Virus record (IMG/VR): IMGVR_UViG_3300010885_005498
Span: 1-32,600 of that record
From: a virus
Reading direction: 5' to 3' (one strand)
Length of the DNA: 32,600 bases
Below are positions 1 to 32,600 of the stretch, piece by piece. The first letter of the stretch is position 1. Every line of letters begins with the position of its first letter. The notes under the pieces were generated by a model. That model was not told the DNA's origin. It was given only the letters and a program-made list of their open reading frames with translations, and made no database searches. A program made the translations under genes and the position numbers.

Positions 1-111
1 GAATCACTTGCTAAAGCATCTATTGATGGCACACTTTCCAAAGATGAAATTGATGCAGCGTTTGGTGCTACACCAAAAAAGATCGCAAGCAAAAGAGCTG
101 CTGTTAAATGA
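1..111 (+). CDS. Holin-like protein, C-terminal part (gene cut by window start)
   Basis: An open frame runs from base 1 to a TGA at 109-111 and encodes 36 residues with no start inside the window. The segment ESLAKASIDGTLSKDEIDAA resembles, from memory, the C-terminal 'LAxAxxDGxLxxxEIxxAF' tail of small actinophage membrane proteins usually annotated as holins. A lysine-rich tail follows. The gene overlaps the endolysin start by four bases (ATGA), which fits a lysis cassette. The matching N-terminus (MKKVQDIGGRIVALF) is at the other end of the window, at 32551-32600. Membrane segments would lie in the missing middle, so the holin role is inferred from family and position. Confidence 0.6.
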   Translation, partial: ESLAKASIDGTLSKDEIDAAFGATPKKIASKRAAVK

Positions 112-614
112 AGCGTGTTTACACAGGCAACAAAGATGGTGCAGCTGCAGGTGAACATCCACAACTAACTGCGTTAATGAAAGAATTGTTTAAGGCTTAC
201 AGTCCTGCGCTCTGGAACAATGGTTCATTCGGTGTAAGAAATATGCGTGGCAAAGAATCACTTTCGGTTCACGCAACTGGTAGGGCGTGCGATATTTCGT
301 GGCGCAATATGGGTGATGGTAAGCGTGGTGTTGCTAAGGGTGGTCGCAAGTATGCGACAGAGGCAATGGATTATTTAGTGAAGCACGCCGATGAGTTAGG
401 TATAGAAATGATCATTGATTACTTTCCTGCGCCTCACGGTAGGGCTGCCAAGTGTGATCGTGATATGGCATGGCAAAAATATACGAAGCCAACTGTTCAC
501 GGTGCGCCTACGGGAGACTGGTTTCACACGGAAGTAGATGGAAAGAAATCATCTGAACAGGTGAAAGCAGTTTTTGTTGCTAATCCTCCTACTGCTGTAG
601 TCATTGAGGCATAA
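108..614 (+). CDS. Endolysin, M15-family zinc peptidase
   Basis: This 168-residue protein is predicted to cleave peptide cross-links or stems of host peptidoglycan at lysis. It carries the M15 (VanY/D-Ala-D-Ala peptidase type) zinc signature SVHATGRACD at residues 53-62, where H55 and D62 would bind zinc. The second motif, GDWFHTEVDG, supplies H140. There is no signal peptide and no recognisable cell-wall binding domain, so it would need a holin for export. It starts at an ATG overlapping the stop of the upstream holin-like gene and is followed directly by a small membrane protein. The exact bond cleaved (L-Ala-D-Glu or D-Ala-D-Ala) cannot be read from the sequence. Confidence 0.85.
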   Translation: MKRVYTGNKDGAAAGEHPQLTALMKELFKAYSPALWNNGSFGVRNMRGKESLSVHATGRACDISWRNMGDGKRGVAKGGRKYATEAMDYLVKHADELGIEMIIDYFPAPHGRAAKCDRDMAWQKYTKPTVHGAPTGDWFHTEVDGKKSSEQVKAVFVANPPTAVVIEA

Positions 615-869
615 ATGGACATGGGGTTAGCTGCTATTTTGGTTGCTTTAATTACAACTGTTGGTGGCATTGTTGTCGGTTTTATGCAATCCTTTAAGAA
701 GGAAACATTAAGCACACGAGTAGAGAACAGAACCGATCACGCAGTTGTTCAGGCACAGTTAAGGATGTTGCACAAAAGCGTGGACAGGGTTGGTGATAGG
801 TTGGAATTACATATTGACGGACACAGAGAAGGTGGCTATGGGAAAACTGTTGGAGCAAATCCAAACTGA
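615..869 (+). CDS. Small membrane protein, possible second holin or spanin-like lysis factor
   Basis: The 84-residue product starts at an ATG that abuts the endolysin stop, with GAGG at 606-609 as ribosome site. Residues about 4-24 form one hydrophobic helix (LAAILVALITTVGGIVVGF). A charged, probably helical segment follows (residues 33-65, including QLRMLHKSVDRVGDRLELHI). This one-helix plus coiled-coil layout resembles the DUF2746-type proteins next to actinophage lysins, although I recall that family only by layout. Position suggests a role in lysis timing or membrane disruption. The last 32 bases overlap the next gene. Confidence 0.6.
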   Translation: MDMGLAAILVALITTVGGIVVGFMQSFKKETLSTRVENRTDHAVVQAQLRMLHKSVDRVGDRLELHIDGHREGGYGKTVGANPN

Positions 870-1077
870 GAAACCTAAGAGTGCTGGTGGTAAGCCACGC
901 ATACAAATAATTCTTGATGAGATGAGTTCTGAAGATCGTGATGATCTTTTGCAAGCGTTACTAGATACCACTATTCAAACGATGGTCATTCGTAATGTGT
1001 TGGCACAGCGTGGAGACAAGTTAAGTCATTCAACTGTTTCTCGTTTCCGAAAGGATTTGGCTAATGGCATTGCGTGA
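838..1077 (+). CDS. Small helix-turn-helix DNA-binding protein
   Basis: The 79-residue protein begins at the ATG at 838, preceded by AAGGTGG at about 829-835; the frame is also open upstream, but no start there has a comparable site. The C-terminal half (VLAQRGDKLSHSTVSRFRKD) looks like a helix-turn-helix: a helix, a turn containing G-D-x-L-S, and a recognition helix STVSRFRK. Similar small HTH proteins lie next to MRE11-like or terminase genes in actinophages. It overlaps the preceding gene by 32 bases and the following one by 14, so the three are probably translated together. Its DNA target is unknown. Confidence 0.6.
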   Translation: MGKLLEQIQTEKPKSAGGKPRIQIILDEMSSEDRDDLLQALLDTTIQTMVIRNVLAQRGDKLSHSTVSRFRKDLANGIA

Positions 1078-2125
1078 TGAGATAGAGCAAGCCAAAGTTA
1101 CAGAGATTGATGTTGATGTTGTTCGTGTACGCAAGCAACGAGATCAGTTAGCGAACCAGAACGCACGACTACTTACAAAGGTTGAGGAACTAGAACGCAC
1201 TTTATCTGTGGTTGATATGGCTGAGGGTACAGCGATACAGCCGCCGTTGTGGCTTGCACCTGTAAAACCTAAAAGCAGTGCAGGCACTCTTGTTGTCATG
1301 TTGTCGGATACACACTTTGATGAAGTGGTCAACCCTGATGAGATGGAAGGTTTAAACGCTTACAACCGTGAGATTGCTGTGATGCGTTTAGAGCGTTGGA
1401 CACAGAATGTAATCAAGATGGCACGCCATTATTTGTCTGGTGTTTCTTATGATGGTGTTGTAATCATTTTAGGTGGAGACATTTTTACGGGAGACATCCA
1501 CGAAGAATTAGCACTTACTAACGAGGACACGATGATCGGTTCATTATTGTTTTGGTCTGAACAAGTAGCAGCTGCAATCCAACTATTAACAGATGAGTTT
1601 AAGAAATGTCATGTGGTTTCTGTGGTAGGTAATCACGGCCGTACTACACGCAAGCCTCGTATGAAGCAGCGTGTCAGAACGAACTTTGATTGGCTGATAG
1701 CAAAAATGATTGAACGTCATTTTACAAAAGATAAACGGGTGACATTTAGTATCCCTGAATCTGCTGATGCGTTAATAAACATTTATCAGCACGGACATCT
1801 CATTACACATGGCGATCAAGTGTCAGGTGGTTCAGGTTGGGGTGGAATCTACTCACCGATTATGCGTATGCGATCACGAAAAGAAGCACGCTATCTAGCA
1901 ACAGGAAAATCGTTTCAAACAATGTGGCTCGGTCACTGGCATCAATACATTTCTACACCCAAGATGGTTGTTAATGGAACGATGAAAGGTTTTGATGAGT
2001 ACGCATTGTTGATGGGTTTTGGTTACGAGCAGCCACAGCAAGCGTTGGCTTTAGTAACACCTGAAAAAAACATTACGATTCAAGCACCTGTATTTTTTGT
2101 TGATCGCAAAAAGGAGAACTGGTAA
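1064..2125 (+). CDS. Calcineurin-like metallophosphoesterase, MRE11/SbcD-like
   Basis: The 353-residue protein shows the complete two-metal phosphoesterase motif set: SDTHFDE (D82, H84), GGDI (D139), VGNHG (N190, H191), THGDQ (H249) and GHWH (290-293). An N-terminal coiled coil of about 50 residues (RVRKQRDQLANQNARLLTKV) comes first. Actinophage relatives are usually annotated as MRE11-like nucleases acting in DNA repair or end processing; the true substrate is not shown here. No SbcC/Rad50 partner ATPase is present in the window. It overlaps the HTH gene upstream by 14 bases and the next gene by one. Confidence 0.85.
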   Translation: MALRDEIEQAKVTEIDVDVVRVRKQRDQLANQNARLLTKVEELERTLSVVDMAEGTAIQPPLWLAPVKPKSSAGTLVVMLSDTHFDEVVNPDEMEGLNAYNREIAVMRLERWTQNVIKMARHYLSGVSYDGVVIILGGDIFTGDIHEELALTNEDTMIGSLLFWSEQVAAAIQLLTDEFKKCHVVSVVGNHGRTTRKPRMKQRVRTNFDWLIAKMIERHFTKDKRVTFSIPESADALINIYQHGHLITHGDQVSGGSGWGGIYSPIMRMRSRKEARYLATGKSFQTMWLGHWHQYISTPKMVVNGTMKGFDEYALLMGFGYEQPQQALALVTPEKNITIQAPVFFVDRKKENW

Positions 2126-2364
2126 TGATGACGATCGTAGAAGTAATTTGGCATGACGCACACGCAGATACATCTAATTGGATTGAGTTAGATGAAATTG
2201 ATTCTGAACCATGTGTTGTTACTTCTATAGGTATTTTGTTGCCTGATGCAAAACCTAATCACATTGTTTTAACACAGTCACAAAATAGTTTTAATCAAAT
2301 TGATTGTGTGCTTTCTATTCCTGTTGGCATGGTGCAAAGTATGAGGGCGATCACTCTTTGTTAG
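2125..2364 (+). CDS. Conserved small phage protein of unknown function
   Basis: A 79-residue acidic protein whose ATG shares one base with the preceding TAA (TAATG); AGGAG at 2112-2116 is a good ribosome site. The pattern VxVxWxDAxxxxxxWxxLDEI, then VTSIGILL, then IPxGMVQSMR, recalls a small family common in environmental phages with no assigned function. There are no membrane segments and no metal motif. It is the last gene of the HTH/phosphoesterase group and is followed by two hairpins that probably end transcription. Confidence 0.6.
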   Translation: MMTIVEVIWHDAHADTSNWIELDEIDSEPCVVTSIGILLPDAKPNHIVLTQSQNSFNQIDCVLSIPVGMVQSMRAITLC

Positions 2365-2399
2365 TGGACTCAACAAGGTTTCATCTGTAATGTTTTTGT

Positions 2400-2473
2400 G
2401 TTGCGCTATGTTCTCCTTCTCCGTAGCGCAACAATGGGTTGAGCAGCCCTGTTCTTATCAAATGGGGCTGCTC
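2400..2473 (+). terminator. Tandem hairpins with downstream T-rich tract
   Basis: Two strong inverted repeats follow the 2364 stop. The first pairs 2400-2410 with 2422-2432 (11 bp with one G-T pair, pyrimidine loop). The second pairs gagcagccc at 2441-2449 with 2465-2473. T runs of seven and eight bases occur further on, around 2500-2518. Neither hairpin has a T tract immediately 3', so they are not textbook intrinsic terminators, but they sit exactly between the lysis/MRE11 block and the next promoter. Otherwise the gap 2365-2638 holds only the promoter and leader described separately. Confidence 0.5.
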
Positions 2474-2576
2474 CCTATATTGTTTAAAAACAGTCAAATA
2501 TTTTTTTAATTTTTTTTATTTCCGTTCCAGCATTAGGTTTGATTGCGTATTTTTAGATAGTTGGTAATTCAATGGT

Positions 2577-2621
2577 TTGACAATCTGCTATACTGTGTAT
2601 ATCGGATAAAAACAACCGATA
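2577..2621 (+). promoter_or_regulatory. Promoter with inverted-repeat leader before the early block
   Basis: A perfect TTGACA lies at 2577-2582, and an extended -10 TGC-TATACT at 2586-2594. Their spacing is too short to be one promoter, so the extended -10 alone, or TTGACA with TATATC at 2598-2603, may be used. An inverted repeat, TATCGG at 2600-2605 and CCGATA at 2616-2621, lies at the probable transcript start and could be an operator or a 5' hairpin. Confidence 0.5.
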
Positions 2622-2622
2622 G

Positions 2623-2635
2623 CCCTGAGGAGGGA
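2623..2635 (+). promoter_or_regulatory. Conserved leader/ribosome site ccctgaggaggga, copy 1
   Basis: This 13-base motif ends three bases before the ATG at 2639. It contains a strong GGAGG ribosome site, and its outer CCCT/AGGG can pair around a GAGG loop, which would tuck part of the site into a small hairpin. The same motif precedes four other genes in this window. Confidence 0.7.
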
Positions 2636-2638
2636 ATT

Positions 2639-2821
2639 ATGAAAAAGCCAAGAGAGTTCAAGAAAGGTAATTGCGAAATCTGTTTTAAAAAAGCAGAACT
2701 GCAAAGACCGATAAACAGTTTCAATGCGTGGTGTTGTTTGCCTTGTTTAGAAACAATGAATGAAAGATCAGCAGCAAGAAGTCGTGCTGACAACCTGTTT
2801 GGAAATAACTTTCGTAAATAA
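2639..2821 (+). CDS. Small zinc-ribbon protein
   Basis: A 60-residue basic protein starting at the ATG just after the conserved leader motif. It has two cysteine pairs, CEIC (residues 12-15) and CCLPC (about 33-37), the pattern of a single treble-clef or zinc ribbon, and a basic C-terminal tail (SAARSRADNLFGNNFRK). It may bind nucleic acid or a host protein, which is an inference from the fold alone. The cysteine layout resembles the N-terminal ribbon of the next gene (CAIC...CLPC), so the two may share an origin. Confidence 0.6.
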   Translation: MKKPREFKKGNCEICFKKAELQRPINSFNAWCCLPCLETMNERSAARSRADNLFGNNFRK

Positions 2822-2850
2822 ACATTACGAAGCCAGCAACCAACCGATGA

Positions 2851-2863
2851 CCCTGAGGAGGGA
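2851..2863 (+). promoter_or_regulatory. Conserved leader/ribosome site ccctgaggaggga, copy 2
   Basis: The motif ends two bases before the ATG at 2866. The five bases upstream (ccgat) also match those upstream of copy 1, so the shared unit is slightly longer here. No clear promoter is visible in the short gap, so this gene is probably co-transcribed with 2639. Confidence 0.65.
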
Positions 2864-2865
2864 TT

Positions 2866-3576
2866 ATGACAAAGCAAGTCAGATGGAAGTGTGCAATCTG
2901 TAGTAACGGATTACTTGCACCAACTAAACCAAGAAAGAATGATGTGCGCAGATATTGTTTGCCCTGTTCAGCAGCAACAGGAAAACTTGTTGAACGCATT
3001 TCACCAACACTAGAAAAGCAGCGTGCAACTAAAACAGTGCAACGCAAAGTAAAGACACAGAAAAAAAATGCGAAGGTCAGCGTCAGCAAAAAAGTAAGCC
3101 GTGAGAAAGTATCAGCAGTAAACAAGAGACAAGCAATGATAGAGAAAGAAGGTCAGCGCATCTGGAAGTTGATGGCAGCTTGGCACAAGGGCAAGCCGAT
3201 GCCAAAGATACAAATCAAAGATGCACGCAATGAGCGTGGACACGGCTGGTCAAATTGTCGCAACCTTATTCAAGTCAATATCAGACCGAATCAAACAGAA
3301 CGAGGAAGCAAGTGGGCTTGGTATGTGTTAGCACATGAACTTGCGCATTGCGCTTGCCCACCGATTTACAAGGAAGGTGCAACAGACATAGATTTTAAAA
3401 CAGATGTGCATCACAAAGAGTTTTACAAAGCGTTAAAGCACGCTTGCGAGAAGCGTTGGAAGGTGTCAGTTTCATTTGCTGAAGTGCGTGGTGAACAATA
3501 CGGTTACGCAGTTGATCACATCATTGAGGCGCAGGTGTTAAAAGAAGTGCAGTTCAAGGTTGCGAGTATTCGCTAG
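2866..3576 (+). CDS. SprT-like zinc metallopeptidase with N-terminal zinc ribbon
   Basis: The 236-residue protein has three parts. Residues 9-34 form a zinc ribbon (CAIC and CLPC). Residues about 45-90 are a lysine-rich linker. A metallopeptidase domain follows with the HELAH motif at 157-161 (catalytic E158) and a downstream H182/H183 in HHKEF as likely third ligand. The order HExxH, then HxxxF, fits SprT/Spartan or YgjP-like minimal proteases. SprT-like proteins in cells remove DNA-protein cross-links; whether the phage enzyme does this or attacks a host defence protein is unknown. It starts after the conserved leader motif and lies within the DNA-metabolism block. Confidence 0.7.
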   Translation: MTKQVRWKCAICSNGLLAPTKPRKNDVRRYCLPCSAATGKLVERISPTLEKQRATKTVQRKVKTQKKNAKVSVSKKVSREKVSAVNKRQAMIEKEGQRIWKLMAAWHKGKPMPKIQIKDARNERGHGWSNCRNLIQVNIRPNQTERGSKWAWYVLAHELAHCACPPIYKEGATDIDFKTDVHHKEFYKALKHACEKRWKVSVSFAEVRGEQYGYAVDHIIEAQVLKEVQFKVASIR

Positions 3577-3606
3577 AACCCTGAATGGTATGGGAAAACA
3601 AAAGAC

Positions 3607-3635
3607 TTTACATTTGAATGTGGTCGCTGTATAAT
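3607..3635 (+). promoter_or_regulatory. Sigma70-type promoter TTTACA-N17-TATAAT
   Basis: TTTACA at 3607-3612 and a perfect TATAAT at 3630-3635 are separated by 17 bases, the clearest consensus promoter in the window. Transcription would start near 3642 and drive the gene at 3675 and probably the recombination genes after it. Confidence 0.75.
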
Positions 3636-3677
3636 TGAGTTATCAAGTTAAACAAAACCCTGAGGAGGGAAATCATG
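3621..3677 (+). repeat. Promoter-leader cassette, copy A
   Basis: From tggtcgctgta through the ATG at 3675, this stretch is nearly identical to 14468-14521. Both contain ttatcaagttaaac and the ccctgaggaggga motif (3658-3670 here). Copy A has an intact TATAAT at its left end; in copy B that hexamer reads TAGGGT. The downstream proteins are unrelated, so the regulatory unit was copied without its gene. Confidence 0.75.
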
Positions 3678-3869
3678 GAAGCAGAAAAGAAGTTTAAGCA
3701 CCATCTGATACGAAAACAAAATCCAAGTAGAGGAATAAAACTTATTCAGAAGTTTAAGTTCAATGATTTTGTTGCAGCCCAAACAGAATGTGATCGGTTA
3801 AACGAAATAGCAAAAGAAGTTAACCCAGAGTTTTACTTCATCATCATCACGAAGGAGGAAACAAAATGA
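3675..3869 (+). CDS. Small protein of unknown function
   Basis: A 64-residue basic protein (MEAEKKFKHHLIRKQNPS at the start) preceded by the promoter-leader cassette. It looks like a compact alpha/beta protein: a basic N-terminal strand, a helix (NDFVAAQTECDRLNEI) and a final hydrophobic strand (FYFIIIT). I do not recognise the family. Its stop overlaps the next gene by four bases (ATGA), so it is the first gene of the operon that leads to the exonuclease and annealing protein. Confidence 0.5.
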   Translation: MEAEKKFKHHLIRKQNPSRGIKLIQKFKFNDFVAAQTECDRLNEIAKEVNPEFYFIIITKEETK

Positions 3870-4228
3870 ATGCAGTAGATCAGGTTGCACAAGCAATCGC
3901 AACATACGGCAGACCACTCTGGGCTGCACATATCTCGTATGAGACACGACAACAAGTACCAACAAAAGTAATTGGGGAACTACTAGCCGATGCACATCGC
4001 TCACCAGACAGCGTGACACGAGCAGACCTTTACAGTGATCTGAAAGCGTGGTGCGCCAGCAATGTATTTGCCGAAGTCACCGTTCAGCTGCTCGCCACCG
4101 TTTCTGGATTATCTAAACCTTCTGTACGAAAGTTCATTGATGATCACGGCGATATGTTTAAAAAGATTACGAAGCGCACTTGGGAAGTACGAGATCCAAA
4201 GTCAGATCGGGCGTTGGACAAAAAATAA
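3866..4228 (+). CDS. Putative helix-turn-helix protein
   Basis: The 120-residue product overlaps the upstream gene by four bases. Residues about 77-103 (LLATVSGLSKPSVRKFIDDH) resemble a helix-turn-helix with the turn at SGLSK and a recognition helix PSVRKFIDD. The N-terminal part is predominantly helical. It might regulate the block or bind replication or recombination sites, but nothing in the sequence names a target. A gap of 58 bases without obvious signals separates it from the exonuclease gene. Confidence 0.45.
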   Translation: MNAVDQVAQAIATYGRPLWAAHISYETRQQVPTKVIGELLADAHRSPDSVTRADLYSDLKAWCASNVFAEVTVQLLATVSGLSKPSVRKFIDDHGDMFKKITKRTWEVRDPKSDRALDKK

Positions 4229-4286
4229 CCCTGTTACACCCCCGAGTAATAGTTAGATCAGACAACAACAAAGAAAGAAGGAACAG

Positions 4287-5231
4287 ATGAAGGTACTAGC
4301 AAAAGAAAAGCACGGCAGCAAAGAGTGGTTGCTGGCACGCTGGAAAGATGAGAACGGTAACTGCGTGTTCGGTGCGTCAGACATACCAATCCTGATGGCA
4401 GCCAGCCCATATAAAACTCGTGCAGAGTTGTTCGCAGACAAACTTAACGAACCAGTTGAGCAGCCTTCAAACGCAGTGTTTGATCGTGGCAACATTCTTG
4501 AATCGCCATTGATTATCAACGCATCAAATAAGTTGGGCAAAGAAATCTTTACCCCTGAAGTCATCTATCGTGACGGGCGTTTGTCAATTAGTCTTGACGG
4601 TGTAGATAACGAACAGCAGCCAACAGTTGTTGTAGAAGCAAAGACAACTACTCGTTACAGCATTTATGATTCAGGTGATCTGCCTGATGAATGGTTGTGG
4701 CAAGGTTGGGCACAGCAAGCCGTGTTAGATGTACCTGTATGGTTCAGCGTGTTAGATCGTGACTTGCGTTTAAGTGTTGTTGAGCTGCCAGACAATCCGT
4801 TAGCGATTGACAGTCTGATTACTGAAGCAAACATTTTTGGTGAATGGGTTGATAGCAACACTCCACCATTAGACGAGATCAACAATTTCTCTGCTGATGA
4901 CATTGCATGCATCTTTAAAGTGGAACCAACCACTATTGATCTAACTATTGAGGCTGGAGAATGGGTGTTGCAGTTAGAGGAAGCCCGTGCGATGGCGAAG
5001 CAGGCAGCAGAGTTGGAAACAAAAGCCAAAGATGCTTTAGCGCAAATGTTGTTGGGCAACGAGATCGGTATGTTGCACGGTCAGCAAATAGTTTCGTGGA
5101 AACAACAAGCAGGAAAAGAATCGTTAGATGCTACGAGACTTAAACAAGAACACCCAATGTTATTTAAGCAATACACCAAGCAAGGAAACCCATACCGTGT
5201 GATGAGAACACACAGAAAGAAGGTTAAGTAA
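4287..5231 (+). CDS. YqaJ-type phage exonuclease (lambda-exonuclease/Cas4-like fold)
   Basis: The 314-residue protein fits the YqaJ viral recombinase family, which resects double-stranded DNA ends for recombination. Residues 28-45 (FGASDIPILMAASPYKTR) are the family entry motif. E72, D104 (SISLDGVD) and E117-K119 (VVEAKT) make up the PD-(D/E)XK metal site, and WLWQGWAQQAV is the conserved helix after it. A coiled-coil tail follows. The ATG at 4287 is preceded by AAGAAGGA. The stop overlaps the annealing-protein gene by one base (TAATG), so the two-component recombinase is translationally linked. Confidence 0.85.
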   Translation: MKVLAKEKHGSKEWLLARWKDENGNCVFGASDIPILMAASPYKTRAELFADKLNEPVEQPSNAVFDRGNILESPLIINASNKLGKEIFTPEVIYRDGRLSISLDGVDNEQQPTVVVEAKTTTRYSIYDSGDLPDEWLWQGWAQQAVLDVPVWFSVLDRDLRLSVVELPDNPLAIDSLITEANIFGEWVDSNTPPLDEINNFSADDIACIFKVEPTTIDLTIEAGEWVLQLEEARAMAKQAAELETKAKDALAQMLLGNEIGMLHGQQIVSWKQQAGKESLDATRLKQEHPMLFKQYTKQGNPYRVMRTHRKKVK

Positions 5232-5995
5232 TGAATGAGGAATTAGATACACAACTGTTGAAAGCAGTATTGGAGCAGTACGCAATACCTGATCCAAAGA
5301 TTGTTGGAACTATTCCACGCAACGGAATCAACTTGGCTTATGTGAGTCACGCAGACATCACAAAAATCCTAATTGAGATTGATCCGAACTGGAACTGGCA
5401 GCCTGTTGCTTGGGATAACGGCAGACCTGCTATTCATATTGAGAACGGAACAGCAACTATGTGGGCAACGCTTACGCTGCTTGGCAAATCTTTGTTGGGT
5501 GTTGGTTCGGTTCGTGCCGATAAACAAGACTTGGACAAAGAACTTGTTGGAGACTTCTTGCGTAACGCAAGTATGCGCTTTGGTATCGCATTGAGTCTCT
5601 GGTCTAAACAAGACTGGTCAGACAACACAACGATTGTTCGCACATCAGAAGTAAAGCGTTCAATACAAAATCATCCAGCGTCACAACCTGATGATCGTGA
5701 AATTACACCTGCTGAAGTAGCAGAAATCTTTGGTGGTGCAGTTCTAACTGAAGCAGTTATTACACCGATTAAAGCAGCTGCATCGGCAGGAACCATCAGC
5801 GATAAACAAAAAGGTTTGATCAGCAAACTTGCAAAAGAAAAAGTTGATGGTGATGTAACACCGATCTTGAAACAGCAGTTTAAAAAATTATCGGTAAACG
5901 AACTGACCACTAAAGAAGGTTCAGCACTTATTAAACTTTTAATGGAAGCCAAAGTTGGCAGCCCCGTGATTGTTAATGATGAGGAACCATTCTGA
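5231..5995 (+). CDS. Single-strand DNA annealing protein (Rad52/Erf-like), probable
   Basis: The 254-residue protein directly follows the exonuclease, the usual place for its annealing partner. The segment from YVSHADITKILIEIDPNW through NGTATMWATLTLLGKSLLGVG to RNASMRFGIALSLWSK (residues about 37-125) is the conserved core of an actinophage family usually labelled Erf- or Rad52-like; I assign it from memory. A second helical region (about 185-240) follows a linker. The last residues, VNDEEPF, resemble the acidic C-terminal tip of bacterial SSB proteins. Its final bases supply the ribosome site for the WhiB gene. Confidence 0.65.
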   Translation: MNEELDTQLLKAVLEQYAIPDPKIVGTIPRNGINLAYVSHADITKILIEIDPNWNWQPVAWDNGRPAIHIENGTATMWATLTLLGKSLLGVGSVRADKQDLDKELVGDFLRNASMRFGIALSLWSKQDWSDNTTIVRTSEVKRSIQNHPASQPDDREITPAEVAEIFGGAVLTEAVITPIKAAASAGTISDKQKGLISKLAKEKVDGDVTPILKQQFKKLSVNELTTKEGSALIKLLMEAKVGSPVIVNDEEPF

Positions 5996-6243
5996 AGCGT
6001 GATCATTGGCGTGAAGATGCGTTGTGTTTAGGACTAGATTCAAAAGTTTTCTTTCCTGAATACAACGCATTTGAATCTCGTTGGGATGCAGCCAAAACAA
6101 TTTGTGCGTGCTGTCCTGTACGCAAGCAATGTTTGGATTTAGTTATCGGGTTAGATGAGGACTGTGATCGTTGGGGAGTGTTCGGTGGTATGACACCAGC
6201 ACAACGCAGAGTTTATCGTGACGAATTAAGGAGAAGCAAATGA
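5992..6243 (+). CDS. WhiB-like [4Fe-4S] transcription regulator
   Basis: WhiB proteins are actinobacterial iron-sulfur partners of the main sigma factor. The four cluster ligands are C12, C38, C41 and C47 (ICACCPVRKQC), with an FFP motif at 20-22 and the WGVFGGMT turn followed by a basic AQRR segment. The conserved N-terminal W (residue 6) lies upstream of the first TTG at 6022, so the start must be earlier. The only candidates after the in-frame stop at 5980 are CTG at 5992 and ATT at 5989. CTG has GAGGA at 5981-5985 and a four-base CTGA overlap with the previous stop. The product is 83 residues. It could redirect host transcription or regulate phage promoters. Confidence 0.8.
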   Translation: MKRDHWREDALCLGLDSKVFFPEYNAFESRWDAAKTICACCPVRKQCLDLVIGLDEDCDRWGVFGGMTPAQRRVYRDELRRSK

Positions 6244-6338
6244 AATCTATCGGGCAGCCGTTGGCTGATTGTGATTGTGTGATACAAAAAATTGTTAAAG
6301 AAACTAGATGTGGAAAAACGGAGGACGATGATGAATAA
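6240..6338 (+). CDS. Very small acidic protein
   Basis: A 32-residue open frame from an ATG that overlaps the whiB stop (ATGA) with AAGGAGAAG just upstream. It has three cysteines (CDC and RC) and ends in an acidic run (TEDDDE). I do not recognise it. The ribosome site and both overlaps (with whiB and with the methyltransferase start) argue that it is translated, at least to couple the two neighbours. Confidence 0.4.
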   Translation: MKSIGQPLADCDCVIQKIVKETRCGKTEDDDE

Positions 6339-6957
6339 AAAACTTAAAGTATTAAATCTGTATGCAGGCATCGGTGGGAATCGTAAACTTTGGGGAACAG
6401 ATTGCGAAGTAACTGCTGTTGAATATGATGAAAATATTGCAAAGGTTTATGAAGATTATTTTTCAACAGACAAAGTTGTGGTTGCTGATGCTCACGAATA
6501 CTTACTTAATCACTTTGCTGAGTTTGATTTTATTTGGTCATCACCACCATGTCAAAGTCATAGCAGCTTTAGACAAAACATTGGTGTTCGTTTTCGTGGA
6601 GTAAAACCTATTTATCCTGACATGAACTTGTGGCAAGAAATAGTTTTTTTGCAATACAACTTTACTGGTGAATGGGTAGTTGAAAATGTTAAACCGTATT
6701 ACACGCCTTTCATATCGCCAACCATTGCATTGCAGCGACATTATTTTTGGTCTAACTTGCAGATTCCAAATATGCAATTTAAAAAAGATTTGCTTAGATC
6801 AGCGCAAATACCACAACTTGAGGAACTACATGGTTACGACTTAAGTAAATATAAATTGCCTAATAAGCGACAGGTTCTACGCAACTGTGTTGCACCAGAA
6901 GTTGGTCTATATGTTTTTCAACAAGTAACTAAAACAAAGGAGAATAATAATGAGTAG
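6331..6957 (+). CDS. DNA (cytosine-5) methyltransferase
   Basis: The 208-residue protein has the C5-methyltransferase motifs: motif I LNLYAGIGG (residues 8-16), motif IV PPCQ with catalytic C74, motif VI ENV (118-120) and a late motif RQVLRNCVAPEVG near the C-terminus that stands in for motifs IX-X. The target-recognition region is very short, so the whole protein is about two thirds of the usual length and may have relaxed specificity. The ATG at 6331 has GGAGG six bases upstream; ATG 6328 is possible. No cognate restriction gene is present, so it probably protects or pre-modifies phage DNA, possibly for the glycosyltransferase at 13125. Confidence 0.8.
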   Translation: MNKKLKVLNLYAGIGGNRKLWGTDCEVTAVEYDENIAKVYEDYFSTDKVVVADAHEYLLNHFAEFDFIWSSPPCQSHSSFRQNIGVRFRGVKPIYPDMNLWQEIVFLQYNFTGEWVVENVKPYYTPFISPTIALQRHYFWSNLQIPNMQFKKDLLRSAQIPQLEELHGYDLSKYKLPNKRQVLRNCVAPEVGLYVFQQVTKTKENNNE

Positions 6958-7135
6958 GTACAACAGTAATTGGGGCAGCCACGATCAGTTACAGGAATTA
7001 AGAAAAGCAAACATGGTGTTACATCGTGACTTAGATGCAACAAAAAAATTGTTGTCAGACACTTTGCAAGATTTAGCACAAGCACAAGATGAGTTAGTGC
7101 TGGCACTTGAAGCGTTAGCAAGAGTTGGAAATTGA
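6950..7135 (+). CDS. Small coiled-coil protein
   Basis: A 61-residue protein whose ATG lies inside the end of the methyltransferase gene, with AAAGGAG upstream. From residue 12 on it is a continuous heptad-like helix (LQELRKANMVLHRDLDATKK, then DTLQDLAQAQDELVLALEAL). It probably forms a dimeric coiled coil. The same type of small coiled-coil protein recurs at 11532. Function unknown. Confidence 0.5.
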   Translation: MSRYNSNWGSHDQLQELRKANMVLHRDLDATKKLLSDTLQDLAQAQDELVLALEALARVGN

Positions 7136-7138
7136 TAA

Positions 7139-7624
7139 ATGAAAATAGAAATAGATTCATCGTTTGATGGTTCAGGTATAAATCGTAAAGGCGAATGTGA
7201 AGGCAATCAACAGAAATGTAATCTTGATGGTTGCCCTAAGTTTGGAACATTAGGCAGGGCTGCTCGTGACGGCTTACGCCGTGTTAAAGGTTGCAGTGAT
7301 CCAACTGCAAGAGGTAAACGCAACCGATCTAAGGGTGACAGCAAAGCCCGTATCGCACGCAAGAAACTTGGCTTGGCTGCTACAGGCAACGCAGGAACAC
7401 GCCACGAGGAGCATTGGGGTGGAATGTTTAGAGTGGAGGTGAAGGCTGGCGCACAGATTAACGCTATCTGGACACGCTTTAGAGACGCTAGAACGCAATC
7501 TAATGCTTCTAAAGCGTTGGGAGATATTAGACCGTTTGCGATGATTGCTATGCCTGACGGTACATCAGAGGGCATAGTGTTGATGTCGTTAGATGAGTTC
7601 GCAGAGTTGTGTGCGCTGCTGTGA
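7139..7624 (+). CDS. Putative PD-(D/E)XK nuclease / Holliday-junction-resolvase-like
   Basis: The 161-residue protein has an N-terminal cysteine region (C20, C27, C32, C52) followed by a basic stretch and a nuclease-like core: RHEEHW (88-93), RVEVKAGAQ (98-106, with E100 and K102) and a conserved end, MPDGTSEGIVLMSLDEF. The pattern E...ExK plus the PDG strand matches small actinophage proteins labelled as resolvases or endonucleases. It could cut branched DNA produced by the recombination genes upstream. The missing or unclear acidic residue before ExK makes the assignment moderate. Confidence 0.55.
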   Translation: MKIEIDSSFDGSGINRKGECEGNQQKCNLDGCPKFGTLGRAARDGLRRVKGCSDPTARGKRNRSKGDSKARIARKKLGLAATGNAGTRHEEHWGGMFRVEVKAGAQINAIWTRFRDARTQSNASKALGDIRPFAMIAMPDGTSEGIVLMSLDEFAELCALL

Positions 7625-8049
7625 GCAAAGTTTTTTCAGAGGAGCATTACAACGCAGACGATAACGCTAAACATCAAGTTATTGAGTGGTTGGTTGCACA
7701 AGGTTTTATGGCGTGGGTTAATCCAGATCAGTACGGCATTGATGTTCAGGGTGTGCGTAACGGCAGCTGCTACGAGTTTGAGGTGGAAGTAAAACACAAC
7801 TGGTCTGGTACAACTTTTCCGTTTGACACAATTCATTTTTCTAATCGGAAACGCAAGTTTGCAACAGCAGACAAATTAACTTGGTTTGTGATGTTAAACG
7901 ATGAGCGCACACACGCTTTGTTGATCTGTGGGGAAACTTTTTTGGCTGCACCCTTAGTTACAAAGGACACTATTTATACTGAAGCAGAACAGTTTGTATC
8001 AATTCCTGTTAATCAAGGTAGGTTAATTCAACTGAAGGAGGGTATGTGA
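7621..8049 (+). CDS. Putative PD-(D/E)XK nuclease
   Basis: I take GTG 7621 as start because it gives the four-base GTGA overlap common in this genome; GTG 7609 is an alternative. The 142-residue protein has the compact PD-(D/E)XK signature: an N-terminal helix (NAKHQVIEWLVAQGF), then GIDV (D41), then FEVEVKHNW (E56, K58) and a following strand-helix region. Its length and motif spacing suit a single-domain nuclease. With the previous gene it forms a nuclease pair, and the next gene begins in its last codons. Confidence 0.55.
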   Translation: MSKVFSEEHYNADDNAKHQVIEWLVAQGFMAWVNPDQYGIDVQGVRNGSCYEFEVEVKHNWSGTTFPFDTIHFSNRKRKFATADKLTWFVMLNDERTHALLICGETFLAAPLVTKDTIYTEAEQFVSIPVNQGRLIQLKEGM

Positions 8050-8426
8050 CACCGTTACACATTGATCAGATGATTGACAAGATTTGTGGGATGTTCCCAA
8101 CTGTTCCTGTTCCACGAAACGGTATGAAAGCAGCTTGGGGAGCAGACAAGTTTTTGCATAGCGTTACGGTTGAGCAGGGTAGACAGGTAATGGAACTTGT
8201 AGAAAAACATAACACTGTTCCTTCCTTGCCTGAATTAAAAGTTATGTTGCGTTCTATAATAAAAAAAGATGACAACGAAAAACCTGTGTGCGAGATTTGT
8301 AATGGCACTGGTTGGGATGACGGGATGAGAATTGTAGATGGTGTTGTTGTGCAGCAGCGTTACACAAGTCTTGATATGCGTGGGAATGTTTGCACAACAG
8401 TTACGGAGTGTGAGTGTAGGAAATAA
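8046..8426 (+). CDS. Small protein with DnaJ-type zinc finger
   Basis: The 126-residue protein starts at GTG 8046, four bases after AAGGAGG and overlapping the previous stop (GTGA). Residues 1-75 are helical, with a pattern (VEQGRQVMELVEKHNTVPSL) that recalls N-terminal domains of phage helicase-loader or replication accessory proteins. Residues 82-90 are CEICNGTGW and the C-terminus ends CECRK, together one CxxCxGxG-type zinc site. A replication role is only a guess; it is the last gene of the recombination block. Confidence 0.5.
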   Translation: MTPLHIDQMIDKICGMFPTVPVPRNGMKAAWGADKFLHSVTVEQGRQVMELVEKHNTVPSLPELKVMLRSIIKKDDNEKPVCEICNGTGWDDGMRIVDGVVVQQRYTSLDMRGNVCTTVTECECRK

Positions 8427-8444
8427 GTTTTTAACAATCGGCTA

Positions 8445-8527
8445 GTTGCATAGACCTAAACCTGTCGCAAGGTAGTTGGATGACCTGTGGTAACACAGTT
8501 AGATCACCATGCGCTTAATCATGCAAC
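8445..8527 (+). ncRNA. Candidate structured RNA closed by a 7-bp stem
   Basis: GTTGCAT at 8445-8451 pairs perfectly with ATGCAAC at 8521-8527. Inside are ACCT/AGGT (8454-8457 with 8470-8473) and a five-base stem CTGTG/CACAG (8485-8489 with 8494-8498) capped by a GTAA loop, a stable GNRA tetraloop. The size and 7-bp closing stem are tRNA-like, but the conserved tRNA bases and T-arm are missing. Function unknown; an RNA or a DNA site (origin or attachment) are both possible. Confidence 0.35.
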
Positions 8528-8753
8528 ACGAAATGATTTACGCAAGATGGTGAAGCGCAGCGTAATAAAATAAATAGGGTGTTGGAGTGTGGCATACCAA
8601 CGGGGGGGCATTACATCTCTGCCTCTGCTCTGATCTGAACATAAAATATATATTTTGTATGCGCTTCAAGGAACAAGTGTTAGAGTGAAAGCACACGCCG
8701 AAGTAGGCGAACGAGGCTTGCAGCCAATCCAAGTTCCATGAGAAGGACTTACG
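8528..8753 (+). other. Non-coding region before the secreted lysozyme-like gene
   Basis: Together with the structured element this makes a 327-base gap, the longest in the window. I see an inverted repeat TTACGC/GCGTAA (8538-8543 with 8560-8565), a run of seven G around 8611-8618, an A/T stretch ataaaatatatattttg near 8641-8657, and a small hairpin CGCC/GGCG near 8697-8710. A weak TAGAGT (8681-8686) could be a -10 element. No open frame of note exists. An origin of replication or a promoter for 8754 would fit. Confidence 0.4.
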
Positions 8754-9209
8754 ATGAACGGAGTAATTATGAAAAAGATTTTTATTTGTATTGTGGCATT
8801 AAGTTTAGGGTTTACAAATGTTTCGGTTGTTAGTGCGAAGCGTGTTCCTAAAGTTAATTGTCCGAATGTGTGGAAACTTACAACTGATGCTGGTTGGTTG
8901 GCTGCTGATGTTTTAATTGGTGATCGGATTGCGTTTCGTGAGTCACGCTGTAATCATTTAGCGCACAACAAACTTGACCCTGTGACTGTTGATGGTGTTA
9001 AAGGTTCGCTTGGTTTGTTTCAGATTAATCTTTTTTGGATTAGTAAAACAAGTTCGTATCCGAAAGGTTTTTTGCAAACTGTTTTAAAGCGTGATCTTGT
9101 TCCAGCAGATTTGTTTGTTCCAGAAATCAATGTGGCAGCTGCTGAAGCGATTATTAAATACAATCGGGGTAACGGTGGCTGTGGCTGGCAAGCGTGGAAT
9201 GGCTGCTGA
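8754..9209 (+). CDS. Exported lysozyme-like lytic transglycosylase
   Basis: The 151-residue protein begins with a signal peptide (KKIFICIVALSLGF, then cleavage probably after VVSA). The mature part carries an SLT/lysozyme-superfamily pattern: FRESRC with E63 as likely catalytic acid, GSLGLFQIN, and a final AAEAIIKYNRG helix ending GWQAWNGC. Two starts have ribosome sites: ATG 8754 (AGAAGG) and ATG 8769 (GGAG), the second removing five residues before the signal. It lies far from the lysis cassette, so it may be expressed early, or act on the wall from outside, rather than being the main endolysin. Confidence 0.7.
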   Translation: MNGVIMKKIFICIVALSLGFTNVSVVSAKRVPKVNCPNVWKLTTDAGWLAADVLIGDRIAFRESRCNHLAHNKLDPVTVDGVKGSLGLFQINLFWISKTSSYPKGFLQTVLKRDLVPADLFVPEINVAAAEAIIKYNRGNGGCGWQAWNGC

Positions 9210-9275
9210 TTTAAAATAAAGTTTTAAGAAAGTTATGAAATCCGTATTAGCACTGGTTTTTAGCAGGTTAAAAGG

Positions 9276-9304
9276 TTGGCAAGTTTGCTGTAAATAGGTA
9301 ATAC
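9276..9304 (+). promoter_or_regulatory. Promoter TTGGCA-N17-TAATAC
   Basis: TTGGCA at 9276-9281 and TAATAC at 9299-9304 have the ideal 17-base spacing. A tgctgta string just left of the -10 resembles that at the 3630 promoter. It would drive the block of small genes from 9351. Confidence 0.55.
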
Positions 9305-9334
9305 TTGATTTATCAGCCAAACGGTTGGTAGAAG

Positions 9335-9347
9335 CCCTGAGGAGGGA
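9335..9347 (+). promoter_or_regulatory. Conserved leader/ribosome site ccctgaggaggga, copy 4
   Basis: The motif ends three bases before the ATG at 9351. It heads the long run of small unknown genes. Copies 1 and 2 are at 2623 and 2851, copy 3 within the repeat at 3621 and copy 5 within the repeat at 14468. Confidence 0.65.
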
Positions 9348-9350
9348 ATT

Positions 9351-9791
9351 ATGAAAACAGCAAGATTTAAGCAGCCAACAAAGGTTGGTATAGCACGCAC
9401 ACTTAATGATGCGTGGTGCACCAAAGCAGGTTGGAACCCATCCAGCATGGTACGGGGATATGGATCAGTCACTTCTGGTTGGGTGTCTACACAGTTAGAA
9501 AACGGTGATTTCAAAATTGAATACAAGGTTTCAATGGGAACTTACAACGGCGTAGACAATGTCGGTTTAACTGACGAGGAAAGAATAGAACGCCACGAAC
9601 GCTGCACAAAAAACTTTATCAACCAGTTGGAGACTTACACAAAAGTTTTAATCGCAAAAGGCTACAACGCATACTCTTTTACAAAAATGGTTGATTCAAA
9701 GATTGCTTCTGGAGATTTTAGCAACAGGACTTACAAGCCTTGCCAAGATGTTGAAGGTTTCGTAACAGTAAAAAACGAGGAGACAAAATGA
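9351..9791 (+). CDS. Protein of unknown function
   Basis: A 146-residue protein heading the small-gene block, started by an ATG after the conserved leader. It has a glycine/serine-rich beta-like N-terminal half (SSMVRGYGSVTSGWVSTQLE) and a helical C-terminal half with RIERHERCTKNFINQLETYT. Two cysteines occur in the helical half. No family is recognised. It overlaps the next gene by four bases (ATGA). Confidence 0.55.
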   Translation: MKTARFKQPTKVGIARTLNDAWCTKAGWNPSSMVRGYGSVTSGWVSTQLENGDFKIEYKVSMGTYNGVDNVGLTDEERIERHERCTKNFINQLETYTKVLIAKGYNAYSFTKMVDSKIASGDFSNRTYKPCQDVEGFVTVKNEETK

Positions 9792-10321
9792 AACTGTTAG
9801 CAGCTAAAGAGTGGAACAAAATGTTTTACGAGAACGGACAGAAGTACCGAATCCAAGTCAGATCAGAGTTGGTGTATCGTGACGGAAACAGCAACGCATA
9901 TTTCTCTATCGGTGGAGACATCTTTAGACACGCAAAGAACGGAAGGAAAGTTTGGGAGATGGGTGGTTGCATCCACGAGGAGATCGTTAAACACTTCCCA
10001 CAACTTCAACCACTTGTTGATATGCACTTGGCTGACGAGGATGGTGTGCCTATGCACGCTTACGCAAATGCAGCCTATTGGGCAGGACACACAAGATGGG
10101 AAAAGGACAGCGACACCCTCGCCAAACATTTACGGGTCACTAAAGATCAAGCCAACGAAATGACAACATACATAAACCACCACTACGGTGAGTTTGACAA
10201 AATCACAACAGCCGAAAACGCTTGGAAAAATACTTGCCAAGACTTTGATTTGCCAGACGGTTGGTTAAAACAAGCACTAGAGGCAAGGGCAATGCTAAAC
10301 CAGATGGAGGCAGCACAATGA
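9788..10321 (+). CDS. Conserved phage protein of unknown function
   Basis: The 177-residue protein overlaps both neighbours by four bases. The N-terminal half reads like a beta sheet (YFSIGGDIFRHAKNG), followed by the striking segment HEEIVKHFPQLQPLVDMHLA then DGVPMHAYANAAYWAG. I recall this 'HxEIxxxFPxLxPLVxxHLxDxxGVPMHAxAN' block from other actinophage and environmental phage proteins, where no function is assigned. The clustered histidines and acidic residues could bind a metal. The C-terminal part is helical. Confidence 0.65.
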   Translation: MKLLAAKEWNKMFYENGQKYRIQVRSELVYRDGNSNAYFSIGGDIFRHAKNGRKVWEMGGCIHEEIVKHFPQLQPLVDMHLADEDGVPMHAYANAAYWAGHTRWEKDSDTLAKHLRVTKDQANEMTTYINHHYGEFDKITTAENAWKNTCQDFDLPDGWLKQALEARAMLNQMEAAQ

Positions 10322-10488
10322 ATTATCCGATCTACGAAATTAACGGTGTAAAAACATATCGGACACCAAGACATTTACGCACACTTAGAGATGTCGCTTG
10401 TCGGTCTTGCGCAAAACCAGTATCAATGGAAACTAAAGTTTGCGAAAGTTGTGGTTACCAATTCCAAACAGAGGAGAACAGCAAATGA
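10318..10488 (+). CDS. Small zinc-ribbon protein
   Basis: A 56-residue protein starting at the ATG overlapping the previous stop (ATGA). Cysteine pairs CRSC and CESC, 17 residues apart, make a classical zinc ribbon (ACRSCAKPVSMETKVCESCG). The last codons contain agaggagaacagcaaatg, the ribosome site and start of the next gene. The role is unknown; ribbon proteins of this size often contact nucleic acid or other proteins. Confidence 0.6.
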   Translation: MNYPIYEINGVKTYRTPRHLRTLRDVACRSCAKPVSMETKVCESCGYQFQTEENSK

Positions 10489-10871
10489 ATTGTAAAAACT
10501 GTGAGCATGAACTAACAGCAGTTGCAGAGATGGATGAGTATGAACTTTGCCATCACTGTTACTGCAAAATAATGGATACAACAAACAACAACAGAGGAGA
10601 ACAGCAAATGAAAATCACAAACCAAACAGTAGAAAACATTGAGTTAATCACTACAGGCGAAACAGCCTTGTTTGAAATTAACTTAGTGATTGCAATGGAA
10701 ATGTACGATTCAGAAACTGATGAAGGTGCGCTTAGTTGGCTTACCAATCTGCTTACGCTTGCAGCTGCAGGACACGACATCAAATCAGGCGCACAAGAGT
10801 TTATGCGTTGTGCGATAACCTTAAACGAAAGCCAAGTTCACCTATGCAAAGTAGAACGGGTCACAGCATGA
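10485..10871 (+). CDS. Zinc-ribbon/acidic-domain fusion with internal start
   Basis: The full frame encodes 128 residues. Residues 1-28 are a zinc ribbon (CKNC...CHHC). Residues 42 onward are a distinct acidic, helical domain (ELITTGETALFEINLVIAME). Between them the DNA repeats agaggagaacagcaaatg, the ribosome site and ATG that begin this gene, and places ATG 10608 in frame. So the gene may make both a long protein and an 87-residue C-terminal protein, or it may be a recent fusion of two genes. No family is recognised for either half. Confidence 0.55.
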   Translation: MNCKNCEHELTAVAEMDEYELCHHCYCKIMDTTNNNRGEQQMKITNQTVENIELITTGETALFEINLVIAMEMYDSETDEGALSWLTNLLTLAAAGHDIKSGAQEFMRCAITLNESQVHLCKVERVTA

Positions 10872-11122
10872 AACAATCACCGTTTGACAAATGGCTTACA
10901 ACACAAGATGAGCAGCCAATGCACTTCGTATTTAATACCCCTAACGACGATTACGATTGGTCGGTAGATTATTCTGTTATTGACGGGTTATGTGCAAATT
11001 GCGACACTGCGATAGGCATTGACTCTAACGGTGGGAGGTCAACAAATTATTGGCAAATAGATATTAATGAAGAACAAATTTTGTGCGATGAGTGTTTTAA
11101 CAAAACAGGAGAAACAGCATGA
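10868..11122 (+). CDS. Small cysteine-pair protein
   Basis: An 84-residue acidic protein whose ATG overlaps the preceding stop. It has CANC and CDEC pairs separated by about 28 residues (GLCANCDTAIGIDSNGG, then ILCDECF), so it likely binds one zinc. The N-terminus is rich in aromatic and acidic residues (NDDYDWSVDYSVIDG). Not recognised; it belongs to the run of zinc-ribbon genes here. Confidence 0.5.
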   Translation: MKQSPFDKWLTTQDEQPMHFVFNTPNDDYDWSVDYSVIDGLCANCDTAIGIDSNGGRSTNYWQIDINEEQILCDECFNKTGETA

Positions 11123-11298
11123 ACCCATTTATAGACAACCCTCCATTGGTAGTTTTTGTCTCTATGACAATCGGACTTTACGCAGGCAAATATATTGGAA
11201 TCATTGATGGCAGACAGCGTGAACAAAAAGCCCAAGCAGCACGCAACCGTATCCAAAAAGAACTGCGTTGGGAACGCCAAAACCGTAAGGTAAAGTAA
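11119..11298 (+). CDS. Small membrane protein
   Basis: A 59-residue protein, ATG overlapping the previous stop and AGGAG upstream. Residues about 9-29 form one transmembrane helix (PLVVFVSMTIGLYAGKYIGI), followed by a strongly basic cytoplasmic helix (RQREQKAQAARNRIQKELRW). By the positive-inside rule the C-terminus is in the cytoplasm. It could be a superinfection-exclusion or membrane-docking protein, which is a guess from layout. It is the last gene before the tRNA-like element. Confidence 0.5.
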   Translation: MNPFIDNPPLVVFVSMTIGLYAGKYIGIIDGRQREQKAQAARNRIQKELRWERQNRKVK

Positions 11299-11304
11299 GA
11301 GCGC

Positions 11305-11380
11305 ACCAATGGCAAGCAGCGCAACCCCACTTCACCCTCCTCGGTTAGAGGGTTAGCCCACCTGCGATGGTGGCATTGGT
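11305..11380 (+). ncRNA. tRNA-like cloverleaf, not a canonical tRNA
   Basis: ACCAATG at 11305-11311 pairs with CATTGGT at 11374-11380 (7 bp). Directly inside the 3' strand is a perfect hairpin CCACC/GGTGG (11358-11362 with 11369-11373), in the T-arm position. ACCCTC/GAGGGT (11334-11339 with 11348-11353) lies in the anticodon-arm position, with a 4-5 base variable region between them. The D-arm position shows only a weak AAG/CTT. The TTC of the T-loop, GG of the D-loop and T8 are missing, and the middle loop has eight bases. It fills the only real gap in this gene block. Confidence 0.45.
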
Positions 11381-11400
11381 ACTAGATATGGAGAACACTT

Positions 11401-11535
11401 ATGACTGTGAAAGATTTAGAAGCTGCTGTAGCGTTTCTACGCAAGATAACAGTAGGACAAATGGAAGTGGACTTATTAGTTCAAACCGTAGAAGCATTAG
11501 AAACAGAAATTAAGAAAAGGAGAACTAAAAAATGA
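11401..11535 (+). CDS. Very small helical protein
   Basis: A 44-residue frame beginning at the ATG after GGAG (11390-11393). It is a single amphipathic helix pair (KDLEAAVAFLRKITVGQMEV, DLLVQTVEALETEIKK) with a basic tail RRTKK. The stop overlaps the next ATG by four bases. Helical layout and coupling support a real gene; function unknown. It lies directly downstream of the cloverleaf element and might be controlled by it. Confidence 0.45.
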   Translation: MTVKDLEAAVAFLRKITVGQMEVDLLVQTVEALETEIKKRRTKK

Positions 11536-11747
11536 GTGAATCAACAGCAGCTGAATTAGCACATTGGCAGGCACGATGCGATGAAATGCAAGTAGCGTTA
11601 GAGCGTGTTCGTGAGGAACGAGATGATTTGCGCACTAACAACGATGCGCTTACCATTGCCTACGCCAAGATCGCTAACGAAGTTACACAACTGCGATCTG
11701 TCGTAAGTCGTATTCAAGTAGCAATGTCACAGGGTCAAGAACTCTGA
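11532..11747 (+). CDS. Small coiled-coil protein
   Basis: A 71-residue protein that is almost entirely a heptad coiled coil (AHWQARCDEMQVALERVREE, then RDDLRTNNDALTIAYAKIAN). It starts in the stop of the previous gene and ends in TGATG shared with the next. It resembles 6950 in type but not clearly in sequence. A structural or adaptor role is likely; nothing more can be said. Confidence 0.5.
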   Translation: MSESTAAELAHWQARCDEMQVALERVREERDDLRTNNDALTIAYAKIANEVTQLRSVVSRIQVAMSQGQEL

Positions 11748-11965
11748 TGGAACTATTTGATTTAGAACCAAAGTTCATAACCATTCTCGCTGATGATGAC
11801 GGATACAGCAGATGGAAAGTTACATTACGCAACTTTGATACAGGCGATAAACCGATTGATCTGCTTGTAATGATGGATGCTGATGGTGGAATGGCGTTAG
11901 CAACACGCCCACCACACGATACTTCTTGCACTTGGTCTCCACCAGTATTCCCTGCAAGATCATGA
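11747..11965 (+). CDS. Small protein of unknown function
   Basis: A 72-residue acidic protein with a probable beta-sheet core (KFITILADDDGYSRWKVTLR, then DLLVMMDADGGMALATRPP). There are no cysteine pairs, apart from one C, and no membrane segment. Its ATG shares the last base of the previous stop, and its end overlaps the next start by four bases. Unrecognised. Confidence 0.45.
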   Translation: MELFDLEPKFITILADDDGYSRWKVTLRNFDTGDKPIDLLVMMDADGGMALATRPPHDTSCTWSPPVFPARS

Positions 11966-12123
11966 AAGTTGTTTGCAACAAATGTCAAGCAACAGTTGAA
12001 TGGAATCCTGAACAGACTGTTGGCTGCCTATGCGACAGCGATTCCCCAACATGGATTTGCATCACCCGAACAAAACAATTCGTACACATGAGTCACGCTA
12101 ACTACACAACAGAGGAAAACTAA
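11962..12123 (+). CDS. Small zinc-binding protein
   Basis: A 53-residue protein from the ATG overlapping the previous stop. CNKC near the N-terminus and CLCD about 25 residues on, with a further C in WICI, would hold one zinc (VVCNKCQATVEWNPEQTVG). It is another member of the small zinc-ribbon group; role unknown. Confidence 0.45.
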   Translation: MKVVCNKCQATVEWNPEQTVGCLCDSDSPTWICITRTKQFVHMSHANYTTEEN

Positions 12124-12125
12124 CG

Positions 12126-12359
12126 ATGAGTCACAGAATAGAAGTTGTAATTGATGAACAAGTAGTAGATGCAATTTATTACTGTTCCGATGCTTGCGCT
12201 AAAACAGATAAAAACTATGAAGGGTGGAATGGTTGCAACGATGTATATCAACCTGAAACTTGTGTATGTGGCGAGCGTCTTGGCTGGTATCGCTGGAATT
12301 ACGAAACTAAAAATCAAGAGTATGTTGATTCAAAAGATAAAAATTGGGGGATACTTTAA
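12126..12359 (+). CDS. Small cysteine-rich protein
   Basis: A 77-residue protein with five cysteines (YYCSDACAKT, NGCNDV, CVCGERLGW), fitting a zinc knuckle of the kind seen in small phage proteins. The middle WNGCNDVYQPETCVCGERLG resembles rubredoxin-like or treble-clef knuckles only loosely. Its TAA overlaps the ATG of the ParB-domain gene. Not recognised. Confidence 0.45.
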   Translation: MSHRIEVVIDEQVVDAIYYCSDACAKTDKNYEGWNGCNDVYQPETCVCGERLGWYRWNYETKNQEYVDSKDKNWGIL

Positions 12360-13138
12360 TGAGCGCAATAGAAACAGAAACGATTGATATTGATACGGTG
12401 CATCCACATCCACGCAATGTCCGACAAGGAGACATCGGTGCTATCAGTCAATCATTAAAAGCGCATGGACAATACAGACCGATCACATACCAAAAATCTA
12501 CGGGCAGAATCCTTGCAGGCAACCACACTTGGAAAGCAGCCAAGGCATTAGGTTGGACAAAAATTGTTGCATCAGCAAAAGTTTGTGATGACGATGAAGC
12601 AATAAGAATCCTGATAGCAGACAACCGAACGAGCGATCTAGCAGACTATGACGATGCAGGATTAGCAGAACTATTAAAAGAACTAGCCGATACGACTACA
12701 GGACTAGAAGGAACACTATTTGACGGTGATGCTTTAGATCAGCTGCTAAACGATCTCGGCGAATACACACCAGCAGACGATATAGAAAACATATACAGCC
12801 AAGCAGTAAAAGTTCCACAATACGAAATCGTTGGTGATGAACCAAAACTTAAAGAACTATTTAATAATGATCGCACACAACAACTACAAAAAGAAATTAA
12901 CCAATCAAACATCCCAGACGATATAAAACAATTCTTAGTAACAGCATCAATGAGGCACACAGTATTTGATTACTCAAAAATCGCTGAGTTCTACCCTCAT
13001 CAAACACCTGAAATACAAAAACTGATGGAACAATCGGTACTAATAATCATTGACGCTAACGATGCCATCGCTAACGGATATGCAGTATTCGCACAAACCA
13101 TTGACGAACTAGAACAACTGGATAATGAAGATGCGTGA
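12359..13138 (+). CDS. ParB/Srx-domain protein linked to DNA modification
   Basis: The 259-residue protein begins with a ParB N-terminal fold: HPHPRNVRQGDIGAISQSLK, then GQYRPI, then GRILAGNHTWKAAKALGW (residues 15-67). A helical middle and a C-terminal domain follow (VPQYEIVGDEPKLKELF through ASMRHTVFDYSKIAEFY to LIIIDANDAI). I recall the same N- and C-terminal pairing in uncultured phages, next to glycosyltransferases like the following gene. ParB-fold proteins bind or cut DNA and often sit in base-modification loci. Here it may select sites or partner the glycosyltransferase. It overlaps the next gene by 14 bases. Confidence 0.7.
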   Translation: MSAIETETIDIDTVHPHPRNVRQGDIGAISQSLKAHGQYRPITYQKSTGRILAGNHTWKAAKALGWTKIVASAKVCDDDEAIRILIADNRTSDLADYDDAGLAELLKELADTTTGLEGTLFDGDALDQLLNDLGEYTPADDIENIYSQAVKVPQYEIVGDEPKLKELFNNDRTQQLQKEINQSNIPDDIKQFLVTASMRHTVFDYSKIAEFYPHQTPEIQKLMEQSVLIIIDANDAIANGYAVFAQTIDELEQLDNEDA

Positions 13139-14006
13139 TAAGAAAAACTTTGCTGTATTCATCCTCACACACGGCAGACCAAACGAAGTAGTCACCTACA
13201 CGACCCTGCGCAAGCGTGGATACACAGGAAAAATCTATATCATCATTGACAACGAGGACAAAACAGCAGATCAATACAGAGCCAAGTTTGGTAAAGAAGT
13301 AATCCAATTTGATAAAGCTGCTATCGGAGAAACATTTGACATAGCAGACACAGGCAAAGATAGACGAGCAACAGTATTTGCAAGGAACGCATCATTTGAA
13401 ATAGCCCGTGATCTAGGGCTTGACTACTTCATGCAACTAGACGATGACTACACAACATTCGGCTATCGCTTCGTTAAAGATGACGCACTTAAATACACCC
13501 AAATAAAATCAATGGATTTAGTCCTAGAAGCAATGATCACCTTCTTAGAGGACACAGGATCACTAACATTCGCTATGTCACAAGGAGGTGATTGGATTGG
13601 TGGTGCAAGCGATAAGAAACCAAAGAAACCATTGTTCCGTAAGGCCATGAACTCATTTATATTCCGAACCGATAAACCAACCACCTTTATCGGGCGAATG
13701 AATGACGATGTAAACACCTACATTATGAACGGCATACGAGGCGAGCTGCTATTCACTACCACGAAACTTATGCTGACCCAACCAGTAACACAAGGTGGGT
13801 CAGGTGGAATGACAGAGATGTACCTAGACACAGGAACATATATGAAATCCATGTACACAGTAATGATGGCACCATCCTGCGTAACAGTACGCAACATGGG
13901 AACAACACACAAACGATTACATCACTCAGTTAAATGGAACAACACCGTACCCAAGATCATCAGCGACAAACACCGTAAACCATGCCCATTAAACGACCCT
14001 GCCTAA
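13125..14006 (+). CDS. TET-associated-type (TAGT/GREB1-like) DNA glycosyltransferase, probable
   Basis: The 293-residue protein looks like a GT-A glycosyltransferase of the TAGT/GREB1 group described from DNA hypermodification loci. Its hallmarks are FAVFILTHGRPN (residues 9-20), GYTGKIYIIIDNEDK (32-46), RRATVFARNASF (80-91) and the metal-binding YFMQLDDDYT (101-110, with the DxD acids at 106-108). These enzymes are known or proposed to add sugars to hydroxylated bases in phage DNA. No TET/JBP dioxygenase or hydroxymethylating enzyme is visible here, so the acceptor is unclear. It overlaps both the ParB and HNH genes. Confidence 0.7.
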   Translation: MKMRDKKNFAVFILTHGRPNEVVTYTTLRKRGYTGKIYIIIDNEDKTADQYRAKFGKEVIQFDKAAIGETFDIADTGKDRRATVFARNASFEIARDLGLDYFMQLDDDYTTFGYRFVKDDALKYTQIKSMDLVLEAMITFLEDTGSLTFAMSQGGDWIGGASDKKPKKPLFRKAMNSFIFRTDKPTTFIGRMNDDVNTYIMNGIRGELLFTTTKLMLTQPVTQGGSGGMTEMYLDTGTYMKSMYTVMMAPSCVTVRNMGTTHKRLHHSVKWNNTVPKIISDKHRKPCPLNDPA

Positions 14007-14293
14007 CCTGTCGCACACTTACTACGAACACACCACGATGCGACACCTGCCAAGCAACATGGAACAGAGCGCACCCTAAACCAGATAGACCACACTACAA
14101 AGGCGAATATAAACGCAAAGCAAAACACATACGAGACACAGCCATCGCCTGCTGGATATGTGGACAAGGTAAGCGACCTAATGACCCATTTACAGCCGAT
14201 CACCTAATACCAGCCGACCCCTACAGCCCACTAGCAGCTGCTCATAGATCATGCAACAGCCGTAGAGGCAACAAGCCAATACAACCCCAATAA
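13982..14293 (+). CDS. HNH endonuclease
   Basis: The 103-residue protein has an N-terminal zinc site (CLTC...CDTC), a basic linker and an HNH core: CWICGQG (C57, C60), TADHLIPADP (D73-H74, the catalytic pair) and HRSCNSRRGN (H88, C91, N92). Free-standing HNH proteins of this size lie next to terminase genes in many HK97-like phages and assist DNA packaging. The terminase follows about 850 bases downstream, so that role is plausible. It overlaps the glycosyltransferase by 25 bases. The C-rich gap 14294-14450 after it shows no gene. Confidence 0.8.
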   Translation: MPIKRPCLTCRTLTTNTPRCDTCQATWNRAHPKPDRPHYKGEYKRKAKHIRDTAIACWICGQGKRPNDPFTADHLIPADPYSPLAAAHRSCNSRRGNKPIQPQ

Positions 14294-14467
14294 ACCCCCC
14301 ACCACACCCATCAGGAACGATTCAGAGCCACAGAAAGCACCCCACCCTCCCCCTACACCCTTTTTTCTATAACCCTTACAAGCAATACCCCTGTGCCCCC
14401 TATCTGTGCATACGAGCAGCAAAACCAGTTTTTTGGGGGAAGCAAAACAATGTTGGCTTTTTTGGTT

Positions 14468-14521
14468 TGGTCGCTGTAGGGTTGGGTTATCAAGTTAAAC
14501 ACCCTGAGGAGGGAAATTATG
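14468..14521 (+). repeat. Promoter-leader cassette, copy B
   Basis: This stretch repeats 3621-3677 with a three-base deletion and a few changes, including the ccctgaggaggga motif at 14502-14514. The hexamer matching TATAAT of copy A reads TAGGGT (14477-14482), with TTGGCT at 14453-14458 as a possible -35 (18-base spacing). This copy is probably a weaker promoter, or needs an activator such as the WhiB protein. Confidence 0.7.
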
Positions 14522-14845
14522 AAAACAGTAACTGTAAGAGAAATTGAAGTTCAAGTAATTACTCGTGATGAATGGGATGTTATTTCGCACGAACAAAAAA
14601 AACAGAACGCAAAAAAGCGCAACAGTTCAACCTTTGGACACGAACCTTGCAAACTTTGTGGTCAAATAATTAGCGACAAAGTCTTGGACACTTCGTGGTT
14701 TGTTCATATGACAACCGATGGTGACTTGTTTCCAGTAGCAGTTGAATTAGGAGATCACGAAGGTTCACAAGGATTTTTTCCAATCGGTGCATCTTGTGCA
14801 AAAAGAATTGCAAAGGAATACAAGAAAAAGTATGAGGTTAAGTAA
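14519..14845 (+). CDS. Small zinc-binding phage protein of unknown function
   Basis: A 108-residue basic protein with EPCKLCGQII (CxxC) in the middle and GFFPIGASCAKRI near the C-terminus, so up to one zinc site. The 'FPIGxxCAKRI' end is familiar to me from small actinophage proteins with no function. It starts after cassette B and ends TAATG into the next gene. Likely an early gene expressed apart from the virion module. Confidence 0.55.
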   Translation: MKTVTVREIEVQVITRDEWDVISHEQKKQNAKKRNSSTFGHEPCKLCGQIISDKVLDTSWFVHMTTDGDLFPVAVELGDHEGSQGFFPIGASCAKRIAKEYKKKYEVK

Positions 14846-15048
14846 TGAACCCTACAAAGAAACTAAGCACAGGCATATATCAGGTCGCTGGTACTGATTG
14901 GGCAATTAGGAACGATTGTCGTAGCTGCTGGTGGGTCTGCAAAGTTGTTGATGGGGTTTATAGTCTTGAACCTAAACAAATGTTTTTTATTCAGGGCACA
15001 CGCAATGACGCAATCCAGTACGCAAAAGAATTACAGATCAGCAATTAG
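14845..15048 (+). CDS. Small protein of unknown function
   Basis: A 67-residue protein overlapping the previous stop by one base. It looks like a small alpha/beta domain (GIYQVAGTDWAIRNDC, then WWVCKVVDGVYSLEP) with a C-terminal helix (RNDAIQYAKELQI). Three cysteines are clustered (CRSCWWVC). It ends directly before a strong intrinsic terminator, so it closes the cassette-B transcript. Confidence 0.5.
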   Translation: MNPTKKLSTGIYQVAGTDWAIRNDCRSCWWVCKVVDGVYSLEPKQMFFIQGTRNDAIQYAKELQISN

Positions 15049-15061
15049 ATTTCCCCCTGTG

Positions 15062-15104
15062 TGGGCTGCGTTTCCTTTGATCGGGGAGGCGCAGCCCATT
15101 TTTT
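15062..15104 (+). terminator. Rho-independent terminator before the virion module
   Basis: TGGGCTGCG at 15062-15070 pairs perfectly with CGCAGCCCA at 15090-15098 (9 bp). The 19-base loop can form a small extra stem, and a run of six T (15099-15104) follows. It separates the early small-gene transcript from the terminase and structural genes. Confidence 0.9.
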
Positions 15105-15147
15105 GTTTGTAGCATGGAACAATGAACATCTACAGAAAGATTTTGTA

Positions 15148-15627
15148 ATGGGTGGTAAAGGTAGTGGTGGCAGTAATCGGAAACCAGTAGAACGCAAACT
15201 GCGTATCGGTAATCCGTCAGGCAGGAAACTTCCTGCTGTCACAAAGTCGGCAGACATTATTGCGTTACCCAATAACCATGTGCCTGAACCTCATCGCCCG
15301 ATTGGTGAAGGTGGTAGAAGGCTTTGGAATCAAGTTTGGCAATCAGGTGCAGGTTGGCTTAAACAGAACATGGATACAGAACTTATTTTAATGTTGTGTG
15401 AAGCAACAGAGGAAAGAACAAGGCTGCGTATTATGTTGCAGGCAGATCAATCTTTGTGGCGTGAACGGCGTGCGTTGCGTGAAGTAGATCGGCAAATCAT
15501 TACACTATTAGGGCAGATAGGTTTTAGTCCATCAGAGCGAGGGTTGTTAGGAACAGGTGAAACAACAAAGCATGAGTTCAGCGATCTCAACAAAAGGATT
15601 GCCGAAAAGCGTTCATCCAGCCGATAA
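15148..15627 (+). CDS. terS: Terminase small subunit
   Basis: The 159-residue protein starts at ATG 15148 (GGKGSGGSNRKP), since the frame upstream runs through the terminator hairpin. The basic N-terminus and the helical core (GRRLWNQVWQSGAGWLKQNM, then MLCEATEERTRLRIML) match P27-type small terminases, which recognise the packaging site and hand DNA to the large subunit. The late signature, LREVDRQIITLLGQIGFSPS, also fits this family. It overlaps the large subunit gene by 56 bases. The ribosome site is weak (AGAAAGA). Confidence 0.8.
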   Translation: MGGKGSGGSNRKPVERKLRIGNPSGRKLPAVTKSADIIALPNNHVPEPHRPIGEGGRRLWNQVWQSGAGWLKQNMDTELILMLCEATEERTRLRIMLQADQSLWRERRALREVDRQIITLLGQIGFSPSERGLLGTGETTKHEFSDLNKRIAEKRSSSR

Positions 15628-17077
15628 GTGGAAACCAGCGTTTTATACAGAACGCAAAAACAAATCATCCGATGGCGATGAGATTATAAGTTTTGCTCAA
15701 AATTATTTTAATGTGCTTAAAGGCTTTCGGTCAGGTGAACCTTTAGTTTTTACTAACTGGCAGAAGTGGCTGCTTCGCTCTTTGTATGAGCGTAACGATG
15801 TAACAGGCAGGTTGCGTTATCGCCGTGCGCTAATCGGTTTGCCACGCAAGCAAGGCAAGTCTTTAATGATGTCTGCTGTTGGTGTGTATGGCATGATCGC
15901 TGGTGAATCAGGTTCAGAAGTTTATGCAGTAGCAAACGATAGACAGCAAGCACGAATTATTTTTAATGAAGCAAAACAACAAATAGTTAACAGCCCATTA
16001 CTAGCTGCCGAATCTAAGGTGTATCGGGATGCGATTGAGATGCCACGCTTCGGTTCTGTATTCCGTGTGTTGTCATCAGACTTTAAAGGTCAAGCAGGTT
16101 TAAACCCGTCACTAGTTTTGTTTGATGAACTATGGGGGCAAAACAATAGTGATCTTTACGATCAGATGACTTTAGGTTCTGGCGCACGCATAGAACCATT
16201 AACAGTAAGTATTACTACTGCAGGCTATGACTTAGATTCGTTAGCAGGAAAGTTGTATCAGTATGGGAAACAAGTTGCGTCAGGTGAAGTTGATGACGAT
16301 CAGTTTGGTTTTTGGTGGTGGGAAGCACCAGAGGATTGCAAAGTGGATGATCGGAAGGCGTGGCAGGTTTCTAATCCGAACTTGGCTGAAGGATTACTTG
16401 ACCCAGAGGATTTGGCTGTTGCAGTAAAACAAACTTCAGAGATGGGTATGCGTAGATGGAGATTAAACCAATGGGTACGCTCGCAAGAATCGTGGTTGCC
16501 TGTAGGTGCTTGGGAACAATGTGTATCCGATTTACAGTTTGACCCTGAACTTCCTGTTTGGGTTGGAATTGATATGGCGTTAAAGCACGACACGATTGCT
16601 GTCTGTGTGGCTCAACCACAATTAGATCGGTGTGTTGTGCGCTCAAAGATTTGGCAGCCTGAACTAGAAGGTGTTGATGTTGTTGATGTGGAACATTATT
16701 TGCGTGAACTACACAACCAGTTTCAGGTACAGGAGTTTGCTTTTGACCCTGCTTACTTTCAACGGAGCGCAGAAGCATTATCTGATGACGGGCTGCCGAT
16801 GGTTGAGTTTCCACAGTCGGGGTCACGAATGATTCCTGCTTGTGGTAACGCCTACGAAATGATTGTGAACCGAAAGATTGCTCACGATGGTTCACCAACC
16901 TTTACAGATCAAGTGCTGTCTGCTGCACAAAGAATGACAGACACAGGCTGGCGTTTATCTAAAGGCAAATCTAAGCGAAAGATTGATGCTTGTATTGCTA
17001 TGGTTATAGCGTTAGATCGTGCAACAACAAAACCCGTTACACCAACCTCGGCAACAGTATTGGATATTTGGTCATGA
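15572..17077 (+). CDS. terL: Terminase large subunit
   Basis: The 501-residue protein packages DNA into proheads. The ATPase domain has an atypical Walker A, GLPRKQGKS (residues 89-97), Walker B LVLFDELW (about 182-188, D185-E186) and coupling motif SITTAG (about 213-218). The RNase H-like nuclease domain begins at VGIDMALKHDT (D334) and ends near KIDACIAMVIALD. This is the Terminase_1 family typical of HK97-like siphoviruses. ATG 15572 is chosen; GTG 15557 would add five residues. The stop overlaps the next ATG by four bases. Confidence 0.9.
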   Translation: MSSAISTKGLPKSVHPADKWKPAFYTERKNKSSDGDEIISFAQNYFNVLKGFRSGEPLVFTNWQKWLLRSLYERNDVTGRLRYRRALIGLPRKQGKSLMMSAVGVYGMIAGESGSEVYAVANDRQQARIIFNEAKQQIVNSPLLAAESKVYRDAIEMPRFGSVFRVLSSDFKGQAGLNPSLVLFDELWGQNNSDLYDQMTLGSGARIEPLTVSITTAGYDLDSLAGKLYQYGKQVASGEVDDDQFGFWWWEAPEDCKVDDRKAWQVSNPNLAEGLLDPEDLAVAVKQTSEMGMRRWRLNQWVRSQESWLPVGAWEQCVSDLQFDPELPVWVGIDMALKHDTIAVCVAQPQLDRCVVRSKIWQPELEGVDVVDVEHYLRELHNQFQVQEFAFDPAYFQRSAEALSDDGLPMVEFPQSGSRMIPACGNAYEMIVNRKIAHDGSPTFTDQVLSAAQRMTDTGWRLSKGKSKRKIDACIAMVIALDRATTKPVTPTSATVLDIWS

Positions 17078-17217
17078 ACAAAAAAGAAACTTTTACAACA
17101 GCAATAGAAATTGTGGGTGGCATTTTAATTGTGGTCGGCATCGGCTGTTTCAATGTTCCCGTTAGTGTTATTGTTGCAGGCGTTCTGATGGTTATTGGTG
17201 GAGGCTTGGCAGCATGA
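17074..17217 (+). CDS. Small two-helix membrane protein
   Basis: A 47-residue protein wedged between terminase and portal, with four-base overlaps on both sides. It contains two hydrophobic helices (AIEIVGGILIVVGIG, and VSVIVAGVLMVIGGGLAA) joined by a short FNVP turn. Small membrane proteins at this place occur in other phages; functions proposed include membrane association of assembly or exclusion. Nothing specific can be read from it. Confidence 0.5.
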   Translation: MNKKETFTTAIEIVGGILIVVGIGCFNVPVSVIVAGVLMVIGGGLAA

Positions 17218-18410
17218 GTTTATGGAAACGGACTGAGCAGCGTGCTTTGCCTACAAGCATTGATCCATACCAAATAACTGCACGCCCGTACTACAACAAC
17301 TGGTCAGGCGAGATCGTTAATGAAACTTCTGCATTTGCACATAGCGCATTTCTAGCTGCTGTAAGTATCCTTGCTGATTCTGTTGCGTCTATGCCGATTG
17401 AGGTTGTGCGTAATCGTAGAGGGAAAATTGAGAATGTTCCAACGCCATCTGTCTTACAGAAACCGAATGACAGGCAAACAATGTTTGACTTTATTCATCA
17501 AACGATGCTTACCCTTACTATTCATGGCAACGCATACATTTATGCTCCACGAGGTTCAAATGGTTTCCCTGTTGAAATGCGCAACATCCATCCGAACGCA
17601 ATTAAAAACATTACAGACACGGACACAAACCAAACTTTTTATCAGATAGGCGAAGAACAATTTTCATCTGATGACATTATTGCTATTCACTGGATGATTC
17701 TGCCGAACTACAAAAAAGGTTTGTCACCTTTGGAAACTATGCGCAACACAGTAGGTATGGGCTTGGCGATGGATAGATTCCTTGCACAGTTTTATGGTGA
17801 AGGCGCAACACCATCATCAGTATTAGAAACAGATCAAGCCATTACGCCTGAACAGGCAAAACAGATTAGGGATAATTGGGAGGAGTCACATTACAAACAT
17901 CGCAAGCCTGCTGTGCTTCAAGGTGGTTTAAAGTGGCGTTCGGTAACAACTAGTGCAGCTGATATGCAAATGTTGGAACACAAAGAGTCAATCATCCGTG
18001 ATATTGCCCGTGTGTACCGTATTCCTTTGCATTTAATAATTGGTACTGGTGGCGATTCGCAGACTTACCAAAACTTGGAAGCATTGGGTTCAGCGTTTTA
18101 CAAATACACTTTGCTTGGATGGGTGCGCCGTTTGGAAGAATCTATTTCAAGCAGGCTGCCGATAGATACATACATTAAGTTTAATGCTGATGAGTTCTTG
18201 CGTGCTGATCTAACTACCCGTGTGAAGGCGCAACAAATCCAAATCATGTCGGGCACGATGACACCGAACGAGGCTCGTGAATTAGAAAACTATGAACCGT
18301 ATGAAGGTGGCGATCAGTTTGTGATGGGCTTGGCTGGTACGGCGATAGCAGGTATTGAGGGTGGAGAACTTCCAACATTGGGCACTGACCCGAAGCCACC
18401 AGTCAGGTAA
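17214..18410 (+). CDS. Portal protein (HK97 family)
   Basis: The 398-residue protein forms the dodecameric portal through which DNA enters the head. Recognised pieces: FAHSAFLAAVSILADSVASM with IEVVRNRRG early on, then LTLTIHGNAYIY, then GLSPLETM, and the C-terminal clip region EHKESIIRDIARVYRIPLHL with LIIGTGGDS. All are typical of the Phage_portal family, and the order terminase-portal-protease-capsid confirms it. The ATG overlaps the preceding stop by four bases. Length is normal for the family. Confidence 0.9.
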   Translation: MSLWKRTEQRALPTSIDPYQITARPYYNNWSGEIVNETSAFAHSAFLAAVSILADSVASMPIEVVRNRRGKIENVPTPSVLQKPNDRQTMFDFIHQTMLTLTIHGNAYIYAPRGSNGFPVEMRNIHPNAIKNITDTDTNQTFYQIGEEQFSSDDIIAIHWMILPNYKKGLSPLETMRNTVGMGLAMDRFLAQFYGEGATPSSVLETDQAITPEQAKQIRDNWEESHYKHRKPAVLQGGLKWRSVTTSAADMQMLEHKESIIRDIARVYRIPLHLIIGTGGDSQTYQNLEALGSAFYKYTLLGWVRRLEESISSRLPIDTYIKFNADEFLRADLTTRVKAQQIQIMSGTMTPNEARELENYEPYEGGDQFVMGLAGTAIAGIEGGELPTLGTDPKPPVR

Positions 18411-18413
18411 CTT

Positions 18414-18668
18414 GTGAAATCAATAGCAGTAACAGTTGCGACTACAGCAACTTTAATTGTCGCAGCAGATAACCGACCTCGTATTTGTTATTTACATTCA
18501 ACAAGTGGCAGCTCATATCTTGGTGACAGCGCAGTAACTGTCTCTAGTGGTTTGCATTTGCCAAATAATACAACGATGACAGTTGAGGTTCCATTCGGTG
18601 AAACTCTTTACGGCATTACTAATACGGGAACTACAAACATTCGTGTACTAACACCAGATGTGGATTGA
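18414..18668 (+). CDS. Small beta-rich head protein, possible head fibre/decoration
   Basis: An 84-residue protein from GTG 18414, three bases after the portal stop. The sequence is beta-rich with threonine and valine repeats (AVTVATTATLIVAADNRPRI) and ends ITNTGTTNIRVLTPD, a jelly-roll-like pattern seen in small phage head-fibre or decoration proteins. Location within the head genes supports a virion role. The assignment is by pattern and position only. Confidence 0.5.
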   Translation: MKSIAVTVATTATLIVAADNRPRICYLHSTSGSSYLGDSAVTVSSGLHLPNNTTMTVEVPFGETLYGITNTGTTNIRVLTPDVD

Positions 18669-18671
18669 TCA

Positions 18672-19664
18672 ATGCCATACGGAATATCAGAGAATCAATC
18701 CGATTGTTCTAATTGGGCTGCAGTAAAAATAGAATCAGATGGATCAGCAACAACACTTGATTGCTATCTAACTAAACAAGATGCCATTGATCGTATGGTG
18801 GCACAATCTTTGGCTGAAGGCTTAGAGCCAGCAGGTGAAGTTCGTGCTGTTGATGTTGAACAAATTATTGATTCCTGTCCAGCAGCAACTCAGGACATTT
18901 CAGTCAATCTTAAAAATAGATTAAATGCAGTTCAAGTTGCAAACTATGGACCAATGAATCCAGAACTATCAAACGAGGAGTTTTGGGTTGCAAAGGGAGA
19001 TTTATTTAAGACAACGCCAGAAATTGCTAAACAATCTTTGTGCTTCAATTGTGCCGCATTTATACAGACTAGTGAGATGCTTTCGTGTATTGAAAAAGGA
19101 TTAGATTCAGGTGCAGAGGCAATAGCGATTGTTAAAAAAGCAAATCTTGGTTACTGCGAAATCTTTGACTTTAAGTGCGCTGGAGAAAGAACTTGTGATG
19201 CTTGGGTGGTTGGTGGGGCAATTACTGATTCAGATATACAAGAATTACAAGTTGATGAAGTTGTTGAACCAGATGAAGTATTTGAGGATTCTGAATATCG
19301 GGCAGTTAATTTGTCTGCACCAGCGTTTATGCGTGCCTCAGCGAAACGAGGTTTAGCGTTACACGCCGAAGGTGAATCAGGTGACGGACTTATGCCTGCG
19401 ACTGTTGCTGATGCTCGCCGTATGTCAAACGGTGAAGCCCTAAGTGAAAACAAGTGGCGCAAAATATCGCCTTGGATAGCACGCCACATTGTTGATCTTG
19501 ATGCAGTTCAGGGTGATGAGATTACTGCTGGACTTGTAGCAATGTTGTTGTGGGGTGGTGGTTCAAGTAAGGCAAGCGCAAGACGGGCGCAAGTATACGC
19601 CGAACGAATTGTGAGCCAACTAGAAAACGAAACTCGTGCGCCTGCACCCAAAATATTCAAGTAG
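18672..19664 (+). CDS. Head-associated protein with cysteine-rich and C-terminal phage domains
   Basis: The 330-residue protein has a short N-terminal domain (NQSDCSNWAAVKIESDG), a cysteine-rich middle (CFNCAAF, LSCIEKGL, LGYCEIFDFKCAGERTCDAW, residues about 123-176) and a C-terminal helical domain (SAKRGLALHAEGESGDGL, then TVADARRMSNG, WIARHIVDLDA, LLWGGG). I recall the last domain fused to head proteins or proteases in marine and actinophages. The cysteines could hold an iron-sulfur cluster or zinc. It lies between portal and protease and shares the final base of its stop with the start context downstream. Confidence 0.55.
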   Translation: MPYGISENQSDCSNWAAVKIESDGSATTLDCYLTKQDAIDRMVAQSLAEGLEPAGEVRAVDVEQIIDSCPAATQDISVNLKNRLNAVQVANYGPMNPELSNEEFWVAKGDLFKTTPEIAKQSLCFNCAAFIQTSEMLSCIEKGLDSGAEAIAIVKKANLGYCEIFDFKCAGERTCDAWVVGGAITDSDIQELQVDEVVEPDEVFEDSEYRAVNLSAPAFMRASAKRGLALHAEGESGDGLMPATVADARRMSNGEALSENKWRKISPWIARHIVDLDAVQGDEITAGLVAMLLWGGGSSKASARRAQVYAERIVSQLENETRAPAPKIFK

Positions 19665-19702
19665 TGGAAAAGACAAGTAAAATAAACTATGGTGAGGTAA
19701 CT

Positions 19703-20299
19703 ATGAGCGAATTATGCAACTGGGTAGCAAAACCATTAGACGAGAAGCGCACGATTGCGTATAGCAATCTTGAAGTGCGTGCTGAAGGCAATGGCAATAC
19801 TTTAATTGGTTATGCAGCCTTGTTTGATTCTCCTTCAGAACCGATGCCATTTATTGAATATGTGAAGCGTGGTGCGTTCAGTAAAACTTTAAATGATGGT
19901 GCAGATGTTCGTTTGCTTATTAACCATGAAGGTGTGCCGTTGGCTCGTTCAAAGAGTGGCACATTAGCGTTGGAAGAAGATGAGCGTGGTTTGCGTGTAG
20001 AGGCTGACCTAGACCCAATGAATCCTGATTCTGCCCGTATTCTTTCTGCTATGAAGCGTGGAGACATATCTCAAATGAGTTTTGCTTTCAGAACAATTAA
20101 AGATTCTTTTAACGCTGACAGATCGGTTCGTGAACTTCGTGAAGTCCAGTTGTTTGATGTGAGCCTTGTAACTTTCCCTGCGTATGAGGAAACCGTTGCA
20201 GAGTTGCGCAACAGGAATAATAGTGTTATTGTTCCATCAGTTTCTACTTTGAGCCTGAGAAAAAATCAGGTTGCTTTGCAGAAACTTCGCAGCCGTTAG
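19703..20299 (+). CDS. Prohead protease (HK97 family, S78)
   Basis: The 198-residue serine protease matures the prohead by removing the capsid delta domain and itself. H75 in LLINHEGVPLARSKSGTL and S126 in DISQMSFAFR are the catalytic pair, and VSLVTFPAYEET closes the domain. ATG 19703 is preferred because it has GGTGAGG upstream; GTG 19664 would add 13 residues and overlap the previous stop. It is followed by the capsid gene after an 80-base gap. Confidence 0.9.
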   Translation: MSELCNWVAKPLDEKRTIAYSNLEVRAEGNGNTLIGYAALFDSPSEPMPFIEYVKRGAFSKTLNDGADVRLLINHEGVPLARSKSGTLALEEDERGLRVEADLDPMNPDSARILSAMKRGDISQMSFAFRTIKDSFNADRSVRELREVQLFDVSLVTFPAYEETVAELRNRNNSVIVPSVSTLSLRKNQVALQKLRSR

Positions 20300-20379
20300 A
20301 CAGCCGACCCTAGAACGGGTCACTGATCTCCTGACACTGAGAAAGAAACACAAACAACTATTGACCACAGGAGGTCAGA

Positions 20380-21690
20380 ATGTCATTTAGCAAAACACTT
20401 ATTGAAAAGCGTGATGCTGCACTTGCAAAGGCAGAAGCCATTGTTGAAGCAGCTCAAACAGAAGCCCGTGAACTATCAGCAGAACAAGATGCCGAAATTG
20501 CTGCATCGTTGGATGAGGTTCGTTCATTGGATGAGCAAATCAAAAACCACACCGAACTTGAAATTCGTTCGGCTGAGGCTGCAGAACTTCGCAAAGAAAA
20601 GAAGTTTGATGTGGCTGTTGCACCAACAGTAGTTAAATCAGAAGCACGCACATACGCACCACAAGCATCAACATCATTCTTGAAAGATGCTTACTCGGCA
20701 CAGTTCAACAATGACTTCGCTGCACAAGGCCGTCTTGCACGACACATGCAAGAGGAACAGATTGAACGCCGTGATGTCACTTCAGCAGCTTTTGCTGGCT
20801 TGATGGTTCCACAGTTCTTGACTGATCTTGCTGCACCGTTCGCTCGTGCAGGTCGTGTAACAGCAGACCTCGCTCGCAAGCACGAATTGCCAGCACAGGG
20901 CTTGACACTTTCAATCAGCAAAGTGACCACAGGTTCAGCGACTGCACTTCAGACTGAAGGCGCAGCTGTTCAGGAAACCAACATGGATGACACGAAACTT
21001 GACTTGACTGTTAAGACTTTTGCAGGTATGCAAAATGTTTCCCGTCAAGCATTGGAGCGTGGCACAAACATTGATTCGCTTGTAATGGCTGATCTTGTTT
21101 CCTCCTACAACACGGTATTGAACACAGCAGTTGTGGCAGAACTTCTTGCTTCAGCAGGTCAAACTGTTACCTACACCGATGCTTCACCAACCGTTGCAGA
21201 GTTGTATCCAAAACTTGTTGATGCAGTTCAGAAAGTCCAAACAACTTTCTTTGCTGGACCGAATGTGATGATCATGCACCCACGCCGTTTGGCATTTATC
21301 TTGGCTGCAGTTGATGGTCAGTCACGACCATTGGCAGTTCCAACTCCATCCAGTTCAGGTCAGCCTGCATACGCCTACGGAAGTGGCGCAGTGCAGTACG
21401 GCAACTCTGGTTACAGCATCCTCGGATTGCCTGTTTACACAGATGCAACCGTAAGCGTTGTTCAAGGTTCAGGTACAGACCAAGACACGATCTACATTGG
21501 TAACACACAAGAATTGCACCTCTGGGAACAAGGTTCGGGCGAGCCAATGATGCTTCGCTTTGAGCAGCCAAAGGGCAGTGAACTTGATGTTCAAATGATT
21601 GTTTATGGATACAGTGCTTTCACAGCAAATCGTTATCCAAACGCATGGGCACAAATCAACGGAACGGGTTTGATCACACCAAGTTTCTAA
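20380..21690 (+). CDS. Major capsid protein (HK97 fold)
   Basis: The 436-residue protein forms the icosahedral shell. Residues 1 to about 100 are a charged coiled coil (AKAEAIVEAAQTEAREL), the delta domain that acts as scaffold and is expected to be cut by the protease upstream. The remainder has the HK97-fold order: GLMVPQFLTDLA, then VSRQALERGTNID, ANVMIMHPRRLAF, and LPVYTDATV near the C-terminus. It begins after CAGGAGGTCAG, one of the best ribosome sites here; a small hairpin GACCC/GGGTC lies at 20306-20321. A strong terminator follows. Confidence 0.9.
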   Translation: MSFSKTLIEKRDAALAKAEAIVEAAQTEARELSAEQDAEIAASLDEVRSLDEQIKNHTELEIRSAEAAELRKEKKFDVAVAPTVVKSEARTYAPQASTSFLKDAYSAQFNNDFAAQGRLARHMQEEQIERRDVTSAAFAGLMVPQFLTDLAAPFARAGRVTADLARKHELPAQGLTLSISKVTTGSATALQTEGAAVQETNMDDTKLDLTVKTFAGMQNVSRQALERGTNIDSLVMADLVSSYNTVLNTAVVAELLASAGQTVTYTDASPTVAELYPKLVDAVQKVQTTFFAGPNVMIMHPRRLAFILAAVDGQSRPLAVPTPSSSGQPAYAYGSGAVQYGNSGYSILGLPVYTDATVSVVQGSGTDQDTIYIGNTQELHLWEQGSGEPMMLRFEQPKGSELDVQMIVYGYSAFTANRYPNAWAQINGTGLITPSF

Positions 21691-21715
21691 GTTGATTGCA
21701 AGTCAAATAGTGATT

Positions 21716-21754
21716 GGGTTGCTGGTATCCTTCGGGGTGTCAGCAGCCCTTTTA
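21716..21754 (+). terminator. UUCG-capped hairpin after the capsid gene
   Basis: Bases 21716-21730 pair with 21735-21749 in a continuous 15-bp stem (with G-T pairs) around a TTCG tetraloop. Four or more T follow (21750-21753). It looks like an intrinsic terminator or partial attenuator that would keep capsid mRNA more abundant than the downstream tail mRNA. Confidence 0.8.
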
Positions 21755-21770
21755 CATTTATGGAGTAACT

Positions 21771-21977
21771 ATGAACAAACAAATTGAAGCACTACTTGTT
21801 GAGCGTGCAGGTTACGAAAAAAGAGGATTGAAGAATCGTGTTGCATCGGTTGATGCTGCGTTGCGTGAACTAGATTTTGATCACAAATATATGGTTGAAA
21901 CAGAAATTGAAACAGCAGCTATTGAACCTGTTGTTGAGCGTGCTGTTATTAAGGCTGCCAAGAAGCGTAGAGCGTAA
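21771..21977 (+). CDS. Small protein after capsid, unknown function
   Basis: A 68-residue helical, basic-tailed protein (NKQIEALLVERAGYEKRGLK, then NRVASVDAALREL) preceded by GGAG and the ATG at 21771. Small proteins with a nearly identical N-terminal pattern follow the capsid gene in other actinophages as I recall, without a function. It ends in KKRRA and is followed within three bases by the connector gene. Probably a minor head or neck component. Confidence 0.6.
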   Translation: MNKQIEALLVERAGYEKRGLKNRVASVDAALRELDFDHKYMVETEIETAAIEPVVERAVIKAAKKRRA

Positions 21978-21980
21978 TCT

Positions 21981-22583
21981 GTGGCTATCACGAACGGTTA
22001 TTGCACTCTGGCAGAGGTTAAGGCTGCGCTTAGACTTACAGACAATGTGGATGACACTTTGTTGGAGAACGCTATTGAGTCTGCGTCACGGCGCATAGAT
22101 GGTCACACAGGCAGATTCTTTTATCAGACGAACCAAACTGCTATCACGATGTATCCGTACAGCGAATATATGCTGTTTTTCCCTGCTGATGTTTCCTCTA
22201 CTTCAGTAACAATTAAAATTGATTCCACTGCTAACGGTACTTATGCAACAACGCTAACGCAGGGTGTTGATTATATTCTTGAACCAACAGACAGAGTTCT
22301 GCAATCACGCCCATTTTTAAATGCTCGTATGGTTGGCGGCGCAACATTCCCATTGTATGTAACGCCATCTTTTCCTACAGTTCAGGTAACAGCGCAATGG
22401 GGTTGGGCTGCTATCCCTGATGATGTTAATCAGGCTTGTGTGTTGCTCGCTATGCGACAGTTTGCAAGGTTGAACGCTGCTCTTGGTGTTGTAGGTTTTG
22501 CTGATATGGCGATCACGGTTCGGGCTATTGACCCTGATGTTCGTGATCTACTTTCACCATACAAAATGTTTGGTATCGCCTAA
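21981..22583 (+). CDS. Head-tail connector (HK97 gp6-like)
   Basis: The 200-residue protein starts at GTG 21981. YCTLAEVKAALRLTD and ENAIESASRRIDGHTGRFFY are the helical start typical of gp6-like adaptors that sit under the portal. A beta-rich middle (TSVTIKIDSTANGTY) follows, and VNQACVLLAMRQFARLNA is the conserved last helix. It is the first of the neck genes. Overlap of one base with the next ATG indicates coupled translation. Confidence 0.8.
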   Translation: MAITNGYCTLAEVKAALRLTDNVDDTLLENAIESASRRIDGHTGRFFYQTNQTAITMYPYSEYMLFFPADVSSTSVTIKIDSTANGTYATTLTQGVDYILEPTDRVLQSRPFLNARMVGGATFPLYVTPSFPTVQVTAQWGWAAIPDDVNQACVLLAMRQFARLNAALGVVGFADMAITVRAIDPDVRDLLSPYKMFGIA

Positions 22584-22990
22584 TGCCAGCCACAGTTTCA
22601 CAAGTCGCTACGGGGCTTGCAGCACGATTAGGAACGATCACAGGGCTACGCACCTACACCTATCAACCCGAGCAGCTCAATCCACCTATTGCTTACCCTG
22701 TATTAAACTCTGTTGATTATCACAGGGCTTTCGGTGGTGGCGATGTCACAATGAATTGGACTGTCAGCGTGATTGTTGGCAGATATCTTGATCGCACAGC
22801 GCACGCATTACTAGATGATTTTCTTTCCTACTCTGGTAGTAAAAGTATTCGTGCTGCTTTAGAAGGCGATACTACGCTTGGTGGCGTTGCACAAACTTTA
22901 GTAGTACCATCAGGTGCAGACATTTCAAGCCTAAGTTCTGCTGATGCAGAGTTTTTGCAAATACAAGTATCTGTTACAGTTCACGCCTAA
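22583..22990 (+). CDS. Tail terminator / tail completion protein
   Basis: The 135-residue protein starts at an ATG sharing a base with the previous stop. The pattern ATGLAARLGTITGLRTYTYQ, then NPPIAYPVL, then YSGSKSIRAALEGD, and LQIQVSVTV at the end, fits the tail terminator family that caps the tail tube and joins it to the head. The order connector-terminator-tube supports this. Function follows from family and position. Confidence 0.7.
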   Translation: MPATVSQVATGLAARLGTITGLRTYTYQPEQLNPPIAYPVLNSVDYHRAFGGGDVTMNWTVSVIVGRYLDRTAHALLDDFLSYSGSKSIRAALEGDTTLGGVAQTLVVPSGADISSLSSADAEFLQIQVSVTVHA

Positions 22991-22999
22991 AGGAAAACT

Positions 23000-23170
23000 A
23001 TGACCACATATAAAGTTTTGAGCGACAATTTTGTTTTAGGAAATCAGGGTGAAGTGCTAGACAGCGCACTGTTGGATGGGTGTAACATTCAGGCATTGAT
23101 TGAAGGCGAACATATCGCTGAGGTTAATGCTAAGATTTCTAAACAAGTAACAAGCGAAACGGAAAAATAA
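23000..23170 (+). CDS. Small neck/tail-associated protein
   Basis: A 56-residue protein starting at the ATG after AGGAAAA. It reads TTYKVLSDNFVLGNQGEVLD and then NIQALIEGEHIAEVNA, a pattern I recall as a small conserved protein between connector and tail-tube genes in actinophages ('F.LG..G..V', 'ALI..GHI'). Probably a small beta-barrel fitting on the neck or tube. Its stop lies three bases before the tail-tube ATG. Confidence 0.55.
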   Translation: MTTYKVLSDNFVLGNQGEVLDSALLDGCNIQALIEGEHIAEVNAKISKQVTSETEK

Positions 23171-23172
23171 TC

Positions 23173-23577
23173 ATGGCTTCAATAGTTCTCACAAATGCTT
23201 CAATCACGGTCAATGCTGTTGATCTTTCCTCGTTGTCAAACAATGTGGAAATCACATACGAAATTGAGGCTGTAGAAACAACCTCGTTTGGTGGCAACCG
23301 TTCGTTCGTTGGTGGGTTGCAAAACAACTCTGTTACCATTGAAATCATGCAGGACTTTGCTGCAACAAAAACTGAAGCAACAATTTTCCCGTTGGTAGGA
23401 ACAACCACAACTCTTGTGTTCAAACCAACTGCATCCGCAACTTCTGCAACGAATCCGACCTACACGATTACAGGCGCATACTTGGCTAGTCACACGCCGA
23501 TCTCGGCAGCCGTTGGTGAATTGGCAATGACTTCATTGACATTCACTGGTGGAACGCTAGTCAAAACAACTGCATAA
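23173..23577 (+). CDS. Major tail (tube) protein
   Basis: The 134-residue protein is predicted to polymerise into the tail tube. It has the short tail-tube layout: NASITVNAVDLSSLSNNVEI at the N-terminus, the loop TTSFGGNRSFVGGLQNNSVT, and a beta-rich end NPTYTITGAYLASHTPISA with MTSLTFTGGTL. It is directly upstream of the frameshifting chaperones, the fixed position in siphoviruses. Expression should be high; the leader has no unusual signal. Confidence 0.8.
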   Translation: MASIVLTNASITVNAVDLSSLSNNVEITYEIEAVETTSFGGNRSFVGGLQNNSVTIEIMQDFAATKTEATIFPLVGTTTTLVFKPTASATSATNPTYTITGAYLASHTPISAAVGELAMTSLTFTGGTLVKTTA

Positions 23578-23610
23578 TTCATAAACAAAAACAATTAGAA
23601 GGAGACTGCA

Positions 23611-23889
23611 ATGAAAATTGCTTTACAAGTTGAGTTCAATGACGGTACAAAAACACCTGTTGATGCTGTGTTTGCAGACTTTGTAGCGTTTGAACGCACA
23701 TGGTCACGCAGCGTTGCACGCTTTGAAACAGAGATTCGTTTAACAGATTTGGCGTGGCTTGCGTGGCACAGCGAAACTCGTTGCCGTAAAACTGCATTGA
23801 AGTTTGATCCTGATTGGATTAACACTGTTACAACAGTTGAGATCCGTGAGGATGAACCGATTGTGGGTGCAGACCCAAAAGAAAGTTAG
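23611..23889 (+). CDS. Tail assembly chaperone G (0-frame product)
   Basis: The 92-residue protein helps load the tape measure during tail assembly and is absent from the finished virion. It starts after AAGGAG. The N-terminal beta part (KIALQVEFNDGTKTPVDAVF) and AFERTW, LTDLAWLAWHS match the G-type chaperone of HK97-like phages. Just before its TAG is CCCAAAA (23874-23880) in the frame C-CCA-AAA, a canonical -1 slip site. Confidence 0.8.
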   Translation: MKIALQVEFNDGTKTPVDAVFADFVAFERTWSRSVARFETEIRLTDLAWLAWHSETRCRKTALKFDPDWINTVTTVEIREDEPIVGADPKES

Positions 23890-24038
23890 GTTCTGATTCT
23901 GCGCATTGGTCCATAGCATTTCTTGCTATTGAAACAGGCATTGCGCCTTCTGTGCTAGTTAATGAATCAGAGGAGATGTTGGAAACGATGTTTGATGTCT
24001 TAGCGAAACGGAATGAAAACGCTAGACGCAGACGGTAG
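23611..24038 (+). CDS. Tail assembly chaperone GT (-1 frameshift product)
   Basis: Slippage by -1 at CCCAAAA (23874-23880) bypasses the TAG at 23887 and continues in the frame read from 23880. The extension reads RKLGSDSAHWSIAFLAIETG, then IAPSVLVNESEEMLETMFDV, and ends NARRRR before TAG 24036-24038. The 'W..A.....GI.PS.L' and 'MLETM..VL..R' pattern is typical of the T domain. The fused product is about 142 residues. The T region has no start of its own with a ribosome site. The fraction that shifts cannot be judged from sequence. Confidence 0.85.
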
Positions 24039-24052
24039 TAGCATCTGTATCT

Positions 24053-24607
24053 ATGGGAACTAAAATTGATGTTTATGGTGTTCGTGAAACACTTGCAGAG
24101 TTACGCAAGTATGAACGGGAAACATTTAATCGTATTAGTAGCGATCTAAAAACATCTGCTAAACCTGCTGCTATTGCTGTTGGTCGTGCTTTCCCTGATG
24201 AGCCGTTGCTTAACTGGCACAGTTCTGGTGATCGTAAAGGCAAAGCACGGCTACCTCCTTACAATGGTTCGTCAGCAAAAAGTAAAGTGAGAGTTGGCAT
24301 TAGCACTAAGAAGCCAACTGGTATCGGTCAGCATGGTTTGATTCGTTTGCAACAGATGGATGCTGGTGGTCAAGTTTATGATACTGCTGGATCTGCAACA
24401 AAGGCTGCTCGTGGTGCTAGTGCTTCTGCTGGACAAAAGTTTATTTCTAATCTTGACAAGCGTTCTAAAGTAAAGTCATCAGGACAAAAATATCGTTCAC
24501 GCATCATGTATCCTTTCACCGAAAAGAATCTGCCATTAATTGAAAAGGCTATTGAGATTTCAATTCGCAAGATTGATGGTGAAGTGCAGAAACGATTGAA
24601 CGGATAA
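24053..24607 (+). CDS. HK97 gp10-like neck/tail-completion protein
   Basis: The 184-residue basic protein starts at ATG 24053. The helical start (YGVRETLAELRKYERETFN) with KPAAIAVGRAFPDEPLLNW and the later SKVRVGISTKKP, ending in the helix ENLPLIEKAIEISIRKIDGE, fits gp10-like proteins that complete the head-tail joint. In HK97-like genomes this gene normally lies before the tail tube, so finding it between the chaperone and the tape measure is an unusual order. Assignment is moderate. Confidence 0.55.
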   Translation: MGTKIDVYGVRETLAELRKYERETFNRISSDLKTSAKPAAIAVGRAFPDEPLLNWHSSGDRKGKARLPPYNGSSAKSKVRVGISTKKPTGIGQHGLIRLQQMDAGGQVYDTAGSATKAARGASASAGQKFISNLDKRSKVKSSGQKYRSRIMYPFTEKNLPLIEKAIEISIRKIDGEVQKRLNG

Positions 24608-24611
24608 ACCT

Positions 24612-27116
24612 ATGGCAGTTGGCGTAAACATAGTAAGCACCTTTGACAGCAAAGGCATATCTCGTGCAATAAAAGATTTCCAAAAATTAGATGGTGCAGG
24701 AAACAAATCAACTTTTGCTTTAAGAACATTTGATCAGGCTGCAAGCAACGGCATTAAAAACCTTGCCAAGATGGGCGCAGCCGCAGGTATCGCTGCTGGT
24801 GCTATTGGATTTAAACTTGCTTCAGCAGCTTATGAGTCTCAGAAAGTTATGGCTCAAACAAATGCGATAATTAAGTCTACGGGTGGGGCTGCAGGTGTAA
24901 CAGCAACACAAGTTAGCAAACTGTCTGAAACCCTTTCTATGCAAATTGGTGTTGATGATGAGTTGATTCAAAAGTCTGCAAACCTGTTGCTTACTTTTAA
25001 GCAGGTACAAAATCAGGTTGGTGTCAATAACAACATTTTTGATCAGGCAGTTATTTTGGCACAGGACTTAGGCAATGTGTTTGGTTCTGCCGATGCTGCA
25101 GCGATGCAATTAGGTAAAGCATTAAGTGATCCAGAAAAAGGTATTACAGCGTTACGCCGTGCAGGTATTAACTTTACTGATGCACAGAAGGAACAGATCA
25201 AAACTTTAGTGCAGTCAGGAGATGTGTTAGGCGCACAGAAGTTAATTCTTGCTGAGGTTGAATCGCAGGTTGGTGGTACGGCAGCTGCTACTGCTACAGG
25301 TTTTGACATTATGCGTGTCGCTGTAGGCAATGTGGCTGAACGGTTTGGTGAGTTGTTGTTGCCTGCGATAGAACGGTTTGCAAACTTTGTTACAAGCAAG
25401 GTTGTGCCGTATATGAATAATCTTGCTGCTGTTATTGGGCAGGATGGTATTGGTGGTGGTATCAAACTATTGGCTGGCGATTTCTTAAAACTAACAACAA
25501 ACATGGGTACATTCGGAAATGTTTTACTTGGTTTGACTACAGCGTTTATTATATTTAAGGCTGTTGCTATTGCTGCTGCGATTGCACAAAACTTATTTAA
25601 TGTCGCATTATTTTCTAACCCTATTGGGATAATTGTTGCATCTGTAATTGCTTTTGTTGTGGTGCTAGCAGCATTGTATTTAAAGTTTGAGGCTGTTCGC
25701 AAAGTAGTAAATATGCTTGGCGAGGTATTGAAGTTTGTAGTGATGAACGCAATCGCAGGTGTATACAACTATTTCGTAACATTCATAAATGTTGCTATTA
25801 CAGGAATCAATCTTTTAATTAAGGCTGCAAACTTTTTTGGTGCAGACATTCAAGAAATCGGCAAACTTGGTTACATGGCTTTTACTGGTATTGGTTCAGC
25901 AGCGAAAGCAGCTAAAGCCGAAATATCTGGTGTGGCAGAACGCACTGGTGCGATGGCTGCTAAAGAAGGTGGCGTACAGAAAGTTGTTCAATCATTAAAG
26001 GATGTCGCTACTGCTGCTGGCTCGGGTAGTGGTGGTGCAGCGAAGGCTGTTGAAACTGCTGGCGAGAAACTAGAAAAATATATTGACAAGTTAAAGGGTT
26101 TAAGTTCGGCACAGAAGTCTGCTCGTGATGCAGATAAATCGTTGATGAAGTCACGCACTTCCCTTTCTGAAGCAACATTAAAACTTACCGATGCACAAGC
26201 ATATTTTAATCAGGTCATTGCTGGTTACGGTGCTAACAGTAAGCAGGCGAAAGATCGCCAGTTGGCTTTGCGTAAAGCGCAGGGTGCTGTTGAGCAGGCT
26301 GGTTACGATGTTGAAGGTTCGGTGTTTGCTGTTACTAAAGCAGAGCAAGAGTTGGCTGATCTGCGTAAAGACCCTGAAAGTTCTGCTCAGGCGATTCGTG
26401 AAGCAGAGATCGCTCTTGCTGAAGCAAAACTTGGTGTTAAGGATGCAACTGAGTCACAGGTTGAAGCAACTGATGCGCTTACTGAAGCAGAAACATTGTT
26501 GAACGAAACTATTAACGGTGCGAAAGAAGGAAGTGATGCGTACACGGAAGCAGTAGATAAGTTAAATGATGCTAAGAAATCGCAGGCTGATGCCGAGGAT
26601 TCTGTAACGGCAGCTATTGAACGCCAAACGGAAGCAGTAGATCGTTTGCGTGAAGCAGAGGAAAAGGCTCGTGAAGCACGAACAGGTGTAAAGGCTGGTG
26701 CAGCTGCTACTGCTGAAGCAGAAGTTGGCGTGGCATTACCACCTGCACCTACTACTGGTGGTTTGTTTGGTTCGTTTATGGAGGCTGTGCGTGCGTTGCA
26801 TCCGAACTCTAAAGCGTTAAAATCAAGTACGCCTGTTACTCAAGCAAGAAAAGATTTTCCGAGCCTGTATGACACCTACAAAAAAGCAGGACTTGCTTTG
26901 GCACAGGGTGGCATCGTTACATCACCAACACAGATTCTCGCAGGTGAATCAGGCGCAGAAGCAATTATTCCTTTAGACAAATTGCAATCTGGTATGACAG
27001 TGAATGTCACCGTCAATGCTGGCATGGGTGCTGATGGTGCAGACATTGGGCAACAGATCATTGATGCTATTCGTAAGGCTGAACGCCGTAGTGGGAAAGT
27101 GTTTGCAGCAGCGTGA
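24612..27116 (+). CDS. Tape measure protein
   Basis: The 834-residue protein sets tail length; at the usual 1.5 angstrom per residue the tail would be about 125 nm. It has helical N-terminal region (ISRAIKDFQKLDGAGNKST), hydrophobic segments around residues 305-365 (LLGLTTAFIIFKAVAIAAAI, then NPIGIIVASVIAFVVVLAAL), and a long alanine/glutamate coiled coil at about 490-690. The C-terminus carries GGIVTSPTQILAGESGAEAI and IPLDKL, a widespread end motif of tape measures. It overlaps the next gene by four bases. Confidence 0.9.
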   Translation: MAVGVNIVSTFDSKGISRAIKDFQKLDGAGNKSTFALRTFDQAASNGIKNLAKMGAAAGIAAGAIGFKLASAAYESQKVMAQTNAIIKSTGGAAGVTATQVSKLSETLSMQIGVDDELIQKSANLLLTFKQVQNQVGVNNNIFDQAVILAQDLGNVFGSADAAAMQLGKALSDPEKGITALRRAGINFTDAQKEQIKTLVQSGDVLGAQKLILAEVESQVGGTAAATATGFDIMRVAVGNVAERFGELLLPAIERFANFVTSKVVPYMNNLAAVIGQDGIGGGIKLLAGDFLKLTTNMGTFGNVLLGLTTAFIIFKAVAIAAAIAQNLFNVALFSNPIGIIVASVIAFVVVLAALYLKFEAVRKVVNMLGEVLKFVVMNAIAGVYNYFVTFINVAITGINLLIKAANFFGADIQEIGKLGYMAFTGIGSAAKAAKAEISGVAERTGAMAAKEGGVQKVVQSLKDVATAAGSGSGGAAKAVETAGEKLEKYIDKLKGLSSAQKSARDADKSLMKSRTSLSEATLKLTDAQAYFNQVIAGYGANSKQAKDRQLALRKAQGAVEQAGYDVEGSVFAVTKAEQELADLRKDPESSAQAIREAEIALAEAKLGVKDATESQVEATDALTEAETLLNETINGAKEGSDAYTEAVDKLNDAKKSQADAEDSVTAAIERQTEAVDRLREAEEKAREARTGVKAGAAATAEAEVGVALPPAPTTGGLFGSFMEAVRALHPNSKALKSSTPVTQARKDFPSLYDTYKKAGLALAQGGIVTSPTQILAGESGAEAIIPLDKLQSGMTVNVTVNAGMGADGADIGQQIIDAIRKAERRSGKVFAAA

Positions 27117-28348
27117 GCAGACCAACAACAACGGTAGAAGTTGTCTTTAATGAAACACCTGTGTTATCGGGTGATGCGTTCACTTTAGATAACACAACGA
27201 AAGGAGTCTTAAACAATCCTTTCTATTTGCTTGATGGGCATTTAGAGTTTCAGGATGTTACGAGTGATGTTCAAAATGTTTCTGTCTCACGAGGCAGGTC
27301 ACGCCAGTTAGATCAATACTCTGCTGGTAGTGCCACAGTAGATTTCATTTCCACAACACGCAAATATGATCCGTTAAATACTGCGTCATCGTACTATCCA
27401 TATGTAACACCAAGCCGATACATAAGAGTAACTACAGGTGGCATACCGATCTTTGGTGGTGTTGTAAACAGTTGGTCTTTGTCATACGAAAAATCTAATG
27501 TCAGTTACACAACAGCATCTTGTTCGGATTCTTTTTCTTTGCTTGCTAACCAAACTTTAGGTGCGTTTACACCTGATGCAGAGTTAGCAGGCGCACGAAT
27601 CAACACAGTATTGAATCGCCCTGAAGTGGACTTCACATCAACTTTCGTAAGTGTTGATGCAGGAACTACAACAATGGGTGCGTTCGCTATCACGGAAGGT
27701 ACTAACGCATTAAACTATTTGCGTCAGGTTGAATCAAGTGAGCAAGGGTTTTTGTTTTCTACAGCAAACGACACCTTCAAGTTCAAAGATCGTTCAACAG
27801 TATTAGCGCAAACAGGTGGCGTATCGTTTAGTGACACAGGCACACCAACATCGGGTTATATGACTTTGGATGTGGAGACTAGTGATGATCTGTTATACAA
27901 CCGTGTTGTAGGTGAATCGGATGCAGGCGTAGCACAGATCGTTACAGACGCAACTTCAATCGCCGTATATGGCGTTTCTAGTTTGGAGAAAACAGATTTG
28001 CTTAACAGCACTACAGCAGAAGTTTTAGATGTCGCTAATCTTTTGCTCGCTAAATATAAAGAACCTGAAGTCCGTTATACAGGGCTATCACAAAACTTGA
28101 ACGCTTTATCAGGTGCAAATCAGGTTCTTGTTTTAGGTTTGGATTTAACTGATTTGGCTACGGTCACAAAAACTTATGCAACAGGCAGCCCTGCTTCTAT
28201 TACTAAGTATGTATTGGTGGAAGGTATTAACCATACGATTACGCCATCTGATCATGTGATCAGTTTTAGGTTTGCTTCCCTGTCACAAGTTGGCTTCATT
28301 TTGAACTCTGGCATTTTTGGTCTGCTAGATATAAGTTCCGTAAATTAG
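27113..28348 (+). CDS. Distal tail / minor tail protein
   Basis: The 411-residue protein starts at GTG 27113 in the tape-measure stop (GTGA). The sequence LEFQDVTSDVQNVSVSRGRS, then YSAGSATVDFISTTRKYDPL, and TPSRYIRVTTGGIPIFGGVV is the typical N-terminal part of actinophage minor tail proteins that form the baseplate hub. A domain with NALNYLRQVESSEQGFLFST follows. It is the only hub-like gene, so the tail tip must be simple. It ends a few bases before a possible promoter for the fibre genes. Confidence 0.75.
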   Translation: MSRPTTTVEVVFNETPVLSGDAFTLDNTTKGVLNNPFYLLDGHLEFQDVTSDVQNVSVSRGRSRQLDQYSAGSATVDFISTTRKYDPLNTASSYYPYVTPSRYIRVTTGGIPIFGGVVNSWSLSYEKSNVSYTTASCSDSFSLLANQTLGAFTPDAELAGARINTVLNRPEVDFTSTFVSVDAGTTTMGAFAITEGTNALNYLRQVESSEQGFLFSTANDTFKFKDRSTVLAQTGGVSFSDTGTPTSGYMTLDVETSDDLLYNRVVGESDAGVAQIVTDATSIAVYGVSSLEKTDLLNSTTAEVLDVANLLLAKYKEPEVRYTGLSQNLNALSGANQVLVLGLDLTDLATVTKTYATGSPASITKYVLVEGINHTITPSDHVISFRFASLSQVGFILNSGIFGLLDISSVN

Positions 28349-28350
28349 TT

Positions 28351-28359
28351 TGCTACAAT
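28351..28359 (+). promoter_or_regulatory. Possible extended -10 promoter for fibre genes
   Basis: TGC-TACAAT (28351-28359) is an extended -10 element much like TGC-TATACT at 2586-2594. No good -35 lies upstream. The ribosome site GGAG follows directly (28361-28364), so a transcript starting here would have a very short leader before the ATG at 28370. Confidence 0.4.
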
Positions 28360-28369
28360 CGGAGACACT

Positions 28370-28795
28370 ATGGCGAGACAGACATTTACATCAGGACAGG
28401 TACTGACTGCAGCACAATTAACTACCCTGCAAAACAGTGTTTGGTCTGACGATGTAACAGCCGATACAACAACTGCATACACGCTTGTATTGACTGACGC
28501 AGGCAAACAAGTAACGATGTCTAATGCTTCGGCATCCACTCTGACAGTGCCACCAAATGCTTCTGTAGCGTTCGCTGTAGGTGTACGAATCCAAGTTATT
28601 CAGTTGGGTGCAGGCGCAGTCACACTTACAGCAGGCGCAGGAGTAACAGTTAGTGAGACAGGAAACAGTCTTGTGCTAGGTCAATATCAAAGCGCAATTC
28701 TTGTTAAACAAGCAACTAATACTTGGATTGTTTTGCGATCTGCCTACAATATGGACAGCGATCAAATGCTTCTCTCAACACAGATATTCGGATAA
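28370..28795 (+). CDS. Tail fibre-like structural protein
   Basis: A 141-residue protein. The start ARQTFTSGQVLTAAQLTTLQ is a repeated opening of phage fibre and appendage proteins, followed by a beta-rich body (TLTVPPNASVAFAVGVRIQV, then IQLGAGAVTLTAGAGVTVSE) of the kind that forms trimeric fibres. It lies between the tail hub and the glycine-rich adhesin. No receptor-binding motif can be recognised. Confidence 0.65.
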   Translation: MARQTFTSGQVLTAAQLTTLQNSVWSDDVTADTTTAYTLVLTDAGKQVTMSNASASTLTVPPNASVAFAVGVRIQVIQLGAGAVTLTAGAGVTVSETGNSLVLGQYQSAILVKQATNTWIVLRSAYNMDSDQMLLSTQIFG

Positions 28796-28807
28796 AGGAA
28801 TAATCAC

Positions 28808-29176
28808 ATGGCAACATTTAGCAAACAAATCCTTAGTGGCTCAACAAACGGAACAGGCATTACCGTTGTTGCTACAGCAACAGTTGGCACAACAATTCAC
28901 GCCACAGGCACAAGCGCAACAACGCTTGATGAGATTTGGCTATATGCAGCAAACATTGATTCAACTGCACGCACACTCACTATTGAGTTTGGTGGTGTGT
29001 CAGTAACAAAGGATTTGATTCAGCAAAGTATTGCTGTAACACCATCAGGTTTGGTACTTGTTTGTGCAGGTTTAATCTTGCGTGGTACAGGTTCGGCAGC
29101 TACAACTGTTACAGCGTTTGCGAGTGCTGCAAGCAAGATTGAAATCTTTGGTTTTGTAAATAGAATCACGGCGTAA
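28808..29176 (+). CDS. Small tail/fibre structural protein
   Basis: A 122-residue beta-rich protein (ATFSKQILSGSTNGTGITVV, then TLDEIWLYAANIDSTARTLT) with a jelly-roll-like pattern and hydrophobic end SKIEIFGFVNRITA. Proteins of this kind are common between tail hub and fibre genes and probably decorate the tail tip. AAGGA precedes the ATG. The next gene begins two bases after its stop. Confidence 0.55.
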   Translation: MATFSKQILSGSTNGTGITVVATATVGTTIHATGTSATTLDEIWLYAANIDSTARTLTIEFGGVSVTKDLIQQSIAVTPSGLVLVCAGLILRGTGSAATTVTAFASAASKIEIFGFVNRITA

Positions 29177-29178
29177 CT

Positions 29179-30072
29179 ATGACTAGGTACGCACAGCGCA
29201 CACTCATACAGCAAGGTTCGGTTGCCAACTGGGGTAAAGCTGCACCACAAGGTATTGGTGTAGTAAATGGTTATGGTGTTGCTTCAGGTGGTACTTCGAT
29301 TACTCCTTGGACTGTAAGCAGCACAAACTACAACGGTTCGGTGTTTAACGCTGACGGAACTCTTACCGTTACTACGGCAGGTTTATTTGATTATGCAATT
29401 ATCGGAGGTGGTGGAGGCGCAGGTGGTGGCAAAGGTACAGCGAGCGTACCTTCAGGTGGAGGTGGCGCAGGTGGAGGATACATCACAGGTACTGCCTATT
29501 TGACTGCTGGAACTTACGCAGTAAAAGTTGGTGCAGGTTCTGCTGGTATTGGTGGTCGCACAGAGTTTGTGAACGCTGGTGCTTGTTCAAGTATCTATCT
29601 TGTAGCAGTTGCTATCGGTGGTGGTTGTGGGCAGTCGTATGGTGGAACTGTTGGTGCAGGTGGCAACGGTGGTGGAGGTGGCAGTTATGCAATTACTGCT
29701 GGAACATCATTCAACACATGGGGTTATTCAGGTGGTGCAGGCGTGTCACTCACAGGTTCAGGTGGTGGTGGTGGTGCAGGAGGCGCAGGTGCAGCAGCAT
29801 CGGGTGCTACTGGAGGAGCAGGAGGAGCAGGAGTAGTTGTAACAAACTTCGCAGGTGGTGTTTCAACAACTATCGCAGGTGGTGGTGGAGGAGGTGGTAC
29901 TGCTGGTGGTGCAGGAGTAAATGGTGGTGGCAGTCGTGCAGTTGATGCCACAGGTGGAAACGGAACTGCGAACACAGGTGGAGGTGGAGGTGGCGCACAC
30001 TCAACAAACGCAACCACTCGTGCAGGTGGAAATGGTGGTTCGGGCGTTGTCTATGTAAGGTGGCAGGTGTGA
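29179..30072 (+). CDS. Glycine-rich tail adhesin/fibre tip
   Basis: The 297-residue protein has a short N-terminal attachment part (RYAQRTLIQQGSVANWGKAA) and a domain from residue 72 to the end made of polyglycine runs such as IIGGGGGAGGGKG and FAGGVSTTIAGGGGGGGT, with conserved ends YVRWQV. Such glycine-rich domains form the receptor-binding tip in several phages, for example T-even gp38-type adhesins, where the loops between runs vary. It is therefore the best candidate for the host-range determinant. The DNA is a GGTGGAGG-like repeat and may vary by recombination. Confidence 0.7.
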   Translation: MTRYAQRTLIQQGSVANWGKAAPQGIGVVNGYGVASGGTSITPWTVSSTNYNGSVFNADGTLTVTTAGLFDYAIIGGGGGAGGGKGTASVPSGGGGAGGGYITGTAYLTAGTYAVKVGAGSAGIGGRTEFVNAGACSSIYLVAVAIGGGCGQSYGGTVGAGGNGGGGGSYAITAGTSFNTWGYSGGAGVSLTGSGGGGGAGGAGAAASGATGGAGGAGVVVTNFAGGVSTTIAGGGGGGGTAGGAGVNGGGSRAVDATGGNGTANTGGGGGGAHSTNATTRAGGNGGSGVVYVRWQV

Positions 30073-30290
30073 GCGCAACATATTTTGCACAGATAGATGA
30101 GAATAATAAAGTGACTGCTGTTGCTGTGACATCGGCAGAGTTTATGGCAGAAAACCCTGAACGCTATGAAGGCACTTGGGTAGAAACTTTTTTTGATCGT
30201 GTAGACAAACGATACGCAGGTATTGGTTTCATCTATGACCCTGTAAAAAAAGATTTTATAGAACCAACTTATCCACCTATTGTCAGGTGA
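30069..30290 (+). CDS. Small tail-fibre-associated protein
   Basis: The start is taken at GTG 30069, which gives a four-base overlap (GTGA) with the adhesin stop. The 73-residue product (SATYFAQIDENNKVTAVAVT, later WVETFFDRVDKRYAGIGFIY, then DPVKKDFIEPTYPP) belongs to a small family placed after fibre genes in many environmental phages. It may assist fibre folding or sit on the fibre. Also overlaps the sulfotransferase start by four bases. Confidence 0.6.
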   Translation: MSATYFAQIDENNKVTAVAVTSAEFMAENPERYEGTWVETFFDRVDKRYAGIGFIYDPVKKDFIEPTYPPIVR

Positions 30291-30964
30291 AACTTCACTT
30301 TGTGAGTGGGCTGCCTCGTAGTGGTAGCACTCTATTAACAACGCTGCTATATCAAAACCCGTTGATACACACAGAAGGTTTATCGGCTTTGTGCGATGTG
30401 ATGTGGCAAACACACCAATCACTAAGTAACGCACAATCTATATCTGCTAATCATCGCCAAGCGCACGCACATAAAATGGTTGCTGATTTGCCTTATCGCT
30501 ATTACAGCAATGTAACTAGACCTGTCGTAATAGATAAATGTCGTGCGTGGACTGCACCCGATAATGTGCAAATGCTTAAACATTATGTGACACCACAACC
30601 AAAGATCGTTGTGCTGACTCGTGAGCCTGCCGACATCATCGCATCATTCAAATCGTTATTTGAACGCAACGGTAGAGATGATTTTGATACATCGGGAATG
30701 GCTGACGAGTTCAATCGCAATATGCTTTCAACACAAATGGCAAAAGATGCTAATGATCCTGAAACATTTTTGTTTGTTGAGTTTGAAAACTTGATTAGCA
30801 ACACCCAAAGCGAAATGAATCGCATCTATGAGTTCTTAAACATTGAACCTTACTTACATGACTTGGCTAATATCGTGACTATGAATCCCGAAAATGACTC
30901 TGTGTATGGGCTGCAAGGTATGCACGATGTTCGGCGCACGATAGGCAAACGAGATGAGGTCTAG
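30287..30964 (+). CDS. PAPS-dependent sulfotransferase
   Basis: The 225-residue protein starts at GTG 30287. It carries the 5'-phosphosulfate loop SGLPRSGSTLL (residues 7-17) and the 3'-phosphate motif LTREPADIIASFKSL (110-124, R112 and S120), which together bind the donor PAPS. The catalytic-base region is probably around HTE/H60. Such auxiliary genes transfer sulfate to a sugar, lipid or protein; the target is unknown. Its place between the adhesin and an exported PA14 protein suggests a surface glycan or one of those proteins. It overlaps the next gene by 11 bases. Confidence 0.8.
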   Translation: MKLHFVSGLPRSGSTLLTTLLYQNPLIHTEGLSALCDVMWQTHQSLSNAQSISANHRQAHAHKMVADLPYRYYSNVTRPVVIDKCRAWTAPDNVQMLKHYVTPQPKIVVLTREPADIIASFKSLFERNGRDDFDTSGMADEFNRNMLSTQMAKDANDPETFLFVEFENLISNTQSEMNRIYEFLNIEPYLHDLANIVTMNPENDSVYGLQGMHDVRRTIGKRDEV

Positions 30965-32396
30965 TAGTTGGTTTATTTTTGCGCCTGTAGCAATCTTGGC
31001 GTTGTTCGCACCTTCTGCTAACGCTGAACCGATAGCAGGACTACAAACCACCTACTACACGATTGACTCTGTACCACCTACACGGGCAGACAACATCTAT
31101 ACCGAATGTGGTAGTGAAGTGGAAAACAATATTAACCGTTCGTATGACGGTGAACCATTTTTAGATTGCACTAACGATTTGTTTATGGTGCATATGACAG
31201 GGTTTATTACAATCCCCGAACACAACACGATTGAGTTTTGGTTGGCTTCTGATGACGGTGGCACAATTAACATTGATGGTAATGAGTGGGGCAACTGGTC
31301 TGATCAGGGCTGCTCTTGGATGGAGTCAGGACAGATAGACATTAGTGCAGGGAGTCAGTCACTTGATTTGTGGATGTACGAAAATGGTGGTAGCACTTGT
31401 TTAATGTTGGCTTGGAATATCAACGATCAGGGATTTCAGATTGTGCCTGATGAAGCATTTACAACTACAGGTATTCCAACGGATACCACTACAACCGTTC
31501 TAAATACAACTACAACTATTCAGGAGACAACAACAACATGGGAAACGACAACAACATCCACGACAACGACAACGACCACTTCTACTATTGCACCCTCCAC
31601 GACTGTGCCTGTAACACCAAACTTGACTACTACGACACTTCAAACAACTACAAGCGTGGCTGCGATTTTAGAAACGACTTTGCCCACCAGCCAATTAACA
31701 ACACCTGCAACGATGCTTTTAGTGGAGTATCCAACAACCACAATCCTGCTAGAACCACCAACGACATTTCCTGAACCTCCCATTGAAGTAGTAGCAGCTT
31801 TGCCAAACACTACTGTTCAGCCAACTTATACGCTACCGTTTGTCATACCAGACACCATTCCTGACACGCTCGTAGAGCCTCCTGTGAGCCTTCCTAACGC
31901 CACAGAAACGCCTGACACGGTAAACCTACCTTCCACAACTTTCCCTGCTGATACGCCACTGTTGCCTGCTTTGTCTGACGCAGAGTTTGAGGCTGTCTTA
32001 GACGATCTGAAAGGTGCGTTACCTGATGAGGTAACAGCCATTGTGACTACATTGCTCACTACAGAAGTCACGAGCGAGCAGGCTGTGCAAGTTGTTTCTA
32101 GTTCTGAAGTGTTGGCAGTTATTTCTGGTGAGCAAGCAGAACAACTTTTTGATGCTGTAGATGAAAGTGCTTTAACAGTTGAACAGCAGATAGACATTGT
32201 TGCAGCCGTACAAGATGCACCAACAGAAGTAAAAGAAGCGTTTGAAAATCAGATCAATATCTTTGGTGGTGAAGGCTTTAATGATTATGTGCCTGTTGAT
32301 TCCAATGTGTCTGTGGCTGTTAGACGCACAATCATTGTGGGTACTACAATCCTTGTGGCAATGCCATCACCAGTAGTCAGGCGCAATCGTGTATGA
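30954..32396 (+). CDS. Exported PA14-like, threonine-rich protein with C-terminal anchor
   Basis: The 480-residue protein has four parts. A signal peptide (SSSWFIFAPVAILALFAPSA, cut near NAEP). A PA14-like domain (about 24-165) with FMVHMTGFITIP, EFWLASDDGGTINIDG, and LDLWMYENGG; this fold usually binds carbohydrate and has several cysteines. A threonine/proline-rich mucin-like stretch (about 170-345). A helical region (LSDAEFEAVLDDLKGALPDE on) and a C-terminal hydrophobic helix (about 455-474) ending RRNRV, a likely membrane anchor. It would sit on the host surface during infection, or become part of the virion. The start overlaps the sulfotransferase gene. Confidence 0.7.
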   Translation: MRSSSWFIFAPVAILALFAPSANAEPIAGLQTTYYTIDSVPPTRADNIYTECGSEVENNINRSYDGEPFLDCTNDLFMVHMTGFITIPEHNTIEFWLASDDGGTINIDGNEWGNWSDQGCSWMESGQIDISAGSQSLDLWMYENGGSTCLMLAWNINDQGFQIVPDEAFTTTGIPTDTTTTVLNTTTTIQETTTTWETTTTSTTTTTTTSTIAPSTTVPVTPNLTTTTLQTTTSVAAILETTLPTSQLTTPATMLLVEYPTTTILLEPPTTFPEPPIEVVAALPNTTVQPTYTLPFVIPDTIPDTLVEPPVSLPNATETPDTVNLPSTTFPADTPLLPALSDAEFEAVLDDLKGALPDEVTAIVTTLLTTEVTSEQAVQVVSSSEVLAVISGEQAEQLFDAVDESALTVEQQIDIVAAVQDAPTEVKEAFENQINIFGGEGFNDYVPVDSNVSVAVRRTIIVGTTILVAMPSPVVRRNRV

Positions 32397-32554
32397 AAAA
32401 CTATCTTGTAGAAAATGTTTGGGTATGGGCTGGCACAGGATTAGTGCTGCTTACTCTTTCGGGAACTACTTTGCGACAGGCGTTATACATAACTTGTTTA
32501 ACGGTAGTGGTACATTCGTTTGCAACATTTCTAAAGAAAGGCGATGATCAATGA
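32393..32554 (+). CDS. Small two-helix membrane protein, possible holin
   Basis: A 53-residue protein whose ATG overlaps the previous stop (ATGA). Two hydrophobic segments (VWVWAGTGLVLLTLSG, and ALYITCLTVVVHSFATFL) are joined by a short polar turn TTLRQ, and the tail is charged (KKGDDQ). This is the layout of a class II holin. The following gene is a holin-family protein as well, and the endolysin would come next if the genome closes on itself, so one may be holin and the other antiholin. Confidence 0.6.
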   Translation: MKNYLVENVWVWAGTGLVLLTLSGTTLRQALYITCLTVVVHSFATFLKKGDDQ

Positions 32555-32600
32555 AAAAGGTTCAAGATATTGGAGGCAGAATTGTTGCCTTGTTTCTCAC
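32551..32600 (+). CDS. Holin-like protein, N-terminal part (gene cut by window end)
   Basis: An ATG overlapping the previous stop opens a frame that runs off the window (KKVQDIGGRIVALF). The start resembles, from memory, the beginning of the actinophage holin family whose C-terminal tail is found at 1-111. If both belong to one gene, the missing middle should hold the membrane segments. Confidence 0.55.
   Translation, partial: MKKVQDIGGRIVALFL

Follow-up and report, generated by a model that had tools for sequence, protein, structure and literature searches.

How a TAGT-type glycosyltransferase could modify phage DNA when the enzyme expected to prepare its acceptor is missing is the question raised by a gene pair in the window, the 32,600-nucleotide stretch (32.6 kb) analysed here from the IMG/VR virus record IMGVR_UViG_3300010885_005498. 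The textbook TET route requires an oxidising enzyme, and the TAGTs, reportedly first defined by Iyer in 2013, are coupled in this virus to a ParB-domain protein instead. The relevant features of the window are the following.

12359..13138, + strand: ParB-CTD adaptor gene, 259 aa; matches PF02195 (ParB_N) with E 3.8e-7 and PHROG 620 ('ParB-like') with 2.9e-39
12365..12760, + strand: ParB_N module (ParB/sulfiredoxin fold); AF2 model similar to the N domains of CTP-type ParBs, for example 7bnr (E 1.6e-7)
12773..13135, + strand: CTD, the TAGT-specific helical C-terminal domain, without Pfam match
13125..14006, + strand: TAGT glycosyltransferase (GT-A), 293 aa; matches PF20691 with E 1.1e-37 and PHROG 842 with 1.3e-67
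13440..13448, + strand: DDD, a DxD-type metal/nucleotide-sugar motif, TAGT residues 106-108
13982..14293, + strand: HNH endonuclease gene overlapping the end of the TAGT gene; phrog_338, 1.5e-5
15151-15627, + strand: terminase small subunit; phrog_83, 4e-8
15557-17077, + strand: terminase large subunit; phrog_9, 2.6e-121
6331..6957, + strand: short C5-cytosine methyltransferase, not a conserved partner; PF00145, 6.1e-9, profile positions 2-80

The pairing of a ParB-domain protein with a TAGT-type glycosyltransferase, proposed earlier in a sequence-only reading, is borne out at 12359-13138 and 13125-14006, where the two reading frames share 14 nt. The overlap shrinks to 8 nt with the ATG at 13131 as TAGT start, the position used by most relatives in the alignment and probably the true one. 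The match of the TAGT to PF20691 covers 200 of 205 profile positions and scores 130.5 bits against a curated cut-off of 27.5. That reading had also placed the 13125 product among the GT-A enzymes, and structure prediction agrees: the AF2 model has a mean pLDDT of 93, and its top PDB matches in Foldseek are GT-A enzymes, the best being ColGalT1, PcManGT, AvpGT and GalNAc-transferases. Across 108 aligned homologues D106 of the DDD motif is nearly invariant, D107 and D108 are invariant, and many further residues are invariant or nearly so. Given this conservation and the GT-A fold, the TAGT should be an intact, active enzyme.

In the window the ParB-CTD and TAGT genes are followed by the HNH gene and then the terminase genes; the cassette lies directly upstream of the terminases here, and terminases are found downstream in most of 59 loci. 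A WhiB-type regulator at 6022-6243 points to an actinobacterial host. Repeats of CCCTGAGGAGGGA precede gene starts at 2622-2634, 2850-2862, 3658-3677, 9335-9347 and 14502-14521 and resemble the start-associated sequences of actinophages; two of the copies are preceded by a further 34-nt repeat (3621-3654 and 14468-14501, 88% identical). Among the tail-end genes, the product of 30287-30964 is P-loop/sulfotransferase-like by reading, its sole match being the phage family of unknown function phrog_27463 (1e-56).

In six-frame profile searches the TET/JBP family (PF12851) was found in none of 60 cassette records, the window included, as the sequence-only reading had noted for this virus. Other 2-oxoglutarate oxygenase families gave the same result: 2OG-FeII_Oxy_6 (PF20515) was found in none of 25 records, two controls among them, 2OG-FeII_Oxy_3 (PF13640) in none of 26, and the window was negative for both. 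An identical TET search does pick up the divergent TET of mycobacteriophage Nigel, and a TET hidden elsewhere was accordingly rejected. A Pfam search of those early genes of unknown function that were tested in the window returned no oxygenase. A hydroxymethylase of the thymidylate synthase (TS) type (PF00303), which might have supplied the acceptor, was likewise rejected: none occurs in the window and only one of 25 cassette records has it, the sole carrier being the 191-kb Vibrio phage pv27, whose cassette has the CTD without ParB_N. As the window record is a linear, unclosed virus contig, for which a near-complete genome is plausible but not certain, the claim that TET is absent rests on the complete genomes of relatives. 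Six TET-negative records deposited as complete genomes have the full cassette, namely Lactobacillus phages c5 (31.8 kb) and jlb1, Nocardia phage NTR1, halovirus HHTV-2, Vibrio phage pv27 and Porphyromonas phage005b. That a TET gene merely lies in the missing part of an incomplete contig, as the unclosed record would allow, is very improbable in view of these genomes, the 60 negative records and the sensitivity shown on Nigel.

The C5-methyltransferase at 6331, which the sequence-only reading had included in the system, is very short (about 207 aa), with motif I, PCQ, ENV and an N-(C/A)-V-x-P-like motif X readable. Its family occurs in just three of 25 cassette records, so it is not a general partner and was rejected as such. 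Nor was the suggestion of a dioxygenase among the genes at 9351-12359 upheld, those genes lying outside the conserved cassette. Across the records the conserved unit is a self-contained two-gene ParB/CTD-TAGT cassette; the earlier suspicion of a new hypermodification route survives in this form, while its depiction as the TET pathway minus one gene does not.

The second constant element of the cassette is the CTD, a domain of about 120 aa that is helical in the AF2 model, with R, H, Y, E and D among its conserved residues. It has no Pfam match, none of the evident PDB matches extended over it, and assignment to a known fold was therefore rejected. The CTD was detected in 28 of 50,697 phage records, all 28 of which also have a TAGT; among 80 IMG/VR loci with the CTD, a TAGT is present in 79, the exception being a contig that ends 21 nt past the CTD. 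Conversely, in nearly all loci found through the TAGT the CTD either immediately precedes it or is separated from it by one gene, and a ParB-CTD homologue lies directly 5' of the TAGT in nearly all of more than 120 loci from many phyla. The ParB_N half has a different distribution, being found in 373 phage records, mostly actinophages without a TAGT. These phyletic patterns show that the CTD is obligately linked to the TAGT; co-evolution of CTD and TAGT distances is weak (r 0.34, partial 0.24) and was not used as evidence. Lactobacillus phage Ld17 (L036), with a shortened TAGT and no CTD detected upstream, is a natural loss variant. In a Pseudomonadota genome (L173:1285-2839), a different TAGT subfamily adjoins a ParB_N gene with no recognisable CTD.

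Several cassettes have accreted accessory genes. NDP-sugar epimerase/dehydratase types and UDP-galactopyranose mutase occur beside or inside some of them, and a histidine-phosphatase/cytidylyltransferase fusion lies between CTD and TAGT at L059, L064, L071, L076, L077, L083, L084, L088, L101, L106, L114 and L115, hinting at an unusual CDP- or similarly activated donor. Two or three tandem TAGTs stand behind a single CTD at L124, L126, L129, L158 and L159 and could build oligosaccharides. The accessory genes and multiple TAGTs fit the transfer of varied sugars, perhaps as chains. None of the extra sugar-nucleotide genes was recognised in the window, so the donor there would be a host nucleotide-sugar. 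A radical SAM gene is found beside the cassette at 12 loci (L035, L120, L129, L134, L139, L142, L219, L221, L236, L246, L250 and L263) and represents a possible sugar- or base-modifying step.

Such genes bear on the view that the classical route persists in disguise, with an unrecognised phage or host enzyme hydroxylating the base before the TAGT glycosylates it. Candidates for that enzyme are the radical SAM proteins, a novel oxygenase, the CTD with the conserved residues named above, or, in the window, where a C5-methyltransferase is present, an enzyme acting on 5mC. The methyltransferase is nonetheless confined to three of 25 records, none of the 2OG oxygenase families searched was found, the complete 32-kb genome of Lactobacillus phage c5 lacks all of these, and the CTD is small and helical, with one candidate ligand, H76, that is not invariant. 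We regard this alternative as unlikely; it is compatible with glycosylation of DNA by the cassette and would specify its missing step.

The associations of ParB_N outside the cassette point towards DNA as the target. Related ParB_N domains are fused to an N6/N4 DNA methyltransferase in Phlop, encoded by a gene overlapping a TET/JBP gene in Nigel, encoded by a gene overlapping a DpdA-type gene (an identity taken from the record annotation) that is followed by QueC, QueD and QueE in Sour, and in tandem with PAPS reductase in Phlyer and Salgado; such pairs frequently adjoin the terminase. Nigel gene 2 (L163:776-1744), which overlaps the ParB-like gene 1, is annotated as a queuine tRNA-ribosyltransferase. 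Its sole Pfam match is Tet_JBP (4e-6, below the curated cut-off), and genes 1 and 2 appear to form a ParB-TET pair. A ParB_N domain is also contained in a type II methyltransferase model of PADLOC, which the window protein matches at 2e-14 and the E. coli copy at 2e-38; as PADLOC matched ParB_N alone, and to type II methyltransferases, a reading of the cassette as a defence system was rejected. ParBc domains adjoining phage cytosine-modification genes have been noted before (Nat Commun 2025, PMC12783734). The cassette shares with these systems the related ParB_N and overlapping or neighbouring genes, often beside the terminase, and differs from them in having a glycosyltransferase as partner and a dedicated CTD as the link. 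It therefore belongs with the loci in which ParB_N adjoins or is fused to a modifying enzyme, and by analogy the TAGT may be predicted to modify DNA itself. The GERRxR nucleotide-binding box of CTPase ParBs is absent (GNHTWKA in the window, AGhxRxxAA in the family consensus), and sequence-specific loading of the ParB_N is for this reason a guess.

A further line of evidence comes from cassettes lacking ParB_N, in which the CTD stands alone within replication modules (clamp, polymerase, primase or helicase) and not beside the terminase. Among 139 non-redundant loci, with clamp genes confirmed by Pfam, a sliding-clamp gene adjoins 11 of the 18 ParB_N-less cassettes and none of the 121 with ParB_N. 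An N-terminal LF peptide (e.g. MIQKTLF, VKQSELF, MALF, MKQLF) is present in 13 of 17 ParB_N-less CTD proteins against 125 of 1,905 control ORFs; the bacterial clamp-binding motif QxxLF has LF as its core. These CTD proteins are thus predicted to contact the sliding clamp through LF. A functional analogy is offered by the T4 alpha-glucosyltransferase, which binds the T4 clamp gp45 (2026 T4 glucosyltransferase paper, PMC13216743); it is an unrelated enzyme of GT-B fold that acts on hydroxymethylcytosine, whereas the clamp contact of the cassette as a clamp-directed DNA glycosyltransferase is only predicted. On the TAGT tree ParB_N changes about 11 times and the clamp neighbour 6 times, with three to four concordant and no discordant independent ParB_N/clamp pairs, too few for significance, and the clamp association appears to be only partly independent of descent.

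The main rival to a role in DNA modification has the TAGT acting on a protein acceptor, be it terminase, capsid, a host factor or ParB-CTD itself, with ParB as a regulatory or targeting partner. The small complete genomes without TET, TS or C5-methyltransferase offer no base hydroxyl, the fold neighbours of the TAGT include protein glycosyltransferases (ColGalT1, GalNAc-Ts), terminase genes usually adjoin the cassette, and human GREB1 has been linked to protein glycosylation. Yet the partners of ParB_N elsewhere are DNA-modifying enzymes, the ParB_N-less cassettes neighbour replication genes (clamp, polymerase, primase or helicase) and not the terminase, and the best-studied phage TAGT, that of T6, acts on DNA (PMC13216743). 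Protein glycosylation as the function of the cassette is in our judgement unlikely.

On balance, we consider it probable that the pair is a DNA-glycosylation cassette that operates without TET and is delivered by ParB_N or the clamp. This reading builds on the fold and intact motifs of the TAGT, its linkage to the CTD, the absence of TET and TS and usually of a C5-methyltransferase, the DNA-modification associations of ParB_N, the clamp association and the sugar-nucleotide genes. The TAGT would move a sugar from a nucleotide-sugar onto phage DNA, with the CTD binding or activating it and ParB_N guiding the two to DNA, most likely at defined sites; where a phage lacks ParB_N, binding to the sliding clamp would replace this role. 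The donor would by default be host UDP-glucose or similar, or, where the genes are present, a sugar from the phage epimerase, mutase or cytidylyltransferase. The sugar may go onto a base that has not first been oxidised, or the hydroxyl may come from an activity not yet recognised, and the modification may serve in counter-defence. Against glycosylation of DNA stands the fact that no hydroxylated base is evident as the sugar attachment point, and all TAGTs that to our knowledge act on DNA use a hydroxyl. The literature searched yielded no nucleoside analysis for a cassette phage and no report on the DNA chemistry of HHTV-2 or of the Lactobacillus phages. A bolder form of the proposal, which we consider less likely than not, is a post-replicative system in which the CTD-TAGT unit puts sugar directly on an unoxidised base, with exchangeable delivery (ParB_N or clamp) and exchangeable sugars, spread through bacterial and archaeal phages as well as prophages of E. 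coli.

The cassette is widely distributed: it occurs on at least 570 stretches in IMG/VR and at 44 loci in a collection of species-level genomes, the latter from Bacillota, Bacteroidota, Pseudomonadota, Actinomycetota, Spirochaetota, Verrucomicrobiota and other phyla; halovirus HHTV-2 represents the archaeal viruses. Of 5,426 complete E. coli genomes, 992 carry the TAGT gene (at least 80% of its length in 867), on Rac-type prophages with the order trkG-ParB-TAGT-terS-terL in the copies read. The Rac prophage of E. coli K-12 (ynaK/ydaY) retains only a ParB_N stub: ynaK is the truncated ParB_N of the cassette, the DNA beside it shows 99.7% identity as far as the breakpoint, and neither CTD nor TAGT is detectable. 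Spread by plasmids was rejected, there being no TAGT match in 72,556 plasmids.

Among known systems, the TET/JBP-TAGT pathway has in common with the cassette the glycosyltransferase family PF20691, the GT-A fold and the DxD-type motif; the cassette differs in lacking TET, in having no conserved C5-methyltransferase and in its obligate CTD-ParB partner. The T6 beta-glucosyl-HMC-alpha-glucosyltransferase (T-even TAGT) is a PF20691 member acting on phage DNA, as is proposed for the cassette TAGT, but its acceptor is a glucose already attached to hydroxymethylcytosine, a base that a TS-type hydroxymethylase produces, and TS is absent from 24 of 25 cassette records. PMC13216743 reports a TAGT without alpha- or beta-GT in 288 of 753 phage genomes, solitary TAGTs which very likely include the cassette enzymes; the ParB/CTD partner, the clamp variant and the sugar-nucleotide genes are not mentioned in its available part. 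The TAGT family, the ParB-modification theme and solitary TAGTs were already known. The literature searched, outside which the TAGT-defining paper lies, yielded no mention of the obligate CTD partner, of an exchange between ParB_N and clamp or of the sugar-gene variants.

Orphan TAGTs thereby gain a defined partner, a predicted route to DNA and a list of candidate sugars, with complete Lactobacillus phages and the Rac-type prophages of E. coli as tractable systems. The cassette is found in many unrelated bacterial and archaeal viruses and in prophages of roughly one complete E. coli genome in six. If the proposal is correct, phages would possess a TET-independent form of DNA glycosylation that probably helps them escape restriction or CRISPR and might be used to label DNA.
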